From: Halobacteriales archaeon QS_1_68_20
GTDB taxonomy: Archaea > Halobacteriota > Halobacteria > Halobacteriales > PXRE01
Direction of reading: 5' to 3'
Assembly: GCA_003021085.1 (NCBI GenBank)
Contig: PXRE01000006.1
Coordinates: 1 to 64,000, forward strand
Length of the DNA stretch: 64,000 nucleotides
Shown here: positions 1-64,000 of the stretch, piece after piece
Layout of the letters: each line of letters opens with the position of its first letter
How positions within the stretch are numbered: position 1 is the first letter of the stretch
Position numbers and translations under genes: made by a program
Notes under the pieces: generated by a model
The model's database searches: none
What the model saw: the letters and a program-made list of their open reading frames with translations, nothing else
Told to the model about the DNA's origin: nothing

Positions 1-77
1 TTGGGCAGTTCCGCGAACTCGTCCTGAACTGTGCCGTCAGAAACGTCGAATTGAGTCTCACGGACTCACACGCATGA
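1..77 (+). CDS. Possible C-terminal tail of a transposase (partial, enters from left edge)
   Basis: An open frame runs from the window edge to a TGA at 75-77. It encodes a tail containing FRELVLNCAVRNVE, which resembles the last residues of haloarchaeal IS4/IS5-type transposases, where a FRE-[IVL]-V-L-x-CAV-x-N motif often closes the protein. Only about 24 residues are visible, so the assignment rests on pattern memory. The following sequence to about 140 is AT-richer than the surroundings, which would fit an IS edge, but I cannot identify a terminal inverted repeat. It may equally be the end of an unrelated gene. Confidence 0.35.
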   Translation, partial: GQFRELVLNCAVRNVELSLTDSHA

Positions 78-139
78 ACTCAGGCGTCTAAACAAGGCCT
101 TTAATAGTGGTCTCAATACAACCCGTTGTTCAAACGTTC

Positions 140-541
140 CTAAGGCTCGTAAATCTGCGTCGTGAACTCGTTCTCGACGGTCTCAACCCCGTACCGATCC
201 AAAGCACGCTTCGCGTTCAGGTACTTCGCGATCGCCTGCGCGTTGTCCCGCAGGGAGTCCCAGCGGTCACACGGCACGGCGTACTGGCTTCCGTCGCGGT
301 TGAAGTACACCACGACGCCGGGGTCCTCGTAGGTCGAGTCGGCGTAGGGGATGTTGGAGTTCTGGTCCTGGTGTTCGGCGTCGGTGAGGATGTTGATGTC
401 CCTGACGTCCATCTTCCGGAGTTCCTCGAGGATGTTCTCGATCGCCTCGCGGCGTGTCACCCGGAAGTTGTGGGGGTACGGTTCGCGCTCGGCAGGCGGG
501 GTCCGGTCGAAACCTCGTGGCCAGTCGATTCGGTAAGTCAT
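140..541 (-). CDS. Conserved haloarchaeal accessory protein, similar to the N-terminal part of J-domain-associated proteins
   Basis: The 133-residue acidic protein starts at an ATG on the minus strand. It carries motifs I associate with a haloarchaeal family often annotated as J-domain or DnaJ-like: a start with IDWPRGFDRTPPAERE, a middle with PYADSTYEDPG, and a QYAVPCDRWDSLRDN block that resembles the QYAVACDxYxSLRDN of that family. No HPD tripeptide of a true J domain is present, so this is the form without the J domain. These proteins are frequent on plasmids and integrated elements and their function is unknown. The neighbouring transposase-like tail supports an accessory location. No membrane segment or signal peptide is visible. 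Confidence 0.65.
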   Translation of the reverse strand: MTYRIDWPRGFDRTPPAEREPYPHNFRVTRREAIENILEELRKMDVRDINILTDAEHQDQNSNIPYADSTYEDPGVVVYFNRDGSQYAVPCDRWDSLRDNAQAIAKYLNAKRALDRYGVETVENEFTTQIYEP

Positions 542-690
542 CGGCGATCACCTCGGCCGCGTACGGCGTCGGCCATATCTACGCCCTTTCAGCAGAGAAT
601 GATAAATCTACGGGCAGATGGCCGGCTAAAAGATGACGTTGGGTTGAGTGGTGGGCACGTTCTCCGTAGACTGGTTCCTGGCCGACAACA

Positions 691-810
691 CGCAGAAAGC
701 CCGCGCGCGCTCGACTCGCGCGGCTCGCTGCGGTCCGCAGTCGCTTCGCTCCTTCCGGTCCTTACGTCGCCGGGCGTCGTCCAGCGCGCGGCTTCTTTCA
801 GTCCCGCCCA
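691..810 (-). repeat. Dispersed GAAAG/CTTTC stem-loop element, copy 1
   Basis: Read on the minus strand the element begins GGGACTGAAAG and ends GCGCGCGGGCTTTCTGCG. The two ends are complementary over the GAAAG/CTTTC arm and again over a CGCGCG arm, with unpaired purines between them. The interior holds GGAGCGAAGCGACTG and CGCAGCGA blocks that recur in copies 2 and 3. The 25 nt before GGACTG (811-835 on the plus strand) match one unit of the arrays seen before copies 2 and 3. It lies between the J-protein-like gene and the DUF5788 gene, with no coding potential that I trust. Confidence 0.7.
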
Positions 811-861
811 ACAGCTCGGCTCGACCACCAGCCTCCCAAGCCGACTGCGTTACTCAGTCGC

Positions 862-1086
862 GCCCTCCGGGCGCTCCGTGCGTTACTCATCCCTCGCGCG
901 GTGTCGGCTCGCGGTCGCCGAGGGCGACACGCGAGCCAGCGCGCGCCACGACCCCAGGTTTGGCTCACTGCGCGCGCGAGCAACGCGCGCGATGTCCCCG
1001 TGAGCCGTGCGAACGGGGGCTCGGGAGAGCTTGCTCTCCCGGTGGACGACGTGAGCGTCCGGGTGAACGGCGAAGCCGCGAACCCA
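862..1086. other. Hairpin-dense non-coding tract
   Basis: Between the stem-loop element and the DUF5788 gene I count at least seven consecutive self-complementary segments. Examples are GCGCCC-TCC-GGGCGC; a stem of GGCTCGCG with CGCGAGCC enclosing GTCGCC-GAG-GGCGAC; CGGGAGAGC-TT-GCTCTCCCG at 1022-1041; and GGACG-N7-CGTCC. This density is far above that of the other intergenic regions in the window. It could be a structured RNA or a mosaic of haloarchaeal palindromic repeats. The ORF-track lines here are low-complexity Arg/Ala-rich translations that I do not accept as genes. The rest of 542-1272 shows nothing else recognisable. Confidence 0.5.
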
Positions 1087-1102
1087 GGCTGACTGAGGAG
1101 GC

Positions 1103-1145
1103 TGGGGAGGCGTGAGGCTGACCCCTAGGTTTTGCATGCCGCTAG
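1103..1145 (+). repeat. 43-bp conserved block ending TTTTGCATGCCGCTAG, copy A
   Basis: The block reads TGGGGAGGCGTGAGG, then a short variable part with CCCCT, and ends GGTTTTGCATGCCGCTAG. A near-identical block lies at 36790-36832, also downstream of a GAAAG/CTTTC stem-loop in the same relative orientation. CTAG is usually rare in haloarchaeal DNA, so its conservation in both copies suggests selection or a shared mobile origin. Confidence 0.6.
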
Positions 1146-1272
1146 CGCCGCCAGTCCGGGCCGGCTCGACAGCAACTGGCCCAGGAAACGTACAGCGTCT
1201 CCGGATCAGAATCACACCCCCAGAAACCAGAGCCAGAACACCTTTTTTGCGACTGCGGCGAGTAGGGCGGGT

Positions 1273-1716
1273 GTGAACGAGATCGAACGCAAACGACTGC
1301 TGGAGCGGGTCGAACGGGAGGGTGCGACCGTCGGCTCCACCATCCCCGAGACCATCACCGTCCAGGGGGAGTCCGTCGATCTCCGGGAGTCCGTCTTCGA
1401 GGTCCGTAGCCGCGACACCGTCCCCCAACAGGAGCGCGAGCGCGTCGAACAGGCGAAGAAGAACCTCCGGCGCGAGCGCCTCCAGCGCAAGCAACGCCTG
1501 GAGGACGACGACATTTCCTACGAGGAGGGCGAACGACTCGCCGAGAGCATCGTCGGCATCGACCGCGCGCTCGACGGCCTCGAACAACTCGACGTCACCG
1601 ACGTCGAAGGGGAGGCCGAGCGCGCCGAGGCCGCCGACCGCAGGCGTTGGATGAGCTTCCTCCGGCAGGTGCTCGGGCGCGACGACGACGGCCCCCGGGC
1701 GGGACTGGGACGATGA
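1273..1716 (+). CDS. DUF5788 family protein
   Basis: The protein has 147 residues and is highly charged, with a long helical central region rich in Arg and Glu. I recognise the haloarchaeal DUF5788 family from the opening NEIERKRLLERVEREGATVG, the DLRE block and the near-C-terminal RRWMSFLRQVLGRDD. Function is unknown. I chose the GTG at 1273 because family members start at this point and the upstream in-frame extension is low-complexity sequence from the hairpin tract. The stop overlaps the ATG of polX by the ATGA arrangement, so the two genes are very likely cotranscribed; this pairing is common in haloarchaea as I remember it. Confidence 0.8.
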   Translation: MNEIERKRLLERVEREGATVGSTIPETITVQGESVDLRESVFEVRSRDTVPQQERERVEQAKKNLRRERLQRKQRLEDDDISYEEGERLAESIVGIDRALDGLEQLDVTDVEGEAERAEAADRRRWMSFLRQVLGRDDDGPRAGLGR

Positions 1717-3482
1717 CCGGGGAACGGGACCCGCCGGGGATCACCAACGCCGACGTCGCCGCGCAGTTCGAGGCGTTCGCGGACCTACTGGAGGCTAAAG
1801 ACGTCGAGTACAAACCTCGCGCGTACCGCCGAGCGGCCGAGAACATCCGTGCCCACGCCCGGCCGGTGGCCGAGATCGCCCGTGAGGACCCCGACGCACT
1901 CCAAGAGATCGACCGCGTCGGCGAGGCCATCGCCGAGAAGATCGTCGAGTACGCCGAGACCGGCGAGATCGGGGAACTCGAAGAACTCCGCGCGGAACTG
2001 CCGGTCGACATGGCGGCGCTGACCAGCGTCGAGGGGGTCGGCCCGAAGACGGTCGGGTCGCTGTACGACGCCCTGGGGATCACCGACCTCGACGACCTCG
2101 AAGCGGCCGCCCGCGAGGGAAAGATCCAGGAGGTCAGCGGCTTCGGCGCCAAGACCGAGCAGAACATCCTCGAGGGCATCGAGTTCGCCCGGCAGGTGGG
2201 CGAGCGCCACTTGCTGGGAGAGGTCCGGCCGCTTGCGGACGACGCCCTGGCGCACCTCGACGTCGACGCCGTCCAGCGGGTGGAGGTCGCCGGGTCGATC
2301 CGCCGCTGGCAGGAGACCATCGGCGACGTGGACCTGCTGGTCGCCACCGGGGACGACGCCGCGGTCGTCGACCGCTTCGTCGAGTGGCCCGCGGCCGACG
2401 AGGTGATCGAAGCCGGCGACCAGAAGGCCAGCGTCCGCGCCGACGGCGCCCGCGTCGACCTCCGGGCCGTCGACCCCTCGGAGTTCGGCGCCGCCCTCCA
2501 GTACTTCACCGGCGACGTGGACCACAACGTCCACCTGCGGAACGTCGCCATCGACCGCGACCTGAAGATGAACGAGTACGGCGTGTTCGACGTGACCGTG
2601 GTCGAGGACCCGGATGCAGGTCAGCGCGTCGGCGAGCGAATCGCCGGCGAGACCGAACAGAGCATGTACGCCGCCCTGGACCTGCCGTGGATCCCCCCGG
2701 AGATGCGCCGTGACACGGGCGAAATCGAGGCCGCGGCGTCCGGCGAGTTGCCGGCCCTGATCGAGGAGGGCGAGATCCGCGGCGACCTCCACACCCACAC
2801 CGAGTGGTCCGACGGCAACAACACGGTCGCGGAGATGGTCCAGGCCGCCGCTGACTTCGGCTACGACTACCACGCCGTCACCGACCACGCCGCCGGAGCG
2901 GGCACCCCGCCGGCCATCGGCCTCGACTCGACCGAAGTCCGCGAGCAGATTGAGACCGTTGAAGCGGTCGCCGCCGACGCGCCAATCGAGGTGTTCCACG
3001 GCGTCGAGGCGAACGTCACCGCCGACGGCGGCCTCTCGCCGGACGCGGACGTGCTCGGGGAACTGGACCTGGTGATCGCCTCGCCGCACGCCGCGCTCGG
3101 CCAGGACTACGAGACGGCGACCGAGCGACTCGTCGGCGCCGTCGAGGACCCCCGCGTCGACGTGCTGGGCCACCCCAGCGGTCGGCTCATCCACGACCGG
3201 CCCGGCCTGGAGTTCGACGTCGAGCGCGTGGCGAGGGCGGCCGCCGACCACGGGGTCGCCCTGGAGGTCAACGCCAACCCCCACCGGCTGGACCTGTGGG
3301 GCGACGCCGTCCAGCGGGCGCTGGACGCGGGCGCGACCATCGCGATCGACACCGACGCCCACAGTCCGCCCGAACTGGCGTACGTCCGCTACGGCGTCCA
3401 CACCGCACGCCGGGGCTGGGCGGAACCGGCGGACGTGCTGAACGCCCGCGACGTCGAGGGTGTTCGGGAGTTTCTGGGGTGA
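1713..3482 (+). CDS. polX: DNA polymerase X family protein with PHP domain
   Basis: This is a 589-residue family X DNA polymerase of the prokaryotic PolX type, expected to fill short gaps in base excision repair. An N-terminal helix-hairpin-helix polymerase part (about residues 1-330) contains SVEGVGPKTV and the nucleotidyltransferase signature GSIRRWQETIGDVDLL, which supplies the GS and first catalytic Asp pair. A C-terminal PHP phosphoesterase domain begins at about residue 355 with GDLHTHTEWSDG and continues through HGVEANVT, HPSGR and a closing DTDAHS, so the metal-binding residues appear intact. PHP domains in PolX proteins give 3'-5' exonuclease or phosphatase activity. The gene follows DUF5788 with a 4-nt overlap. 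Confidence 0.93.
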   Translation: MTGERDPPGITNADVAAQFEAFADLLEAKDVEYKPRAYRRAAENIRAHARPVAEIAREDPDALQEIDRVGEAIAEKIVEYAETGEIGELEELRAELPVDMAALTSVEGVGPKTVGSLYDALGITDLDDLEAAAREGKIQEVSGFGAKTEQNILEGIEFARQVGERHLLGEVRPLADDALAHLDVDAVQRVEVAGSIRRWQETIGDVDLLVATGDDAAVVDRFVEWPAADEVIEAGDQKASVRADGARVDLRAVDPSEFGAALQYFTGDVDHNVHLRNVAIDRDLKMNEYGVFDVTVVEDPDAGQRVGERIAGETEQSMYAALDLPWIPPEMRRDTGEIEAAASGELPALIEEGEIRGDLHTHTEWSDGNNTVAEMVQAAADFGYDYHAVTDHAAGAGTPPAIGLDSTEVREQIETVEAVAADAPIEVFHGVEANVTADGGLSPDADVLGELDLVIASPHAALGQDYETATERLVGAVEDPRVDVLGHPSGRLIHDRPGLEFDVERVARAAADHGVALEVNANPHRLDLWGDAVQRALDAGATIAIDTDAHSPPELAYVRYGVHTARRGWAEPADVLNARDVEGVREFLG

Positions 3483-3620
3483 GTCGGATACTGAACCAGT
3501 CCTCAGTCAGGATTTAAGTCTCGGTTGGTGTCATTTATCAGGAGGTGTTATTGACCAGGCCGTCAACGGTCATGAAGAAGACCTTCGTAGGATGAAGGCT
3601 CCAGTGACGAAGCAACACTT

Positions 3621-3706
3621 TTGCTGGACATCATGCTTGGCAAACTTGCCACCTGCCTACGGACGTTCGGACTCGACGCCTTTTAGGCGTTTGACCGCGG
3701 CACCGG
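3621..3706 (+). pseudogene. Decayed fragment of a Mut7-C RNase domain gene
   Basis: The translation LLDIMLGKLATC-LRTFGLDAF, then a TAG, then AFDRG aligns without gaps to LLLDAMLGKLATYLRMCGIDAAYALDRG of the intact gene at 4297. The DNA aligns over roughly 85 nt with many third-position differences and an in-frame stop. The remainder of the domain is missing. The 3483-3823 gap is lower in GC than its flanks and I see no intact gene in it. Confidence 0.7.
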
Positions 3707-3823
3707 AATGAACGTCGATGGCGAGGACTGCCCCCACGACGACGCGCCAACTGCCCACGAACCAGCCAGCGTCCGGGAGTTCGCCTCCGGTGACTTTTTT
3801 CGTCCCGGCCCATCTTTCGGTAC

Positions 3824-4300
3824 ATGAACCGTCGGGCGCTGCTGGGAGCGACCGTCGCGGCCTCGGTGAGTGGGTGTCTCTCCTGGCTCCGCGGTGGCCG
3901 GGAGTGCCCCGAACTCGACGGCGTCGAGGGCGACACGATCTGTTCGAACGACGGGTCGCTGTTTCTCGAAATCGAGCCCCGGAACGTCGAACTCCCGGCG
4001 ACCGTGACGTTCACGATCGTCAACGAGCGGGACCGGGACGTCTCGTTTCACACCGAGTATCCGCTGGTCTATCGCGACACCGGGTCCGACTGGGAGCAGG
4101 ACCAGTACGTGAGATGGAACCGTTCGCCGACGCCAACCGAAGTGACCGATCGCCGTTCGTTCGAGATGGCCGTCCCGTTCGCCGACTCCTGGGAGCCGGA
4201 GCCGGGGGAATACCTGGTCCTCCTCCCGGGCTGGCTGGGCGATCCCGACACTCCCGTTGAGACGGTCGCCGTCGGGGAGTTCGTGGGGATCGAACCGTGA
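3824..4300 (+). CDS. Exported lipoprotein of unknown function
   Basis: The 158-residue protein starts MNRRALLGATVAASVSGCLS, an RR-containing leader followed by a lipobox ending SGC, so it is probably a Tat-exported lipoprotein anchored through Cys17. The mature part resembles a beta-rich extracellular domain (LEIEPRNVELPATVTFTIVN looks like a strand-turn-strand of an immunoglobulin-like fold). I do not recognise a named family. Its stop overlaps the GTG start of the Mut7-C gene (GTGA), which suggests one transcript even though the two products work on opposite sides of the membrane. Confidence 0.75.
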   Translation: MNRRALLGATVAASVSGCLSWLRGGRECPELDGVEGDTICSNDGSLFLEIEPRNVELPATVTFTIVNERDRDVSFHTEYPLVYRDTGSDWEQDQYVRWNRSPTPTEVTDRRSFEMAVPFADSWEPEPGEYLVLLPGWLGDPDTPVETVAVGEFVGIEP

Positions 4301-4761
4301 CCGCCGACGGCGACGATCCACCGCGCCTCCTGCTGGACGCCATGCTCGGCAAGCTCGCCACCTACCTGCGGATGTGCGGGATCGACGCCGCCTACGCGCT
4401 GGACCGCGGCGTCGAGGCCGACGACGAACTCCTCGCCATCGCCCGCGACGAAGGTCGCCTGCTCGTTACCCGCGACCGGCAACTCGCGCGGCGGGCCGAC
4501 CACGCGCTCCTGCTGGAGACCAAACCCGTGACCGACCGGTTACGCGAACTACAGGCGGCCGGGTTCGACCTGTCGCCGGACGAACCCCGGCGGTGCGCGG
4601 ACTGCAACGCGGAACTGGTCGCCGTCTCCGAAAACGCCGAAACGTCCGACTACGCGCCGAACGCCAACGGGCAATCCGTCTGGCGGTGTCCCGGATGTGA
4701 CAAGCACTTCTGGAAAGGGAGCCACTGGGACGACGTCCGACGGACGCTGACGCACCTCTGA
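4297..4761 (+). CDS. Mut7-C RNase domain-containing protein
   Basis: The 154-residue protein has a PIN-like N-terminal half with LLLDAMLGKLATYLRMCGID, DDELLAIA and GRLLVTRD, the acidic pattern of the Mut7-C family. The C-terminal half is a zinc ribbon with CADCN and CPGCDKHFWKGSHW. Members are thought to be ribonucleases, by kinship of the domain to the C-terminus of animal Mut-7. The GTG start is preferred because it overlaps the upstream stop and gives the usual length. A decayed partial copy lies about 700 bp upstream. Confidence 0.88.
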   Translation: MTADGDDPPRLLLDAMLGKLATYLRMCGIDAAYALDRGVEADDELLAIARDEGRLLVTRDRQLARRADHALLLETKPVTDRLRELQAAGFDLSPDEPRRCADCNAELVAVSENAETSDYAPNANGQSVWRCPGCDKHFWKGSHWDDVRRTLTHL

Positions 4762-4805
4762 CCCGCCGAAAGCCTTTTTTCTACCCGCTCGGATTCGGAT
4801 CCATC

Positions 4806-5006
4806 GTGACCGACGACAGTTTCCTCGGCCTCGACGCGACGACCCAGGCGGCGGCCATCGCGGTCCTCGGGGTCGTGCTGGTGATCGCGGGCGAATCGAT
4901 GTCCTCGGCCGCGGACCCCGAGTACGACCCGACGGTCTACGGCATCGGACTCGTGATGGTCGTGTACGGCGTCGGACGCCTCGTCTGGGAGTGGCTCGGG
5001 GACTGA
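4806..5006 (+). CDS. Small two-helix membrane protein
   Basis: The 66-residue protein has two hydrophobic segments, AAAIAVLGVVLVIAG and YGIGLVMVVYGVGRLVW, joined by a short acidic loop. It starts at a GTG preceded by an AT-rich stretch (AAAGCCTTTTTTC) that could hold a promoter. I recognise no family. It ends one base before the stop of the convergent DUF7139 gene, so the two genes meet tail to tail with no gap. Confidence 0.65.
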   Translation: MTDDSFLGLDATTQAAAIAVLGVVLVIAGESMSSAADPEYDPTVYGIGLVMVVYGVGRLVWEWLGD

Positions 5007-6113
5007 TCAGTCCATCTGGTTCGGTTCCCAGCGGTCGCAGGCGTCCATGTCGTCCATGATGCCGTCGTCCAGTTCGCAGAACGGCCGCATCCCGCGTGAG
5101 GTCTGGACGTACTGGAAGTGCTGGCAGTTGCCGCAGTACCTGTCCGTCGTGTCCGCGGGGTCCGGGCGAGCGGACATCACCTCGGCGTCGTCGGCGGGCG
5201 TGCGGATGCCCGGTTCCGTCGCGCCGCCGTCGCTGGCCGGCTTGGGCGAGGACCCCCCGACGCCGCTCGGGGTCTCCCGAGAGCCGTCGGTTCGGCCGCC
5301 GCGACTCCCGCCGGACGTGTTGCCCGACCCGGAGAAGCCGCCGGTCGCGTCCGAGATGGCGTCGGTGGCCGACCGGACCGCGCCCGCGGTCCGCTCGGTG
5401 ATGCTGGACCCGTCGGGGGCCTCGTCGTCCGAGATGCCGTCGAAGAAGCCGCCGTCCGATCCGGACGCCGAATCCGCGCTCGCGCCGGCGCCCCTGTTGC
5501 CTGCGCCGGGAGCGCTGGCGCCCGCGGATCCGCCCCTACCGCCGGTCACGTCCGACCCGGCCAGCACTGCGGACTCGTCGATGGCGCCGTCGAGGTCCTC
5601 GCTGTCGACCTCGACCACCCGGGTCTCGCCGCCGCGGGTCACCTCCAGGCGGACGGTCCCGCCGGGGTCGTTGCGCGGTTCGAAGTTGGCGACCGCGGTG
5701 AACAGACACCAGAACGTCGTGATCGCGCCGAGGAAGTACACCAGGCTGACGAGCAGGGTGAGGTCGGGGGTATTACCGCTCCACCGGGTGGGGTAGGCGT
5801 AGGCGAACAGCGTCACGCCGAGGACGGCGACGCTGGCGCCGATGACCGCCGCCGCCCGAACTTCGCGGCTCGCCGGCAGGACGGTGAAGATGCCGACGAA
5901 CACGGCCGGCAACCCGAGACCGGCGAGGATTCCCGCCGGCTCCCAGGACTCCCAGCCGTGCAGGCCCAGCGGCGACAGCACGCCGGTCGTCGCCACGACG
6001 ATGCCGGCCACCACCACCAGCGCCCCCACGGCGAACAGGCCGGTGCCCGCGTACAACTGCCGGCGGGTCGCCTCCTCGCCGAGCCCCTCGTACACCTCCG
6101 CGAGGCTTGTCAT
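5007..6113 (-). CDS. DUF7139 domain membrane protein with C-terminal cysteine motif
   Basis: The 368-residue protein starts MTSLAEVYEGLGEEATRR, the typical start of the haloarchaeal DUF7139 family, so I use the ATG at 6113 rather than the longer ORF. Four or so membrane segments follow (LFAVGALVVVAGIVVATTGVL, GILAGLGLPAVFVGIFTVL, AAAVIGASVAVLGVTLFAYAY, LVYFLGAITTFWCLFTAV). A long Ser/Gly/Asp-rich linker leads to a C-terminal module with CGNCQHFQY, an isolated Cys in PFCELDDG and DACDRWEPN, a likely metal-binding cysteine set. Function is unknown. Confidence 0.8.
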   Translation of the reverse strand: MTSLAEVYEGLGEEATRRQLYAGTGLFAVGALVVVAGIVVATTGVLSPLGLHGWESWEPAGILAGLGLPAVFVGIFTVLPASREVRAAAVIGASVAVLGVTLFAYAYPTRWSGNTPDLTLLVSLVYFLGAITTFWCLFTAVANFEPRNDPGGTVRLEVTRGGETRVVEVDSEDLDGAIDESAVLAGSDVTGGRGGSAGASAPGAGNRGAGASADSASGSDGGFFDGISDDEAPDGSSITERTAGAVRSATDAISDATGGFSGSGNTSGGSRGGRTDGSRETPSGVGGSSPKPASDGGATEPGIRTPADDAEVMSARPDPADTTDRYCGNCQHFQYVQTSRGMRPFCELDDGIMDDMDACDRWEPNQMD

Positions 6114-6248
6114 GACCCGTCCGTTGGTCGGCATCGCACTTGAGGTTACGTCAGACGCTCGCATGACGACCGGCGGGCGCCGGGGGACCCGCTTCTCCGG
6201 GAGCCAAAGAGCTACGTGCCGCGGCCGCTTGCCTTCCGACGAATTCGA

Positions 6249-7432
6249 ATGGCAGACGACGAGCGAACCGGCGCGTTCGACCACCTGCTGGCCGCGCCCC
6301 TGCGGGAGTCGATGGACGGTGCAGCCTACGGCGACTGGCGGTCGGTCTCGGCACCGGACGCGTCGGCGATGCACTACGGGTTCCCGTTCCCCGACTCGTT
6401 GCCGAACGACGACCTCGTCGCGGCCGCCGAGGCAGTCTTCGAGGCCGAGGGCGACCGGGCGCTGCAGTACGGTGGCGGCGAGTACGCCGACCGCCTGGTC
6501 GACGTGGTGCTCGCCCGCTCGCGGGATCGGGTGCGACCCCGGGCAGGTCGCGCTGACCAGCGGCGCGACCCACGCGCTGGATCTGGTCTGCCGGGCGTTC
6601 CTGGACCCCGGAGACGTCCTGTTCGTCGAGGCGCCCACCTTCATGGGCGCGCTGACCCTCTTCCGCAACTTCGGCGTCGAGATTACTGGAATTCCGGTCG
6701 ACGACGACGGCCTGGACGTGGCGGCACTGGCCGACGAACTCGCGGCACGCCGCGACGACGGCCGGCCGACCCCCAAACTCCTGTACGCGATTCCGACCTT
6801 CCAGAACCCGACCGGGACGACCCTCTCACGCCAGCGCCGGGAGCGCCTGCTCGAACTGGCCGCCGAGTACGACTTCCTGGTGATCGAGGACGACGCCTAC
6901 GGCGACCTGCGCTACCGCGGCGACCCGGTCCCGACGCTGGCCGAACTCGACGACGAGGGGCGGGTCGTCCACCTCGGCACGTTCTCGAAGACCGTCGCGC
7001 CGGGCGTCCGGACCGGGTGGCTGGTCGGTCACGAGGAGGTCGTCGACGCCCTCTCGCGGATGAACGTGGGCGGGACGAACGTCTTCACGCGGGCGCTCCT
7101 CGGCTACTACTGCACGGAGGGCGACTTCGAGGCGAACCTGGTCGAACTCCGGCGAGCGTACGGCCGTCGCATGGAACGCGTGCTTGACGCCCTGGCCGAG
7201 GAGATGCCCGCCGGGACGACCTGGATCGAACCCGGGGGCGGGTTCTTCGTCTGGGTCGAACTGCCCGGGGGCGTCGACGCCGACGCGATGTTCTCGACCG
7301 CCGCCGAGGAGGGCGTGACGTACCTCCCCGGATCGATGTTCTACCCCGACGAGGGCGGGACCAGCGCCCTGCGACTCTCGGTCAGCCACGCGCCCCCCCC
7401 CCTGCGACCCGGGCCGCGCTGGACGAACAGTA
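6249..7432 (+). pseudogene. PLP-dependent aminotransferase (MocR/LysN-like), two frameshifts
   Basis: The reading frame starts MADDERTGAFDHLLAAPLRE and keeps family sequence to EYADRLVDVVLARS near 6520. It then jumps frame to GIGCDPGQVALTSGATHAL and continues through FQNPTGTT, the IEDDAYGDLRY block and the PLP-lysine motif TFSKTVAPGVRTGW. Near 7400 a run of ten C residues shifts the frame again; in the other frame the end reads PATRAALDEQ and stops at 7432. The intact family is about 390-400 residues, fold type I aminotransferases such as 2-aminoadipate transaminase. Both shifts could be sequencing or assembly errors; otherwise this is a pseudogene. Confidence 0.8.
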
Positions 7433-7510
7433 ACGCGTGCGCTCGTCAATCCCTCACGGAGTCCCGAGGGTTTCAACACCCATTTGGCAGTCCGGCGGTG
7501 AGACCCCAGT

Positions 7511-8662
7511 ATGGCAGCGAGGGTCGTCGTACTTGGGGCCGGTTACGCGGGGACGACAGTGGTCAGACGCCTGCAACAACTTCTCGACGGGCACGATCTG
7601 ACCTGGGTGTCGAGGGAAGACTACCACCTCGTGCTCCACGAGGTTCACCGGGCCATCGGGGACCCCGACGCGGCGGAGAAACTCACCGTGCCGCGGACTG
7701 CGATCGCCGACCGGTCGACAGACGTCCTCGAGGGCGAGGTCGTGGGCGTCGACACAGACGACCGGACGGTCGCGCTCGCGGACGACCGTGAACTCGACTA
7801 CGACTACCTGGTGGTCGCGCTCGGGAGCAAGACCGCCTTCTACGGGATCCCGGGGCTGGAGGAACACGCGCTGACGCTCAAGGGGTTGGATGACGCACTC
7901 GACATCCACGAGTCGGTCGTGGGGGCCGCCCGTGACGCGACGCCACAGGACCCCGCCAGGGTGGTGGTCGGCGGTGCAGGTCTGTCTGGCATCCAGACCG
8001 CCGGCGAGGTGGCGGAGTTGCGCGACGAGTGGAACCTCCCCATCGAGATCACGCTGGTCGAGGCGATGGAAGAGATCCTGCCGGGCAACGACCCGGCCCT
8101 CCAACAGGCGGTCCGCGAGCGCGTGGAGGCCCGGGGCGTAAACGTCCTGACCGACGATCCAATCGTCGAGGCGACCGGGGACGCCATCCGCTTCGACGAG
8201 GGCGACCCGCTCGACTACGACATACTGGTCTGGACCGGCGGCATCACCGGCCAGGACTCCCTGGACGGGGCGAACCTGGAGACGAACCACAACCGGGTGG
8301 AGACCGACGCCACCTTCCGGACCAGCGACGACCGCGTGTTCGCGGTCGGCGACTCCGCACTGGTCGAACAGGGCGACGACGTCGCGCCGCCGACCGCCCA
8401 GGCCGCCTGGCAGGCCGGCGACGTCCTCGCCGAGAACGTCGTCCGCGCCATGGCGGGTCGCCCCCTGGAGACCTGGACCTTCGAGGACGAGGGGACGGTC
8501 CTCTCAGTCGGGGCGTCCGCGGTCGCCCACGAGGTGTTGGGCACGTCCATCGGCCCGTTCGACGGCTTCCCGGCGCGGTTCCTCAAGAAGTTCATCGCCG
8601 CCCGCTGGCTGAAGGACGTCGCCTCCTACCGCCGGGCGATTCCTGCGTGGAGCGTACTATAG
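7511..8662 (+). CDS. NAD(P)/FAD-dependent oxidoreductase, type II NADH dehydrogenase-like
   Basis: The 383-residue protein has an FAD-binding Rossmann motif at the N-terminus (VVVLGAGYAGTTVVRRL), a second dinucleotide-binding motif near residue 150 (VVGGAGLSGIQTAGEV) for NAD(P)H, and the late FAD-contacting motif VFAVGDSA near residue 280. Order and length match single-subunit NADH dehydrogenases and related quinone oxidoreductases that feed electrons to quinone at the cytoplasmic face of the membrane. No transmembrane helix is seen; the C-terminal amphipathic RFLKKFIAARWLKDV may associate with membrane, as in NDH-2. It stands alone between the broken aminotransferase and the acylase. Confidence 0.88.
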   Translation: MAARVVVLGAGYAGTTVVRRLQQLLDGHDLTWVSREDYHLVLHEVHRAIGDPDAAEKLTVPRTAIADRSTDVLEGEVVGVDTDDRTVALADDRELDYDYLVVALGSKTAFYGIPGLEEHALTLKGLDDALDIHESVVGAARDATPQDPARVVVGGAGLSGIQTAGEVAELRDEWNLPIEITLVEAMEEILPGNDPALQQAVRERVEARGVNVLTDDPIVEATGDAIRFDEGDPLDYDILVWTGGITGQDSLDGANLETNHNRVETDATFRTSDDRVFAVGDSALVEQGDDVAPPTAQAAWQAGDVLAENVVRAMAGRPLETWTFEDEGTVLSVGASAVAHEVLGTSIGPFDGFPARFLKKFIAARWLKDVASYRRAIPAWSVL

Positions 8663-8685
8663 CCGCCACGCGAGACTTCTAAAAG

Positions 8686-8698
8686 ATACAATATATTT
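8686..8698 (+). promoter_or_regulatory. TATA-like promoter of the penicillin acylase family gene
   Basis: An AT-rich segment, ACAATATATTT, lies 26-38 nt upstream of the ATG at 8724 in otherwise GC-rich sequence. The spacing fits a haloarchaeal TATA box driving a leaderless or nearly leaderless transcript. Confidence 0.5.
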
Positions 8699-8723
8699 AC
8701 GTCCGGGATCGGACCCCGGAGAC

Positions 8724-11195
8724 ATGGCCGATCCAGGCGATCCCGGATCGTTGACGCGACGCGGCGCGCTGGCCGCGCTGCTGAGTGGTGGAACGACGGC
8801 GGCGACGCTGACTCCCCTTGACACGCTCTTCGAGCGGTTAGCCCCGCTCAGCGGGCGCGCGTGGGAGTCCGCCGGCCGGGTCCCCGAGCGGGTTCCCAAC
8901 ACCGTCGAGGGGAAGTACGGACCGGCGACGGTAACCTACGACGACTACCACGTCCCGCACGTCGAGGCCGACGACGAGGCGGCGGCGTACTTCGCCGTCG
9001 GGTACGCCCAGGCCGCCGACCGCCTGTTCCAGATGGACCTCCTCCGGCGGGACGGGAGCGGCCGACTCGCGGAGGTGTTCGGGGAGTTCGGCGTCGACCG
9101 GGACGTGTTGCGGGCGAAAGTGGACGCCGAGGCCGCCATCGAGGCCTCTCTGACAGCCATCCAGGGTAGCGGCGCCGAGCGAATGCTGGAGGCGTACGCC
9201 GACGGCGTCACCGCGTACGTCGAACGCGGTCCGCCCGGCGTGGAGTTCGGCCTGTTCGACTACGAACCCGAACCGTGGTCGAAGTTCGATACCATGGCGG
9301 TGGCGATAGCCATGTACTTCCAGCAGACCTGGGGGGCCTCGGCGCTGCGGGAGGAGGTCAGGCGCGAAGCGTTCGACGAGGAGACCTACCGGACGCTGTT
9401 CCCCACCCACGTCGACCACGACGCACCGGTCCTCAGGGACGGATCCGCTGGCGACGGACGGCCCGCCAGCGAACCCGACGCTAGCCAGGGTGTGGCCGTC
9501 GACCCCACACTCGTCGACTGGCTGGGCGAGTTCGGCAGTTCCGGTCCCGCAGGATCGAACGCCTGGACCGTCTCGGGCGAGCACACCGAGAGCGGCGACC
9601 CGATCCTCTGTAGCGACCCACACTTCTCGCTGGGGGCGCCGCCGCTGCTGTACCGCCAGCACCTCGCTGCGGGGGAGGTGGACGTGGGAGGCGCGACAGT
9701 CCCCGGCATCCCGTTCGTCTTCGTCGGGGAGACGGATCACTGCGCCTGGGGGTACACGACGGGGATGGGGGACGTGCTCGACTTCTACACCTACGAGGTC
9801 CGCGAGGCGCGAAGCGCCTCGGACCGGTCGAGCGGTGACGAACCGCGAGACGACGGCGACCAGTACCGCTATGGCGACGAGTGGCACGCCTTCGAGCGGG
9901 ACGCGAAGACGGTCGAGGTCCGGGACCCCATCAGCGGGGAGACCGAAACCCGGGAGGTCGAGGTGAAAAAGACCGTCCACGGGCCGTTCCTCGAGCGCGA
10001 GGTCGACGGCGAGACCCACCACGTCGGCGTGGCCTGGACGCCGCTGACCGGCAACCGGACCGCGGAAGCGATGTACGAGTGGTCCCACGCCGAGTCAGTC
10101 GCGGAGTTCCGGGCGGCCACCCGCAAGTGGGACGCCATCCCCGGCAACGTCCACGTCGTCGACCGGCAGGGCGGCACCTGCTACCAGTTCGCCGCGCCGA
10201 TCCCGATCCGCCGTGTGGACGACGAGGTGATCCGGGGCAATCGCGTGTTCGACGGCTCCGCGGGCGAAGCCGAGTGGGAGGGGTTCGAACCGTACGGCCA
10301 GTCGACCTGGGAGGGGTTCGTCCCCTTCGAGGACCTGCCCGCCGCAATCGACGCCGACTACGTCGCCAGCGCGAACCAGCGACCCGTCGACGAGCCGCCG
10401 TACCCGCTCGGGACGGACTCGTTCTCGGGGTTCCGCGCCCAGCGCATCTACGAGGTGCTCGACGAGACCGTCGGCGCCGGCGAGACCGTCGACCGGGACG
10501 ACCTCCGGTCGCTGCAACTGGACGCGCTGGACGTCACCGCCCGCGAACTCGTGCCGGCGATACTGGACGCCCGCGACCGGATGCCGGAGGCGGCCCAGCC
10601 GTGGGTGGACGAACTGGCCGACTGGGACTACCGGATGCACCGGGATTCCGCGGCCGCCCTCGTCTACCACCGCACCCTGGAGCACTTCCAGGAGGCGACC
10701 TGGCAGGACGAGTTCGAGCAGCGGGGCCTGGCCCGGCGCTACTGGCCCAGGGCACGGATCCTCCTCTCGCTGCCCGCCGACAGCGAGTTCTTCGACGGTG
10801 ACCGTGGCGCCGTCGTCGCGGACGCGATGGAGCGGGCCGTCGCGGAGATCGACGAGGAGGGCTGGGAGACCTACGGCGACTTCAACCGCCTCCAGATGGA
10901 CCACCGCCTCGGGCAGTTCGTCTCGGGGCTGAACTACCCCCGCCACGCCACCGACGGGTCGGGCGTGACCGTCCGGATGAACTCCGATCCATCGAGCCCC
11001 TGGGGGGCGACGGTCCGGTTGCTCTGTGACCTCGGCGGCGACTCAGAGGCGGTGCTGGCCGGCGGCAACGACGGGTCGCCGTTCTCCGAGCACTACCACG
11101 ACCAGTTGCCGCTGTGGGCCGACGGCGAGTACGAACCGCTGGGCGCGTGGCCGGACGGCGACCCGGACGTTACCGTCGAGGGGGAAGACGGATGA
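8724..11195 (+). CDS. Penicillin acylase family (Ntn) hydrolase, exported
   Basis: This 823-residue protein is probably an amidase that self-processes into two chains. The N-terminal part has TRRGALAALLSGG, a twin-arginine-like leader with no lipobox. The VTYDDYHVPHVEADDEAAAYFAVGYAQAADRLFQMD block is the A-chain start typical of the family. The nucleophile Ser lies in GSNAWTVSG at about residue 277, and the later PGIPFVFVGETDHCAWGYT and ASANQRPVD blocks match the B chain. The family cleaves acyl-amide bonds, including acyl-homoserine lactones in some members; the substrate here is unknown. The stop overlaps the next gene by ATGA. Confidence 0.92.
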   Translation: MADPGDPGSLTRRGALAALLSGGTTAATLTPLDTLFERLAPLSGRAWESAGRVPERVPNTVEGKYGPATVTYDDYHVPHVEADDEAAAYFAVGYAQAADRLFQMDLLRRDGSGRLAEVFGEFGVDRDVLRAKVDAEAAIEASLTAIQGSGAERMLEAYADGVTAYVERGPPGVEFGLFDYEPEPWSKFDTMAVAIAMYFQQTWGASALREEVRREAFDEETYRTLFPTHVDHDAPVLRDGSAGDGRPASEPDASQGVAVDPTLVDWLGEFGSSGPAGSNAWTVSGEHTESGDPILCSDPHFSLGAPPLLYRQHLAAGEVDVGGATVPGIPFVFVGETDHCAWGYTTGMGDVLDFYTYEVREARSASDRSSGDEPRDDGDQYRYGDEWHAFERDAKTVEVRDPISGETETREVEVKKTVHGPFLEREVDGETHHVGVAWTPLTGNRTAEAMYEWSHAESVAEFRAATRKWDAIPGNVHVVDRQGGTCYQFAAPIPIRRVDDEVIRGNRVFDGSAGEAEWEGFEPYGQSTWEGFVPFEDLPAAIDADYVASANQRPVDEPPYPLGTDSFSGFRAQRIYEVLDETVGAGETVDRDDLRSLQLDALDVTARELVPAILDARDRMPEAAQPWVDELADWDYRMHRDSAAALVYHRTLEHFQEATWQDEFEQRGLARRYWPRARILLSLPADSEFFDGDRGAVVADAMERAVAEIDEEGWETYGDFNRLQMDHRLGQFVSGLNYPRHATDGSGVTVRMNSDPSSPWGATVRLLCDLGGDSEAVLAGGNDGSPFSEHYHDQLPLWADGEYEPLGAWPDGDPDVTVEGEDG

Positions 11196-11533
11196 GGGAT
11201 CGCATCGCCCGCGTCGACACCTGGTTCGCGGAACTCCGCGCGGACCCGACCCGTCGGCGGGTCGCGCTCGCGGTGGGAGCGGTCCTCGGCCTGGCCGCCG
11301 CCACCGTCCACTGGCTCGGCCTCGTCGCGGGCGGGGCGCTGGTCGGCCTCACCCGGCGGAGCCTCCCGCGGGCGCTGCTGGCCGGCCTCGGGTTCGGCGT
11401 CCTCGTGGTAGTCGCGTTCGTCGCGACGGCCGGGATCGACGCAGTGGACGTGCTCGCGCCGCTGTCGTATCTCACGGTCGGACTGGCGCTGGTCGCGCCG
11501 GCGTGGGGCGCGCTCGTCCGCGGGGTCGTCTGA
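11192..11533 (+). CDS. Small membrane protein encoded after the acylase
   Basis: The 113-residue protein has a short charged N-terminus and three hydrophobic stretches (VALAVGAVLGLAAATVHWLG, ALLAGLGFGVLVVVAFVATAG, APLSYLTVGLALVAPAWGALV). The ATG at 11192 overlaps the acylase stop, so the pair is almost certainly cotranscribed. No family is recognised. It could anchor or assist the exported acylase, but this is only suggested by the overlap. Confidence 0.7.
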   Translation: MRDRIARVDTWFAELRADPTRRRVALAVGAVLGLAAATVHWLGLVAGGALVGLTRRSLPRALLAGLGFGVLVVVAFVATAGIDAVDVLAPLSYLTVGLALVAPAWGALVRGVV

Positions 11534-11665
11534 GGACGGACGCACGGTTGGGGACTGCGGTAGGTCGACCTCGGGTCTGTCCCTGAGCAGCCCTGCGTCG
11601 GAACCGAACGATCGACGCCCGTCCGACCACCACCGGTTTGTAGGTGGCCGCCGGATCTCTTCCCG

Positions 11666-12820
11666 ATGACCGACGAACGCGACTTCGAGAGCATCGCCGT
11701 CGCGGCCGACCGCCCGGAGTCCGGGACGAAGGACGTCGTGACGCCGATACACCTCTCGTCGACGTTCGGCCTGGACGCCGCAGGCTACCCCGAGACGGGC
11801 TACACCTACGGCCGGCACGGCAACCCGACCCGGGCCGCGCTGGAGGAGCGACTCGCCGACCTGACGACCGGCGAGCACGTCTTCACGACGGCGTCGGGGA
11901 TGGCGGCTATCTCGACGGTCTGTCTGTCGGTGCTGTCGCCGGGCGACCGCCTGGTCGCCTCGGACTCGCTGTTCGGCGGCACCACGACCATGTTCGACGA
12001 GTTCCTGTCCCGGTTCGGCGTCGAGGTCGTGACCGTCGACGCGACCGACCCCGACGCCGTCGCCGACGCCGTCGGTTCGTCGACGGAACTGGTCTGGGTC
12101 GAGACGCCGACCAACCCCCTCCTGAAGGTCGTCGACCTCGGGGCGCTCGCGGACGTGGCCGACGACGCCGTCCTGGCCGTGGACAACACCTTCGCGACGC
12201 CGTACGCCCAGCGGCCGCTCGAACTCGGGGCCGACGTCTCGGTGTTCAGCACCACGAAGTTCGTCAACGGCCACTCCGACTCCGTGGGTGGGGCCGTCAC
12301 GACCCGCGACGACGACCTGGCCGAGCGGTTCGCGTTCGTCTCGGAGGACGCGCTCGGATCGCCGATGGTCCCCTTCGACGCCTTCCTGGTGACGCGGGGG
12401 CTCAAGACGCTGGGCGCGCGGATGGACCGCCACGAGCGCACCGCGACCGAGGTCGCGAGGTTCCTGGCGGACCACGAGGCAGTCGCGGGCGTCAACTACC
12501 CGGGGCTGGAGCACCACCCGGGCCACGACCTGGCGAGCCGGCAGATGGACAACTACGGCGGCGTCCTCTCGTTCGAACTGGACGCGGACGGCGCCGAGAC
12601 GCGGGCGTTCGTCGAGGACCTGGAGGTGTGTAACCTCGCCATGAGCCTCGGCGGGGTCGAGACGCTCGTCGAGCACACCGCGAGCATGTCCACGGCGTCG
12701 CTGTCGCCCGACGAGCGGGCCGACGCCGGCATCTCCGAGTCGCTGGTCAGGCTCTCCGTGGGGCTGGAGACCGCCGAAGACCTGCTCGTTGATCTCCGGC
12801 GGGCGCTGGCGAAACTGTGA
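11666..12820 (+). CDS. Trans-sulfuration family PLP enzyme (cystathionine gamma-synthase/lyase type)
   Basis: The 384-residue protein belongs to the Cys/Met metabolism PLP family. It shows SSTFGLD and YTYGRHGNPTRAALEERLADL near the N-terminus, ASGMAAIST, the VETPTNPLLKVVDL block and the PLP-lysine motif VFSTTKFVNGHSDSVGG at about residue 200, followed by the family motif MVPFDAFLVTRGLKTL. These enzymes catalyse gamma-replacement or gamma-elimination on cystathionine, O-acetylhomoserine or methionine, and the sequence alone does not fix which. It has its own promoter region (some 130 bp upstream is open) and converges with the small ABM-like gene. Confidence 0.9.
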   Translation: MTDERDFESIAVAADRPESGTKDVVTPIHLSSTFGLDAAGYPETGYTYGRHGNPTRAALEERLADLTTGEHVFTTASGMAAISTVCLSVLSPGDRLVASDSLFGGTTTMFDEFLSRFGVEVVTVDATDPDAVADAVGSSTELVWVETPTNPLLKVVDLGALADVADDAVLAVDNTFATPYAQRPLELGADVSVFSTTKFVNGHSDSVGGAVTTRDDDLAERFAFVSEDALGSPMVPFDAFLVTRGLKTLGARMDRHERTATEVARFLADHEAVAGVNYPGLEHHPGHDLASRQMDNYGGVLSFELDADGAETRAFVEDLEVCNLAMSLGGVETLVEHTASMSTASLSPDERADAGISESLVRLSVGLETAEDLLVDLRRALAKL

Positions 12821-12821
12821 G

Positions 12822-13139
12822 TCAGTATCGCTCCTCGTCGCGTACCTCGTAGTGTTTCACTCGGTCGTCCCACCGTTCGAGCACTTCGCGGGCGCTGTCG
12901 GGGACGTGCGCCTGCTCGTAGTCCTCGCCGACGAACGACTCGACGGCCTCGTAGGAGCCGAACCGCATGATCGTGACGAACTCCACCTCGTCGTCGTCCT
13001 CGCGCCGGCCGACACTGTAGCCGCGGTATCCCTCGGCCGTCTTCTCGGCGATCTCCGCGAATATCTCGTCGGTCAGCAGGCGCTCGTACTCGTCGGCGTT
13101 CTCGGGCGTGGTCCACCCGTGCCAGATCCGGACGATCAT
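12822..13139 (-). CDS. Antibiotic biosynthesis monooxygenase-like small protein
   Basis: The 105-residue protein opens MIVRIWHGWTTPENADEYERLL and continues with GYRGYSVGRRE and EFVTIMRFGSYEAVESF, the beta-alpha-beta pattern of the dimeric alpha-beta barrel (ABM-like) fold. Members include heme-degrading monooxygenases and quinol monooxygenases, but many have no known substrate. It lies 67 nt downstream of the nucleoside phosphorylase stop on the same strand and could share its transcript. Confidence 0.78.
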   Translation of the reverse strand: MIVRIWHGWTTPENADEYERLLTDEIFAEIAEKTAEGYRGYSVGRREDDDEVEFVTIMRFGSYEAVESFVGEDYEQAHVPDSAREVLERWDDRVKHYEVRDEERY

Positions 13140-13205
13140 GCCGGGACGTTACCGCCGGAGGTCGTTGGGTCTGGCGGACGCGGCACGGGCTTCGACAGCG
13201 GCGGA

Positions 13206-14039
13206 TCAGAACTCGTCGACGTCCAGGCCCAGTCCGGCGTGCCAGCGGTCGACGCCCGCTTCCTGCTTCTTGCGGTCCATCGCCGCGAGGATTTTGACGG
13301 CCAGGGAGGCGGTCTCGGCGGCCCCGTTCTCGCCCTCGGTGAGGAACTCCCCGGTGACGCGGTTGGCGAACACCGAGCAGACCGCACCGGCCCGGAGGTC
13401 GTAGAGGTTCGCCAGCGTGGTGATGGCCGCGGCCTCCATCTCGATGTTCAGGACGTTGGCCTCCTGGAGTTCGTCGACCAGGTCCTCGGCGTGCGGCGGC
13501 ATGTAGTCCTCGAACGCCGGCCGGCCCTGGCCGGTGTAGAAGGAGTCGGCGCTCATCGTCAGGCCGACGTGGTAGTCGTGTCCGAGGTGTTCGGCCGCGG
13601 CGACCAGGGCGTCTACCACTTCGCCGTCCGCGACGGCGGGGTAGTCCTCGCGGACGTACTCGTCGCTGGTCCCCTCCTGGCGGACGGCCCCGGAGGTGAT
13701 GACGAGGTCGCCCACCTCCAGTTCCGGCTGGAGGCCGCCGCAGGATCCGACGCGGATGAACGTGTCCGCTCCCACGCGGGCCAGTTCCTCGACGGCGATG
13801 GCCGCCGACGGACTCCCGATGCCCGTCGAGGTGACCGAGATGGGCGTGTCGTCGTACTCGCCGGTCACGGTGCGGTACTCGCGGTGGTGGGCCACCTCGT
13901 CGGCGTCGTCCCAGAACCGGGTGATCTTCTCGATCCGTTCGGGGTTGCCGGGCAGGAGGACGGCGCCAGCGACCTCGCCCTCGGCGACTTCGAGGTGGTA
14001 CTGCACGTCCTCGTTGGGGTCTTCGCTGTCTCCTGGCAT
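13206..14039 (-). CDS. udp: Nucleoside phosphorylase (uridine phosphorylase type)
   Basis: The 277-residue protein catalyses reversible phosphorolysis of a nucleoside to base and ribose 1-phosphate. Family motifs are VAGAVLLPGNPERIEKI (phosphate-binding Gly and Arg), TSTGIGSPSAAIAVEEL, FIRVGSCGGLQPELEVGDLVI, and NIEMEAAAITTLANL with the ribose-binding Met-Glu. The length and the SADSFYTGQGRP block match archaeal uridine phosphorylases. The specific base is inferred from family resemblance, so purine preference cannot be excluded. It is divergent from the hydroxyproline-family gene at 14145, with about 100 bp between starts. Confidence 0.88.
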   Translation of the reverse strand: MPGDSEDPNEDVQYHLEVAEGEVAGAVLLPGNPERIEKITRFWDDADEVAHHREYRTVTGEYDDTPISVTSTGIGSPSAAIAVEELARVGADTFIRVGSCGGLQPELEVGDLVITSGAVRQEGTSDEYVREDYPAVADGEVVDALVAAAEHLGHDYHVGLTMSADSFYTGQGRPAFEDYMPPHAEDLVDELQEANVLNIEMEAAAITTLANLYDLRAGAVCSVFANRVTGEFLTEGENGAAETASLAVKILAAMDRKKQEAGVDRWHAGLGLDVDEF

Positions 14040-14144
14040 CGTTGAACGACGGGTCTACGGGAGGGGGCGACAAATATGTCGGTGGTCGGTCCGCGCGTCG
14101 CCAGCGGAGAAACGATTTACCCCCGGTGCCCGTACCCACCGACG

Positions 14145-15218
14145 ATGCCGACCGACGGACCGACGCCCGGGCCGCCGGACTGGGACCCGCCCGGGGACTG
14201 GCCGGTCGTCGAGACCGTCGAATCCCACGCGGGCGGGGAACCCCTGCGGGTCGTGGTCGACGGGTGGCCCGCGGTCGAGGGCGACACCGTCCGCGAGAAG
14301 CGCCGGTACGCCGCGGCGAACCACGACCACCTCCGGACCGCGCTGATGCTGGAACCGCGCGGCCACGCCGACATGTACGGGGCCGTCCCGGTCGCGCCCG
14401 ACGACGCGGACGCCGACCTCGGCGTGCTGTTCACGCACAACGACGGGTTCAGCACCATGTGCGGCCACGGCGTCATCGCGCTCGCCACGGTCCTGATCGA
14501 GACCGGAATGGTCGACGCGGCAGACGACTCCCGGAGCGAACGCGAGGATAGGACAGTCCGCATGGACACCCCGGCAGGGCGCGTGACGGCACGGGCCACC
14601 GTCGAGGGGGACCAGGTCCCCGAGGTCGCCTTCGAGAACGTCCCGTCGTTCGTCTACGCGCGCGACCGGACCGTCGACGTCCCCGGAATCGGGACGGTGC
14701 CCTACGACGTGGCCTTCGGCGGGGCGTTCTACGCCTACTGCGAGGCCGAGGCGGCGGACGTCGGCCTCCGCCCGGAGGACGCCGAGGACCTGCTCCACGC
14801 CGGCCGGGCGATCAAGCAGGCCGTCCGCGAGGACCTCGAAATCGAGCACCCGGTTCACGACGACCTGGGGTTCCTCTACGGGACCATCTTCACCGGGCCG
14901 GCCGAGGGCGAGGGCGAGGCCGACAGCCGGAACGTCTGCGTGTTCGCGGACGGCGAGGTGGATCGCTCGCCGACGGGGACCGGCGTCAGCGGCCGCCTGG
15001 CCCTGGAAGCGGACGCGGGCAGACTCGCCCCCGGCGAGCCCTTCACCGTCGAGAGCGTCGTCGGGTCGACGTTCACCGGCCGAATCCGCGACCACACCAC
15101 CTGCGGCGAGTACGACGCCGTGGTCCCGGAGGTGGCCGGCAACGCGCACGTCACCGGCCGCAGCGAGTTCGTCCTCGACCCGGAGGACCCGCTGGGTGAG
15201 GGGTTCCTGCTGCGGTGA
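14145..15218 (+). CDS. Proline racemase superfamily, probable trans-3-hydroxy-L-proline dehydratase
   Basis: The 357-residue protein has the first catalytic cysteine in FSTMCGHGVIAL and the second active-site loop as DRSPTGTGVSGRLAL. In proline racemase and 4-hydroxyproline epimerase the second loop reads SPCGTG; here Cys is replaced by Thr, the substitution known in trans-3-hydroxy-L-proline dehydratases, which dehydrate instead of racemising. The N-terminal VETVESHAGGEPLRVV and C-terminal VGSTFTGRI support the family. I chose ATG 14145 because residues upstream of it are not family-like. A tandem repeat array begins 17 nt after the stop. Confidence 0.87.
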   Translation: MPTDGPTPGPPDWDPPGDWPVVETVESHAGGEPLRVVVDGWPAVEGDTVREKRRYAAANHDHLRTALMLEPRGHADMYGAVPVAPDDADADLGVLFTHNDGFSTMCGHGVIALATVLIETGMVDAADDSRSEREDRTVRMDTPAGRVTARATVEGDQVPEVAFENVPSFVYARDRTVDVPGIGTVPYDVAFGGAFYAYCEAEAADVGLRPEDAEDLLHAGRAIKQAVREDLEIEHPVHDDLGFLYGTIFTGPAEGEGEADSRNVCVFADGEVDRSPTGTGVSGRLALEADAGRLAPGEPFTVESVVGSTFTGRIRDHTTCGEYDAVVPEVAGNAHVTGRSEFVLDPEDPLGEGFLLR

Positions 15219-15234
15219 CCGGCCAAAGGACGAT

Positions 15235-15396
15235 GGTGGCCGGCACAACCGCAACGTCGACGGTGACCGGCACAGCCGCAACGTCGACGGTGACCGGCAC
15301 AACCGCAACGTCGACGGTGACCGGCACAACCGCAACGTCGACGGTGACTGCCACAGCCCCAAAGTCAACGGTGACCGGCCCGATCCACGCCGTGTG
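15235..15396 (+). repeat. Tandem array of 27-bp units (GGTGACCGGCAC core) leading into stem-loop element copy 2
   Basis: Units start at 15235, 15262, 15289, 15316, 15343 and 15370, each 27 nt. Four are almost identical (GGTGACCGGCAC followed by RCCGCAACGTCGAC), the fifth is degenerate, and the sixth keeps only GGTGACCGGC before running into GTGGGACTGAAAG. The array is a multiple of three and reads as a repetitive peptide in the ORF track, but it has no start, no family and sits after a stop, so I treat it as non-coding. Confidence 0.85.
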
Positions 15397-15504
15397 GGAC
15401 TGAAAGGGGCCGGGCGTTCGGCGGCTCCCGGGTGACGTAAGCACCGCAGGCCGAAGGCCGAGGAGCGCAGCGAACCCCGGAGTCCCGAGCGCCCGGGGGC
15501 TTTC
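15394..15504 (+). repeat. Dispersed GAAAG/CTTTC stem-loop element, copy 2
   Basis: The ends are GTGGGACTGAAAGGGGC and GCCCGGGGGCTTTC. The arms GAAAGGGGCCGGGCGTTCG and CGAGCGCCCGGGGGCTTTC pair throughout except for a GGG/GGG internal loop and one G-T wobble. Relative to copy 3 one C-G pair has become G-C, a compensatory change. The interior contains GACGTAAGCACCGCAGG and GAGGAGCGCAGCGA. No other gene fits between 15219 and 15594. Confidence 0.75.
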
Positions 15505-15594
15505 GAGGTGTTCTAACCAACGAATTCTGTTTATCTGCGCACTCCACCGATGCACGACCAAACGTCTTTTTGCGACGGTCGGCAATTGGCGGGT

Positions 15595-16893
15595 ATGGAA
15601 CCGAACGCGGCGGGCGGGATGGGACGCCGGGACTTCGTGAAGGCGGCCGTCGCCGCCGGGGGCGCGGCCGCCCTGTCGGCCTGCCTGGCCCGCGAGGAGG
15701 ACCCGGACCTGCCAACCGGACCGGAGGACCTCTCGACACTGCCGGACGCGCAGCATGCCTGGAACGGGGCACTGCCGACCGACGACCACGGCAACGACGT
15801 GGCGCCACGCCACCACCTCCTGCTGTACTTCGATTACGCCGGCGACGGGACGCCCGACGACGCCGACCGCGAGACGGTCGAGGCGGCGTTGCAGTCGCTG
15901 GAGCGGGCCTACGCCCGGAGCCAGGAGACCGACGACGGCCGGGAGGTCGGCCTGGTGTTCACCGTCGGCTACTCGCCGGCGTACTTCGACCGCTTCGAGG
16001 CGTCGCTGTCGGAGAGCGTCGACCTGCCGGAACCGGCCGCGATGGCTCCCTTCGAGGACCCCGAGTTCGAGAAGCCGGACGTCGCGGTCCACCTCGCCAG
16101 CGACTACGGGTCGGCCGTGCTCGGCGCGGAGGAAGCCCTGCGCGGCGAGAAGTCGGAGCTCAACGGCGTCGAGGTCACGGGACTGGACGGCGTCCTCGAA
16201 CGGGTCGACCGTCGGACGGGGTTCGTGGGCGACGGCCTCCCCGCCGAGCACGACGACGTTCGCGGCGTCCCGGAGGGAGAGGTCGACGAGGATTCGCCGC
16301 TGTACATGGGCTTCAAGTCCGGGTTCAGCAAGAACCAGGCCAGCGAACGGCGCGTGACCATCCGGGAGGGGCCGTTCGGCGGCGGGACGACCCAGCACGT
16401 CTCGATGTTGCGGTTGCACCTCGACCAGTGGTACGAGCAGGACGACCGCTCGCACCGCGTGGCGACGATGTTCTGCCCGGTCCACGCCGAGGAGGACCTG
16501 GTCGAGGGCGTCGGTGAGAACCTGGGCGACTCCAGCCTGCTGGAGGAGCGAGGGTGCCCGGCCCACACCGAGGACCACGCCCGCGAGTACGGCAAGGTCG
16601 GCCACTCCCAGAAGTCCGCCCGGGCCCGCGAGGACGGCGACCCGATCATCCTCAGGCGGGACTTCGACTCGACGGACGACGACCTGACGACGCTGCACTT
16701 CGTGTCGCTCCAGCGGGCCATCGAGGACTTCCGGGCGACCCGCGAGGCGATGAACGGCACCGACGTCTCCGGCGGCGCCGTCGGCCAGCGGACCAACAAC
16801 GGCATCCTCCAGTACATGACGGTCAAGCGGCGCGCGAACTTCCTGCTCCCACCGCGGCGCCACCGGTCGCTCCCGCCGGCCGTCCCCGAGTGA
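15595..16893 (+). CDS. DUF7405 family exported protein, distantly Dyp-peroxidase-like
   Basis: The 432-residue protein starts MEPNAAGGMGRRDFVKAAVAAGG, a clear twin-arginine leader, and has a lipobox-like SACL, so it is exported by Tat and may be a lipoprotein. The C-terminal part, with IILRRDFDSTDDDLTTLHFVSLQRAIEDF and REAMNG, resembles the C-terminal blocks of Dyp-type peroxidases (LRRxF...GLxFxSFQ), and haloarchaeal proteins of this kind are grouped as DUF7405. A heme ligand cannot be assigned with confidence. ATG 15595 is chosen because it places the RR motif near the N-terminus; the ORF-track start is 15 residues longer. Confidence 0.75.
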   Translation: MEPNAAGGMGRRDFVKAAVAAGGAAALSACLAREEDPDLPTGPEDLSTLPDAQHAWNGALPTDDHGNDVAPRHHLLLYFDYAGDGTPDDADRETVEAALQSLERAYARSQETDDGREVGLVFTVGYSPAYFDRFEASLSESVDLPEPAAMAPFEDPEFEKPDVAVHLASDYGSAVLGAEEALRGEKSELNGVEVTGLDGVLERVDRRTGFVGDGLPAEHDDVRGVPEGEVDEDSPLYMGFKSGFSKNQASERRVTIREGPFGGGTTQHVSMLRLHLDQWYEQDDRSHRVATMFCPVHAEEDLVEGVGENLGDSSLLEERGCPAHTEDHAREYGKVGHSQKSARAREDGDPIILRRDFDSTDDDLTTLHFVSLQRAIEDFRATREAMNGTDVSGGAVGQRTNNGILQYMTVKRRANFLLPPRRHRSLPPAVPE

Positions 16894-17001
16894 TCGGTGG
16901 TCGGCGGGCGTGATCGGTGAACGGCCCGAGCGATCGATGGCCGGCCCGGACGACCACAACCTCTTTCGCGTTCGAGGCACGGACGCGTAGCAGGTGCGCT
17001 C

Positions 17002-17958
17002 ATGGGAAACGTGATCGAACGGGCGGTCCGGGCGGCGCTGCCGGACAGGACGATCGACGCCATCGACGCCCGGAACACCCGTCCCGGCAACGAGACGGCG
17101 TTCGTCTCCTTCGTGGACGCCGACCCGGTCTACGTGAAGACGGCGACCGACACGACGAGGAGGCTCGTCCGTGAAACCGCAGCGGTCCGCTACGCCGCGG
17201 CCCACTGTTCGGTCGCCGCGCCCGCCGTCGTCGCCGCCGACCCGGCGGGCGATCCGGCCTACCTCGTGACCGAACCGCTTCCCGGGACGGTCTTCAACGA
17301 GCGGTGGACCGGGGGCGCCGACCGGGAACAGTTGGTGCGACGGCTCGGAACCGTGGTCGCGGGCGTCCAGGAGGCGCGGTTCGACCGTCCGGGCGTCATA
17401 ACCGGCGTCGACGCCGACGGCCTCGAACTGAGGGCCACCACCTGGACGGAGACGCTGTGTGAGACGATCGAGTGGCGAGCGTCGGACTGGTTCCCCGACC
17501 GGTTCGCCGACCTCCCCGGGCGACTCGTCGAGACGGTCCGGGACCGGGATCCGACGCTCGAGAACACGACGCCCACGCTCCTGCACGGTGATCCGAGCCG
17601 GATCAACCTCCACCTCGACCCCGACGGCCTCCTGGACTGGGAGCGGGCCCTCGTCGGCGACCCGGCGTTCGGCGTGGTCGAGGCGGCGTTTCACCACGTC
17701 GGACAGCCCGACGTCGACGACGCCGACGAGCCCCCACTCAGGGAGGCGCTGTACGAGGGGTACCGCGAGCGGGCCGGCGACCTTCCCCCCGGGCTCGAGC
17801 AGAACCGGCCCCTGTACGAGGCCGTCTCGTACCTGCTGGTTCCACAGGCGTTCGAGGACTGGGCGCCCCGCGTGGATACGCCGAACGACGAACTCGCGGC
17901 CGACGTGCGCGAGGAGTTCGACGCGCGACTCGACCGGGCCCGCGAGGCGATGCCGTGA
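17002..17958 (+). CDS. Aminoglycoside phosphotransferase (APH)-family kinase
   Basis: The 318-residue protein has the APH fold signature: FVDADPVYVKTATD (ATP-binding Lys), AYLVTEPLPGTVFNE, the catalytic-loop LLHGDPSRINLHL and the DFG-equivalent LLDWERALVGDP. The usual catalytic motif HGDxxxxN is present with Asp and Asn conserved. Haloarchaeal members probably phosphorylate small metabolites and not antibiotics; the substrate cannot be read from sequence. It is monocistronic as far as spacing shows (108 bp upstream gap). Confidence 0.85.
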   Translation: MGNVIERAVRAALPDRTIDAIDARNTRPGNETAFVSFVDADPVYVKTATDTTRRLVRETAAVRYAAAHCSVAAPAVVAADPAGDPAYLVTEPLPGTVFNERWTGGADREQLVRRLGTVVAGVQEARFDRPGVITGVDADGLELRATTWTETLCETIEWRASDWFPDRFADLPGRLVETVRDRDPTLENTTPTLLHGDPSRINLHLDPDGLLDWERALVGDPAFGVVEAAFHHVGQPDVDDADEPPLREALYEGYRERAGDLPPGLEQNRPLYEAVSYLLVPQAFEDWAPRVDTPNDELAADVREEFDARLDRAREAMP

Positions 17959-18062
17959 GCGTGAGGCGCAATCGAGGACGGTAGCGAGCACGTCCTGCCG
18001 GCGCACTCGAAGCCCGTTCGCGGATCACAACACGTTTGTATTCACTGGCCTCACTCCCGGAC

Positions 18063-19127
18063 ATGAACCGACGAGCGTTCCTGCGGGCGGGGACCGCCGT
18101 CGCCACGGCCGCGACGGTCGCGGGGTGTCTCGACGGCCTCCTCGGCGAGGGGGAGAGCCGGGAACCGCCGCTGGTCGAAGACCGGCCGGACGCGGTCTAC
18201 GTCCCGACCCACGTCGACGGCATGGAGATGGCGGGCATGGCGTCGGCGGGACCGTACAAGTTGGCGCTGAGCTACAGTTTCCCCCACCGCTTCTGGCGGA
18301 TCGACGGATCCGACGCGGAGAAGGTCTCCGTCGAGGACGACGACACGGTCCACCTGATGGGGACGCTCTGGGACGTCGATACGAAGATCGTCCCGCCGGC
18401 CGGCAACCTCTCGATGACGGTCCGCAAGGACGGCGAGGTCGTCGACGACCGGCGCATGTGGCCCATGCTCTCCCAGACGATGGGCTTTCACTTCGGGGAC
18501 AACGTCTCCCTGGACGGCGACGGCACCTACGAGATCGAGGTCTCCGTCGACCCCCTCGGCGCCCGGACGACCGGCGCGTTCCAGGGCCGGTTCGAAGAGG
18601 CGGTCTCGACCACCGTCGAGGTCGAGTACAGCGAGCGGGTCCTCAACGAGACCCAGGTCCAGATGCTCGACGACCGCCAGGGCGAGCGCGACGCCGTCCC
18701 GCCGATGGAGATGGACATGCCCGTCTCGCAACTCCCGGCGAAGGCCAACCTGGAGGGCGAACTCGTCGGCGAGGGGACGAGCGGCGACGGGGTCTTCCTG
18801 GCGACCGTGCCCTCGTCGACCCCCAGGGGCGTCGACGGCGACGGCCAGTACCTCGCCGTGTCGGCCCGGACGCCGTACAACCGCTACCCGCTGGCGCGGA
18901 TGGCGCTGTCCGGGACCGTCCGGCGCAACAGCGAGACGGTATTCGACGGCGCGCTGGCGGCCTCGCTCGACCCCGACCTGGACTACCACTACGGCGCCGC
19001 GATCGACGGCCTCCAGTCCGGCGACGAGGTGACCCTCTCGGTCGGCGCACCGCCGCAGGTGTTCCGCCACGAGGGCTACGAGACCGCCTTCCTGGAGTTC
19101 GAGGACGTCCACTTCACCGTCCCGTAG
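18063..19127 (+). CDS. Exported lipoprotein with P19/Tp34-like iron-binding domain (DUF7350 type)
   Basis: The 354-residue protein begins MNRRAFLRAG and has a lipobox, TVAGC, at Cys22. The next 150 residues contain VEDRPDAVYVPTHVDGMEMAG, YSFPHRFWRI, TVHLMGTLWDV and WPMLSQTMGFHFGDNV, the pattern of P19/Tp34 periplasmic iron/copper-binding proteins, where the Glu/Met and His residues bind metal. A second domain follows with FLATVPSSTPRGVDGDGQYLAVSARTPYNRYPLARMALSG-type sequence (quoted in part: YLAVSARTPYNR), typical of haloarchaeal DUF7350. Likely role: extracytoplasmic Fe(II) capture. No FTR1 permease is next to it. Confidence 0.75.
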   Translation: MNRRAFLRAGTAVATAATVAGCLDGLLGEGESREPPLVEDRPDAVYVPTHVDGMEMAGMASAGPYKLALSYSFPHRFWRIDGSDAEKVSVEDDDTVHLMGTLWDVDTKIVPPAGNLSMTVRKDGEVVDDRRMWPMLSQTMGFHFGDNVSLDGDGTYEIEVSVDPLGARTTGAFQGRFEEAVSTTVEVEYSERVLNETQVQMLDDRQGERDAVPPMEMDMPVSQLPAKANLEGELVGEGTSGDGVFLATVPSSTPRGVDGDGQYLAVSARTPYNRYPLARMALSGTVRRNSETVFDGALAASLDPDLDYHYGAAIDGLQSGDEVTLSVGAPPQVFRHEGYETAFLEFEDVHFTVP

Positions 19128-19209
19128 CCGTCTGGCCTCTATTCTCCAGGGCTGGTGTCCCCCGACCCGGGCGTGGCCTATTTGGCGGTGTGCGCGTACG
19201 TTGGTACCG

Positions 19210-19848
19210 ATGCCACCGACGCTGGTGAACGTCGCCGTCGGGGCGCTGCTCGGGGCGGCGCTGCTCGGGGCGGCGTTCGACCGTCGCGCAGTCGCCGTCG
19301 TGCTCGCCGCCGCCGCGCTACCGGACGCCGACGCCGCCCTCAGCCTGCTCGTCCGGGGCGCGACCAACGTGGTGCTCCACAACCTCTTCGTCCCCGCAAT
19401 CGCGGGGGCCGTGCTCTACTGGGAGACCGCGCTCCGCGAGGAGTCCTGGCTCCGCGAGCGGTACGGGTGGCGCGGGTGCCGGGTGGCCTGGGTGGCGCTT
19501 TCTACCTACGCAGTCGCGGGCATCGGCTTCGACTTCTTCACGCTCGACGCGGTGAACCTCCTCTGGCCGGTCCACGACCGCTTCTACGCCGTCTTCGGCC
19601 GCCTCGTGTACTCCACCCACGAGGGCGTCGTCCAGACCTACGTCGAGGTCGGCGGTCACCCCTTGCCGCTCCGGTCACCCGGGACGACCGCGACCTACCA
19701 CGTCGAGACGTGGCTCAACCCGACGCCGGGAACCCGTAACCCGCCCGGGGTCGAACGGCGCGTCCGCATCGTCGAGTACGGCTGGCAGGCCGTCGTCGTC
19801 GTTGCCGGGGCGGCGGCGCTGGCGTTCCGCTTCCGGGGGGAGAAATAA
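19210..19848 (+). CDS. Membrane-bound metal-dependent hydrolase (YdjM-like), first paralogue
   Basis: The 212-residue membrane protein has AAALPDADAAL and TNVVLHNLFVP near the start, the D-x-D and H motifs of the LexA-binding inner-membrane hydrolase (YdjM) family, then VNLLWPVHDRFYAVFG. Several hydrophobic helices are present, the last (VVVVAGAAALAFRF) near the C-terminus. I use the ATG at 19210; the ORF track begins three codons earlier at a TTG. The stop overlaps the next start as TAATG, so translation is coupled to the paralogue. Substrate unknown. Confidence 0.72.
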   Translation: MPPTLVNVAVGALLGAALLGAAFDRRAVAVVLAAAALPDADAALSLLVRGATNVVLHNLFVPAIAGAVLYWETALREESWLRERYGWRGCRVAWVALSTYAVAGIGFDFFTLDAVNLLWPVHDRFYAVFGRLVYSTHEGVVQTYVEVGGHPLPLRSPGTTATYHVETWLNPTPGTRNPPGVERRVRIVEYGWQAVVVVAGAAALAFRFRGEK

Positions 19849-20513
19849 TGCCGTCGCCGACCGTCCAGCTGGGGTTCGCCGTTCTCGTCGCGGCCGCCGT
19901 GCTCGGCGAGTACTACGACCGCCGGGCGCTGGGCGTCGTCGTCGTCGTGCTGTTGCTCCCGGAACTCGACACGCTGACCGGGTGGGTACTGGCGGGTGCC
20001 CATCGCGCGCTGTTGCACAACCTGTTGCTCGTGGCCGCCGCCAGCGGACTGCTCTACTACGATACCCGCGTGCGTGATCAGTCGTGGCTCCGGGAACGGT
20101 ACGGCGATTGGGGCGTCCGCGTGGCCGTCGCCGCGCTGTTCGCGCACGTGTTCGCGCACGTCCTGCTGGACTACGCGCACCTGGAGGGCGTGAACCTCTT
20201 CTACCCGGTGGTGGACGCCTTCTACCATCTGGAGGGCGAACTCTACCTGTCGACCGACGAGGGTCTCGTCCAGACGTTCGTCGAGTTCGTCGACCCCCAG
20301 GCCAGCGGGCAGGTGGTCGACGCGGGCCGGACCGGGACCACCGAGAACGTCCACGTCGACAGCCCCGTCGACCCCGAGAACGAGGGCCCGGACGGCCGAC
20401 CCGAGCGTCGGTTCCCCGTCGCGGTATACGGCTGGCAACTGTACCTGATCGCCGTCGGCCTGTTCACGGCGGGCGCGAAGCGGTTGCAGGGCGACCCGCC
20501 CGGGGACCGCTGA
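19848..20513 (+). CDS. Membrane-bound metal-dependent hydrolase (YdjM-like), second paralogue
   Basis: The 221-residue protein repeats the plan of its upstream neighbour: LLPELDTL, RALLHNLLLV, SWLRERYGDWGVRVA, HVLLDYAHLEGVNLFYPV and STDEGLVQTFVEF each have a matching block in the first gene (ALPDADAA, NVVLHNLFVP, SWLRERYGWRG, DFFTLDAVNLLWPV, STHEGVVQTYVEV). The pair is therefore a tandem duplication that has diverged. The conserved His-Asp pairs suggest a metal site facing the membrane interior or cytoplasm. Translation is probably coupled by the TAATG overlap. Confidence 0.72.
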   Translation: MPSPTVQLGFAVLVAAAVLGEYYDRRALGVVVVVLLLPELDTLTGWVLAGAHRALLHNLLLVAAASGLLYYDTRVRDQSWLRERYGDWGVRVAVAALFAHVFAHVLLDYAHLEGVNLFYPVVDAFYHLEGELYLSTDEGLVQTFVEFVDPQASGQVVDAGRTGTTENVHVDSPVDPENEGPDGRPERRFPVAVYGWQLYLIAVGLFTAGAKRLQGDPPGDR

Positions 20514-20672
20514 CCGTCGGTCCCGCTTTCGTCCGTCACCGGATCCGGCCGCCGTCGCTCACTCCCCGGATTCGAGGTCCTCGACCAGTCGCCGAATCTG
20601 GGAGACAGCGGCCTCGAACGGGTCGCCCGGGCGTCCGGCACGGCCACCTCCCACGCCGACGCCATCGTCTCG

Positions 20673-21437
20673 ATGCGGGACGAGTGGCTGGACGGCGACC
20701 GGGCGTTCGACGAGGAGGCGGCGGAACTCGCACTCGACGCCGCCCGGTTCGACCGCCTGTCCACCGAGGCCGAACCGCCGTACGACGACCCCGAGGGCTA
20801 CGCGCAGTACGACGACGAGGTCGTGGCCGAACTGGTGGCCCTGGTCGACCTGCCGGACGCGGACGTGCTGGCCGACGGCGTCGTGACGCTGGACAGCCCG
20901 TTCGGCCTCTCCCCGTCGGTCGCTGTCGACCCGCCGGGGATGGTCAACGTGGTCGACGAGATGGCGTACACCGTCGTGGTGGGAGCAGACGCTCGCGTGC
21001 CGGACCACGTCTGGCGCGAACTCGTCGCCTGCGTGTTGCTCGACGACCTCGTCGACCGCGTCGGGTTCCGTTGGCACCCGCCCGAGGAGGAACTCGCGGA
21101 GATCGAGGGCGTCGACTACTCCGACCCGGCCGACCAGGGTGAAGTGTCGCTCCTGTCGCTCGCGTCGGCGATCAAGGACGTGATCGCGGACGCGCTACGC
21201 AACCGGGACCAGCTTGGATGGACGGACGTGTCCCACGCCCGGATCGAAGCGGTCGGGGTGTACTTCGCCAACCGCGGCGACCTGCAGACCGTCGACGCCC
21301 GCACGATCCGGCGGACGCCGGGATACGAGGCACTCCTGGAGGCGTTCGTCGAACAGTTAGTGCCGGCGGCCGACCACGACGGCTTCGCCCGGATCGTCGA
21401 CCACTTCGTCGAGTGGGACGTCGACGAAGGGGACTGA
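20673..21437 (+). CDS. Hypothetical acidic protein
   Basis: The 254-residue protein is soluble and acidic, with no signal peptide or membrane segment. Visible blocks are FDEEAAELALDAARF, SPSVAVDPPGMVNVVDE, LVACVLLDDLVDRVGFRWHPPEEE and ARIEAVGVYFANRGDLQTVD. I recognise no family. The frame stays open upstream to 20514 with plausible codon use but no start codon, so either the ATG at 20673 is the true start or the N-terminus has been lost. The minus strand over 20559-20630 also ends in a protein-like tail. Confidence 0.6.
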   Translation: MRDEWLDGDRAFDEEAAELALDAARFDRLSTEAEPPYDDPEGYAQYDDEVVAELVALVDLPDADVLADGVVTLDSPFGLSPSVAVDPPGMVNVVDEMAYTVVVGADARVPDHVWRELVACVLLDDLVDRVGFRWHPPEEELAEIEGVDYSDPADQGEVSLLSLASAIKDVIADALRNRDQLGWTDVSHARIEAVGVYFANRGDLQTVDARTIRRTPGYEALLEAFVEQLVPAADHDGFARIVDHFVEWDVDEGD

Positions 21438-21472
21438 CGCAGTCCACCCTCGTCACGTCCGCTCCTCGCAAA

Positions 21473-21640
21473 ACGGGCGTGACGGGATTCGAACCGGAGC
21501 CAGAGGATCCCGCTCACTCCGTTGGGCGGGCTGCGACTTCCAGGGTTCGAACGCCGGGCCCGTTCGCTCCTCACGTACGTTTTCCGAGCGACGAGGCCGC
21601 TCGGCGTCCCGCTCGTTGCACTCGCGGGACCGTCGCAGAA
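21473..21640 (-). repeat. tRNA-3'-end duplication cassette downstream of tRNA-Arg
   Basis: On the plus strand, ACGGGCGTGACGGGATTCGAACC at 21473-21495 repeats, with two mismatches, the 3' end of the tRNA-Arg gene at 21640-21662. Between the copies lie CCGGAGCCAGA, GGGCTGCGACTTCCAGG followed by TTCGAA, and the hairpin CCGAGCG-N7-CGCTCGG. The same ordered blocks occur after tRNA-Gly. Relative to tRNA transcription the cassette is directly downstream. Confidence 0.75.
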
Positions 21641-21713
21641 CGGGCGTGGCGGGGTTCGAACCCGCGATCGGGAGGTTAGGAACCTCCCGCCCTGTCCACT
21701 AGGCCACACGCCC
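21641..21713 (-). tRNA. tRNA-Arg (anticodon CCU)
   Basis: On the minus strand the gene starts GGGCGTGTGGCCTAGTGGAC and ends CACGCCC plus discriminator G. The seven-base acceptor stem pairs perfectly, the anticodon arm is GGAGG-TTCCTAA-CCTCC, placing CCT at 34-36, and the T arm reads GCGGG-TTCGAAC-CCCGC. It decodes AGG. No intron and no encoded CCA are seen. Confidence 0.93.
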
Positions 21714-21746
21714 CGCGAGAACGTAGCGAGGCGGGGGCGAAAACGG

Positions 21747-22052
21747 TTATCCTTCGTCGTTCGTCTCGGTCGCCTCGGTCGTCTCGACCTCGTCAGTCGC
21801 GACCGGCTCCGAGTCGGCGCTGGAGGCGCCCTCTTCGACGCCCTCACGGACGCCGTCTTTCATCTCTTCGAGTTCATTCTCGACTTCCTGGCGACCCTTC
21901 TGGAATTCGCCCATGGCCTCACCGGTCGACCTGGCCAGCTTCGGGATCTTGTTCGCCCCGAACAGCAGGACGAAGATCAGCAGGATGACCACCAGTTCCG
22001 GGGGACCCAGCCCCCCGGGGATGAACAGCGGTGTGATTGCTTCGAGTGCCAT
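21747..22052 (-). CDS. tatA: Sec-independent translocase subunit TatA
   Basis: The 101-residue protein has the TatA plan: a short outside segment (LFIPGGLGPPELVVI), one transmembrane helix (ELVVILLIFVLLFGANKIP), the FGANKIPKLARSTGEAMGEF hinge and amphipathic helix, then a charged coiled and disordered acidic tail. TatA multimers form the pore that moves folded RR-leader proteins across the membrane, and this window encodes many such substrates. I chose the ATG at 22052, since the ORF-track start is a TTG nine codons upstream. An AT-rich stretch beyond it (GGCTTTTTG region) may hold the promoter. Confidence 0.92.
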   Translation of the reverse strand: MALEAITPLFIPGGLGPPELVVILLIFVLLFGANKIPKLARSTGEAMGEFQKGRQEVENELEEMKDGVREGVEEGASSADSEPVATDEVETTEATETNDEG

Positions 22053-22227
22053 CTCTACTCCGACTTTGACCACAGCCAATTATAGGCTTTTTGCTCCGCC
22101 CGACCCCGGTGCAATCACCGGACGAACCGGGCCAGGACGCCGGTACGCCCGGACTACCGCCGCCGTGGGAGCCGCCGAGACGTGTCGTCCCGAATAGACT
22201 TCAATCGGGTCGGCGTACTCCTCCAGC

Positions 22228-22704
22228 ATGGTCGAAGTAGGTGACCCCGCGCCGGACTTCACGGCACCGCTCGCCAACGGCGACATCGTCCCGTTCACCC
22301 TCTCCGAACACCTCGACGAGGCCCCGCTGGTCCTTGCCTTCTTCCCGGGCGCGTTCACCAGCGTCTGCACGACGGAACTGTGCACCTTCGAGGAGCGCAT
22401 GGGCGTGTTCGAGGATATGGGTGCGACCGTCTACGGCATCAGCGTCGATAGTCCCTTCGCACTCAACGAGTTCCGCGAGCAGGAGGACCTGGGGTTCGGC
22501 CTCGTCTCGGACCACCAGAAGGTCGTCATCGACCGGTACGACGTCCGGGACAGTTTCGACGACCTGGGGTACTACGGCCTCGCCCAGCGGTCGGTGTTCG
22601 TCGTCGACGACGACGGCACGATCACCTACAAGTGGACCGCCGAGCATCCGGGCCAGGAACCCGACTACGAGGCCGTCGAGGCCGCCGCGGAGGAAACGGC
22701 CTGA
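22228..22704 (+). CDS. Peroxiredoxin (AhpE/Bcp-like, thioredoxin fold)
   Basis: The 158-residue protein opens VEVGDPAPDFTAPLANGD and carries the peroxidatic motif FFPGAFTSVCTTELCTF, where the first Cys of PGAFTSVC is the peroxidatic residue and the second, five residues later, could resolve it as in Bcp-type enzymes. Later blocks DSPFALNEFREQEDLGFGLVSD and AQRSVFVVDDDGTI match the family. It reduces peroxides and organic hydroperoxides with electrons from thioredoxin-like donors, in the cytoplasm. It is probably monocistronic. Confidence 0.9.
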   Translation: MVEVGDPAPDFTAPLANGDIVPFTLSEHLDEAPLVLAFFPGAFTSVCTTELCTFEERMGVFEDMGATVYGISVDSPFALNEFREQEDLGFGLVSDHQKVVIDRYDVRDSFDDLGYYGLAQRSVFVVDDDGTITYKWTAEHPGQEPDYEAVEAAAEETA

Positions 22705-22787
22705 ACGACCCCGGCCCCCGAACGTGGCCGAGCCGCGAACGACGGCGATCCGGGGGCTTTTGCGCTCGCATCCCCTAGGTTGACGGT

Positions 22788-23603
22788 ATGAGTGACGCGG
22801 ACGCCGATCGAGAGGAGCGGTTCTACCGCCCCGAAGACGACCACAGTTTCCCCGACGAGAAGGTCAACGAGGTGCTGGCGTTCCTCGACGAGGACGAGGA
22901 AGTCCAGGCCTACCTGGAGGCCCAGAACGTCAACGCCGTCACCCGGATGCGGTACAACGACCACGGCAGCAAGCACATCGAGATCGTCCGCAACCGGGCG
23001 CTGTGTCTCTACGAACTGCTCAAGCGCGCGGGCGTGGAGTTCAACGGCGCCGCCGACCAGGGACTGGCCGAGGCCGACGAGGCCGTCATCGTCGCACTGG
23101 CGGCCACCCTCCACGACATCGGCCACGTCGTCCACCGCGACAGCCACACCTACTACTCCATCCCGCTGGCCGCCGACGTCCTCGACCGCTTCCTGCCGGA
23201 GTTCTACGACACCGCCGAGGCCATCCGGGTGAAGGGGGAGGTGCTCCACGCCATCCTCTGTCACCACACCGAGGAGAACCCGCTCACCCTGGAAGCAGGG
23301 ATCATCCGGGTCGCGGACGCCCTGGACATGGAGCGGGGTCGTTCGCGCATCCCATACGAGGAGGGCGGCCGCGGCATCAACACCATCTCCAGCCAGGCGA
23401 TCCGGAACGTGTCGCTGTACGAGGGCGACGACGGCCCCGTGCTCGTCGAGATCGAGATGACCGACGCCGCTGGCGTCTACCAGGTCGACTCCCTGTTGAA
23501 GGCCAAACTCCGGGACTCCGGGCTGGAGGACCTCGTCCAGATCGAGGCCGTCTACGTCCGCGAGGAGCGCGAGCAAGCCCTGATCGAGCGGATCGAACTG
23601 TAA
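22788..23603 (+). CDS. HD domain phosphohydrolase
   Basis: The 271-residue protein has the HD superfamily metal motifs: KHIEIVRNRALCLYELLKR (first His), then TLHDIGHVVHRDSH with the signature HD pair and a third His, HAILCHHTEENPL, and IRVADALDMERGRSRIPY with the closing Asp. The architecture matches haloarchaeal HD proteins that act on nucleotides or cyclic nucleotides, but no substrate is evident. No signal or membrane segments are seen. About 80 bp separates it from the peroxiredoxin gene, so cotranscription is possible. Confidence 0.85.
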   Translation: MSDADADREERFYRPEDDHSFPDEKVNEVLAFLDEDEEVQAYLEAQNVNAVTRMRYNDHGSKHIEIVRNRALCLYELLKRAGVEFNGAADQGLAEADEAVIVALAATLHDIGHVVHRDSHTYYSIPLAADVLDRFLPEFYDTAEAIRVKGEVLHAILCHHTEENPLTLEAGIIRVADALDMERGRSRIPYEEGGRGINTISSQAIRNVSLYEGDDGPVLVEIEMTDAAGVYQVDSLLKAKLRDSGLEDLVQIEAVYVREEREQALIERIEL

Positions 23604-23697
23604 GGGACGCGACCGGGGCGCCCCCGGTCGTCCCCCGTCGACGGACGTAAAGATATTTGGCACGTCGTATTCTTACCGTTCTGAACGGGAACCAATC

Positions 23698-24405
23698 ATG
23701 AGACGCCGTCGATTCGTCGCCTCGGGTGCCACCGTCGGCGCCCTGACGCTCGCAGGCTGTCTGGGGTCGTCGCCGACGCCGCCGCCGCGGCGGTCGGAGG
23801 TGTTCGAGGCCGTCGGCGCGGACGGAACGTCGCTACAGATGAACCTGGCCGGCCAGCCGGTCGTGGAGTCGCGGGCGGACGTCGACGCCGCCGAGGGATC
23901 GGGGTCGTTCGGGTCCGTCGTGGCCGCGCTCGCTGCGCTGAACCCGGTCGGGACGGCGGCCGCTGCGAAAGGTGGCGGCGGCGGCCGCGGTGCGACCGGC
24001 CGCGGTAGCGGCGAGCACGGCTCGGCCCCGAAGAACCACAACGGCCACGCGAAGTACCACGGGGGCGACTACGACGACTGGCGCGAGGAACACGAAGACG
24101 AGGTCGAGACCTACCAGGCCGAGGTCGCGCTCCTCGCCATCGGTTTCATCGGGACCGACCCCCAGATGGAGGACTCGCCGCCCGAGCCCGGTCCCATCGA
24201 CTGGGACGAGACGTGGCAGGACCCGCAACCCGACCAGGACATTACGTACGAACCACCGCGGACCGGGTGGTACCGCACGGGGGCGAAACTGGAGGCGAAG
24301 GGCGCGAACCACTCGTTCGGGTGGGAGTGCCTCGACTTCCGGGTCAACGACGCCAACGAGACCGTCGAGGTCGACAACGTCTGGAAGGTCTCGCCGCGCC
24401 TCTAG
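23698..24405 (+). CDS. Exported lipoprotein, hypothetical, glycine-rich centre
   Basis: The 235-residue protein begins MRRRRFVASGATVGALTLAGCLGS, an RR leader followed by a lipobox ending AGC. A low-complexity segment (AAAKGGGGGRGATGRGSG) and a His/Asp-rich stretch (HNGHAKYHGGDYDDW) precede a C-terminal domain with GWYRTGAKLEAKGANHSFGWEC. I recognise no named family. It lies 16 nt upstream of the membrane spermidine-synthase-like gene, so the lipoprotein, synthase-like and DUF2617-like genes look like one transcription unit. Confidence 0.72.
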   Translation: MRRRRFVASGATVGALTLAGCLGSSPTPPPRRSEVFEAVGADGTSLQMNLAGQPVVESRADVDAAEGSGSFGSVVAALAALNPVGTAAAAKGGGGGRGATGRGSGEHGSAPKNHNGHAKYHGGDYDDWREEHEDEVETYQAEVALLAIGFIGTDPQMEDSPPEPGPIDWDETWQDPQPDQDITYEPPRTGWYRTGAKLEAKGANHSFGWECLDFRVNDANETVEVDNVWKVSPRL

Positions 24406-24421
24406 GGGGAGCCACGCCAGG

Positions 24422-26143
24422 ATGCCCCGGGACAGGACGCTGGTCTACGGGCTGACCTTCACGGTGGCCCTCTGTAGCATCGTCTACGAGCTCATCTACT
24501 CGGAGATGCTGACCGTCGTGTTCGGCGGTCGAGCGGTCCGCTACGCCATCACCATCGGCCTGTTCCTGTTCTTCCTGGGGCTGGGCGCGTTCGCGTTCGA
24601 CGACCTGGGCGACGCCCGGGAGAACTTCTTCCGCGTCGAGGGGTACCTCGCCGTCGCCGGGCCCGCGGGTCTGCTGTACCTCGTCTACCTCAACGCCGTA
24701 CCCGTCGGCGACGTAGAGATACCCCGCAACGTCTCGCTGGTGCTGTCGCACCTGCCGGTCGTGGTCGTCGGTTTCCTCTCCGGGCTGGAGATTCCCCTCC
24801 TGACGGCGTTGCTGGAAGAGGTCGGCGAGGACGAACCCCTGGCCCCGATGGCCCGCCGGGGCGTGGACGGCGCCCGGCGGGTGCTCCGGTCGCTCCTGGC
24901 GGGGCCGTTCGTCGTCGACGACGGCACCTCGGGGGACCCGGACGCCTTCTCGGCGGTCCTGGGGATGGACTACCTGGGCAGCCTCGTCGGGACCGTCGCG
25001 TACGCGCTGTGGCTGTTCCCCGAACTCGGCCTGTTCCCCTCGGTGTTCGTCCTCGGGATGTTGAACGCCGTCGCCGCGCTGGCGTTCGCGGCACGCTTCG
25101 GCGACCGCCGGACGGTGCTGGGAGACAGCGTGTCCGTCCGGGTCGGCGGCGGCAGCGCGGTGCTGACGGCGGCCGTCCTCGTGCTGGCGGCCGTCTACGG
25201 CGGGGTCGTCCTCGACGGCGAGCGCGTCGAGTCGGCCATGACCGAGACGTACCTCGAAGCCAGCATCGAGAACGAGTACCCCGGCCAACAGATGGACGTC
25301 GAGGTGACCGAACACTTCACCACCCGTTACCAGGAGGTGACGCGGTACCGCCGGACCTGGACCGGCGACCGGCGCGACTGGGCCGGGCCGGGGCAGACGG
25401 AGACCTGCCTGCGACTGGACGGCCAGCTACAGCTCTGTGAGAACTGGGTCCGCCCGTACCACCGGGGCCTCGTCGACGTGCCCGCGTCGCTGTTCGAGGA
25501 CTTCGGTGACAAGAAGGTCCTGCTGGTCGGCGGCGGGGACTTCGTCGCCGTCGACCACCTCCGGGAGTACGGCGTCACCGTCGACCAGGTCGACATCGAC
25601 CGGGAGTTCATGGCGTACGCCCGCAACAGTTCGTTCCTCTCGCGGTACCACCAGGGCGCGTACCGCTACGAGAACCTGACCACCATCGTCGACGACGCGT
25701 TCTCGTACCTCCAGGAGACCGACGAGCGCTACGACCTGATCCTGCTGGACGTGCCGGGCATCCGCAACGACGAACTCCTGTCGCTGTACTCCGTGGAGTT
25801 CTACGAACTGCTGGCGGACCACCTCAGCGACGACGGCCTGGTGGTGACGTGGGCGTACTCCCGCACGCAGTTCGCCGAGCACCACCACGTGTACATGAAC
25901 ACGGTCGAGGAGGCCGGCTTCGAGCGCTACGCGTCCTACCGCACGTACGGCGACCTGAACGGTGACGGCGACGACGAACCCGTCGAACGGTACTACGTGC
26001 TGGCGACCGGCGAGTCCGCCGAGCGCTCGCTTCCCTCCGACGCCGACCGCGAACTGACGTGGCGACCGATCCCCCGCTACCGCGGGGTCGAACCGAACAG
26101 CATCTTCCACCCCAACTATGACATCATCGTCGACTTCCGGTGA
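24422..26143 (+). CDS. Membrane protein with C-terminal spermidine synthase-like domain
   Basis: The 573-residue protein has an N-terminal half of about seven membrane helices, starting LVYGLTFTVALCSIVYELIYSEM, a motif typical of membrane-fused spermidine synthase homologues. A C-terminal Rossmann methyltransferase-like domain follows: KKVLLVGGGDFVAVDHL, DQVDIDREF, VDDAFSYLQ and DLILLDVPGIRNDE. The aminopropyltransferase gatekeeper pattern is GGGD followed by D-x-D, which is present. Fused proteins of this sort are not proven polyamine synthases. I use ATG 24422; the longer ORF-track version includes shadow sequence. Its stop lies inside the next gene. Confidence 0.8.
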   Translation: MPRDRTLVYGLTFTVALCSIVYELIYSEMLTVVFGGRAVRYAITIGLFLFFLGLGAFAFDDLGDARENFFRVEGYLAVAGPAGLLYLVYLNAVPVGDVEIPRNVSLVLSHLPVVVVGFLSGLEIPLLTALLEEVGEDEPLAPMARRGVDGARRVLRSLLAGPFVVDDGTSGDPDAFSAVLGMDYLGSLVGTVAYALWLFPELGLFPSVFVLGMLNAVAALAFAARFGDRRTVLGDSVSVRVGGGSAVLTAAVLVLAAVYGGVVLDGERVESAMTETYLEASIENEYPGQQMDVEVTEHFTTRYQEVTRYRRTWTGDRRDWAGPGQTETCLRLDGQLQLCENWVRPYHRGLVDVPASLFEDFGDKKVLLVGGGDFVAVDHLREYGVTVDQVDIDREFMAYARNSSFLSRYHQGAYRYENLTTIVDDAFSYLQETDERYDLILLDVPGIRNDELLSLYSVEFYELLADHLSDDGLVVTWAYSRTQFAEHHHVYMNTVEEAGFERYASYRTYGDLNGDGDDEPVERYYVLATGESAERSLPSDADRELTWRPIPRYRGVEPNSIFHPNYDIIVDFR

Positions 26144-26594
26144 GGGCGGCCGCGACCTCCGGTTCGCGGTCGGGGACGGGCAGCCGACCATCCCGGATCT
26201 GACCGTCTACCGCCGCCGCGAACTCGACCTGCTGGGCGCTCCCGCGAAGTTCGCCGTCATCGGCAGTTCCCACTACGTCGCCGCCCCCGAACTGGGCTTC
26301 TACGAGACGGCCTCCTGCAAGTCCCTGGGGAACGTCGATCCTGCCGTCCTGTCGCTGTCTGAGGACCTGGCGCGTACCTTCGGCTGGGACGCCGGGGACG
26401 TGACGGGCCGGACCGTGATCGAGACCGAACCCCTCTCGGCGTTCCCCCGGGACCGCGCGTACGACCTCCGGTACGACTTCGAGCGCCGGGCGACGACTGC
26501 CATCGCCGTCGGCGACGGCGCCTTCGAGACCTACCACACCTACCCCGAACTCGACCTGACGCTGTACACGGAGACGACCCTGCGACGGCGGTAG
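26118..26594 (+). CDS. DUF2617-like protein
   Basis: The 158-residue protein shows FAVIGSSHYVAAPELGFYETASC and, near the C-terminus, ATTAIAVGDGAFETYHTYPELDLTLYTETT (quoted here as adjoining blocks). Both resemble the VLGASHVV...TxxC and WRTWHAYP-x2-GELVxTxT patterns I associate with DUF2617. Function unknown. The start overlaps the end of the upstream spermidine-synthase-like gene by 26 nt, which suggests translational coupling and a shared role. Confidence 0.6.
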   Translation: MTSSSTSGEGGRDLRFAVGDGQPTIPDLTVYRRRELDLLGAPAKFAVIGSSHYVAAPELGFYETASCKSLGNVDPAVLSLSEDLARTFGWDAGDVTGRTVIETEPLSAFPRDRAYDLRYDFERRATTAIAVGDGAFETYHTYPELDLTLYTETTLRRR

Positions 26595-26661
26595 GCCGGG
26601 ACGCGGCCTCCGGAACCCGAACACCCCAATCAGTTAAGCGCTGGCCCGCGAGGGTGCCAGT

Positions 26662-27411
26662 ATGTTCGGGGACGACAAGGACGAGCGCGTCGGCGACGTG
26701 GTCGTGGCGGACGGCCGGGACGTGACCGTCGACGGTGCCCAGGACGTCTTCGTCGCCGCTGGCGCGGTCGACGGCGAGTTCGTCGTTGAGGACGCGGCGG
26801 ACGTGTTCGTGACCGACGCGGTCACCGAGGAAGTCGCCCGGGACCGCGTCGTCGAGGGCGACGCGAGCGTCGAAGACGCCGAGGACGTCCGGGTCGAATC
26901 AGGCGGCGCGACCGGCGACGTCACCGTCCGCGACGCCGAGGACGCCTGGATCGCTCACACCGACGGGACGACGGTCCGGCACGCCGAGGACGTCTTCCTG
27001 GAGTCGGGCGCCGTAAAATCGGGCGACGTGACCGTCGTTGCCCCCCAGGACGTCGAACTCGAATCCGACGCCGTCGCGGGCGGCGAACTGGTCATCGAGC
27101 GCGCCGAGGACGTCGAAATCGGCCGGGACGCGGTCGCCGACGGGGCCGTGACGGTCGAGGGCGCCCAGGACGTCCGCTTCGAGGAAGACGCCGGCGTTCC
27201 GGAGGTGGCCGCCGAGAACCCCGAGGACGTCGACGTCGCGGCGGGCGGCGTCGCAGGGAGCGTCACCGAGGAGGAGTACGACGTCACCTACGAGGCCGCT
27301 CCGGGGCGCGTCCGCCTCGTCGACGTGGAGGACGTGGAGATTCCGCCGGGGGCCGTCGACGGCGACGTCTGGGTCTCCGACGCCGAGGCCGTCTACCGGG
27401 ACGAGGGCTGA
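26662..27411 (+). CDS. Short-repeat acidic protein, probable beta-solenoid
   Basis: The 249-residue protein is built from about ten imperfect repeats of roughly 20-28 residues with the pattern G-[DE]-[VL]-x-V-x-x-A-[EQ]-D-V, for example GDVVVADGRDVTVDGAQDV and GAVTVEGAQDVRFEEDAG. Regular Val/Gly/Asp spacing suggests a beta-helix or polymer-forming (bactofilin-like) strand array. There is no signal peptide or membrane segment, so it should be cytoplasmic. No family is recognised. Repeat-rich DNA here also makes the ORF track noisy. Confidence 0.7.
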   Translation: MFGDDKDERVGDVVVADGRDVTVDGAQDVFVAAGAVDGEFVVEDAADVFVTDAVTEEVARDRVVEGDASVEDAEDVRVESGGATGDVTVRDAEDAWIAHTDGTTVRHAEDVFLESGAVKSGDVTVVAPQDVELESDAVAGGELVIERAEDVEIGRDAVADGAVTVEGAQDVRFEEDAGVPEVAAENPEDVDVAAGGVAGSVTEEEYDVTYEAAPGRVRLVDVEDVEIPPGAVDGDVWVSDAEAVYRDEG

Positions 27412-27451
27412 CCCAGTTCTCCGAATCGACTGCACTGCTCAATCGAGCGGT

Positions 27452-27551
27452 GGTGGCCGGCACAGCCGCTTTCTGAGGTGGCCGGCACGTCCGGATTCGG
27501 AGGTATCCTGCACGACCCCATTCGGAGGTGGCCGGCAGATCCGCCAGGGTG
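27452..27551 (+). repeat. Array of four 25-bp units (GGTGGCCGGCAC plus 13-nt variable part) before stem-loop copy 3
   Basis: Units begin at 27452, 27477, 27502 and 27527. The first 12 nt of units 1, 2 and 4 match GGTGGCCGGCAC (unit 4 ends in G) and unit 3 is degenerate. The following 13 nt differ between units, two sharing ATTCGGA. The last unit runs directly into GGACTGAAAG of the stem-loop element, as at 15 kb. Confidence 0.75.
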
Positions 27552-27666
27552 GGACTGAAAGGGGCCGCGCGCTCGGCCCCGCCCGGACGACGCAAGCACC
27601 GCAGGGAGCGAAGCGACTGAGGAGCGCAGCGAGGCAACGTCCGGGGTCGAGCGCGCGGGGGCTTTC
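27549..27666 (+). repeat. Dispersed GAAAG/CTTTC stem-loop element, copy 3
   Basis: The ends are GTGGGACTGAAAGGGGC and GCGCGCGGGGGCTTTC. The arms GAAAGGGGCCGCGCGCTCG and CGAGCGCGCGGGGGCTTTC pair perfectly except for a symmetric GGG/GGG internal loop. The interior holds GACGCAAGCACCGCAGG, GAGCGAAGCGACTGAGG and CGCAGCGA. It ends 3 nt before the GTG used for the next gene. Confidence 0.78.
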
Positions 27667-27669
27667 TAC

Positions 27670-28407
27670 GTGGTGGTGTCCGAGAGGCCGTCAACGAAGC
27701 GCGCGGAGACTTTCGGGGCGCTCTACGTACGGAACTCGAACTATCCGACGCCTATCCGAATCGACCTCCCCGGGATTTACGTTCGGCACTGCGTATTCCA
27801 GCGCGTGAGCGTCGAGTTCGAGACGTCCGTAACAGGCGACCGCAAGAGCGTCGACCTCGGGGAGATAGACGGCGGCGTGGCGGTGGAGGGCGACCGCGTC
27901 TCCGTGTCGGGGACGCTGGTCGCCGACGCGGTGCCGCTGGCCATCCTTGGGGAGTCCACGTCCGTCACGATCGGGGGCGACGGCGGCACCGTGCGCCTCC
28001 ACCACGAGGGGAGTCGCAACTCCCTGACCGTCGCCCCGGAAATCGAGGTCGAGACCGTCGAGGACACCGGAAGTCGGTTGTCGGTCAGTCGGGACGAACG
28101 CCTCTCGACGGACACCGGGCCGTCGGACCTGGTCAGGCGCACGCGCGCGCAGGCCTACGGCGACCTCGGGTGGTTCGGGTACGCGACGGTCCGCTACCAG
28201 TCGGAGGCGTCCGACCAGGAGCAGTGCCGGTACTGCGGCCGCGAGGCCGACGAGATCGTCCACCGCCACGAGGAGACCGTCCTTTGCCTGTTCGGGGCCT
28301 GCCTGACGGTGAAACGCGGCGGCGTCTCCGACGAGTGCGAGTACTGCGCCGTGCGACTCGGCGATATCGAACTGAGCGAAGAAGAACGCCGCCGGATCTA
28401 CGACTGA
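27670..28407 (+). CDS. Hypothetical protein with C-terminal cysteine pairs
   Basis: The 245-residue protein has a beta-rich N-terminal two thirds with alternating Val/Ser/Thr strands (SVEFETSVTGDRKSVDL, GGVAVEGDRVSVSGTLVAD) and a C-terminal metal-binding-like region with CRYCGREADEIVHRHEE, then CLFGAC and CEYCAVRLGDIELSEEE. The paired CxxC motifs suggest a zinc ribbon. No family recognised. The GTG start follows the repeat element by 3 nt; a later start is possible because the first 20 residues are not distinctive. Confidence 0.65.
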   Translation: MVVSERPSTKRAETFGALYVRNSNYPTPIRIDLPGIYVRHCVFQRVSVEFETSVTGDRKSVDLGEIDGGVAVEGDRVSVSGTLVADAVPLAILGESTSVTIGGDGGTVRLHHEGSRNSLTVAPEIEVETVEDTGSRLSVSRDERLSTDTGPSDLVRRTRAQAYGDLGWFGYATVRYQSEASDQEQCRYCGREADEIVHRHEETVLCLFGACLTVKRGGVSDECEYCAVRLGDIELSEEERRRIYD

Positions 28408-28547
28408 CGGAAAACACCGCACCTCCAGGCGTTCCGGACCACGACGGTGTGCCGGAGCGGCGTCCCGTTTTCCTCGATCAGCCCATGTCGGATCGCCACT
28501 GGCCGCCAGCGCCGTCCGTTCCTTTCGACCACCGAGAATGCCCCACA

Positions 28548-28596
28548 GAGAAAGATAAATATATTAAGTATTAGAGTAAGTTTTAATTATCAGTGG
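28548..28596 (+). promoter_or_regulatory. AT-rich promoter region of the Tat-exported cysteine-rich-tail gene
   Basis: Sequence such as AAAGATAAATATATTAAGT and TTTTAATTATCAG gives about 50 nt of strongly AT-rich DNA 20-65 nt upstream of ATG 28615. A TATA box is likely within it, although the exact one is ambiguous. It is among the most AT-rich segments of the window. Confidence 0.5.
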
Positions 28597-28614
28597 ATAT
28601 CTAGTCGGGGTGAG

Positions 28615-29463
28615 ATGCAGAAAAATGGCGCAAATCGACGAAACGTTCTGAAGAGACTCGGTGCGACGACTGTCGGGATCGGCCTGGCCGCCGGTTCGGC
28701 CTCGGCGACCCACTCGGTCGGTGGCGACGACGTCAAGGTCTACATCAGTTTCGCCCGTCCCGAAGACTCGAGCACCGCGAACAACGAGGTTTACGACGCG
28801 CTCGACGGCTTCCTCACGCGTCTGGAGAACGAGGGTGCGATCCCTGGGTACGACCTCTCGGTCGCCACGTACGCGTGGTCGGAGATCTCCGACGACCCGG
28901 GGCGGAGCGACGACCCCTGTGACCCCGGTCCACTGTACGACAACGTGAGCGAGAACGATTACTACGACGTCCGGCTCTACGTGACCGACGAGGCGATGTA
29001 TGCGGGTGCCGAGCACGAACACGCGTGGGACGACACGGCGGCGGACGCCTGGGTCGGGACGTCCGGCAACTACAACGTCGACACCGACGACGTCACCGGC
29101 CGGATCAAGAACGCCTCGATCCAGGAGACGGCCCACACGATGATCGACACCGAGTGTATCGTGGATCCCTACGATAGCGATCACAGCGGCGACCAGGAAC
29201 ACGCCCTGGGGAAGATATACAGCGGCTCGCCCCACTACAGGGAGGCCTCGCCCATGCTGGTGTACTACGAGAGTAGCGAGGCCGGGTGTCGGAACAACGA
29301 CCTGACGGGGAAAGGCGACTGCACGTCCACGGCCGACTGGAAGGAGGGGACTCACACCCAGTACCTGACAGACTGTCCCGTGACGGCCATCAAGAAGAGT
29401 TTCTGCAAGAACTGGGACCCCGACTGCACCAACCACTGTCCCTGTTCGGAAGACTGTAGCTGA
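28615..29463 (+). CDS. Tat-exported protein with cysteine-rich C-terminal tail
   Basis: The 282-residue protein starts MQKNGANRRNVLKRLGATTV with an AxA cleavage site (GSASA), so it is a probable Tat substrate released to the outside. The mature part begins HSVGGDDVKVYISFARPED and contains NASIQETAHTMIDTEC. The last 22 residues hold six cysteines (SFCKNWDPDCTNHCPCSEDC). A HExxH zinc-protease motif is absent, although QETAHTMID occupies a similar place. No family recognised. It has its own AT-rich promoter. The ATG gives the RR motif at residues 8-9, so I prefer it to the longer ORF. Confidence 0.75.
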   Translation: MQKNGANRRNVLKRLGATTVGIGLAAGSASATHSVGGDDVKVYISFARPEDSSTANNEVYDALDGFLTRLENEGAIPGYDLSVATYAWSEISDDPGRSDDPCDPGPLYDNVSENDYYDVRLYVTDEAMYAGAEHEHAWDDTAADAWVGTSGNYNVDTDDVTGRIKNASIQETAHTMIDTECIVDPYDSDHSGDQEHALGKIYSGSPHYREASPMLVYYESSEAGCRNNDLTGKGDCTSTADWKEGTHTQYLTDCPVTAIKKSFCKNWDPDCTNHCPCSEDCS

Positions 29464-29571
29464 CCGATCCGTCGCTCCGTTTTCGGCCTCCGGACCGTGG
29501 TACCGACACCCAGGGGGTTCGCCGAGAGTGACGTTTATTACTGCCGGGTCGGCTATTTCGATTCGTAACTA

Positions 29572-30858
29572 GTGGCCTCCACGAGCGGCGGGTCCCTCCG
29601 CCTCTTCCGGAACCGCGAGTTCGTCGCGCTGGCCAGCACCGCCTTCGCACGGAGCCAGGCGTACTCGACCATCCTGATCGCGCTGGCGCTGTACGCCGAA
29701 CTGTTCGGCACGACCAGCACGGTCGAGGGCCTGTTCGGGACCGTGTTCGCCGTCGCCCAGCTGTTCATCGTGCTCCCCCTGGGACGATACATCGACACCA
29801 GCAACTCCAAACGGCTCCTGCTGGTCGGCCTCGGACTGAACGTCGCCGTGTTCGTCGGGTTCGCCATGGTCGATACCGTCGAGCACGTCCTGCTGGTGCG
29901 GCTCCTCCAGGGGGTCGGGGCCAGCCTCCTGTGGCTGACCGGGGGCGCGGTCACCGGCGAAATCGCACCCGACGAGGCCCGGGGCCTGTGGCTCGGGACC
30001 TACAACCAGGTCGGGGCGTTCTCTAGCCTGGCTGGGGACCTCGTCGGCGGCGTCCTGCTGTACACCGTCGGGTTCACCTGGACGTACGCCGCCCTCTCGC
30101 TGGTCACCGTCGGCGCGTTCGTCTCCGTTCTCCTCTTCCTCCGGGACGACCCCGGCGGCCAGGCCGACACCGAGGAGTCGACCGGCATCGAAACCTACCG
30201 GAAGTTACTCGGCCGGAAGGCCATCCGCGCGCTCGTGCTGTTCCGGCTCACCTTCGGGTTCGGCAAGATGGCGGTGATCGTGTTCGTCCCCATCTACGCG
30301 AAGACCGGCGGGTTCGGCATCACAGCCGCCGTCGTCGGCGGGATCATGGCCGGCGGCAAACTGACGAAGGCGCTCACCCAGGGGTACGTCGGCGACCTCA
30401 CCGACCGGATCGGCCGCCGGCACCACTTCGTGCTGGCGGGTGCGCTCGTCTACGCGCTCGGAACGGCCCTGATCCCGCTGGCGGAGTACGCCAGCCTCGT
30501 CTTCCCGACAGTCACCCTCCAGGGACTCGTGCTACCGCCCGCGTTCTTCGCGCTGTTCGGGGCCTACGCGGTGCTGGGCATCGCCGACAGTCTCCGCCTG
30601 CCCGCGAGCATGGCGCTGTTCGTCGAGGAAGGCGAGCACTTCGACGCCGTCGCCGGGAGCCTCTCGCTCCGCTCTATCGCCTGGAAGGTCGGCCAGATCG
30701 TCGGCCCCGTCACGGTCGGCGCCGTCTGGGACGCCACGTCGGTGTTCGCCGCGTTCTGGATCGCCGCCGGGATGCTGGTGTTCGCGGCCGTGACGTTCGC
30801 CGTCTCGTTCGGCGTCGAACCCGCCCCGGAGGCGGGGGCGGTGCCGGCCGACGACTGA
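29572..30858 (+). CDS. Major facilitator superfamily transporter
   Basis: The 428-residue protein has about twelve hydrophobic segments and the MFS loop motifs GRYIDTSNSKRLLLVG after TM2 and GDLTDRIGRRHHFVLAG after TM8. VRLLQGVGASLLWLTGGAVTGE resembles the TM4-TM5 region of drug/sugar exporters. The start is a GTG at 29572, about 20 nt after an AT-rich patch (TTCGATTCGTAACTAG). Substrate cannot be inferred and no regulator lies beside it. Confidence 0.88.
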   Translation: MASTSGGSLRLFRNREFVALASTAFARSQAYSTILIALALYAELFGTTSTVEGLFGTVFAVAQLFIVLPLGRYIDTSNSKRLLLVGLGLNVAVFVGFAMVDTVEHVLLVRLLQGVGASLLWLTGGAVTGEIAPDEARGLWLGTYNQVGAFSSLAGDLVGGVLLYTVGFTWTYAALSLVTVGAFVSVLLFLRDDPGGQADTEESTGIETYRKLLGRKAIRALVLFRLTFGFGKMAVIVFVPIYAKTGGFGITAAVVGGIMAGGKLTKALTQGYVGDLTDRIGRRHHFVLAGALVYALGTALIPLAEYASLVFPTVTLQGLVLPPAFFALFGAYAVLGIADSLRLPASMALFVEEGEHFDAVAGSLSLRSIAWKVGQIVGPVTVGAVWDATSVFAAFWIAAGMLVFAAVTFAVSFGVEPAPEAGAVPADD

Positions 30859-30992
30859 ACGAGGCCGACCCCGACCGAACGACCGTGATAGCCGGTGACT
30901 GATCGACCGGGCCTCCGCGCTCGCCGTCAGCACTTACAAGCGCAGAGAGGTATTTCAGGGGTCGTCTGCAGAGACTGTCCGGACCGCCTCGG

Positions 30993-31406
30993 TTACCGGG
31001 CGTCGGCCGTCGCTTTGTCCGTCCCGCCCTCCGCCATCGCGCCCTCACGCATCTCGTCGTCACTCGTTTCGTCGGCGCCCGTCTCGTCGTCGGCCATCTC
31101 CACGGCGTCCCCCTGTTCGAGGTGCCGGCCACCTCGGCGTCGGCGGAGCATCGACCGGCCGACCAGCGAGGTGACGGCTACCGCCGCGAGGACGGCCAGC
31201 GCCGAACGCGCGCGGGAGGTCGACGCCTCGTCGGGCATCTCCTCGTCCGCCGGCATCTCGTCCATCGCGTTCGCACCGGCCGCAGTCTCGCGGTCTCCGG
31301 TCCTCGTCTCGCTCGCCGCGTCTGCCGATTCCCCGTTGCCGGAGAACCTCGGTCCGACGCGAGCGCCGTCGAGGTGGAGTTCGAAGATGGTAATCTTTCG
31401 TGCCAT
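30993..31406 (-). CDS. Haloarchaeal hypothetical with one membrane helix
   Basis: The 137-residue protein starts MARKITIFELHLDGARVGPRF, an N-terminus I have seen in a haloarchaeal family of unknown function. It has an acidic middle (DEMPADEEMPDE), one hydrophobic helix (ARSALAVLAAVAVTSLVG) followed by RRRRGG, and an acidic Ala-rich tail. The ATG at 31406 is favoured because that start is conserved; the ORF track begins 31 codons earlier. The nearest gene on the same strand starts 900 bp upstream. Confidence 0.68.
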   Translation of the reverse strand: MARKITIFELHLDGARVGPRFSGNGESADAASETRTGDRETAAGANAMDEMPADEEMPDEASTSRARSALAVLAAVAVTSLVGRSMLRRRRGGRHLEQGDAVEMADDETGADETSDDEMREGAMAEGGTDKATADAR

Positions 31407-31504
31407 CCGTACAGACGCCTCGCAACCACATATAGACGTAGTGAGGCGTGGTAGCAGCGGGGTCCCAGCGCTCGTGCGACGTGGAAACGGCGGGGCCACA
31501 GCCC

Positions 31505-32323
31505 TCAGGCCGACTCCCAGAGGTACCCGGTGCCGACCTCCTGGGGTTCGACGTGGCCGTCGTCGGCCAGCGAGCGGAGTTCCTCCAGGGCCTCTTCAAC
31601 CGACAGTCCGTACACCGCGGCGACTTCCTGGGTGGCGACCCTACCCCGGGCCGCCTCGACGAACTCGGGGAGGGGCCGCGGGTCGTGTTCGTCGAGGCCG
31701 TCGGCGCGCTCGGTGAGCAGTTTCTCGAAACTGGCGAACGGCCGGTACCCCCGGAGGAGTTCCGCCCGGTCGTCGACCGAGACCAGGAACGCGGGCAGCG
31801 CCGTCACGCCGTGTTTGCGCTTCCGGCGGAGGTCCGCGTCGAAGGCCTCCCGGGCGCGGCCGTCGTCCAGCGCCGCGCGGAACCGCCCGACGTCCAGGCC
31901 GACCGACTCCGCGAGCGCGAGGAGGTCGTCCTCGTCGTCCAGCGGCCGGGCCTCCGCCGCGGCCGCCTCCCGGAGTCGCCGGAGGTACTCGTGGGCGAGG
32001 TCCCGGTCCTGTAGCGCGGCCGCCTCGAAGGCCAGGTTCGCCGGGAGGCTCGATGTCGGGGGATCGGTCTCCCAGACGGAGACGTCCACGGGCATCCCGT
32101 GGCGGTCCGACGCCGACAGCCAGTGGGGGATCACCTCCTCCGTCCAGTCACCCTCGTTGGCCGGGTCGTGGAAGTCCGCGAAGTCCTCGGCCAGCCCGCC
32201 CATGACGTACTCCAGCCGGAGCTGGTCGCGGTAGACCTCCCGTAGCTGCCTGACGACGGGTTCCGCACCCCAGCACCAGGTGCTGTACGGGTCGGTGAAC
32301 TCTGTCACCGTGACCCGGGCCAT
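31505..32323 (-). CDS. DsbA/FrnE-type thioredoxin-fold protein
   Basis: The 272-residue protein opens MARVTVTEFTDPYSTWCWGAEPV and has the FrnE-like blocks EYVMGGLAEDF, PANLAFEAAALQDRDLAHEYLRRLREA and the cis-Pro region GVTALPAFLVSVDD. In the usual active site the motif is CxxC; here it reads STWC with a single Cys, so a monothiol or isomerase-like role is possible. A helical C-terminal extension (EVAAVYGLSVEEALEELRSLADDGHV) resembles a small HTH. The ATG at 32323 precedes the thioredoxin strand directly; the longer ORF is not used. Confidence 0.82.
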   Translation of the reverse strand: MARVTVTEFTDPYSTWCWGAEPVVRQLREVYRDQLRLEYVMGGLAEDFADFHDPANEGDWTEEVIPHWLSASDRHGMPVDVSVWETDPPTSSLPANLAFEAAALQDRDLAHEYLRRLREAAAAEARPLDDEDDLLALAESVGLDVGRFRAALDDGRAREAFDADLRRKRKHGVTALPAFLVSVDDRAELLRGYRPFASFEKLLTERADGLDEHDPRPLPEFVEAARGRVATQEVAAVYGLSVEEALEELRSLADDGHVEPQEVGTGYLWESA

Positions 32324-32474
32324 GACACTTCGTTGACGTTGGGTGGCCTTGTGATTTCTGGCCCGCCGACCGGAAACAGGCGCCCCCCGACAGTCGCCGC
32401 GACCGCCACGATCCACGGCCGGTGGCCCGCGCCGTCAACAGAAGGTTTATTCCGCACTTCGGCTACGCTCGGTC

Positions 32475-33638
32475 GTGCCCTCCAGACGCGAACTGCTGGC
32501 CGGGGCGACGGCCGTCGCCCTCGCCGGCTGTACCGGCTCCGACGAGCGCGACCCCGACCTCTCGGGCGAGTGGCGACAGGTCGGCCGCGACCGGGGCAAC
32601 CGGAACCACGCCCCGGGCGTGACCCTCCCCTCCCGAATCGTGGAATCCTGGCGCGGGAACGTCGGTTCCTGGCCGTACGTCCCCTCGGTCGTCGCCGACG
32701 GGACCGTCTACGCCGCCGGCTCCCGCGGGACGTTCGCGTTCGACGCCGCGGGCGGGGCCCAGCGGTGGCACCGGGGGATCGACGGCGACGTGGCGGCGGC
32801 ACTCGCCCTCGCCGACGACGCGCTACTCGTCCCCGAGTACCGGCGCGAGGGGCCCGGGGCATCGAACGGGATTCTCGCGGTCGACCCGGCCGACGGGAGT
32901 TATCGCTGGGCGACCGAACTGGAGACCCGACCGTTCGCGCCGACGCTCGCCGACGGCCGGGCGTACCTCCGGACCCGGGACGCCTGTGTCGCCGTCGCCG
33001 ACGGTGAACTGCTCTGGCGGACGGAACTCGACCGCCTGGTCTACGACGAGTTCCACGTCTGGGACTCGACGGACTTCACCTCGACCATCGGACCTGCGGT
33101 GACGGACGCGGGCGTCGTCGTCCCGGACCGCGACGCCGTGGTCGCACTCGACCCCGCGGACGGGAGCGAACGCTGGCGCGTCCCGCTCGGGGGAAGCATG
33201 GCGAGTCCCGTGGCCGTCGACGGCGCCGTCCTCGCGGTCGGCGTCGGCAGCACCGTCTCCGTCGGGGACGACGGGCGCGAACGCTGGCGGGTTGACCGCG
33301 GCGGCTGGGCGACCCTCGCGGCAGCCGCCGACGAAGCGTACCTCGCGGCCGACGAACTCACGGCGCTCGCGCTCGGCGACGGTCGGCGCGCCTGGGACGC
33401 TCCGGCCCATGGCGACGTCCAGCGGTCCCAGCCGGCCGTGCTCGGCGACGGCGTCCTCTCCGTCGGCGACGGCGGGGTCGCGGTACTGCGGGAGGACCCC
33501 GGACTGTTCGACGACCGCGAACTGTTCGAAATCGACGCCCGCGCGGCCGACCACGGCGGCGTCGCGGTCGGCGGCGGCCGGGTGTTCGTCGTCGACGGCA
33601 GCAGTGGCGACCTCGTCGCGTACGAAGCCGCCGAATAG
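32475..33638 (+). CDS. PQQ-like beta-propeller repeat lipoprotein
   Basis: The 387-residue protein starts PSRRELLAGATAVALAGCTGS, an RR leader with lipobox ending AGC. The mature domain consists of repeated beta-propeller blades of the BamB/PQQ type: VADGTVYAAGSRGTFAFDAAGG, ILAVDPADGSYRWAT, VVALDPADGSERWRV and LGDGRRAWDA each contain the x-A-x-D-x-x-x-G-x-x-x-W blade motif. There is no enzymatic signature, so it is probably an extracellular scaffold or binding protein. The start is a GTG. Confidence 0.82.
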   Translation: MPSRRELLAGATAVALAGCTGSDERDPDLSGEWRQVGRDRGNRNHAPGVTLPSRIVESWRGNVGSWPYVPSVVADGTVYAAGSRGTFAFDAAGGAQRWHRGIDGDVAAALALADDALLVPEYRREGPGASNGILAVDPADGSYRWATELETRPFAPTLADGRAYLRTRDACVAVADGELLWRTELDRLVYDEFHVWDSTDFTSTIGPAVTDAGVVVPDRDAVVALDPADGSERWRVPLGGSMASPVAVDGAVLAVGVGSTVSVGDDGRERWRVDRGGWATLAAAADEAYLAADELTALALGDGRRAWDAPAHGDVQRSQPAVLGDGVLSVGDGGVAVLREDPGLFDDRELFEIDARAADHGGVAVGGGRVFVVDGSSGDLVAYEAAE

Positions 33639-33707
33639 GGCGGCCGCGATGCCTCCGAAGCCGCCGAGTAGGAATCTTCGACGCGTCCGAAACGGTGCAG
33701 TCGCAGT

Positions 33708-35327
33708 TTACTCGACGGTGATGCGGCCTTCGACTTCGGGCGCGATGGTGCCGTCTTCCTCGATGGCGGTCATGACGGCCGCCGAGAGGCGCTCGCCGGC
33801 AGCCGCCGGGACCAGCACCTCGGCCTTTTCGAGGACCTCGTAGCCGTCCCCGCCGCCCGCGATGAAGTCGTTGGTGGCGACCGCGTAGGTCGCATTCTCG
33901 TCGATCGGTTCGCCGTCGACGGTCGCTTCCGTGATCCGGTCGCCGGGTTCGCGGTCGGCGTCGAAGGCGTAGCGGACGCCGCTGACCTGGAGGAACCGGC
34001 CGTCGCCGTCCTCGACCGCGCTGACGCCGTGTTCCAGCGCGTCCAGCAACTCCGCGCCGGTCAGTGCCAGCGACACCGTGTCGTTGGGGAACGGCAGGAC
34101 GTCCACGACCGTCCGGCGGGTAATCTCGCCCGGGCCGTACGTGGTGTCCGACCGGATGCCGCCGCCGTTCTGGAGGGCGACGTCCGCGTCCATCCCCTCC
34201 CGGATGACGTCGGCGATGTAGTTGCCGAAGTTCGACTCCCGCGTGCGGACGACGGACTCGCGGACGTCCAGTTCCGTCTCCGTCTCGCCGATCACTTCAC
34301 CGAGTTGCTCCTCCAGTTGCTGCTGGAACCCCGAGAGGAAGTCCTCGATCCCGGCGTGGGGTTCCAGGCCGTCCTCGACGGTAGCCTCGAGGTCGTGGCG
34401 CTGGAACTCGTGGCCGGCGACCTCGCCGTCCTCGACGGTGAGGTGCAACTCGCCGAGGTAGTCGAACTCGTCGCCGACCAGCGACAGGAGCGTCCCGTCG
34501 ACCTCCGCGGGCTCCTCCCTGGACTGGGCCGCGTGGTCGCCCACGACGACGTCGATGCCGTCGACCTCCGACACGAGGTCGCCCGCGACCGGACTGGCGA
34601 GGTGGGACTGCAGCACGATCACGTCGGCACCCTCTTCCTGCAGTCCAGCGACGGCCTCCTCGGCCGCCTCGACGGGGTCGAGCACCTCGACGTAGTCGCC
34701 GACCGAGGTGACCTCGGAAGTGTCCGCGGGCGCCAGGCCGAACAGCCCGACCGAGACGCCGTCGCGCTCGACGACGGTCCAGCGCCGGGCACCCTTCTCG
34801 GCAGCGAAGACGTCGCCCGTCCGGGAGTCGATCACGTTCGCGCTCAGCCAGGGGAACTCGCTGTCGGCGACGTTCTCGCGCAGCGACGCCGGCCCCACGT
34901 CGAACTCGTGGTTGCCGAAGACGTCCGCGTCCAGGCCGCCCTCGTTGAACACGTCGACGACGTGGCCGCCCTCGAACACCGAGGACTCGATGGACATGTG
35001 CAGGTCGTCGCCGTTGCCCAGCACCAGCGCGTCGGGGTACTCCCCGCGGAGGCGCTCGATCAGGCCGAAGTAGTTGGCGACGTTCAGGGCGTCCCCCGGG
35101 TCGCCGAGGTTGCCGTGGAAGTGCGTGTCGTGGAGGATGGTCACCTGCCCGCTGGCCGGTTCCGGTGTCTCGGTGGGCGTGTCGTCCGGTGTCTCGGTGG
35201 GCGTCTCTTCGGGCGTGTCCGTCTCGTCGTCGTCGCCGCCGGTACAACCCGCTACCGATACCGCGCCGGCCGACCCCGCCAGCGTCAGGAACCGCCTGCG
35301 GTCGAGGTTCCGCTCCATTTCAGGCAT
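33708..35327 (-). CDS. Extracellular 5'-nucleotidase / bifunctional metallophosphatase
   Basis: The 539-residue protein begins with RRRFLTLAGSAGAVSVAGC, an RR leader and lipobox, then a Thr/Pro/Glu-rich linker (TETPDDTPTETPEP). The metallophosphoesterase domain holds ILHDTHFHGN, LVLGNGDDLHMS, DADVFGNHEFDVG, IVLQSHLASP and VVGDHAA, a complete dimetal set. The C-terminal 5'-nucleotidase domain shows NFGNYIADVIREGMDADVALQNGGGIRSD and YAVATNDFIAGGGDGYEVL (blocks quoted in part), the substrate-binding part. It should release phosphate from extracellular nucleotides. Confidence 0.92.
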   Translation of the reverse strand: MPEMERNLDRRRFLTLAGSAGAVSVAGCTGGDDDETDTPEETPTETPDDTPTETPEPASGQVTILHDTHFHGNLGDPGDALNVANYFGLIERLRGEYPDALVLGNGDDLHMSIESSVFEGGHVVDVFNEGGLDADVFGNHEFDVGPASLRENVADSEFPWLSANVIDSRTGDVFAAEKGARRWTVVERDGVSVGLFGLAPADTSEVTSVGDYVEVLDPVEAAEEAVAGLQEEGADVIVLQSHLASPVAGDLVSEVDGIDVVVGDHAAQSREEPAEVDGTLLSLVGDEFDYLGELHLTVEDGEVAGHEFQRHDLEATVEDGLEPHAGIEDFLSGFQQQLEEQLGEVIGETETELDVRESVVRTRESNFGNYIADVIREGMDADVALQNGGGIRSDTTYGPGEITRRTVVDVLPFPNDTVSLALTGAELLDALEHGVSAVEDGDGRFLQVSGVRYAFDADREPGDRITEATVDGEPIDENATYAVATNDFIAGGGDGYEVLEKAEVLVPAAAGERLSAAVMTAIEEDGTIAPEVEGRITVE

Positions 35328-35438
35328 GCATCGGGATGATCAAAGTCCCGGTATTCAAAGTATTCGATATCCAAAAACGTCTACATGTTCGGCTCACGAG
35401 TACCGCACTCGCGGCTCGCCGTAGAGTTCGCCGCAAAA

Positions 35439-35607
35439 TGCGCCGACCGGGATTTGAACCGGAGCCAGACGGTCCGGGCCTGCGGCCTCACGTCCGTTCG
35501 GCCGGTCCGGGCTGCGACTGGCAGGATTCAAATCCCGTTTGACGACGCCACTCACCGGGGCCGAGCGACACAGCAAGCTGGTCGCTCGGCAGTCGGGTCG
35601 TGAGAAG
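35439..35607 (-). repeat. tRNA-3'-end duplication cassette downstream of tRNA-Gly
   Basis: TGCGCCGACCGGGATTTGAACC at 35439-35460 is an exact 22-bp copy of the tRNA-Gly 3' end at 35608-35629. Between them lie CCGGAGCCAGA, GGGCTGCGACTGGCAGG with TTCAAATCCC, and the hairpin CCGAGCGAC-N11-GTCGCTCGG. GGGATTTGAA at the left and TTCAAATCCC at 35529-35538 form an inverted repeat around the core. The same order is found after tRNA-Arg. Confidence 0.78.
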
Positions 35608-35678
35608 TGCGCCGACCGGGATTTGAACCCGGGCCATGAGCTTGGAAGGCTCAGGTCCTACCACTAGACCATCGGCGC
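35608..35678 (-). tRNA. tRNA-Gly (anticodon UCC)
   Basis: On the minus strand the gene starts GCGCCGATGGTCTAGTGG and ends TCGGCGC plus discriminator A. The acceptor stem pairs fully, the anticodon arm is TGAGC-CTTCCAA-GCTCA, giving anticodon TCC, and the T arm is CCGGG-TTCAAAT-CCCGG. It decodes GGA. The 71-nt length is normal for tRNA-Gly; no intron. Confidence 0.94.
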
Positions 35679-35712
35679 GCGGTCACGTCTTGCCACCGGC
35701 GATTTAAGGTCC

Positions 35713-36471
35713 TTACTGTTCGCGGTCCTCGTGGGTCATCAGTTCCCGGATGGTCGTCACCACGCCGTCGAGGCCGTGTAGCGACACGTCCCCCTCCTGT
35801 TCGTAGACGGCCCAGTCGACGCCAGGGGTCCCGGGTTCCCGCGCTGCCATGCCGATGCCCGCGAGGTCGACGTCGCCCTCGCCCAGCGGGACCCACTCGC
35901 CGGTGTCGAAGTCGGCGTCCCGGACGTGGATGATCGGGATGCGGTCGCCGTAGCGGTGCAGCAGGTCCATCGAGTCGGCGCCCGCGAGTGCGGCGTGGCC
36001 CACGTCCAGTTCGAAGCCGATCCGGTCGTCGGTCGCCTCGATCAGTTCCTCGAACGCGGGGCGCTCCCCCAGGTCGACGAACTCCTGCCGGTGGTTGTGG
36101 TACAGCAGGTCGACGCCGGCGAGGTCGTCCGCGACGGCTTCCAGGCGCTGGCCTGCCCGGACGACCGCGGCCGTCGATTCGAAGTGCTCGGCGTCGAGGT
36201 GAGGAACGACGAGGCGTTCACAGCCCAGTTCCCGGTAGAACGCGGCCTCCGCCGAGGGGTCGTCCTCCAGCCGGTCGATAGGGACGTGCGCGGCCACCGG
36301 GGTCAACTCCCGGTCGTCGAGGGTCTCCACGACGGCGGTGACGTCGGCGTCGCCGACCCGGTAGGCGAACTCGACCCCATCGAAGCCGGCGTCGGCGATC
36401 CGGTCCAACAGCGCGGGCAGGGGCTTGTCGACCTCGCGGAGCGAGTACAACTGGATGGCCGGTCGGGCCAT
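35713..36471 (-). CDS. Sugar phosphate isomerase/epimerase (xylose isomerase-like TIM barrel)
   Basis: The 252-residue protein starts MARPAIQLYSLREVDKPLP and has the AP-endonuclease-2 type TIM barrel pattern: IADAGFDGVEFAYRVGD, LLYHNHRQEF (His-Asn-His metal region), FELDVGHAALAG and IPIIHVRDADF near the C-terminus. The conserved Glu, Asp and His residues of the metal site are in place. It likely isomerises or epimerises a sugar or inositol derivative. ATG 36471 is used since the longer frame reads through repeat element copy 4. Confidence 0.85.
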   Translation of the reverse strand: MARPAIQLYSLREVDKPLPALLDRIADAGFDGVEFAYRVGDADVTAVVETLDDRELTPVAAHVPIDRLEDDPSAEAAFYRELGCERLVVPHLDAEHFESTAAVVRAGQRLEAVADDLAGVDLLYHNHRQEFVDLGERPAFEELIEATDDRIGFELDVGHAALAGADSMDLLHRYGDRIPIIHVRDADFDTGEWVPLGEGDVDLAGIGMAAREPGTPGVDWAVYEQEGDVSLHGLDGVVTTIRELMTHEDREQ

Positions 36472-36566
36472 ACGGGTGGTTGGGGCGCCAGCGGGACAAC
36501 GCGTCCGCCGACTGTGCGTGGGAAACGGTGTCGGGCTTTCCTCGTACGGTCGCTCTGACAGCGACA

Positions 36567-36615
36567 CGCAGAAAGCCCCCGCGCGCTCGACTCGCGCGGC
36601 CCCTTTCAGTCCCAC
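36567..36615 (-). repeat. Dispersed GAAAG/CTTTC stem-loop element, copy 4 (minimal)
   Basis: This is the shortest copy. Read on the minus strand it is GTGGGACTGAAAGGGGC-CGCGCG-AGTCGAG-CGCGCG-GGGGCTTTCTGCG. The arms pair through CCGCGCG and GAAAG with the same GGG/GGG internal loop, but the interior present in the other three copies is absent. Confidence 0.75.
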
Positions 36616-36660
36616 CCCGCGAGCGGCCGCGCCAGCGCGCGCCCCCGCCGGCTGTGACGG

Positions 36661-36690
36661 TATATGAAAATATGTGCATATTTTCATATA
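36661..36690. promoter_or_regulatory. AT-rich perfect palindrome (two 14-bp arms, 2-nt centre)
   Basis: TATATGAAAATATG and CATATTTTCATATA flank the dinucleotide TG and are exact reverse complements. The block is wholly AT-rich within GC-rich sequence. It could be an operator for a dimeric repressor, or a strong hairpin. The rest of the 36472-36876 gap holds repeat copy 4, the CCGCCGGC/GCCGGCGG hairpin near 36770 and the TTTTGCATGC block; no gene is seen. Confidence 0.7.
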
Positions 36691-36789
36691 ACCCCAATCG
36701 GCCGGACGGCACGAGCGAGCGACGCGGGGGGGCTCGCCAGAGCGTGCCGCTGACGGTGACCGCCGCCGGCGCCCGTGCCGGCGGCGCAG

Positions 36790-36832
36790 TTGGGGAGGGT
36801 GAGGTTTCCCCCTCGGTTTTGCATGCCGCTAG
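36790..36832 (+). repeat. 43-bp conserved block ending TTTTGCATGCCGCTAG, copy B
   Basis: TTGGGGAGGGTGAGG, then TTTCCCCCT, then CGGTTTTGCATGCCGCTAG match the block at 1103-1145 with a few substitutions and small length differences. As there, it lies a few hundred bp from a GAAAG/CTTTC stem-loop on the same side and in the same orientation. Confidence 0.6.
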
Positions 36833-36876
36833 TCAGCTCGTTCGAGAACCGACGACGAGTTCCGCTCCAATAACCA

Positions 36877-37524
36877 TCACCCGACGCGAACTTCCCCGTA
36901 ACAGTTCCCGCTGGAGATCTCGAAGTCGACCAGTTCCAGCGCCGAATCGGCCACGTCGGCCCGGAACTCGTCGGGGTCGTAGACGTGGTAGAACCGCGGC
37001 ACCGTCTCCCCGCCCGGGAGTGTCCAGTCGACAGTCGTGTCGAACCCCGACTCCCGGTCGAACCGGTCGTGTTCCGTGCTCCAGGCGCTCACCAGTGCAC
37101 GCCCGCCGGGCGCGAGGACGCGCGCGAGTTCGTCCAGACTCCGCACCCTCGACTCGCGGTCCGGCAGGTGGTGCAGGGCCGCGACGTACACCACCAGGTC
37201 GGCGCAGTCGTCCGCCAGCGGCAACGCGGCGGCGTCGGCACAGATCGGGTCGAAGGGGTAGCCCCGCTCGCGGGCGCGCTCGCTGGCCCGCCCGAGGAGT
37301 TCGGCGCTCACGTCGACGCCGACCACCCGGTCGACACGGTCGGCCATCGGTTCGGCGTGGCGGCCGTTGCCACAACCGACGTCGACCCCCAGGCGGCCCT
37401 CCGGGGCGTCCGCGAGGAACGCCTCGACCTCCGGCCAGGGGTAGGCCCGCGTCTCGGCGAAGTGGCCGGCGATGCGGTCGTACGTCCGCCGGACGTGCCG
37501 GGCCGTCTCCTCGGAGTCGGTCAC
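36877..37524 (-). CDS. Class I SAM-dependent methyltransferase, Trm9/ALKBH8-like
   Basis: The 215-residue protein has YDRIAGHFAETRAYPWPEVEAFL, very close in pattern to the start of the eukaryotic Trm9 / ALKBH8 tRNA wobble-uridine methyltransferases (YDxIAxHFxxTRxxxWPxVxxFL). The SAM motif I, LGVDVGCGNGRHA, is followed by GVDVSAELLGRA, PLADDCADLVVYVAALHHL and LDELARVLAPGGRALVSAWS. This suggests carboxymethyl-uridine O-methylation of tRNA, although generic small-molecule methylation remains possible. It lies upstream of and divergent from DUF5793. Confidence 0.8.
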   Translation of the reverse strand: MTDSEETARHVRRTYDRIAGHFAETRAYPWPEVEAFLADAPEGRLGVDVGCGNGRHAEPMADRVDRVVGVDVSAELLGRASERARERGYPFDPICADAAALPLADDCADLVVYVAALHHLPDRESRVRSLDELARVLAPGGRALVSAWSTEHDRFDRESGFDTTVDWTLPGGETVPRFYHVYDPDEFRADVADSALELVDFEISSGNCYGEVRVG

Positions 37525-37781
37525 GTCCGCACCGCCGCCCCGGACCGACTAAAGCGACGCGGTCGCCAGCGGGTGAGCGACTGCGTTCGGGACACCGGCC
37601 CCGCACGGTCCCTGGAGGGGCCACCGCTGGCGGTGACCCCCAGTAGGTGACAGCTACCGGGAGGGTCCTCGGCCGGCGGCCGAGGCGTCCGTTGGCGGCA
37701 AGAATTCGGGTCGATCCGGCGCGTGACCACCCGTTCATGCGTTACGTTCATTGCTGGCCAGTCCCTACGGGAAGCCACGGG

Positions 37782-38252
37782 ATGAGGCGCGACTATTTCA
37801 GTCTGGACGTTCGGGACGTCGACTGGGTCGAAGACGGCGGAACCCCAGCGAAACCGAAGGTAACCATCGACTTCGAGGGGCCGGCGGCAACGTTGCGAGA
37901 GCGCCTCTCCGGTCCGGACGGCCAAATGCTCGACGACGACGAGACGGACGTCGCTTTCAGGCTACAGTCAAGCATCGAGGACCCCGACGCGACCGGCGTC
38001 GTGAGCGTCACCAACCGCGTCACGGGCGACTTCGTCCTCGAGCTCAACCAGGACGCCAGCGACGTCATCAAGTTCATCCGCGCCGCGCGCGAGTACGGCA
38101 AGCACGCGGACGACGAGGGGCACTACTCCGCCACCATCAACGTCGACGGCGAGGCCGTCGCGACCTACGAGAAGCGCACCTTCCTCGTCTACGACAGCGA
38201 GGGCAACCTCCTGCGCCAGCACAGTTTGATCCCGAGCGGCGTCGAACTGTGA
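37782..38252 (+). CDS. DUF5793 family protein
   Basis: The 156-residue protein starts MRRDYFSLDVRDVDWVEDGG and ends FLVYDSEGNLLRQHSLIPSGVEL (quoted in part); I recognise the haloarchaeal DUF5793 family from both ends. Middle blocks are VTIDFEGPAATLRERL and SVTNRVTGDFVLELNQDASDV. It is soluble and acidic with no signal. Function unknown. ATG 37782 is the conserved start; the ORF-track start adds 45 non-conserved residues. Confidence 0.83.
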   Translation: MRRDYFSLDVRDVDWVEDGGTPAKPKVTIDFEGPAATLRERLSGPDGQMLDDDETDVAFRLQSSIEDPDATGVVSVTNRVTGDFVLELNQDASDVIKFIRAAREYGKHADDEGHYSATINVDGEAVATYEKRTFLVYDSEGNLLRQHSLIPSGVEL

Positions 38253-38357
38253 CGCTCCCGGCCCACGACCGCGGACGGACGACCGCCGGACGGGTCGACG
38301 CCGGCACCGTCCGCCGCGGGCGGGACACTTAACCCGGGTCGTTTCTAACGGTGCGGT

Positions 38358-38807
38358 ATGTCGACGGTCACGCTCATCGGTGCCCGACTCGCCAGCGAGG
38401 GCACCGAGTTCGTCTACGGCGGGGAAGCCCCCGGGTGCGAGGGGTGTCCGTATCGCGACCAGTGTCTCAACCTCTCCGAGGGCGTCAAGTACCGCGTGAC
38501 CGACGTCCGCGACGGCCAGTTGCTCGACTGCGCGGTCCACGACCAGGGCGTCCGCGCCGTCGAGGTCGAACCCGCGCCGGTGCGGGCGAACGTCCCCGAA
38601 CGGACCGCGTTCGCCGGCAGCAAGGCCGAACTGGCCGGGCCGTGTCCCCACACGGAGTGCCCGAGCCATGAGTTCTGCGTCCCCGACGGTGCGGACTTCG
38701 ACCGGGAGTACCAGATCGACGAGGTGGTCGGGGAGCCGCCCCACGACCACTGCGCGCTCGGCCGGGACCTGACGCTTGTCGAGTTCGGGCCGTCCGACGA
38801 GGGCTGA
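38358..38807 (+). CDS. UPF0179 family protein
   Basis: The 149-residue protein belongs to the euryarchaeal UPF0179 family. It contains two cysteine clusters, CEGCPYRDQCLNL near residue 30 and GPCPHTECPSHEFC near residue 95, plus HDHCALG, which suggests bound zinc or an Fe-S cluster. The start STVTLIGARLASEGTEFVYGG is the family N-terminus. Function unknown. The gene is 105 bp downstream of DUF5793 and may share its transcript. Confidence 0.88.
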   Translation: MSTVTLIGARLASEGTEFVYGGEAPGCEGCPYRDQCLNLSEGVKYRVTDVRDGQLLDCAVHDQGVRAVEVEPAPVRANVPERTAFAGSKAELAGPCPHTECPSHEFCVPDGADFDREYQIDEVVGEPPHDHCALGRDLTLVEFGPSDEG

Positions 38808-38945
38808 AGGAGCATCTGCCCGAGTTCTCGCCGGGACAGCGTCGACCGACGAGAGCTGTGTCCAGCGCGGCTTGAGCCGGTGGCGTAGTCCCACCCGGGG
38901 GCCGGTAGCGAACGGCCGTATCCGGGTGCGGAACGAACGGGGAGC

Positions 38946-39179
38946 ATGGCGAAATACGAGGCCGCCTTCGAGATAACCTCCAAGAGTGATTCCTACGCGG
39001 CGAGGCGGATCCGTGAGCGGGTGTACGACACGATCCGGGAAGAGTCACGGACCGTCCGTGAAGGTAGCGACGACGCGAGCGAGTTGCTCCGGTCGTTCGA
39101 GACCCTCCGGGACGAAGTGAAAGACCCGTCGACGGGGCGACTGACGAAACGGGACGACGACGTCGAATTCGACAACTGA
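38946..39179 (+). CDS. Small hypothetical helical protein
   Basis: The 77-residue protein is highly charged and predicted helical (AKYEAAFEITSKSDSYAARRIRERVYDTI, quoted in parts: EITSKSDSYAARRIRERVYD). It has no cysteine, signal or membrane segment. No family recognised. The AAATACGAGGC codons at the start and an upstream gap of 139 bp permit its own promoter, which I cannot define. Confidence 0.6.
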   Translation: MAKYEAAFEITSKSDSYAARRIRERVYDTIREESRTVREGSDDASELLRSFETLRDEVKDPSTGRLTKRDDDVEFDN

Positions 39180-39235
39180 AGTCCGGGACGGGAGGGGCTG
39201 GTCGTGCCGGACGGGCCGGTGTGAGCGGGTCCTCC

Positions 39236-39823
39236 CTATCGACGGGAGCGCAACGTCCGGAACGTCACCAGCACCCACGCCGACAGCGCCGCCGACCCGA
39301 CCAGTTCGGGGAGGGCGATCCCCTCGATCGGGGCGACCGCGAACACGAGCCAGCCGGTGACGTGGGCGATTCCCAGCCAGACCGACAGCAGGCCCTCGCG
39401 GACCGCTCCCGCGAGGGCGTCGCCACTCCCGTGCACGAACAGGCCGTAGGTGAACGCCAGGAAGAACGTGACGGCGACCGGCCCGTGGAGGTCGTGCGGG
39501 AGCGGGAAGACGCCCACCAGCCCCATACTGGCGAACGCGACGGCCATGATCACCGCCCCGAGTCGGTGGACGGCGTTCGCGGCCGCGAACCACACCCGGC
39601 CGAGGAACGCCAGCCCCAGTAGGCCCGCGAGGACGAGCGCCCCGTCGAACAGCGGCGCCGTCGGTTCGCCGACCGCTCCCAGGTCCGACAGCGCGTTGCC
39701 GGTCCAGCTGAACCACGGCGCCAGCAGTGCCGACCCGAAGATGCCGACCGCCGAGACGGCGACGCCGACTGGCCCGGCCCACAGTGCGGCCGTCCGGAGT
39801 CGCGTGGAGTTGGTCGCGGTCAT
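39236..39823 (-). CDS. DUF998 family membrane protein
   Basis: The 195-residue protein has six hydrophobic helices and the DUF998 hallmarks SWTGNALSDLGAVG after the first helix and GVFPLPHDLHGPVAVTFFL in the middle. Function of the family is unknown. Its start codon overlaps the stop of the upstream 39823-40230 gene (ATGA arrangement), so they are cotranscribed. Confidence 0.8.
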   Translation of the reverse strand: MTATNSTRLRTAALWAGPVGVAVSAVGIFGSALLAPWFSWTGNALSDLGAVGEPTAPLFDGALVLAGLLGLAFLGRVWFAAANAVHRLGAVIMAVAFASMGLVGVFPLPHDLHGPVAVTFFLAFTYGLFVHGSGDALAGAVREGLLSVWLGIAHVTGWLVFAVAPIEGIALPELVGSAALSAWVLVTFRTLRSRR

Positions 39824-40230
39824 CACTCCCTGATCTGGACGCCAGTGCTGTTGAGGTACGCGTCGAACGTCTGGGCGTCGCCAGTCACGATGCGGCCGAG
39901 CGTGGCCTGGTAGGGCGTGATCGTGTAGGGCTGGTTCGGCCCCGCCGGCTCCCTGGGCATCGGGATGTGCGCGCGGAAGTCGTCCACGCCGACGATGACG
40001 TGGTACTCCACGGGGGAGTCCCCGTAGTAGACCAGGTAGCCGTACCGCTGGCACCCGCCCTGGATGGCGTGGGTCCAGGGCGCGTCGAACCGCCGCTCCA
40101 GTTGCTCGTCCTGGACGATGCGCAACGACACGTCGTTCCGGTAGGTCCAGACCCCCAGGTCCCCGAAGGCGATCCAGTCCGCCTGCGCCGAGTTCGACAC
40201 CATCTCCCGAACTTCTCCCGCGGACGTCAT
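39823..40230 (-). CDS. Hypothetical soluble protein
   Basis: The 135-residue protein (MTSAGEVREMVSNSAQADWI) has an alpha/beta look with WIAFGDLGVWTYRNDVSLRIV, VYYGDSPVEYHVIVGVDDFR and a C-terminal TFDAYLNSTGVQIRE. No family recognised, no signal peptide, two non-conserved aromatic patches. The 4-nt overlap with the DUF998 gene suggests a functional pair. The ORF track starts three codons earlier at a GTG. Confidence 0.62.
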   Translation of the reverse strand: MTSAGEVREMVSNSAQADWIAFGDLGVWTYRNDVSLRIVQDEQLERRFDAPWTHAIQGGCQRYGYLVYYGDSPVEYHVIVGVDDFRAHIPMPREPAGPNQPYTITPYQATLGRIVTGDAQTFDAYLNSTGVQIRE

Positions 40231-40266
40231 GACAGCCACTCAATCAACTCGAGGGTAGTTAAGGGT

Positions 40267-41046
40267 TCATGGAACGGTGCCGATCCTGTCGGCAGCGTAG
40301 CCGAACAGGTCCGTGTACCCGTACGCCGACAGCAACACGGGGTAGAACGGGTCGGACGCGACCAGTCGCTCGTCGTCGGCGGCCGCGTAGGTCTCCCCGG
40401 CTTCCACCCGCCGGAAGTTGTCGACGTACACCTCGTACTCGTCTCCCGCTGATTTCGGCAGGGGCCGGGTCAGCCGGAACAGCGGCGTCGACTCCCGCTC
40501 GACCGGCGCATCCAGCGCGTCCATGGCGGCGAGGAACGCCCCGATCAACTCGCGGGCGTTCTCGGCCGCCTCGTCGCTACCCTGGAGACCACACTCCACC
40601 TCGACGACGCCGCCGGAGGCGAACAGTCGTCCCTCCACGAACGACGCCGCGTCGACGACGGCGTCGACCGACAGTGCCGGGACGACCCGCCGCACCAGGT
40701 CGTCGACCCCCGAGACGACGGCGAAGGGGTCGGCGTACGAGCGCGTCGAGTGTAGCGACAGCGTCGCACACCCCTCCAGTTCCTCGGTGATCTCGGCCGC
40801 GAGGCGGGCCTCGTGTGTCTCGCCGTCGGCGTCGCCCGGGAACGAGCGGTTCAGGTCCGCCTGGACGTACCGCATCTCCCGGTCGATTGCCGCCTCGTTG
40901 GCGACGACGAACTTGACCGGCCGCCGGACCTCGGGCGGATTCGCCAGGAGGTCCTCGACGGCCCTGACGCCGCAGGGTTCGTCGCCGTGGACGCCCGCGA
41001 CGACGGCGACTTCGGGCGTCCCCTCGCCCAGTTGGTCGACCCGCAT
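40267..41046 (-). CDS. Succinylglutamate desuccinylase/aspartoacylase family protein
   Basis: The 259-residue zinc hydrolase shows VAVVAGVHGDEPCG with the His-x2-Glu metal pair, ANEAAIDREMRYVQADLNRSFPGD with the substrate-binding Asn-Arg, and LSLHSTRSYADPF with the third metal His. Later, EVECGLQGSDEAAENA supplies the catalytic Glu region. The family cleaves amide bonds of N-acyl amino acids; in haloarchaea the substrate is not known. A shortened copy of this gene lies at 41734-42003. Confidence 0.88.
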   Translation of the reverse strand: MRVDQLGEGTPEVAVVAGVHGDEPCGVRAVEDLLANPPEVRRPVKFVVANEAAIDREMRYVQADLNRSFPGDADGETHEARLAAEITEELEGCATLSLHSTRSYADPFAVVSGVDDLVRRVVPALSVDAVVDAASFVEGRLFASGGVVEVECGLQGSDEAAENARELIGAFLAAMDALDAPVERESTPLFRLTRPLPKSAGDEYEVYVDNFRRVEAGETYAAADDERLVASDPFYPVLLSAYGYTDLFGYAADRIGTVP

Positions 41047-41107
41047 CGGTGGTCGTAGTCGTTCTCACGGACAAGTAGGTTGCGTTGTCGGTCGGCGGCC
41101 ATCGGCT

Positions 41108-41662
41108 TCAGGACCGCTCGCGGGTACTCGCCCCGGGGTCCAACAACCCCACCACCTGGTTGGCGATGGAGACCATTCCCAGGACGACGGCGACCCCGCC
41201 GGCGGCGCTGGCGATCCAGGCGACGCGCAGTCTCCTGGCCTCAGCGGGCGCCAGGTCGAACGCCGCGACAGTTCCGGCGTTGGCCCCGAAGACGACGACC
41301 ACGCCGAGGAGGAACGCGGGACCCCACGCCACGACCGTCGCGGCCGCGACGTCCAGGTTCGACAACGCCGTCGTCCGGTCGAGGTAGACCGCCACGAGGA
41401 GGAACGGCAGCGCCACGATCCCCGCGAACAACCCGGCGGCGGTCGGCGCCTCGTCGAACAGCACGAGAATGCCGAATCCCGCGACGCCGAGGACGGCGAC
41501 GAGCAGGGCCACGAACGGGTAGCGGATTCGGGTCGATATCCGGCCCGAGCGGCGGTAGAAGGCGGCGGCGACCGCAGTCGCGGCGACGCCGAGGAGGGCT
41601 AAGCCGGCGAGGACCGCCAGGAGCGTGATTGCGAAGAATCCCGTCCCCAGCCCGTTCGTCAT
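41108..41662 (-). CDS. Five-helix membrane protein, hypothetical
   Basis: The 184-residue protein has five hydrophobic stretches, starting FFAITLLAVLAGLALLGVAAT and ending AWIASAAGGVAVVLGMVSIA, with short polar loops such as RRSGRISTRIRY. No conserved motif that I recognise. It sits between the intact desuccinylase and its decayed copy, so it may have been separated from the duplication event by later insertion. Confidence 0.6.
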   Translation of the reverse strand: MTNGLGTGFFAITLLAVLAGLALLGVAATAVAAAFYRRSGRISTRIRYPFVALLVAVLGVAGFGILVLFDEAPTAAGLFAGIVALPFLLVAVYLDRTTALSNLDVAAATVVAWGPAFLLGVVVVFGANAGTVAAFDLAPAEARRLRVAWIASAAGGVAVVLGMVSIANQVVGLLDPGASTRERS

Positions 41663-41733
41663 TGGTCCGTCGTCGTGGCGGAGTGTGTTAAAATTACGGA
41701 GCCGACCGGTCGTGGTTCGGGTGACCGAATGCG

Positions 41734-42003
41734 TCAGGGGCGGGTCAGCCGGAACAGCGGCGTCGACTCCCTGGAGACCGGGCCGTCGACGGCGTCCATC
41801 GCGACCAGGAACTCCCCGATCAACTCGCGGGCGTTCTCGGCCGCCTCGTCGCTACCCTGGAGACCACACTGCACCTCGACGGACCGCATCCCCCGTTCGA
41901 TGGCCGCCTCGTTGGCGACGACGAGTCCGAAGATGGCACCGACACGTTCGTGATCGAGGGACGGTCGAGAATCACGGGTCGCGAACGTCGCTTCGGTCGC
42001 CAT
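41734..42003 (-). pseudogene. Internally deleted partial copy of the desuccinylase gene
   Basis: Two parts of the 40267-41046 gene are joined. VVANEAAIERGMRSV corresponds to VVANEAAIDREMRYV, and EVQCGLQGSDEAAENAREL onwards corresponds to EVECGLQGSDEAAENAREL through to STPLFRLTRP, where the copy stops. About 100 residues between the blocks and the whole C-terminus are missing. Part of the shared DNA (around 41818-41880 against 40548-40610) is nearly identical, so the duplication is recent or has been gene-converted. The N-terminal 27 residues are unrelated. A 90-residue product without the metal site is possible but I expect no activity. Confidence 0.82.
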
Positions 42004-42106
42004 TGGCAAATTCTCGGACGCCGGCAGTAAAGGGCTGGCGTCGACACACCGGGGCAGAACTGTCCCAGGTGCTTCACGGCTCGTGCGACCGGAGCGGGCC
42101 CTCCCA

Positions 42107-42589
42107 TCATTCGAGACGTTCGGCGTACTCGAAGTCTACGTCGCGGGCCTCGGGCCGTTTCCCGTCTAGCGTTATCTGCCACCCGTGCAGTACGGTTGGA
42201 TCGTTTAGTGCGTTCGTGAGCGTGGTTCTCACGCCGAGCACGTCGACCCCGTAGTAGTCCCGGGGGACGCCCTGGAGGTACTGGAGCGCCGTGCGGAAGA
42301 GACTGCGCATTCCGTCGTCGTTCTCGAAGTCGAAGTGCTTGTACGCGCCCGCCGCGACCTGGACCATCCCGTGGGCGTAGGCGCTCTCGGTGGTCCCGCT
42401 TCCGTAGTTGTACCACTCGTCCTCGAAGCAGTCGTGGGACTCGTGGAACTCGCCGCTGTTGTACAGGCGGACGCCGTGATCGGTCGCCCGCCGGAGCGTG
42501 GCGTGCTCCCACCGCGCCTGGTCGGGGTCCCACCCGGTCGGGTTCCCGTCCGGCGGCTTCACGGTCGGGTCGCGGGTATGTTCGTCCAT
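42107..42589 (-). CDS. DUF309 domain protein
   Basis: The 160-residue protein has the DUF309 signature [19 protein letters not shown] (the HExH-D...E-W pattern) and the second helix block [20 protein letters not shown]. The remaining sequence fits the all-helical family fold. Function unknown; conserved His, Glu and Asp suggest metal binding. It is divergent from the DUF389 gene with about 105 bp between starts. Confidence 0.85.
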
Positions 42590-42694
42590 ACCCGGGGTAG
42601 GAGTGTCAGCGGGAAACCGGTTGGGGACGGAAACCGACCGTAAGCGGCGGTTTCGCAGTCGGTCTATAAGGTGACTGGTGAGAGAGGTTCACAC

Positions 42695-43993
42695 ATGCGC
42701 CTCGTCCAGCTCGCCGTCCCCGAGCATTCGGTGCCCGCCATCGAACGGACGCTCGAAGACGAGGGGATCGACTACTACCACACCCGGGAAACCAGCGACA
42801 AGGAGTACGACACCATCGTCCACTTCTCGGTCGAGACGCCGAACGTGGAACCGGTGCTGGATCGCCTCTACGAGGTCGGGTTCAGCAGCGACGACCACGG
42901 CATCATCGTCGACGTCGAGACCGACCTGTTCGAGGAGATCGAACGCGACCAGGAGTCCGAATCGATCGTCGGCCGCCACGCCCGGATCGCCGACGCCGAA
43001 CTCCGCACGGAGGCAGAGAACCAGATCATGGACCCGTACTCGTTCGCGCTGATGACCGTCCTGAGCGCCCTCGTCGCCACCGTGGGGCTGATCCTCGACT
43101 CGGCCGCGGCCATCATCGGTGCCATGGTCATCGCGCCTCTGCTCGGCCCGGCGTTGAGTTCCACCGTGGGGACCGTCGTCGACGACCAGCCGCTGTTCCG
43201 CAAGGGAGTTTACTACCAGTTCGCGGGCGTCCTCATCGCCGTGGGGAGCGCGACGCTGTTCGCGTGGGGGCTCCGGATCACGTCGATCGCGCCGCCGGGG
43301 AAAGCCGTGGCGGACACGGCACAGATCGCCCAGCGGTTGTCGCCGGACATCCTCTCGCTCATCCTGGCGCTCTCGGCCGGGGCCGCGGGCGTGTTGAGCC
43401 TCGCCACCCGGACCAAAAGCGCCATCGTCGGCGTGATGATCGCGGCCGCCCTCGTCCCCCCGGCGGCCACGGCCGGCATCGGCCTCGCGTGGGGGCTCCC
43501 GGTCGTCGCGGTCGACTCGGGGATGCTGGTGGTCGTGAACCTGCTCGCCATCAACCTCGCCGGCCTGGGCGTGTTCTGGTACCTCGGGTACCGCCCGCCG
43601 ACGTGGCTCGGCGTCGAACAAACCAGGAAGACGTTGCTCAAACGGTCGGCGGTGCTCCTGCTCGCCATCCTCGTCGTGTCGGCCCCGCTGATGGTGAATA
43701 CGGGCGCCAAGATCCAGGGGTCACAGCTGGAGACCCGCGTCGAGGACGAAGTTCGGGCGACGCTCGACCAACCTCAGTACGACGAAATCACCGTCAGGAG
43801 CGTGCAGGTCGTCAAAGACCGGTCGGACGTGACCCACTCGCCCGACCGGGTGGTCGTCGTCCTCGGAATTCCGCCCGGGGAACACTACCCGGGACTCTCG
43901 GACCTCGTCGCCGAAGCGATCACCGAGCGAACCGACCGCGACGTCGGCGTCCGGGTCAGGTACATCCACGTCGCCGAACCCGTCGACGCCTGA
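42695..43993 (+). CDS. TIGR00341/DUF389 family membrane protein
   Basis: The 432-residue protein has an N-terminal ACT-like cytoplasmic domain (MRLVQLAVPEHSVPAIERTL), then the DUF389 membrane core with MTVLSALVATVGLILDSAAAIIGAMVIAPLLGPAL (quoted as adjoining parts), ILALSAGAAGVLSLATRTKSAIVGVMIAAALVPPAATAGIGLAWG in order, and about six helices. A C-terminal soluble domain follows (VVVVLGIPPGEHYPGL). The family is widespread and of unknown, possibly transport, function. ATG 42695 gives the conserved N-terminus. Confidence 0.88.
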   Translation: MRLVQLAVPEHSVPAIERTLEDEGIDYYHTRETSDKEYDTIVHFSVETPNVEPVLDRLYEVGFSSDDHGIIVDVETDLFEEIERDQESESIVGRHARIADAELRTEAENQIMDPYSFALMTVLSALVATVGLILDSAAAIIGAMVIAPLLGPALSSTVGTVVDDQPLFRKGVYYQFAGVLIAVGSATLFAWGLRITSIAPPGKAVADTAQIAQRLSPDILSLILALSAGAAGVLSLATRTKSAIVGVMIAAALVPPAATAGIGLAWGLPVVAVDSGMLVVVNLLAINLAGLGVFWYLGYRPPTWLGVEQTRKTLLKRSAVLLLAILVVSAPLMVNTGAKIQGSQLETRVEDEVRATLDQPQYDEITVRSVQVVKDRSDVTHSPDRVVVVLGIPPGEHYPGLSDLVAEAITERTDRDVGVRVRYIHVAEPVDA

Positions 43994-44015
43994 CTCGGCC
44001 GTCACCGCCGCGCAA

Positions 44016-44262
44016 TTACGCGGGCCGGACTCGACCTGGATGCCGTCCCGAACCCGGGCCTGCCGGCCGTGGTACTGGAACTCGATCACGACGCCCGGGG
44101 ACCCGGTGAGTCGGTCCAGCACCTCGGGGTCGATGTAGTCGTACAGTTCGGGTTCGACGTCGTCGGCGCCCGTCTCCAGGTGCTCGGCTACCGCCATACC
44201 CTGGCCTCGCTCGGCGACTCGCCGTCGCCGACCGGGTAGACGAGCCTCCGCTCTGCGGTCAT
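44016..44262 (-). pseudogene. HalOD1 output domain protein, frameshifted
   Basis: From the ATG at 44262 the frame reads MTAERRLVYPVGDGESPSEAR and then hits a stop after RVWR. In the adjacent frame the family sequence continues MAVAEHLETGADDVEPELYDYIDPEVLDRL and VVIEFQYHGRQARVRDGIQV. Together they match the HalOD1 module (about 80-90 residues). Without the shift the protein would be normal. The second frame reads on past the expected end into the antisense of DUF389, so the proper stop also seems lost. Confidence 0.7.
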
Positions 44263-44438
44263 ACGGCGGCCTTCTGTCGAGACTACCTTATTGACCGCGC
44301 CCGTTCTCCGAGCGCGAGAACGCGACTTCACAGCGGCGCTGTCGGGCGGTTTCGTGCGGTTCCCGCTTGCGGCCGCTGCCGGAACGCTGGCCTTTTATGG
44401 ACGTGCTCGCGTACGTACTGACGCACTGACCCCCACGT

Positions 44439-44522
44439 GCGGGGGTAGCCAAGCCCGGAAACGGCGGCGGACTCAAGATCCGCTCCCGTAGGGGTCCATG
44501 GGTTCGAATCCCATCCCCCGCA
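44439..44522 (+). tRNA. tRNA-Leu (anticodon CAA)
   Basis: The gene starts GCGGGGGTAGCCAAGCCCGG and ends CCCCCGC plus discriminator A. Anticodon arm GCGGA-CTCAAGA-TCCGC gives CAA. The long variable arm (CTCCCGTAGGGGTC region) confirms a class II tRNA, and the T arm is ATGGG-TTCGAAT-CCCAT. It decodes UUG. No intron. Confidence 0.94.
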
Positions 44523-44537
44523 CTCACCGCGAGTGCT

Positions 44538-44558
44538 GGCAAGACGGAGCGTCTTGCC
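44538..44558 (+). other. Perfect hairpin 16 nt after tRNA-Leu
   Basis: GGCAAGACG-GAG-CGTCTTGCC forms a perfect nine-base-pair hairpin with a three-base loop. Two shorter ones follow (CGTTC-CTGC-GAACG and GCTCC-CCT-GGAGC), so the tRNA trailer is unusually structured. It could influence termination or 3' processing. Confidence 0.55.
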
Positions 44559-44594
44559 CCCGCATCGTTCCTGCGAACGCTCCCCTGGAGCGAC

Positions 44595-44660
44595 GCGGCC
44601 GTCGAGGATAGACGCTAATCCGCTTTGAGGCGGCCGTCGAGGATAGACGCTAATCCGCTT
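44595..44660. repeat. 35-bp tandem duplication
   Basis: GCGGCCGTCGAGGATAGACG followed by CTAATCCGCTT occurs at 44595 and again at 44630 (31 identical bases, period 35). A third partial start, GAGGCGGCCGT, follows near 44668. The duplication covers the stop codon of the antiporter remnant. Confidence 0.85.
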
Positions 44661-45100
44661 CCCCCTTCGAGGCGGCCGTAACGGAGGATGAGCGGCGTCG
44701 CCGTCATGCCGTGGACGAGCAGGGCGACCAGCGGCGGCACCGAGAGGACGAGGTAGGTCACCAGCGAACTGGCGAGCCACATCCCGACCATGACCGGCCC
44801 GAGGACGACCGCCAGCGACCTCGCGCGACGCCGGTAGTAGTCGGTCGGCAACCGGAGCGCGATGCTGGTGACCGCCAGCGCGATGGTCAGTCGGGCGACC
44901 TCTTCGAGCACGACGAGGGGGTCACCCCAGGGCGTCAGTCCCAGGAGGTCGAGCCCGGCCGGACCGACGGCGACGCCGAACGCGACGGCGATCAGCGGTT
45001 CCGACGGGAGGTAGCCCGAACTCCGCAGCACGCACAGGCCGAGGCTGAGCGCGAGGACCAGACCGCCGGCCAGCGCCAGCGCGAGGTCGAGCTGGCTCAT
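44615..45100 (-). pseudogene. Cation/proton antiporter remnant with large internal deletion
   Basis: The first 130 residues (SQLDLALALAGGLVLALSLGL, SGYLPSEPLIAVAFGVAVGPAGLDLLGL, LEEVARLTIALAVTSIALRLP) match the N-terminal membrane part of CPA1/NhaP-type antiporters. After SVPPLVALLV the sequence jumps to HGMTATPLILRYGRLEGG, which corresponds to the extreme end of such proteins (VHGxTATPL). About 250 residues with the ion-binding helices are missing. A tail GLASILDGRLKAD comes from the 35-bp duplication. The 161-residue ORF cannot be a functional antiporter. Confidence 0.75.
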
Positions 45101-45238
45101 CGTGGATAGACGTACGTACGGCCGGGAGGCGCAAAAGCGTCGGTAGCGGCCCGCTGGAACTACCGGACAACAAGCCGGGGATCAACCCCGAACAACGCCT
45201 TTCGGGCCGGGCGTCGAACCGCACGTGGAGGCATCTTC

Positions 45239-45823
45239 ATGGGAACGTCGAACCCGTCCACCAAGACCGTCGAGGACGTCGTCGCCGACTGGCCCTCGAA
45301 GAGCAAGGCCGCCGCTCGCGAACTGCTGGCGAAGTACGGCGAACCCGACGAAGCGACCCTGCAGCGGTTGATCTGGCACGACAACGGCCCCTGGACCCGG
45401 ACGGTGTTGCACCGCGACGGGCCGAGCCACCGGTTCCCGGTTCCGCACACCGACTACCTCGAACAGTACGTCGAGTACCGCGTGCCGCCCGAGAAGTTCG
45501 ACGACCTCGCCCGGTTCGACGGGAGCGTCCACGCCAACCGCACGCGGGGCGAACTCGGTGCCTCCTGCCACGAGGAAGGCGCGAACGTCCTGGCGCTGAA
45601 CCTCGCGCACGACGTCATAACCGGCGAGCGGACCGTCGAACAGGCCCGCGAGGACTACGGCAGGATCATGGCGAAGGGAAAGGCCGGACGTACCCCGGAG
45701 TACATGCGGGCCTTCCAGTTCGAGGTCCCCCGCGGCGACGTGACCGACCCCGACGAGACCATCGTCACGGCGGGCATCAAACAGCGCGCCCGGAACCTCG
45801 TCGGCGGACTGCGCGGCGACTAG
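45239..45823 (+). CDS. Conserved hypothetical protein
   Basis: The 194-residue soluble protein has PSKSKAAARELLAKYGEPDEAT, LIWHDNGPWTRTVLHRDG, HTDYLEQYVEYRVPPEKFDDL and a Cys in GELGASCHEEGANVLALNLAHDV. I have the impression of similar proteins in both bacteria and haloarchaea, but give no family name. No signal or membrane segment is visible. It precedes a frameshifted MBL gene by 10 nt, probably one transcription unit. Confidence 0.7.
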   Translation: MGTSNPSTKTVEDVVADWPSKSKAAARELLAKYGEPDEATLQRLIWHDNGPWTRTVLHRDGPSHRFPVPHTDYLEQYVEYRVPPEKFDDLARFDGSVHANRTRGELGASCHEEGANVLALNLAHDVITGERTVEQAREDYGRIMAKGKAGRTPEYMRAFQFEVPRGDVTDPDETIVTAGIKQRARNLVGGLRGD

Positions 45824-45833
45824 GGCCGGTCGA

Positions 45834-46683
45834 ATGAGGGGCCCGCTCGAACTCCCGGCGCCGGAGGGGAAAGCGGACCTCACCAGCGGGCCCATCTTCT
45901 TGGTCGGGAACGCGACCGTGATCGTCCGGTACGCCGGGTTCACCATCCTGACGGACCCGAACTTCCTGCACGCCGGCGATCACGTCCACCTCGGGTACGG
46001 CGTCACCTCCAGGCGCCGGACCGACCCGGCAATCGAACTCGACGAGTTGCCCCCGGACCTCGATTTCGTCCTGCTGTCGCACTTCCACGGTGACCACCTC
46101 GACCGGGTGGTGCAGGCGCGACTCGACCGGTCGCTACCAATCGTGACGACCCCGCACGCGGCCCGGAAACTCGCCGAGAAGGAGTTCCGCGAGACGTACC
46201 CGCGGATACTCGGGAGCAACTCCGCGTCCGCAAGGACGACGTCGACCCCTCGGTCACGGCGACGCCGGCCCGGCACGGCCCGCCGGTCGTCGAGAAGGCG
46301 CTGCCGGAGGTGATGGGGAGCGTGCTGGAGTTCCGGCCGGAGAACCCGATCTTTCGCCTGTTCGTCACCGGCGACACGGTCATGTACGACGACCTCGCGG
46401 CCATCCCCGAGCGGTACCCCGACATCGACGTCGCGCTGTTGCACCTGGGCGGGACGCGCGTGCTCGGCCTCCTGCTGACGATGGACGCCGCCCAGGGCGT
46501 CGAGGCCGGCGACTGTTCGACGCCGACACCTCGATCCCGATCCACTACGACGACTACGAGGTGTTCAAGTCGCCGCTGTCGGACTTCGAGGCGGCGGTCG
46601 CGGAGGCGGGACTGCAAGACCGGGTGGCGATCCTGGAGCGCGGGGACACCTACGAATTCGAGGTGCCGACTATGCGGCAGTAG
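45834..46683 (+). pseudogene. Metallo-beta-lactamase fold hydrolase (UlaG-like), two frameshifts
   Basis: The first frame gives IFLVGNATVIVRYAGFTILTDPNF, VLLSHFHGDHLDRVV (the HxHxDH zinc motif) and TTPHAARKLAEKEF, then fails near 46210. The second frame continues QLRVRKDDVDPSVTATPARHG, FRLFVTGDTVMYDDL and VALLHLGGTRVLGLLLTMD to about 46505. The third frame ends DADTSIPIHYDDYEVF...GDTYEFEVPTM and stops at 46683. Together they form a complete MBL hydrolase of about 280 residues, so two indels (or errors) break an otherwise intact gene. Confidence 0.8.
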
Positions 46684-46725
46684 GAGCGGTCGGTGAGGCG
46701 TGGCGCTACGGGGTCGTTTCGCTCC

Positions 46726-46920
46726 TCACCGGCGGTTGGCCTCCTCCAGTTTGGACGCCCGTTCGTGGACCTCTTCGACCGCGTCTTCCTGTTCTGCGAC
46801 GGTGTTTCCACCGGCCTCCACGAAGCGACCGCCGTACTGCCAGGACGGGATCAGGTCCCACGCGGTGCCGTCGTCTTCGGACGAGACGCCCAGCAACCGC
46901 CGGAGCAAACGCCCGAGCAT
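46726..46920 (-). CDS. Small haloarchaeal protein
   Basis: The 64-residue protein starts MLGRLLRRLLGVSSEDDGTAWDLIPSWQYGGRFVE (blocks LGRLLRRLLG and AWDLIPSWQYGGRF) and ends in a charged helix. I remember similar short haloarchaeal proteins with WDLIPSWQY, function unknown. Its position at the end of the broken MBL gene on the opposite strand, 42 nt away, is tail to tail. Confidence 0.68.
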   Translation of the reverse strand: MLGRLLRRLLGVSSEDDGTAWDLIPSWQYGGRFVEAGGNTVAEQEDAVEEVHERASKLEEANRR

Positions 46921-47013
46921 AGGTGAGTATTAGGACTCGCTGACATAAAGGTCGGGGTCGACCGTCCGGCGGCCACCCGACCATTCAACCCGCCAGGGGC
47001 GCCAGCAACGCCC

Positions 47014-47817
47014 ATGCCGACCGACCACCTGCTCGCGCCGGGACTCGGCACGTCGGGCAACGACGACCAAGAGGAGTGCGCCGAGACCGTCCGGCGCGCG
47101 CTGGAGACGGGGTACCGCCACGTCGACACCGCGCAGATGTACGACAACGAGGCCGCAGTCGGCGATGGCATCCGCCGGGCCGACGTGGACCGCGAGGAGG
47201 TGTTCCTGGCGACGAAAGTCCACCCCGACAACCTCGCGCCCGAGGACGTGCGGGCGACCGCCCGCGAAAGTCTGGACCGTCTGGGCGTCGACTCCGTCGA
47301 CCTGCTGTACGTCCACTGGCCCATCGGCGAGTACGACGCCGGGGCGACCCTGCCGGTGTTCGACGACCTCCACGACGAGGGCCTGGTCGAGCACGTCGGC
47401 GTCTCGAACTTCACGCCCGACCTGCTCGCGGAGGCGGTCGACCTGCTGGACGCCCCGATCTTTGCCCACCAGGTCGAGTGTCACCCCCTGCTCCAGCAGG
47501 CGGAGTTGCGCGAACTCGCCAGCGACCACGACCACTACCTGGTGGCGTACTCGCCGCTGATGCAGGGCGACGCCGACGACGTGCCGGAACTGGTCGACGT
47601 CGCGGCGAAACACGGCGCGACGCCCCACCAGGTGAGTCTGGCGTGGTTGCTGTCGCTGGACCGGGTCGTGCCGATTCCGCAGGGCCGCGGCGAGCACGTC
47701 GACGCCAACTGGGCGGCCCGCGAACTCGAACTGGACGCCGAGGACCGCGAGCGAATCGGATCCATCGACCGCGAGCGCAGACTCGTCGACCCCGACGTGG
47801 CGGCCTGGAACCGCTGA
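47014..47817 (+). CDS. Aldo/keto reductase
   Basis: The 267-residue protein has the AKR barrel motifs GYRHVDTAQMYDNEAAVGDGI (catalytic Asp and Tyr), FLATKVHPDN (Lys), VDLLYVHWP (His) and VSNFTPDLL, HQVECHPLL, YSPLMQG and VVPIPQGRGEHVDAN (NADPH binding). It reduces aldehydes or ketones with NADPH in the cytoplasm. Length is normal. The inositol monophosphatase gene follows 52 nt later. Confidence 0.9.
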   Translation: MPTDHLLAPGLGTSGNDDQEECAETVRRALETGYRHVDTAQMYDNEAAVGDGIRRADVDREEVFLATKVHPDNLAPEDVRATARESLDRLGVDSVDLLYVHWPIGEYDAGATLPVFDDLHDEGLVEHVGVSNFTPDLLAEAVDLLDAPIFAHQVECHPLLQQAELRELASDHDHYLVAYSPLMQGDADDVPELVDVAAKHGATPHQVSLAWLLSLDRVVPIPQGRGEHVDANWAARELELDAEDRERIGSIDRERRLVDPDVAAWNR

Positions 47818-47869
47818 GGGCCGGGTCGAACCGACGCGCCTTTTGCCGGCCCGCGCTTACGCCGGGGGC

Positions 47870-48664
47870 ATGAGCGACGCCGAGCGCCGGAAGACGGTCG
47901 CCGAACGGGCCGCCCGCGAGGGCGCCGAGGTGGCCGTCGAGGGATTCCGCGCAGGTCTCGAAGTCGAGACGAAGGAGGGCAAGACCGACTACGTCACCCA
48001 GGCCGACCGCGACGCCCAGCAGCAGGTCGTCGACGCCATCCGGGCGTCGTTCCCCGAGGACCCCATCGTCGGCGAGGAGGAGGGAACCCTCGGGACGGTC
48101 CCCGAGGAGGGGCCGGCCTGGATCGTCGACCCCATCGACGGGACGAACAACTACGTCCGGGAGGTGCCGGTCTGGTGTACCAGCGTGGCCGCGGTCGTCG
48201 ACGGCGACCCCGTGGCGGCCGCGAACGTCCTCCCGGCGCTGGGCGACGTCTACGTCGCTGGCCCCGAGGAAGTTACCCGGAACGGCGACCCCATCTCCGT
48301 CAGCGCCCGGACCGACCCCCAGTCGTTCACGGTCGTCCCGACGTTCTGGTGGGACTACGACAGCCGCGACGAGTACGCCCGGGCCGCCACGGCGGTCGTC
48401 GAGCGGTTCGGCGACATGCGCCGGTGGGGGTGCGCGCAGGCCACCCTCGGCATGATCGCCGACGGCGGCATCGAGGGCGCGTTCACCAACCTCCGGGCGA
48501 ACCCCTGGGACACGGTCGCGGGCGTCCACATGGTCCGGGTTGCAGGTGGGACGGTCACTGATCTGGAGGGCGACCCCTGGCGGCACGACAGCGAGGGGTT
48601 GGTCGCTTCGAACGGCGAGTGCCACGACGAGGTTCTGGCTGCTGCCCAGGAGACTGAGGGGTAA
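47870..48664 (+). CDS. Inositol monophosphatase family protein
   Basis: The 264-residue protein has the IMPase metal motifs VGEEEGTLG (Glu pair), AWIVDPIDGTNNYVREVP (DPIDGT) and, near the C-terminus, NPWDTVAGVHMVRVAGG (WD-x-AG) . It dephosphorylates inositol monophosphate, fructose bisphosphate or a related sugar phosphate. ATG 47870 is used; the ORF track starts nine codons earlier. Its 3' end lies against a truncated regulator on the other strand. Confidence 0.88.
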   Translation: MSDAERRKTVAERAAREGAEVAVEGFRAGLEVETKEGKTDYVTQADRDAQQQVVDAIRASFPEDPIVGEEEGTLGTVPEEGPAWIVDPIDGTNNYVREVPVWCTSVAAVVDGDPVAAANVLPALGDVYVAGPEEVTRNGDPISVSARTDPQSFTVVPTFWWDYDSRDEYARAATAVVERFGDMRRWGCAQATLGMIADGGIEGAFTNLRANPWDTVAGVHMVRVAGGTVTDLEGDPWRHDSEGLVASNGECHDEVLAAAQETEG

Positions 48665-49053
48665 TCCCGGAACGTCGACAGCGACTCCTCGTCCGGGAAC
48701 AGGACTTTCACGTCCCACTGCCCGCAGTCGGCGCTGACGGCGTCCAGGACCCTCGCATCCGCTTCCGAGACGGCAGTGATCAGGTTCGGCACGTCCGTCT
48801 CCCAGGCCACCCGGTAGCACCGCTGGTCGTCTTCGTGGTCTTCCAGCGTGGTCACCTCCCGGGTCATCTCGTCGTCCTCGAGGGCTCGCTCGAACGCCTC
48901 GAACTCCGCCCTCGACGCCCAGAAGTACGGCGTCACGGCCTCGGTCCCGCCGACCACGCGCTTGATCCCGATCCGCATCTCCGGGCTGGTGGTCAGCGTC
49001 TCCGCCAGCACGAACTCCCTCGCCGGGACGAGAAACTCGGCCAGGACGCTCAT
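48665..49053 (-). pseudogene. Truncated bacterio-opsin-activator-type (HTH_10) regulator
   Basis: From the ATG at 49053 the protein begins SVLAEFLVPAREFVLAETL and continues TSPEMRIGIKRVVGG, TPYFWASRAEFEAFERAL, RVAWETDVPNLITAVSEA and VKVLFPDEESLSTFRDY. This is the N-terminal sensing domain of haloarchaeal HTH_10 regulators, about 155 residues. The DNA-binding helix-turn-helix of about 60 residues that should follow is absent: the sequence runs straight into the antisense of the inositol phosphatase gene. The ORF remains open to 48355, so a chimeric protein is possible, but it lacks the HTH. Confidence 0.78.
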
Positions 49054-49132
49054 CGCCTAACGTCTGGCCGCGACCGACAAAGTAGTACGGCCGTGGCAGG
49101 TGGCCGTTAGGCCGCTGGCAGACCGCCCGGAT

Positions 49133-49465
49133 TCAACAGCAGTGGTCGGTGTAGTTCCACTCACCGCAACCGAGGTGGACGCAGCACTCGCGGTAGGCGA
49201 CCTCGCCGTTGCCCGAACACCCGCTGGTGCACTTCGTCTCCGTGTAACACTCGTCGTCCTGTGCGTCGACGTCCTCGAGGACGCCGAGGTCCTGGAGTTT
49301 CGCGGCGGCCTCAACGCGGGTCAGGTCGCCCTGGGTCCGGATCACGTCCGGACCGACCGCCGCGTCGGCCGACCCGGAAGCGAGAGCGAGGCCGCCCACG
49401 CCGGCGACCCCGGCCACCGCGTTGCGCAGGAGTGAACGCCGCTGGATCGAACGTTCGTCGGACAT
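49133..49465 (-). CDS. Tat-exported cysteine-rich miniprotein 1
   Basis: The 110-residue protein starts with SIQRRSLLRNAVAGVAGVGG and has an ADA cleavage-like site. A linker (PDVIRTQGDLTRVEAA) precedes a C-terminal domain with eight cysteines: CYTETKC, CSGNG, ECC, GC and a final CC, spacing C-x5-C-x3-C-x10-CC-x4-C-x8-CC. Two further genes just upstream encode the same plan. The family is unknown to me; a disulfide-rich secreted peptide such as a halocin-like toxin or signal is only an inference. It has its own TATA-like promoter. Confidence 0.82.
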   Translation of the reverse strand: MSDERSIQRRSLLRNAVAGVAGVGGLALASGSADAAVGPDVIRTQGDLTRVEAAAKLQDLGVLEDVDAQDDECYTETKCTSGCSGNGEVAYRECCVHLGCGEWNYTDHCC

Positions 49466-49495
49466 CCCACCCCGGGGTACTCGGGCAAGATATTT

Positions 49496-49508
49496 GGTAT
49501 TTATATAC
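49496..49508 (-). promoter_or_regulatory. TATA-like element of miniprotein gene 1
   Basis: The minus strand reads GTATATAAATACC, centred some 37 nt upstream of the ATG at 49465, in otherwise GC-rich DNA. It predicts a very short 5' leader. Confidence 0.55.
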
Positions 49509-49637
49509 GTGAACTAACATCGGGGCGAGTCGGAGGTGCCCATTGCCGTGGGCGAAATCCAGTGACCGCGACGTGGCCGTCGCGGTACCCGGTCTCTCGG
49601 TCACCGGTGACTGTCGGTCTGGTGCGTGCCGTCTCCG

Positions 49638-49982
49638 TCAACAGCAGTATCCGGTCCACTCCCAGTCGCCACAGCCGAGGCCGACACAACACTTCCGCCG
49701 CATGTAGGCGCCCTGTCCGGAACACCCGTCACGACAGTCGTACTCGTATTCGCAATCGTCGGCGGTCGTCGGGGATTCGTACTCGTCGTCCTGCTGGATT
49801 ATGGCAGCGACCTCGACCGGGTCCGCGTCGTCACCGACGACGACGTTGCTCGGGAGTTCCGCGGCCCCGGACGACCCGGCGGCCAGCGCGAGGCCGCCGA
49901 CGCCGGCGACGCCGGTCGCCGCGTTCCGCAGGATCGATCGTCGGTCGAACGTGGCGTCGTCTCCGCTCGTTTCCTCGGACAT
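49638..49982 (-). CDS. Tat-exported cysteine-rich miniprotein 2
   Basis: The 114-residue protein has FDRRSILRNAATGVAGVGG, then SSGAAE, a linker, and a C-terminal domain with the identical cysteine spacing to miniprotein 1: CEYEYDC, RDGC, SGQGAYMRRKCC, VGLGC, GDWEWTGYCC (C-x5-C-x3-C-x10-CC-x4-C-x8-CC). The linker differs in length and sequence. I use the ATG at 49982; the ORF-track start is a TTG one codon upstream. It has its own AT-rich upstream segment. Confidence 0.82.
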   Translation of the reverse strand: MSEETSGDDATFDRRSILRNAATGVAGVGGLALAAGSSGAAELPSNVVVGDDADPVEVAAIIQQDDEYESPTTADDCEYEYDCRDGCSGQGAYMRRKCCVGLGCGDWEWTGYCC

Positions 49983-50002
49983 CAAAGACCGGTGATTAGA
50001 CT

Positions 50003-50014
50003 ACGTATTTAAGT
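50003..50014 (-). promoter_or_regulatory. TATA-like element of miniprotein gene 2
   Basis: The minus strand has ACTTAAATACG about 26 nt before the ATG at 49982, with further AT-rich sequence (TTTAAAAAC) behind it. Spacing fits leaderless initiation. Confidence 0.5.
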
Positions 50015-50200
50015 GTTTTTAAACAAAACCGGTTTGTCGAATCCGGGGGTCTCGCACTGGCGCCCGAAGTCCCCCGCGACAGTTCGAACGTCACGTCGGC
50101 CACGGGCCGACGACCCCCCGTCGCAGAACGCCGTCCGGAACGACCGGGACGGCTCCGCGTGGGAGGGGGAGTCCGACGGCCGGTAGGGCTCCAGCCGGTC

Positions 50201-50551
50201 TCAACAACAGTTGTCGGTGTACGTCCAGGAATTGCAACACTCACCGCACCCGGCGATGCCGGGACAACACTCACGGTACGCGAGCTTCCCGTAGCCGGAA
50301 CACCCGCTGTAACACTTCGTCTCGGTGTAACAGTCGTCCGAGGGAGTCACGTGTCCCTCGACGTCGAGGAGACGCTCCGCGGCCCTGACCGGGTCGAGGT
50401 CGCCCTGGGTCCGGATTTGCCCCGCGAGTTCGGCGGCCTCGGCGGACTCGGCGCCCGCGACCACCAGTCCGCTAACGCCGGCCGCGCCGACGGCCACGTT
50501 CTTGAGCACCGATCGCCGGTCGATCGAACCGTTGTCAGCATCACCTGACAT
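50201..50551 (-). CDS. Tat-exported cysteine-rich miniprotein 3
   Basis: The 116-residue protein has SIDRRSVLKNVAVGAAGVSG, an AEAA cleavage-like region, a linker matching miniprotein 1 (IRTQGDLDPVRAA), and a C-terminal domain CYTETKC-YSGC-SGYGKLAYRECC-PGIAGC-GECC-NSWTYTDNCC. It keeps the C-x5-C-x3-C-x10-CC core and adds an ECC insertion, giving ten cysteines. The last 16 residues keep the family-wide terminal CC. The ATG at 50551 is used because it places the RR motif near residue 12; the long ORF-track frame upstream is a shadow of the hydrolase. Confidence 0.82.
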   Translation of the reverse strand: MSGDADNGSIDRRSVLKNVAVGAAGVSGLVVAGAESAEAAELAGQIRTQGDLDPVRAAERLLDVEGHVTPSDDCYTETKCYSGCSGYGKLAYRECCPGIAGCGECCNSWTYTDNCC

Positions 50552-50571
50552 AGCGATTCCCAGTACCCCCC

Positions 50572-50600
50572 GTGATAATTTATCAATTTCCATTAAAAAT
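50572..50600 (-). promoter_or_regulatory. AT-rich promoter of miniprotein gene 3
   Basis: The minus strand has TTATATTTTTAATGG then GATAAATTATC. The second segment, 22-33 nt upstream of the ATG at 50551, is the likelier TATA box. The rest of 50552-50652 is unremarkable. Confidence 0.5.
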
Positions 50601-50652
50601 ATAACACTGTAGGGCGGCTCCGCGACGAATTCACCGGGTCCCGACGGCGGCC

Positions 50653-51366
50653 TCAGAGTTCGAACGTCTCGTCGCCTTCCAGCACGACGGCCTCGGCGTC
50701 GCTGCCGGTGGCCTGGACCTCGCGGACGAAGTCCTGGGGGTCGACCTCGATGGGCGGGAAGGTGTCGTAGTGCATCGGCAGGGCGTAGTCGACGTCCAGC
50801 CAGTCGACGGCGATGGCCGCCTGCATCGGCCCCATCGTGAAGTGGTCGCCGATGGGCAGGGCGGCGGCGTCGGGTTCGAGGAACGGCGCGATCACGTCGC
50901 GCATCTCCGTCATCAGCGCGGTGTCGCCGGCGTGGTAGAACGTCGTGGACTCCTCGTTGGAGACCTGGGTGGGCTTGGTGTCCGAGATGACGAACCCGGC
51001 CGGGACGCCGGCTTCCTGGCCGTACTCGGTGTTGATGCCGTTGGTGTGGTCGGCGCGGTGCATCGTCACGTAGGCGTCGCCGAGTTCGACGGTGCCGCCG
51101 AGGTTCATCCCGATGGTGTCCTCGGGAGCGTGCTCGTCGTCGACGAACCCGGCGATCTCGGGCGAGCTGACGACCACGCAGGAGTCGAACGCGCCCGCGT
51201 GGGCGACGTGGTCCGCGTGGCCGTGGGTGAGCAGCAGATAGTCCGGGTCGTCGACCTCCTCGGGTGACAGCGAGGTCTTCGGGTTGTCGAAGAAGGGGTC
51301 GATCAGCAGACTCGTCCCGTCTACCTCGACGCGCCAGGTGGAGTGACCGTGCCAGGTCAGTTGCAT
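50653..51366 (-). CDS. UPF0173 metal-dependent hydrolase
   Basis: The 237-residue MBL-fold protein has [34 protein letters not shown] (HxHxDH), [14 protein letters not shown] and [15 protein letters not shown], and AMPMHYDT-like LPMHYDTFP near the end. The metal set is complete and the length is normal for UPF0173. Substrate unknown. It is divergently placed, 77 nt from the YihY gene stop on the same strand. Confidence 0.88.
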
Positions 51367-51442
51367 GGTTCGGATACAACTACTCGCGATTCGCCCTTAA
51401 ATGATGACGACCGGCGGCGCCGGCCGGGCGGGCGTGGCCGGG

Positions 51443-52465
51443 TCAGCGACTCCACCAGCGGAGTCGGACCTCGTGGCGCTTGCCGTCGTCCTGGGACTTG
51501 CCTTCCCCGTTGGTTTCGACGACCTGGACCTTCTCCACTCGCTGTTCGTCGCCGGGCAACGGGAGGTCGTCGGCCGGCGTCTCCTGCATCCCCTGGTACC
51601 GGCCCGTCAGCTCCTCCTGGAGCGACCTGAGGTAGCGGGCCGTCTCGTCCGTCGAGAGGGTCTCGACGGCCTCGGTCTCCCCGCCGGCGTACCCCTCGAC
51701 GACCGCGTTCACGACCGCGCCGATCAGTAGCACGAGACCGCCCAGGTACAGCCACGTCACCAGCAGGAGGACGCCGCCGAGGACGCCGTAGGTCTGCGCC
51801 TGGCCGGCGTAGCGGACGTACACCTGGAAGAGGTTCTGCAGGATCACCCACCCGACCGCCGCGAAGAGCACGCCGGGCAACACCCCTTTCGGGGACACCT
51901 CGGCGTCCGGGAAGACGTAGAACATCGGGAAGAAGGCCAGGGCCAGCCCCAGCAACAGGATCACGACGGGCGCGAACCGCGACAGCGGCCCGAGCGGGAA
52001 GACGGCGACCATGACGCCGGCCGCGATGGTCGCCGCGAGCGCGATCCCCAGCGAGGCGATGACGACCAAGCCGTCCCGGATCTGGTCGAGGAACGTCTCC
52101 TCGACCTCCGTCCCGTAGATCTCGTTGAACGCGGTGTCGAGACCGCGGAAGATCTTCAGCGCGCCCCACAGCAGGACGACGGCGCCGATCACCGAGACGC
52201 TGGTGCCGCTCTGGGCGCCCTCGACGGCGCCCTCCAGCAACTCGCCGGCCGCCGGGGCGAACGACGTCACCGAGTCGATCACCCGCTGGGCGACCCCGCC
52301 CTGGTCGAGCAGTGCAGCGACGAACAGCAACAGCAACAACAGCGGCAACAGCGAGACGAAGGCGTAGTAGGCGATGCTGCCGGCCATGAACGGGACGTTC
52401 TTCTCCTTGACCTCCCCGACGACGGTGCTGGCGTCCCGACGGACGCGGGCGAGCGTGCCGGCCAT
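51443..52465 (-). CDS. YihY/virulence factor BrkB family membrane protein
   Basis: The 340-residue protein has about six helices in the usual YihY arrangement: VPFMAGSIAYYAFVSLLPLLL at the N-terminus, ALKIFRGLDTAFNEIYGTEVE in a conserved loop, then GLVVIASLGIALAATIAAG, VILLLGLALAFFPMFYVFP and GGVLLLVTWLYLGGLVLLIGAVVNAV. The C-terminal tail is cytoplasmic and charged. The family has no established function. The start is an ATG at 52465 followed by a long low-GC gap. Confidence 0.87.
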   Translation of the reverse strand: MAGTLARVRRDASTVVGEVKEKNVPFMAGSIAYYAFVSLLPLLLLLLFVAALLDQGGVAQRVIDSVTSFAPAAGELLEGAVEGAQSGTSVSVIGAVVLLWGALKIFRGLDTAFNEIYGTEVEETFLDQIRDGLVVIASLGIALAATIAAGVMVAVFPLGPLSRFAPVVILLLGLALAFFPMFYVFPDAEVSPKGVLPGVLFAAVGWVILQNLFQVYVRYAGQAQTYGVLGGVLLLVTWLYLGGLVLLIGAVVNAVVEGYAGGETEAVETLSTDETARYLRSLQEELTGRYQGMQETPADDLPLPGDEQRVEKVQVVETNGEGKSQDDGKRHEVRLRWWSR

Positions 52466-52808
52466 GTGGTAACTTGGGTCGTAGCGCGCTAAACCCCGCC
52501 GGGTCCGGTACCTATTCGATCAGTACGAGGCAAAGAAACGAAACCATCCTTTTAACGCTGAGGAAAGGAAGACAGTTCTCCGGCTTGATGAAAGTCAGAA
52601 CGTAAACAACGATATAGATGGCACGTCACTTTGGCTGGTCCCGATGTTATCCCCGGTATTTGCAGGATCCGAATGAGGTCGTAACGAAAAACTGATTCAC
52701 GGAACGACCAAATCCATCGTTCTGTTTTCCTTCGAGGTTCAGCCGGCTGATCAGGTATCCTCTTGCCCGGACCAGAAACGACTACTGCGCGCGACTGCAA
52801 CCCGGGGT
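52466..52808. other. Low-GC intergenic region, no gene supported
   Basis: Roughly 270 bases here, for example ATCCTTTTAACGCTGAGG and GTAACGAAAAACTGATTC, are well below the window average in GC. An 82-residue ORF on the minus strand has no family resemblance and its codon use lacks the strong third-position G/C of neighbours, so I do not annotate it. It may be decayed foreign DNA or promoter sequence. Confidence 0.5.
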
Positions 52809-53537
52809 ATGCACCGCGTTCGCTTCCGCGACCCCGGCGGGGCGGTCCGGACCGGCGAGTGGGACGACGACGGCATCCACTTCGGCGCGAAGACCTACGA
52901 CCCCGAGGAGGTCGACTTCCTGGCCCCGTGTGAACCGACCAAACTCGTCTGCGTCGGGCGCAACTACGCCGAGCACGCCGAGGAGATGGACAACGACATC
53001 CCCGACCGACCGATGCTGTTCCTCAAGGGGCCGAACGCGGTCGCCGGCCACGGCGACGTCGTCGAGATTCCGGCCGGCAAGCAGGTCGAACACGAGGCGG
53101 AACTCGCGGTCGTGATCGGCGAGCAGTGCCGGGACGTCGACCCCGACGAGGCGATGGGCGTCGTCGCGGGCTACACCTGCGCGAACGACATTACGAACCG
53201 CAACGACCAGCGGCGCGAGCAGAACTGGGTCCGCGGGAAAGCCTTCGACGGCGCGGCACCCCTGGGGCCGGTGCTGGCTACCCCCGACGAGGTGCCAGAG
53301 GACGCCCGGGTCCAGCTGCGGGTGAACGGCGAGACGCGCCAGGACTCCTCGTTCGAGCACGTCGTCTTCTCCGTCCCGGAGTTGATCGCCGAGAGCACCT
53401 CTTACCTCACGCTGGAACCGGGCGACGCTATCCTGACGGGGACGCCGGAAGGAGTCGGCCCGCTGGAAGACGGCGACCGCGTAGAGGTGGAAGTCGAGGG
53501 CGTCGGCGTCCTCGAACACGAGGTCCGGGCGGAGTGA
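52809..53537 (+). CDS. Fumarylacetoacetate hydrolase family protein
   Basis: The 242-residue protein has KLVCVGRNYAEHAEEMDNDI, PMLFLKGPNAVAGHGDVVEIP, the metal Glu in HEAELAVVIGEQ, ANDITNRNDQRREQNWVRGKAFDGAAPLGP and AILTGTPEGVGPLEDGDRVE (each block typical of FAH enzymes). Members hydrolyse or decarboxylate 2-oxo acids such as acylpyruvates or 2-oxo-hept-3-ene-dioate. It is a single gene with a low-GC upstream gap. Confidence 0.9.
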   Translation: MHRVRFRDPGGAVRTGEWDDDGIHFGAKTYDPEEVDFLAPCEPTKLVCVGRNYAEHAEEMDNDIPDRPMLFLKGPNAVAGHGDVVEIPAGKQVEHEAELAVVIGEQCRDVDPDEAMGVVAGYTCANDITNRNDQRREQNWVRGKAFDGAAPLGPVLATPDEVPEDARVQLRVNGETRQDSSFEHVVFSVPELIAESTSYLTLEPGDAILTGTPEGVGPLEDGDRVEVEVEGVGVLEHEVRAE

Positions 53538-53585
53538 GCGACGAGCGGAAGCGCGGACCGCGTGAGCGGCGGAAAACCGGGCGGC

Positions 53586-55799
53586 CTACTGCTCGGAGCG
53601 CTTGATCAGCGCGTACAGCACGAGACCGCTGAACACGACGACGATGAACGCCTCCGAGATGGCGAAAAAGCGCGACCCGGGGCCGACGGGGCTGAAGTCG
53701 CCGTAGCCGACGGTCGTGTAGGAGGTGTACGCGAAGTAGACGTTGGAGTACAGCGTCTGCAGGCCGCCGGGGGAGGCGAGTTCCGTGACCGAGGACAACT
53801 GGTCGAGACCGCCTATCTTGAACGCCGGCCCGCCGAAGGTGAACAGGACGCCGAACGGGAACGGCGCCAGCGCGAACAGGAGGATGACCCGGCCGAGGCG
53901 GTGGCCGTACCCGCAGGTCAACCCCAGGAAGTAGTTCTCGACGACCTTGCTCAGTTTCACCACCCGCTCGCCGAGCGTGAAGTCCTCCTCGTCGTCAAGC
54001 GCCATCGAGAGGTCCTTCTTGCGGGCGAAGTGCTGGCGCTTGACACGGAACTCCCCGGCGGCCTTCTGGTTGCCGCGGGCCGAGGCGGCGTTTTTCGCGT
54101 TCAGGTACGTCACCTCGGTGGCGTCCGGGGTCATCTCGACGGCGTAGTCGAAGTCGGCGTCGTTCTCGTCGAACTCGTGGAGCACCCACCCGTTGCGCTC
54201 CAGCGACGAGAGGTGGTTCGAGAAGTCGAAGCCGTCGAAGTCCGTCTCGCAGAAGCGGAAGTACTGTAGCAGGTGCCGGTCGCTCCCCGGCCCGGTCAGG
54301 CTGACGTCCCCGAGGGTGGCCTGGGTGAGGTCGTACCGCATCCACTCGTCTTCGGGTTGCTCGATGGTCCCCTCCGCCAGTTCCGCGTCGGTCATGTCGA
54401 CGTAGGTCTCCCGGTCCAGCGACGTCGCCAGGAAGTCGACCCGGTCCTCGAAGGTGCACTCCCGGAAGTCCGCGATTCCCCCGAAGGAGACGTCCTCGAA
54501 GTTCGCCGTCGTGAACGACGCGCGGTCGAAGTCCGCCGACTCGTGGAACCGGGCGCCCTCGAAGGTGACGTTGTCCTCGAGGTGGTTCGCCTCGCCGGTG
54601 AACTCGGCCCCGCGGAACACCGCCGGGCCCCGGAAGTCCACGGCCCCGAAGTCGGCGTCGCCGTCGAAGCGGGTCTCGTCGAAGTCGACTTCGCCGTCGA
54701 ACGTACACCCCGAGAACGTCACGTCCCGGTCGTACTGGGACTCCTCGAACATCGCGTGGCCCTGGAAGTGGGCGTCGGCGAAGTCGACGAACCGGAACAC
54801 CGCGTTCCGGAAGTTCGCGTCGCCCTCGAAGGTGACCCGCTCGAAGGTGCAGTCGTCCTCGAGGACGTTGGCCTCGCCCTCGAACTCGGCGCCACGGAAC
54901 ACGGCCGCCCCGGCGAACCCGGCGTCGTCGAAGTCCGTGTCGCCGCAAAAGCGGGTCTCGTCGAAGTCCGCTTCGTCCGCGAACGTCGCCCCGTTGAACT
55001 CCACGGCGCCGTCGAACTCGGCCTGCTCGAAGTCCGCCACCGCCCGGAACTCGACCTCCCGGAAGTCCGTGACTTCGAACGCCGCCTGGCCGAAGCGCGC
55101 CGCCGCCTGGAAGGTCGCGCCCGCGAAACTGGTGTTGTCGTCCAGCAGGTTCGAACTCCCGTGGAACTCGGCGCCGCGGAAGTCCGCCTCCGCCTGGAAG
55201 ACGGCGCCGGCGAAACTCACGTCGTCGTCGAAGTCCGCCTCCGAGAAGTTCGCGCGCGACTCGAAGGTGGCGTCGTCGAAGCGGGCGTCGCCCGTGAACT
55301 CGACCTCGTAGGCGTTCACTTCGCCGGTGATGGTCGCACCCCTGGCCGAGAGACCGTCGATCAGGTGTGCCTCCCGCAGGGTGAGCGTCCCCACGGTCGC
55401 GCCGTCCAGTCGCAGGGGGTGACGGAGCCACGCCCGGGTGAGCGACAGTTCCTCGACCGTCGCGTCACGCAGGTCGAGGGGGTAGCGGGTCGGTCCTTCC
55501 GCGACCTGGAAGTCCAGGTCCAGCGTCCCCAGGTGGGCACCGACGAACTCCTTCTCCCGGCGACCGTCGCCGTGAATCTTCTCGACGAACGCGTCACGGA
55601 CCGCCTCGTCGTCGACGTCTCGCTCGGCGCGCTCCTCGGGCGAGAGGTGGAACAGGCACCGGTCGGTGTCCCCGTACGCCTCGTGGGGACAGATCCACTG
55701 CTCGGCGAGGCGGTCACGCTCGGCGTCGGCCGCCTCGCCGCCGGCTTGCCCCGCGCCGTCCCCGCGGCGGGGGTCGTGGGTGTACGTGCAGTCTGCCAT
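53586..55799 (-). CDS. Pentapeptide-repeat protein fused to a potassium-channel pore
   Basis: The 737-residue protein has an N-terminal Cys/His region (CTYTHDP, WICPHEAY, CLFHLSPEE), then about 350 residues of pentapeptide-like repeats of the A/D-F-x-x-A-x-F type (FAGAVFQAEADFRGAEFHG, FDETRFCGDTDFDDAGF), which should form a right-handed quadrilateral beta-helix. After a linker (GEFRVKRQHFARKKDLSMAL) two membrane segments enclose YTSYTTVGYGDFSPVGPGS with the TVGYGD potassium filter. This suggests a ligand- or protein-gated K+ channel with a large cytoplasmic solenoid. Confidence 0.85.
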   Translation of the reverse strand: MADCTYTHDPRRGDGAGQAGGEAADAERDRLAEQWICPHEAYGDTDRCLFHLSPEERAERDVDDEAVRDAFVEKIHGDGRREKEFVGAHLGTLDLDFQVAEGPTRYPLDLRDATVEELSLTRAWLRHPLRLDGATVGTLTLREAHLIDGLSARGATITGEVNAYEVEFTGDARFDDATFESRANFSEADFDDDVSFAGAVFQAEADFRGAEFHGSSNLLDDNTSFAGATFQAAARFGQAAFEVTDFREVEFRAVADFEQAEFDGAVEFNGATFADEADFDETRFCGDTDFDDAGFAGAAVFRGAEFEGEANVLEDDCTFERVTFEGDANFRNAVFRFVDFADAHFQGHAMFEESQYDRDVTFSGCTFDGEVDFDETRFDGDADFGAVDFRGPAVFRGAEFTGEANHLEDNVTFEGARFHESADFDRASFTTANFEDVSFGGIADFRECTFEDRVDFLATSLDRETYVDMTDAELAEGTIEQPEDEWMRYDLTQATLGDVSLTGPGSDRHLLQYFRFCETDFDGFDFSNHLSSLERNGWVLHEFDENDADFDYAVEMTPDATEVTYLNAKNAASARGNQKAAGEFRVKRQHFARKKDLSMALDDEEDFTLGERVVKLSKVVENYFLGLTCGYGHRLGRVILLFALAPFPFGVLFTFGGPAFKIGGLDQLSSVTELASPGGLQTLYSNVYFAYTSYTTVGYGDFSPVGPGSRFFAISEAFIVVVFSGLVLYALIKRSEQ

Positions 55800-55972
55800 G
55801 TGCCTTGCACCGATTGACGCTCCTATAAATCTATCCGAGTGAGGTGTCCCGCGTGCGGGTGAACCGCGGCGATCTATCGGGTCCCGGGCCTCCCCGGACG
55901 AGGCGTTCGACGGCGGCGAAACGGCCGGGAGCGGGGATACTATTAACTACTTCTTGCGTGCAATCTTCGGGG

Positions 55973-57170
55973 ATGACGGATCGAACCACCTGCACCGGGG
56001 ACGAGGGGCGGCGGCCGGCGAGCGGGATCGACCTGGGCAGGCGAGCGGTGCTGGGACTCGCCACCACGGGCGCGCTGACCGCTGGGGCGTTCCCGACGAC
56101 GGTCGGGGCGACCCCGGGGCCAGCGACGTCGGCGGATACGGAAGTGGTCTCGGCGAGCGTCGACCACGTCGGGGGGACCGAACCCGACGTGGACGCGGTG
56201 TCGGTGGCCACGGACGTCCGGGAGCACCGCCTGGCGGTGGACCTCCGCTCGACCGACTCCGGCAGCGAGCCGGAAACCGAACTGGCGGCCGTCGGGGCCG
56301 ACCACTCCACGACGTTCGAGGTGACCCTGGAACTGGCGGGCTTGTCGCCACACGTGTTGATCGGGCGCTCGGACGGACTGCGCTGGGATCGGACGGTCCG
56401 GGACGACGGGTCGGCGACGGTGGCCGTCCGCGCCAGGCCCTCTACGTTCCAGGTCATCTCGGGGGGGCGTCCGGCCCGACGACTAGCCGACGGGCGAGGA
56501 CGACCGCGCGGACCACGAGACGGACGAGCGCGTCTCCTTCGGCATCCGGTCGGTCGCGGACCACGACGGCGCCATCGCGCAGGCGGGTGGCGGACTGGTC
56601 GTCGGATCCGACGCCATGTCGATTTTCACGCCGGCGGTGCGGCCCCGGGAAGGCGATCCACGCCTGGAACTCACCGTCGCCGGCCCGCACTACACGGTCT
56701 CGGGGGAGCGCAACGAGGGGTTCTACTACTCGCTTTTGCCACCGTCGCTGCTGGAGCGGTGGGACGTCTCGGGACCGGGGCAACTGGCCGCCTGGTACGA
56801 CGGCGAGAAAGCGAACTTCTCCGCCGGGTGGGTCGACGAGAGCATCCTCGTCGAACTCGACGTGCAGTACTCGGTCCGGACCATCGCCGTCGGACCGGGT
56901 GAACCGCTCGGCGACCCGACGGACGGCACCGACGAGTCGACCCGGGAACCGGAGGACGCGACCGACGAGGCGAGTCCGGACGGTTCTGGCGAGTCGATAG
57001 GTCTCCCGGTCCCCGGCTTCGGGGTCGGGGCGCTCCAGGGCGGCCGATTTAGCACGGCCGATCCAGCATGGCGGATCCAGCACGGCCGATCCGGGTCGTG
57101 CTTGCGGCGGGTCCGGCATGCCGTGGTGGTTACGTTCGTCCTGCTGGAACCGAAACCAAAACGGTCTTGA
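55973..57170 (+). pseudogene. Tat-exported haloarchaeal surface protein, frameshifted
   Basis: The first frame begins with SGIDLGRRAVLGLATTGALTAG and an AGAF/GATPG region, then GADHSTTFEVTLELAGLSPHVLIG to TFQVISGG near 56465, where a run of seven G residues precedes loss of frame. The other frame has ERVSFGIRSVADHDGAIAQAGG, LTVAGPHYTVSGERNEGFYYSLLPPSL and ANFSAGWVDESILVELDVQY. Together they look like one protein of about 400 residues. A PGF-type ending, LPVPGFGVGA, is present, but the anchor helix after it is replaced by repeat-derived sequence. I do not assign a family number. Confidence 0.68.
57051..57092 (+). repeat. Three 14-bp tandem units AGCACGGCCGATCC
   Basis: Units at 57051, 57065 and 57079 read AGCACGGCCGATCC, AGCATGGCGGATCC and AGCACGGCCGATCC. 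A degenerate unit (GCGGCCGAT) precedes them. They fall exactly where the C-terminal anchor of the frameshifted exported protein should be. Confidence 0.8.
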
Positions 57171-57194
57171 TTCGTTGTCAGGTACTTCCAGCCC

Positions 57195-58436
57195 ATGACA
57201 CCGGGCGATACGGCCGTCACTCGACGGGGCCTGCTGGGGAGCGTCGCCGCCGTCGGCGGCGCGTCGTTGCTGGCCGACCGTGCAACGGCCCAGCAGAACG
57301 GGACAGACTGGCCGGAATTGAACGTCGACGCCGCCAACACGGGCCACCACGAGCGCGCCCAGTCGTTCGGGAACGTCTCGAACGACTGGACCTTCGACGC
57401 CGACGGGCGGGTGATGCGTCCCCCCACGGTGCGTGACGGGACGGTGTACGCCGGGACCGATGCCGGGACCGTCTACGCCATCGACGCGGCCGAGGGGACC
57501 GAGCAGTGGACGTTCGAGACCGGCGACTCCGTCAAGACGTCGCCGGCGGTGTACGGCGGGTCCGTCTACGTCGGCAGCGACGACGGGAACGTCTACGCCC
57601 TCGACGCGGCGACGGGCGACGAACTCTGGCGCGTGGCGGGCGAGAGCTGGGCGCAGACGTCCCCGACCGTCGTCGACGGTGTGGTCCTGGCGGGCAACGA
57701 CAGCCTGTTCGCCGCCGACGCCGACACGGGCGAGGTGCTGTGGCGGACCGATGGCCCGGTCGACGACACGCCTGCGGTCGCCGACGGCCGCGTGTACCTC
57801 GCCGAGGACGACGAATTCCTGGCCTACGATCTCTCGACCGGCGAGCGCGTGTGGGAGCAGTCGCTGGCCGCCGAGGGCGGCATGGCGACGACCGTCGCCG
57901 ACGGCCGGGTGTACGTCCCCAACGGCACCGGACCGGTGTACGCGTTCGACGCCGAAACGGGCGAGGAACTGTGGACCTTCGACGGAGAGGGCAGGTTCAC
58001 CGCCCCGGTCTCGGTCGCCGACGGGACGGTGTACGCCGGGACCTGGGACGGCATCTACCTCTACGCCATCGACGCGGCGACCGGCGAGGAGGCCTGGTCG
58101 AACGAGGTATCGGCGTCGATCTCCTCGGCCCCGATCCCGGCCGGCGACGAGTTGATCGTGGCGACCGACGAGTTGCGGGGCTACGACCGGGAGACGGGTG
58201 AGCAACGGTGGTCCTGGGAGAACGTCGGGAGCCGCGGCGGTCCCATCGTCGTCGAGGACCGCTGCTACGTCGGCGACGAGATCGACGGCGCCGTCCACGC
58301 GCTCGACCCGGCCCCGGCGGAGTCGTGGCCCGTCCCCGGATTCGGCGTCGTGTCGGCGCTCGCCGGACTTCTGGGAGCCGGTGCCGTCCGGCGGTTGCTC
58401 CGGGAGGGCGCTCGCCGATCCCGCCGGCCGAGGTAA
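57195..58436 (+). CDS. Tat-exported PQQ-like beta-propeller protein with PGF-CTERM-like anchor
   Basis: The 413-residue protein has VTRRGLLGSVAAVGGASLLAD with an ATA cleavage site. Seven or so propeller blades follow, each with a motif like TVYAGTDAGTVYAIDAAEGTEQW and VYAFDAETGEELWTFDG. The C-terminus is ESWPVPGFGVVSALAGLLGAGAVRRLLREG, a PGF-CTERM-like tripartite signal (PGF, helix, basic cluster) that would be processed by archaeosortase and anchored to the membrane lipid. It is probably a surface scaffold or binding protein; no catalytic residues are evident. Confidence 0.85.
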   Translation: MTPGDTAVTRRGLLGSVAAVGGASLLADRATAQQNGTDWPELNVDAANTGHHERAQSFGNVSNDWTFDADGRVMRPPTVRDGTVYAGTDAGTVYAIDAAEGTEQWTFETGDSVKTSPAVYGGSVYVGSDDGNVYALDAATGDELWRVAGESWAQTSPTVVDGVVLAGNDSLFAADADTGEVLWRTDGPVDDTPAVADGRVYLAEDDEFLAYDLSTGERVWEQSLAAEGGMATTVADGRVYVPNGTGPVYAFDAETGEELWTFDGEGRFTAPVSVADGTVYAGTWDGIYLYAIDAATGEEAWSNEVSASISSAPIPAGDELIVATDELRGYDRETGEQRWSWENVGSRGGPIVVEDRCYVGDEIDGAVHALDPAPAESWPVPGFGVVSALAGLLGAGAVRRLLREGARRSRRPR

Positions 58437-58471
58437 GGATACTTAAGGTCCGGCATCCACTTCCAGCGCGT

Positions 58472-59581
58472 ATGGAGCCGCGGGACCTGTCGGGACACGT
58501 CGCGTACCAGGCGGGCCGGGGCGACGAGGAAGTCGCCCGCGAACTCGGGATCGATCCCGACGACCTCGTGACGCTGTCCTCCAACGAGAACCCCCTGGGA
58601 CCGAGTCCGGCGGCCATCGAGGCCATCCGCGGGGCCGCCAGTAGCGTCCACCAGTACCCGAAGGCCGCCCACGTCGACCTCCGGGACGAACTCGCCGAAC
58701 GGTGGGACCTCGACCCGCGGCAGGTGTGGCTGGCGGCCGGCGGCGACGGCGCCATCGACTACCTCTCGCGGGCTACCCTGGACCCGGGCGACGGCGTCCT
58801 CGTCCCGGCGCCGGGGTTCGCCTACTACGGGATGAGCGCCCGCTACCACCACGGGACGGCCGCCGAGTACGCCCTCGCGGAGACCGACGACTTCGAACTC
58901 GCCGCGGACGTGGTGCTGTCGGCCTACGACGGCGAGCGCGTCGTCTACGTGACCAGCCCCCACAACCCGACGGGCGCGGAGATGACCGTCGACGGCGTCC
59001 GACTCGTGGCCGAGGAGACCGACCAGCGAACCCTCGTCGTGGTCGACGAGGCCTACGGCGAGTTCTCCGACCGGCCGAGCGCGGCGACCCTGCTGGACGA
59101 ACGCGACGACGTCGCCGTGCTCCGGACGTTCTCGAAGGTCTACGGCCTCGCGGGGGTCCGACTGGGTTACGCGCTCGTCCCCGACGAGTGGGCCGACGCC
59201 TACGCGAAGGTGAACACGCCGTTCGCGGCCAGTGAACTGGCCTGCCGGGCCGGCCTGGCCGCCCTCGACGACGACGCCCACGTCGAGGAGTCCGTCCACG
59301 TCGCTCGCTGGGCGAGGGAGTTCATGCGCGACGCCATCTCCGCGCCCACCTACGAGAGCGGCGGCAACTTCGTCCTCGTGGACGTGGGCGACGCGGACGT
59401 CTCACAGGACCCGGACGACGCGGGGGCCGCGGCGGCCGTCGCCCGCGAACTCCGCGAGCGCGGCGTCATCGTCCGGGACTGCACGAGTTTCGGGCTCCCG
59501 GAACACGTCCGGATCACCTGCGGCACCGAGCACGAGACCCGCGGGGCCGTCGAGACGGTCAACGAGGTGGTCGGGTCGTGA
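58472..59581 (+). CDS. hisC: Histidinol-phosphate aminotransferase
   Basis: The 369-residue fold type I PLP enzyme has LSSNENPLGPSPAAIEAIRG, HQYPKAAHVDLRDELAERW, GGDGAIDYLSRATLDPGD, the PLP Asp/Tyr block VYVTSPHNPTG, VVDEAYGEFSD and the PLP lysine in RTFSKVYGLAGVRLGYAL, all characteristic of HisC. It converts histidinol phosphate and 2-oxoglutarate to imidazole acetol phosphate and glutamate or the reverse, in histidine synthesis. ATG 58472 is the family start. Downstream genes for the AK6-like kinase and the phosphatidyltransferase follow closely, an order I know from other haloarchaea. Confidence 0.92.
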   Translation: MEPRDLSGHVAYQAGRGDEEVARELGIDPDDLVTLSSNENPLGPSPAAIEAIRGAASSVHQYPKAAHVDLRDELAERWDLDPRQVWLAAGGDGAIDYLSRATLDPGDGVLVPAPGFAYYGMSARYHHGTAAEYALAETDDFELAADVVLSAYDGERVVYVTSPHNPTGAEMTVDGVRLVAEETDQRTLVVVDEAYGEFSDRPSAATLLDERDDVAVLRTFSKVYGLAGVRLGYALVPDEWADAYAKVNTPFAASELACRAGLAALDDDAHVEESVHVARWAREFMRDAISAPTYESGGNFVLVDVGDADVSQDPDDAGAAAAVARELRERGVIVRDCTSFGLPEHVRITCGTEHETRGAVETVNEVVGS

Positions 59582-59609
59582 TCCCGCCGAAAATGGAGGT
59601 GACCGGCGC

Positions 59610-60122
59610 GTGAGGGTCGCGCTGACCGGCACCCCCGGCACCGGCAAGACCACCGCCGCGGACCTGCTGGAGACGGACCTGGAAGTGGTCCACCTGAACG
59701 ACCTGATCCGCGAGGCGGGCCTGCACGAGGGCGAAGACCCCGAGCGCGGGTCGCTGGTCGCGGACCTCGACGCCGTGCGCGAGCGTCTGGCCGACCGCGA
59801 GGACGTGTTGGTCGAGTCCCACCTCGCGCACCACCTCGACGCCGACCGGGTGGTCGTCCTGCGGTGTCACCCCGCGGACCTGGAACGGCGACTGCGGGAG
59901 CGCGGCGAATCCGACGCGAAGGCCACCGAGAACGCGGAGTCGGAGGCGCTGGACGTGATCCTCTCGGAGGCGGTCCGCGAACACGGCCGCGAGCGCGTCC
60001 ACGAGGTGGACACGACCGACCGCGACCCGGCGGCGGCCGCCCGCGACGTCGAAGCCGTCGTCGTCGGCGACGCCGCTCCCGGCGTCGGCACCGTGGACTT
60101 CACCGACTACCTGCAACCGTGA
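59610..60122 (+). CDS. AK6 (Fap7)-like adenylate kinase family protein
   Basis: The 170-residue protein starts RVALTGTPGTGKTTAADLLE (P-loop) and contains VHLNDLIREAGLHEGEDPERGSLVADLDAV (blocks quoted in part), VVLRCHPADLERRLRERG and a late ENAESEALDVILSEA helix, the archaeal AK6 plan. Such proteins have adenylate kinase or ATPase activity and help assemble the small ribosomal subunit. The GTG start at 59610 follows GGAGGTGA, which could be a real Shine-Dalgarno. The gene is 28 nt after hisC. Confidence 0.88.
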   Translation: MRVALTGTPGTGKTTAADLLETDLEVVHLNDLIREAGLHEGEDPERGSLVADLDAVRERLADREDVLVESHLAHHLDADRVVVLRCHPADLERRLRERGESDAKATENAESEALDVILSEAVREHGRERVHEVDTTDRDPAAAARDVEAVVVGDAAPGVGTVDFTDYLQP

Positions 60123-60141
60123 CGACCCTATCCCCCCGACC

Positions 60142-60750
60142 ATGACACTGGACCAACTCAGACCGACCGCGAACCGACTGCTCGAACCGTTCGTCGACCT
60201 CACCGAGCGCCTGGGGCTGTCCCCCAACGGGATCAGCGTCGTCGCGCTGTTCGTCGCAGTCGCGGCGGGTGGCGCCTTCTATTTCGGGGGCGAGATGCCC
60301 ACGGCGTACCTGGCCGGCGCCGCGCTGGTGTTCGTGAACGGGTGGCTGGACCTGCTGGACGGCGCGCTCGCGCGCCGCCTGGACGAGGACAGCGACGCCG
60401 GCGACCTGCTGGACCACGTGGTCGACCGCTACGCCGACATCGTCATCGTCGCCGGCCTCGCCGCCGGCATCGAGCGGTACGCCCTCGGACTCGCGGCCGT
60501 CACGGGCGTGCTGATGACCTCCTACCTCGGCACGCAGGCCCAGGCGGTCGGCCTGGACCGCGTCTACGGGGGCGTCCTTGGCCGGGCGGACCGCCTGGTG
60601 CTGATCGCCGCCGTGGCCATCGCGGCCGCGTTCGTCGACCTCTCCGTCCAGGGCCTCTCGCTGGTCGGCTGGTTGCTGGTCCTGTTCGCGGTCGTCGGCC
60701 ACCTCACCACACTCCAGCGGTTCTACTCGGCCTGGCGGGCGTTGGAGTGA
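60142..60750 (+). CDS. CDP-alcohol phosphatidyltransferase
   Basis: The 202-residue membrane protein carries the family signature D-x2-D-G-x2-A-R-x8-G-x3-D-x3-D in DLLDGALARRLDEDSDAGDLLDHVVDRYAD (parts DLLDGALARR and GDLLDHVVDRYAD). Five or six helices are visible. In archaea members make archaetidylinositol phosphate or related polar lipid headgroups from CDP-archaeol; the exact alcohol is not fixed here, although the position after hisC and AK6 is typical of the archaetidylinositol phosphate synthase candidates. Confidence 0.88.
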   Translation: MTLDQLRPTANRLLEPFVDLTERLGLSPNGISVVALFVAVAAGGAFYFGGEMPTAYLAGAALVFVNGWLDLLDGALARRLDEDSDAGDLLDHVVDRYADIVIVAGLAAGIERYALGLAAVTGVLMTSYLGTQAQAVGLDRVYGGVLGRADRLVLIAAVAIAAAFVDLSVQGLSLVGWLLVLFAVVGHLTTLQRFYSAWRALE

Positions 60751-60832
60751 AGACCGTACCGGCAGTTCCGGGGCGTTCGCGCGCCCGGAGCGCGGACTTC
60801 GACCGCTCTCGAAGTGTCGTTGACCGGCAGCG

Positions 60833-60845
60833 TGCAATTTATTGG
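60833..60845 (+). promoter_or_regulatory. TATA-like element of the aMBF1 gene
   Basis: GCAATTTATTGGA lies 23-35 nt upstream of the ATG at 60868 in GC-rich surroundings. The spacing suits a leaderless transcript. Confidence 0.5.
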
Positions 60846-60867
60846 AAGTCGTTGCCAACGGACGTGT

Positions 60868-61410
60868 ATGGTCCAGTGTGAGATGTGCGGTGCCGAGACG
60901 TCGTCGCCCAACACCATCAAGGTCGAGGGAGCGGAACTGGACGTCTGCGGCGACTGCACCGATTTCGGGACCGAAGTGCGCCAGCAGGAGTCCTCGAGCA
61001 CTTCGACCAAGTACTCGACGTCGTCGAATTCCGGCGGGTCCAGCGGCGGCAGCACGAGGTCCGGTCGCTCGTCGTCCAGTGATGGCGGGGGCGGCGGCCG
61101 GTCCCGGGGTAGCGACATGTTCGACGACGTCGAGGAACTGGCGGCGGACTACGACGACCGCATCCGCCGCGCGCGAGAGCAGACCGGCCTCAGCCAGGAG
61201 GACCTGGCGAAGGAACTCAACGAGAAGGCCAGTCTGATCCGCAAACTCGAACAGGGTAGCATGCTCCCCAGCGACTCCGTCCAACAGAAACTCGAACGAA
61301 AACTGGACGTCTCGCTGACCTCGACCGGCGGCACCGAGGACACCGACTGGGAGTCCGACTCCCCCTCCGGGAGCTACACGCTGGGGGACGTCGTCGAGCG
61401 GAACGACTGA
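60868..61410 (+). CDS. mbf1: Archaeal multiprotein bridging factor 1 homologue (aMBF1)
   Basis: The 180-residue protein has a zinc ribbon VQCEMCGAETSSPNTI and CGDCTDFG, a long Ser/Gly linker (SNSGGSSGGSTRSG), and a Cro/C1-type helix-turn-helix: RRAREQTGLSQEDLAKELNEKASLIRKLEQG (blocks LSQEDLAKELNEKASLI and KLEQGSMLPS), followed by VQQKLERKLDVSL. This is the aMBF1 plan, a transcription or translation associated protein of archaea. ATG 60868 starts at the ribbon; the ORF track is 18 codons longer. Confidence 0.9.
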   Translation: MVQCEMCGAETSSPNTIKVEGAELDVCGDCTDFGTEVRQQESSSTSTKYSTSSNSGGSSGGSTRSGRSSSSDGGGGGRSRGSDMFDDVEELAADYDDRIRRAREQTGLSQEDLAKELNEKASLIRKLEQGSMLPSDSVQQKLERKLDVSLTSTGGTEDTDWESDSPSGSYTLGDVVERND

Positions 61411-61510
61411 CCGAGGCCGTTTTCGAGGGGTTGGAACCGCCATCGTGGACAGTTTTCTCGACGGTCCAGCGACAGCCTAGGCGAGTTCACCGGTCGAAGT
61501 ATTTTCACCG

Positions 61511-61924
61511 TTGCAGAATATACAACGGCTGGGAAGAACGACGTCCGAGTTCGAAGAAGAGCCCTCGATTCCGGACCCGAGTGAGTTCGATCCCGGGGAG
61601 TCGGCAGTCGATTCCCGGCTGGAACTCCGCAACGCGTTCTCGGAGACGCTCACCCAGCACGGCTTCTCTGCCGTGACTCGTTTCGCCCGCGAGCGCGCTG
61701 GAGACGTCTTCCACGACCGCCGCCTGGAGATTCTGGACTACCTCCGGAACGAAGGGCCCCGCTCGGTCCGCGCGCTGGCGGCGGAACTGGGCTACGACAA
61801 GGGGGTCGTGAGTCGGGACCTCCAGCGACTCCGGCGTCTCGACGTCGTCGGATTCGAGGAGGACGGGCAGGCGAAAGCGCCGCGTCTCACGCACCGCCAC
61901 GTCGTGATCGAACCGGTCGTCTGA
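61511..61924 (+). CDS. HVO_A0114-type winged-helix DNA-binding protein
   Basis: The 137-residue protein has a C-terminal winged helix: RLEILDYLRNEGPRSVRALAAELGYDKGVVSRDLQRLRRLDVVGFEEDGQ in order (parts LEILDYLRNEGPRSVRALA and GYDKGVVSRDLQRLRRL), with the wing AKAPRLTHRHV. The N-terminal 60 residues are acidic and less conserved. I recognise the HVO_A0114 family of haloarchaeal regulators. The only available start in the frame is a TTG at 61511; no ATG or GTG lies between it and the family domain, so the start is uncertain. Confidence 0.72.
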   Translation: MQNIQRLGRTTSEFEEEPSIPDPSEFDPGESAVDSRLELRNAFSETLTQHGFSAVTRFARERAGDVFHDRRLEILDYLRNEGPRSVRALAAELGYDKGVVSRDLQRLRRLDVVGFEEDGQAKAPRLTHRHVVIEPVV

Positions 61925-61972
61925 CTGCCCGTTCTCGAAACCTCTTTTGGTGCGCCGGGCGCCCCTCCGTAC

Positions 61973-62617
61973 ATGTTCGTCCTCGTCAACCTGAAGGCCT
62001 ACGACTGCGATCCGGTAGAGATAGCCGAGGCGGCCCGCGACGTGAGCGACGACAGCGGCGTCCGCGTCGGCGTCGCGCCCCAGGCCGCACACCTCGAACG
62101 CGTCGCCGAGACCGGCGTCGAGACGTGGGCCCAGCACGTCGACCCCGTCGAGCACGGCAGTCACACCGGCACCGTCCACGCCGAGTCGGCCGCGGACGCG
62201 GGCGCGACGGGCACCCTGCTGAACCACTCCGAGCGGCGCCTGAAACTCGCAGACGTCGACGGTGCGCTCCGGGCGGCCGAACGCGCCGGCCTGGAGACCT
62301 GCGTCTGTGCCAACGACCCCGACCAGATCGGTGCCGCGGCCGCGCTCGGCCCCGACGCGGTGGCCGTCGAACCGCCGGCACTCATCGGCACCGGCACGCC
62401 AGTCAGCCAGGCCGACCCCGAGGTCGTCGAGGGCGCGGTCGACGCGGCGGCCGCGGTCGACGACGCCGTGGACGTGTACTGCGGCGCCGGCATCTCGACC
62501 GGCGAGGACGTCGACGCCGCTGGCGACCTGGGCGCGACGGGCGTCCTGCTGGCGTCCGGCGTGGCGAAGGCCGACGGCCCGCGGGCGGCCCTGCAAGACC
62601 TCGTCTCCGGCGTCTGA
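61973..62617 (+). CDS. tpiA: Triosephosphate isomerase
   Basis: The 214-residue protein is the short archaeal type of [15 protein letters not shown] holds the substrate-binding Asn-Lys, [13 protein letters not shown] follows, [17 protein letters not shown] has the catalytic His-Ser-Glu-Arg, and [11 protein letters not shown] holds the catalytic Glu and start of loop 6. The end [13 protein letters not shown] and [11 protein letters not shown] close the phosphate-binding site. It interconverts dihydroxyacetone phosphate and glyceraldehyde 3-phosphate. Confidence 0.94.
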
Positions 62618-62645
62618 GAGCGATTCGAGCGGTCGCGGCTGGTGG

Positions 62646-63266
62646 CTACTCGCCGCCGAGCGGCGGCCGCGTCCTGCGGTCGGAGGAGGAGCCGCCGACT
62701 TCGTGGCAGTCGTGACACGTCAGCAGCCCCTGGACGTTGACGACCGCGCCACCGCAGGACCTACACCCGTCGGCTATCGCCGTCCCGTCGTCGGGGTCGG
62801 GCGTGGACTCGGTCTCGACCCGCTGGCGGACGGGGAGGTCACCGGTCTTCAGCGCCGCGACCGCTTCCGAGACGGTGTGGTGGACGTCGTCGTCGGTGTG
62901 GGGGAAGCCCCCGGCGAGTCGGTCGTCGAGGTAGACGGCGACGGCCATCACCGGCGTGACGAGGACGGTGGAGGTCTCGCCGGTGAACCGGGATTCCCGC
63001 GTCCGGATGGAGAACGGTGGGCGGACGCTCACGTCGTTGGCCTCCGCCCAGGTCTCGAACTGCCTGAAGGTCTCGACGACGTCGTCGTACAGGCCGTGGT
63101 CGGACACGGAGACCTCCCCGGGCCAGGAGTGGACGGCGACGTCGTCGACGACGCCCTCGGCCGAGAGGTCGTGCAACGTCTCGATCTTGGCGTCGACCGG
63201 GTCTAACAGCAGTGCCGGCCGCGTGTACGCCTCTACGGTCACCTCGCTGTGGATGTCGCCTGTCAT
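62646..63266 (-). CDS. Haloarchaeal protein with C-terminal zinc ribbon
   Basis: The 206-residue protein starts MTGDIHSEVTVEAYTRPALLL, a start I have seen in a haloarchaeal family of unknown function. Blocks are GVVDDVAVHSWPGEVSVSD, FETWAEANDVSVRPPFSIR, VMAVAVYLDDRLAGGFPHTDDDVHH and a C-terminal GCRSCGGAVVNVQGLLTCHDCHEVG, where the CxxC pairs should bind zinc. The ATG at 63266 is used; the longer ORF-track start is not supported. The stop is 26 nt from the tpiA stop, tail to tail. Confidence 0.7.
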   Translation of the reverse strand: MTGDIHSEVTVEAYTRPALLLDPVDAKIETLHDLSAEGVVDDVAVHSWPGEVSVSDHGLYDDVVETFRQFETWAEANDVSVRPPFSIRTRESRFTGETSTVLVTPVMAVAVYLDDRLAGGFPHTDDDVHHTVSEAVAALKTGDLPVRQRVETESTPDPDDGTAIADGCRSCGGAVVNVQGLLTCHDCHEVGGSSSDRRTRPPLGGE

Positions 63267-63445
63267 AGTAGATTCTCCGTCCCCCGCCCGGTTCCACGTG
63301 CAACTGCAACCGGCGCGACTGTATACCTTCACACCACTTTCGGGCGAGGTGGTTTTTCGTTACTTGCGCGGGATGCCGGGACCGTCCGTTCGCCGACAAC
63401 CGGCGCATGCTTGCGGTTTCACGCACTCGCAGTCGCCGCTGGTGC

Positions 63446-64000
63446 TTACTCGAAGTCCGACAGCGACACCTGGCCGTCGCCGTCTCGGCCGTCGTCGCGT
63501 CCCGTAGCATCCGACGGGTCGTCCCGGGACCCGCGGCGCTCGCTCGCGGTCGCCTCGCTGTCCTCCCAGGCGTCGAGGTTCGCCTGGTCGGCGTCGTCGA
63601 ACGACAGGTTTGAGACGCGAACGCCGACCTTCCGGACGGCCTCGTCCTCGAACTCCGACAGCAGGTCCAGCGCCACCTCCTCGACCAGGTCGGGTTCGTC
63701 GACGGGCCCCGGCAGCGACCGCTCGCGGGTGTTGACGTCGAACGGCGGGGTGACGACCTTGATGCCGATGGTCCGGTAGAGCGCGCCCTTCCGGCGGGCG
63801 CGGTCCGCGACCGCGGTCGCCAGCGTCCGGACCCGCTCGCGCTTCTTCCCTGGGTCGTCGGTCGACTCGGTGAACGCCGACTCCCGCGAGAGGCTCTTGG
63901 GACGGCCCTTCGGGGTCACCTCGCGGTCGTCGATCCCTCTCGCGCGGCGGACGAGTTCGCGCCCGCGCTCGCCGCGGTCGGCCTCGATCTCGGCGGGGTC
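63446..64000 (-). CDS. dinB: DNA polymerase IV (DinB), C-terminal part, continues beyond window
   Basis: The frame is open to the window edge. Reading inward from the edge it shows ADRGERGRELVRRARGIDDREV, TPKGRPKSLSRESAFTE and RVRTLATAVADRARRKGALYRTIGIKVVTPPFDVNTRERSL (parts), which form the little-finger domain of Y-family polymerases. The tail QVSLSDFE at the C-terminus resembles a PCNA-interacting peptide (Q-x2-[LI]-x2-F). The catalytic palm lies outside the window. Translesion synthesis is the expected role. Confidence 0.88.
   Translation of the reverse strand, partial: DPAEIEADRGERGRELVRRARGIDDREVTPKGRPKSLSRESAFTESTDDPGKKRERVRTLATAVADRARRKGALYRTIGIKVVTPPFDVNTRERSLPGPVDEPDLVEEVALDLLSEFEDEAVRKVGVRVSNLSFDDADQANLDAWEDSEATASERRGSRDDPSDATGRDDGRDGDGQVSLSDFE

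Follow-up and report, generated by a model that had tools for sequence, protein, structure and literature searches.

What is the stem-loop that recurs in this stretch of haloarchaeal DNA (the window, 64,000 nt), a folded RNA, a small mobile element or both, and does it belong to any named family? The sequence-only reading had placed four copies in the window, and a covariance-model search of the 64,000 nt recovered exactly these four, at the same places, with no fifth copy of the hairpin. The sequence-only description was also correct on the GAAAG/CTTTC ends and on the symmetric GGG/GGG mismatch, which is AAG/GGG in copy 1, as well as on the common interior ACGYAAGSACCG...CGCAGCGA and the bare hairpin of copy 4. 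Missed at that stage were the conserved GGGYGGGACT that flanks the hairpin on its 5' side, the 25–27 bp tandem array 5' of copies 2 and 3, the other leader before copy 1 and the repeated downstream 3' arms; the unit first described is the middle part of a larger element. The features of the window are as follows.

689-807, minus strand: core hairpin of copy 1, with the AAG/GGG loop variant (covariance-model match)
808-899, minus strand: type B leader of copy 1, GCGAGGGA ... GGCTTGGGAGG with a hairpin of its own between them, a type common to other families
15231-15379, plus strand: leader of copy 2, 5.5 tandem 27-bp units CGACGGTGACCGGCACAACCGCAACGT, with a GTG-N5-CAC inverted half-site in each
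15394-15510, plus strand: core hairpin of copy 2 (covariance-model match; z -3.9)
15402-15406 and 15500-15504, plus strand: GAAAG and CTTTC of copy 2, whose other parts are GTGGGACT and the inner stems and loops
15407-15409 and 15497-15499, plus strand: GGG/GGG internal loop of copy 2
15529-15546, minus strand: degenerate remnant of a terminal inverted repeat of IS6 type, on the 3' side of copy 2, matching GGTAGTGTTCAGATAAGC at 13/18 positions
27448-27544, plus strand: leader of copy 3, 3.9 tandem 25-bp units CGGAGGTGGCCGGCACATCCGCATT
27549-27672, plus strand: core hairpin of copy 3, with GAAAG at 27557-27561 and CTTTC at 27662-27666
27700-27714, plus strand: second, decayed 3' arm unit of copy 3 (GCGCGGAGACTTTC), about 48 bp after the first
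36565-36615, minus strand: hairpin of copy 4, interior collapsed (covariance-model match)
36661-36690, no strand: AT-rich palindrome TATATGAAAATATGTGCATATTTTCATATA, lying 5' of copy 4 at a distance of about 45 bp

Architecture of the element

In nearly every copy GGGYGGGACT precedes GAAAG, giving a conserved start, GGGYGGGACTGAAAGGGGC, and the element closes with a conserved end, GGGGCTTTC, followed by TGGCTGTT-like sequence. The core is 110–125 bp long, and its interior ranges from nothing (copy 4) up to nested hairpin modules, one of which (CCCGCGAG..CGAGCGGGA) lies inside 25 of the 85 host cores. In full, this module reads CCCGCGAG..CGAGCGGGA..GAGAGCTTCGCTCTC (seen in L031, L035, L043-L049, L079 and others) and looks like a separate haloarchaeal hairpin repeat.

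Two main leader types, accounting for 40 and 39 of the 89 classified copies, were distinguished in the host genome. Type A consists of one to eight tandem 25–27 bp units GAAGGTGGCCGGCACnnCCGCn, with a GTG-N5-CAC half-site pair per unit, while type B is composed of GCGAGGGA, a second hairpin and then GGCTGGGGAGGCGTGnGG. The type B leader is common to other families, in several of which it includes a covarying hairpin and purine-rich linkers that do not vary; there the second hairpin often has a stem of 10–20 bp, with a sequence entirely different between copies. Behind the core, 25/85 host copies have additional 3'-arm units (at least one), spaced by about 48 bp. In the Haloarcula copies the tandem array is spelled differently (AGTGCGATTACACnnC) and the GTG..CAC pattern is kept as in the window arrays. 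This shared pattern suggests a putative protein-binding site. A 30-bp AT-rich near-perfect palindrome, TATATGAATATATGYRCATATATTCATATA, also recurs 5' of the cores, mostly those of type B (window 36661-36690; L013, L039, L043, L047, L050, L073, L081, L083 and L084), and is possibly a bidirectional promoter or a repressor site.

The type B form, about 250–350 nt long and ordered as hairpin 1 - GCGAGGGA - hairpin 2 - GGCTGGGGAGGCGTGAGG - core hairpin, could be read as a stand-alone structured ncRNA gene family having its own promoter in the AT-rich palindrome and acting in trans with a protein. We regard this as improbable: up to 200 diverged copies occur per genome, many of them without the type B leader, cores may be reduced to bare hairpins as in copy 4, and the palindrome, present 5' of many type B copies and thus in favour of such a gene, was near only 12 of 65 at the threshold applied. 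The covarying hairpin and linkers that type B has in common across several families, together with the favoured plus strand, remain on the side of an RNA gene.

Structure and covariation

The claim of real covariation, which is thin on four copies, proved overwhelming on 31 copies taken from many genera. RNAalifold predicted 29 pairs in 26 host copies, 18 of them with compensatory changes, and 30 pairs in the 31 multi-genus copies, with compensatory changes in 23. In the latter set the covariation score was 0.557, compared with 0.165 (sd 0.013) after shuffling and no more than 0.083 when the structure was slid, and paired cells amounted to 92.6% versus 71% shuffled. Even the outermost pair flips in f5 genomes, where GAAAG/CTTTC becomes CAAAG/CTTTG. 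The GGG/GGG internal loop is invariant in 31/31 of these copies (copy 1 of the host window has AAG/GGG); GACGYAAGSACCG / GAGSRCRCARCGAG, the sequences of the inner loops, hardly vary. Paired mutations have kept the fold throughout the order, which suggests that either the cell or the spreading DNA makes use of it.

Non-Watson-Crick cells in the main stem, counted on the GGGACTGAAAG strand of 218 copies, were G.T in 121 cases and A.C in 39, from which this is probably the folding strand; stem positions 11 and 12 give about half of the asymmetry, and the copies are not independent. Wobble asymmetry cannot tell RNA from a single-stranded DNA hairpin. The folded element that had been proposed is thus supported by order-wide covariation and by a wobble asymmetry favouring one folding strand, with RNA and single-stranded DNA not separated.

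Copy number and distribution

The search with the covariance model retrieved many further copies beyond the window, with excess covariation. In the host genome (3.39 Mb in 40 contigs, 81.5% complete) it gave 85 matches; the 14-mer GGGACTGAAAGGGG, allowing at most one mismatch, also matched 85 times, versus once for the reversed control pattern. Across Halobacteriales, GGGACTGAAAGGGG is present in 328 of 394 genomes, at 0 to 203 copies each, with a very patchy copy number inside genera (3 to 147 in genus g5), and the covariance model detected 68–139 copies in each of five high-copy genomes from four genera. In the rest of the phylum, outside Halobacteriales, GGGACTGAAAGGGG counts equal those of the control (chance level), and in a scan of 84,980 species all loci were haloarchaeal among the matches listed. 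One or few copies were found on each of 31 haloarchaeal plasmids, unannotated but for one among annotated records. A viral origin was rejected, no match being found in the phages and viral contigs searched. Many haloarchaea have no copies or hardly any, which excludes an essential function.

Comparison with known families

Rfam covariance models gave no match beyond chance, at either gathering or relaxed thresholds, and the element is not classed with any known RNA family. Literature searches on the sequence, on haloarchaeal REP/MITE families and on structured RNAs found no description of it, and the sequence was not found described as a haloarchaeal repeat, in accordance with the initial statement that it has no named family. 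The sole exact literature sequence match of interest was a Desulforudis CRISPR repeat; a CRISPR-repeat origin of GTGGGACTGAAAG was set aside because the copies are dispersed singly, without spacers.

In architecture the element resembles BOX of Streptococcus pneumoniae, a modular intergenic repeat with more than 100 copies that folds when read as RNA, has inverted ends and target duplications in its intact copies, is densest 50–150 bp from a gene and is nearly confined to the pneumococcus and close relatives (PMC3049150). Apart from this narrow range these traits are common to both; the likeness is one of architecture, no sequence comparison having been made. BOX has variable tandem inner units between end modules, whereas in the haloarchaeal element the tandem units stand before and after the hairpin; moreover, the haloarchaeal family spans an order, its stem is wholly rewritten by covariation, and its sequence, leaders and carrier transposon differ from those of BOX.

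With REP/BIME/REPIN sequences (PMC3116915, PMC2817692) the element shares dispersed intergenic palindromes, compensatory changes, head-to-head doublets and excision, as well as a GTGG-like stretch before the palindrome in about half of the haloarchaeal copies. Its head is GYGG, being GCGG as often as GTGG, and does not fit the REP-type GT(A/G)G head. The REP palindrome measures 20–40 bp and the haloarchaeal core 110–125 bp, and no rayt gene with the element at its sides came to light. The RAYT and size tests thus fail, and the element is not classed as a REP/REPIN.

Haloquadratum walsbyi has the elements PATE and SMR (PMC3119063), which are likewise haloarchaeal, transposase-free and short, with palindromic or inverted ends. 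SMR-A is about 110 bp long, reaches 54 copies per genome, causes no target duplication and inserts into PATEs, which derive from IS605-type ends (PMC3119063). By contrast, the haloarchaeal hairpin sits among ordinary genes and has a transposon form with IS6-type ends and 8-bp duplications (no SMR sequence was compared). It is in these carrier copies, with their terminal inverted repeat GGYAGTGTTCAGATAAGC and 8-bp duplications, that the element resembles haloarchaeal IS6 (ISH29-like) insertion sequences and MITEs; most examined copies are without such ends, and the element in general is not classed as an IS6 MITE.

Mobility and loss

Genome G187 contains AGTGTTCAGATA 104 times when at most one mismatch is allowed, against 0 for the control. 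Often these occurrences form inverted pairs spaced by about 200 bp, between which the core holds a constant position. The inverted ends of this carrier form are GGYAGTGTTCAGATA, and the same ends border annotated IS6-family (ISH29-like) transposase genes on haloarchaeal plasmids. Target duplications were found at exactly 8 bp outside the ends, where 11 of the 33 end pairs in all loci analysed match in at least 6 of 8 bases, versus 0–1 pairs at most other offsets and 4 at +1; the core is present in 7 of these 11, and the best duplication is that of L121, with GTCCGGCC on both sides. The suggestion of a small non-autonomous element is supported by these carrier copies. IS6-type ends were also observed in Halobacteriales MAGs and, degenerate, on host type A copies. 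Many IS6-type MITEs have no core, most cores of other lineages have no IS6 ends, and the type B and Haloarcula-type copies examined have other leaders, without IS6-type ends. In at least one lineage, IS6/ISH29-type miniature transposons thus carry the core as cargo; it is not part of the insertion sequence. The ISH29-like IS6 of the host is broken at contig ends (L145, L155, L157, L161), and its copies are missing from the assembly.

Outside the IS6-carrier lineage no mobiliser was found. No Y1_Tnp match was obtained in the host genome, in G025 (one contig, 47 copies) or in G032 (82 copies), and mobilisation by RAYT/Y1 was rejected as a necessity, the Y1 transposase being absent from high-copy genomes; a single-strand mechanism other than REP/RAYT is not excluded.

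Presence and absence were compared in Haloarcula, not at the window copies' own sites. There many copies are arranged head to head in pairs, separated by about 28 bp; in several families the distance within such pairs is nearly constant. The element is present at one locus in six species, precisely the hairpin has been lost there from G157, with GGGTGGGACTTTCTGG left, and in other species the two genes are separated only by an empty gap of some tens of bp. Two kinds of scar, with the junction over CT or over GGG, are seen repeatedly in Haloarcula; slippage across a hairpin would be expected to leave such scars. Hairpin-less scars of the forms GGGYGGGACTTTCTGGCTGTT and GGGTGGGGCTTTCTGGCTGTT were recorded at L317-L343, some at the same place in several species. 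In four of the species that keep the element at this orthologous locus, the core is 93–97% identical, the leader 63–83% and the trailer 59–89%; gene conversion between copies could partly contribute to this. In two further species this site is occupied by a core whose stem differs in sequence but still pairs, an arrangement suggestive of exchange between copies.

Purely selfish mobile DNA has to be weighed here. The hairpin would then be only a substrate for a transposase or for replication, as in the single-strand transposition of REP/IS200, and its pairing would be kept because unpaired copies do not multiply. Such a reading would accommodate precise excision, the MITE form with target duplications, the head-to-head pairs, which are spaced like REP doublets, and the patchy copy number within one genus. 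It does not sit well with copies that, within one genome, are strongly diverged and have whole stems exchanged, with no recent burst, nor with a core that, at an orthologous locus, is better conserved than the sequence on either side, nor with the lack of a Y1 transposase in the high-copy genomes G025 and G032. On balance we hold selfish DNA alone to be unlikely, while keeping it as a serious competitor.

Position relative to genes

A position inside a gene is taken by only one copy in the host (of 84) and one in the named genomes (of 137). Between tandem genes, copies co-oriented with the genes outnumber opposed ones by 84 to 40 overall (34 versus 9 in the host, 50 versus 31 in the named genomes). 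This orientation bias is moderate (2:1), and an insertion bias could explain it. Of 69 named-genome copies, 42 have the core's 3' end 80–120 bp before a start codon, and the genes downstream of those copies show the usual haloarchaeal TATA AT peak at -28 to -25, thus placing the element just upstream of the promoter. Haloarchaeal intergenic gaps are short, so part of this positional pattern may reflect tolerance and not choice. No recurrent neighbour gene was seen as a partner beside the named loci and no recurring transposase family; the neighbour-gene survey found no protein partner of the element.

Type A host copies start 13–80 bp after stop codons, mostly in the direction of the upstream gene, as would a terminator or 3'-end signal of that gene multiplied by chance. 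No intrinsic-terminator T-run follows the hairpin, however, a TGGCTGTT-type sequence standing there instead; for all copies the upstream gene is co-oriented in 70 and divergent in 71, and the target duplications and transposon ends would be left needing another explanation. A terminator origin is accordingly very hard to sustain.

Discussion

Taken together, the evidence establishes a mobile, modular and structurally constrained intergenic repeat. The explanation we prefer, with some reserve, is a composite one, in which small modular intergenic hairpin repeats, BOX/REP-like and mobile, occur widely among haloarchaea and are partly kept as cis-acting hairpins; function is here inferred and not demonstrated. 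In this composite explanation the GGGACTGAAAG strand would fold, most probably as an RNA transcribed from upstream, for which there are no transcript data, and an as yet unidentified host protein might recognise the GGG/GGG loop and the inner loops. Copies landing between a stop codon and the next promoter would be tolerated, and part of them may be kept as cis-acting structures, which could insulate or 3'-end-stabilise the upstream transcript or tune the downstream promoter. Not inferred but shown is that in at least one lineage the repeat travels as cargo of IS6/ISH29-type MITEs, and that in Haloarcula it can drop out precisely at the hairpin foot. A stronger version, namely an order-wide dispersed structured-RNA system, with tens to about 200 copies per genome in many species and a dedicated host protein binding its hairpin, which transposons would spread and which would serve widely for cis-regulation or insulation, can be put forward only tentatively and is rather doubtful at present.

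BOX, REP and ERIC are structured small repeats of bacteria, mostly limited to a genus or a small group. One covarying family extending over an archaeal order would be their archaeal counterpart, and this one was previously unnamed and is unannotated in nearly all public plasmid records checked. Copies that are present, absent or precisely excised between the same genes would provide hundreds of natural experiments on what elements of this kind do, and hundreds of sequences of one fold would offer a means to find its protein.
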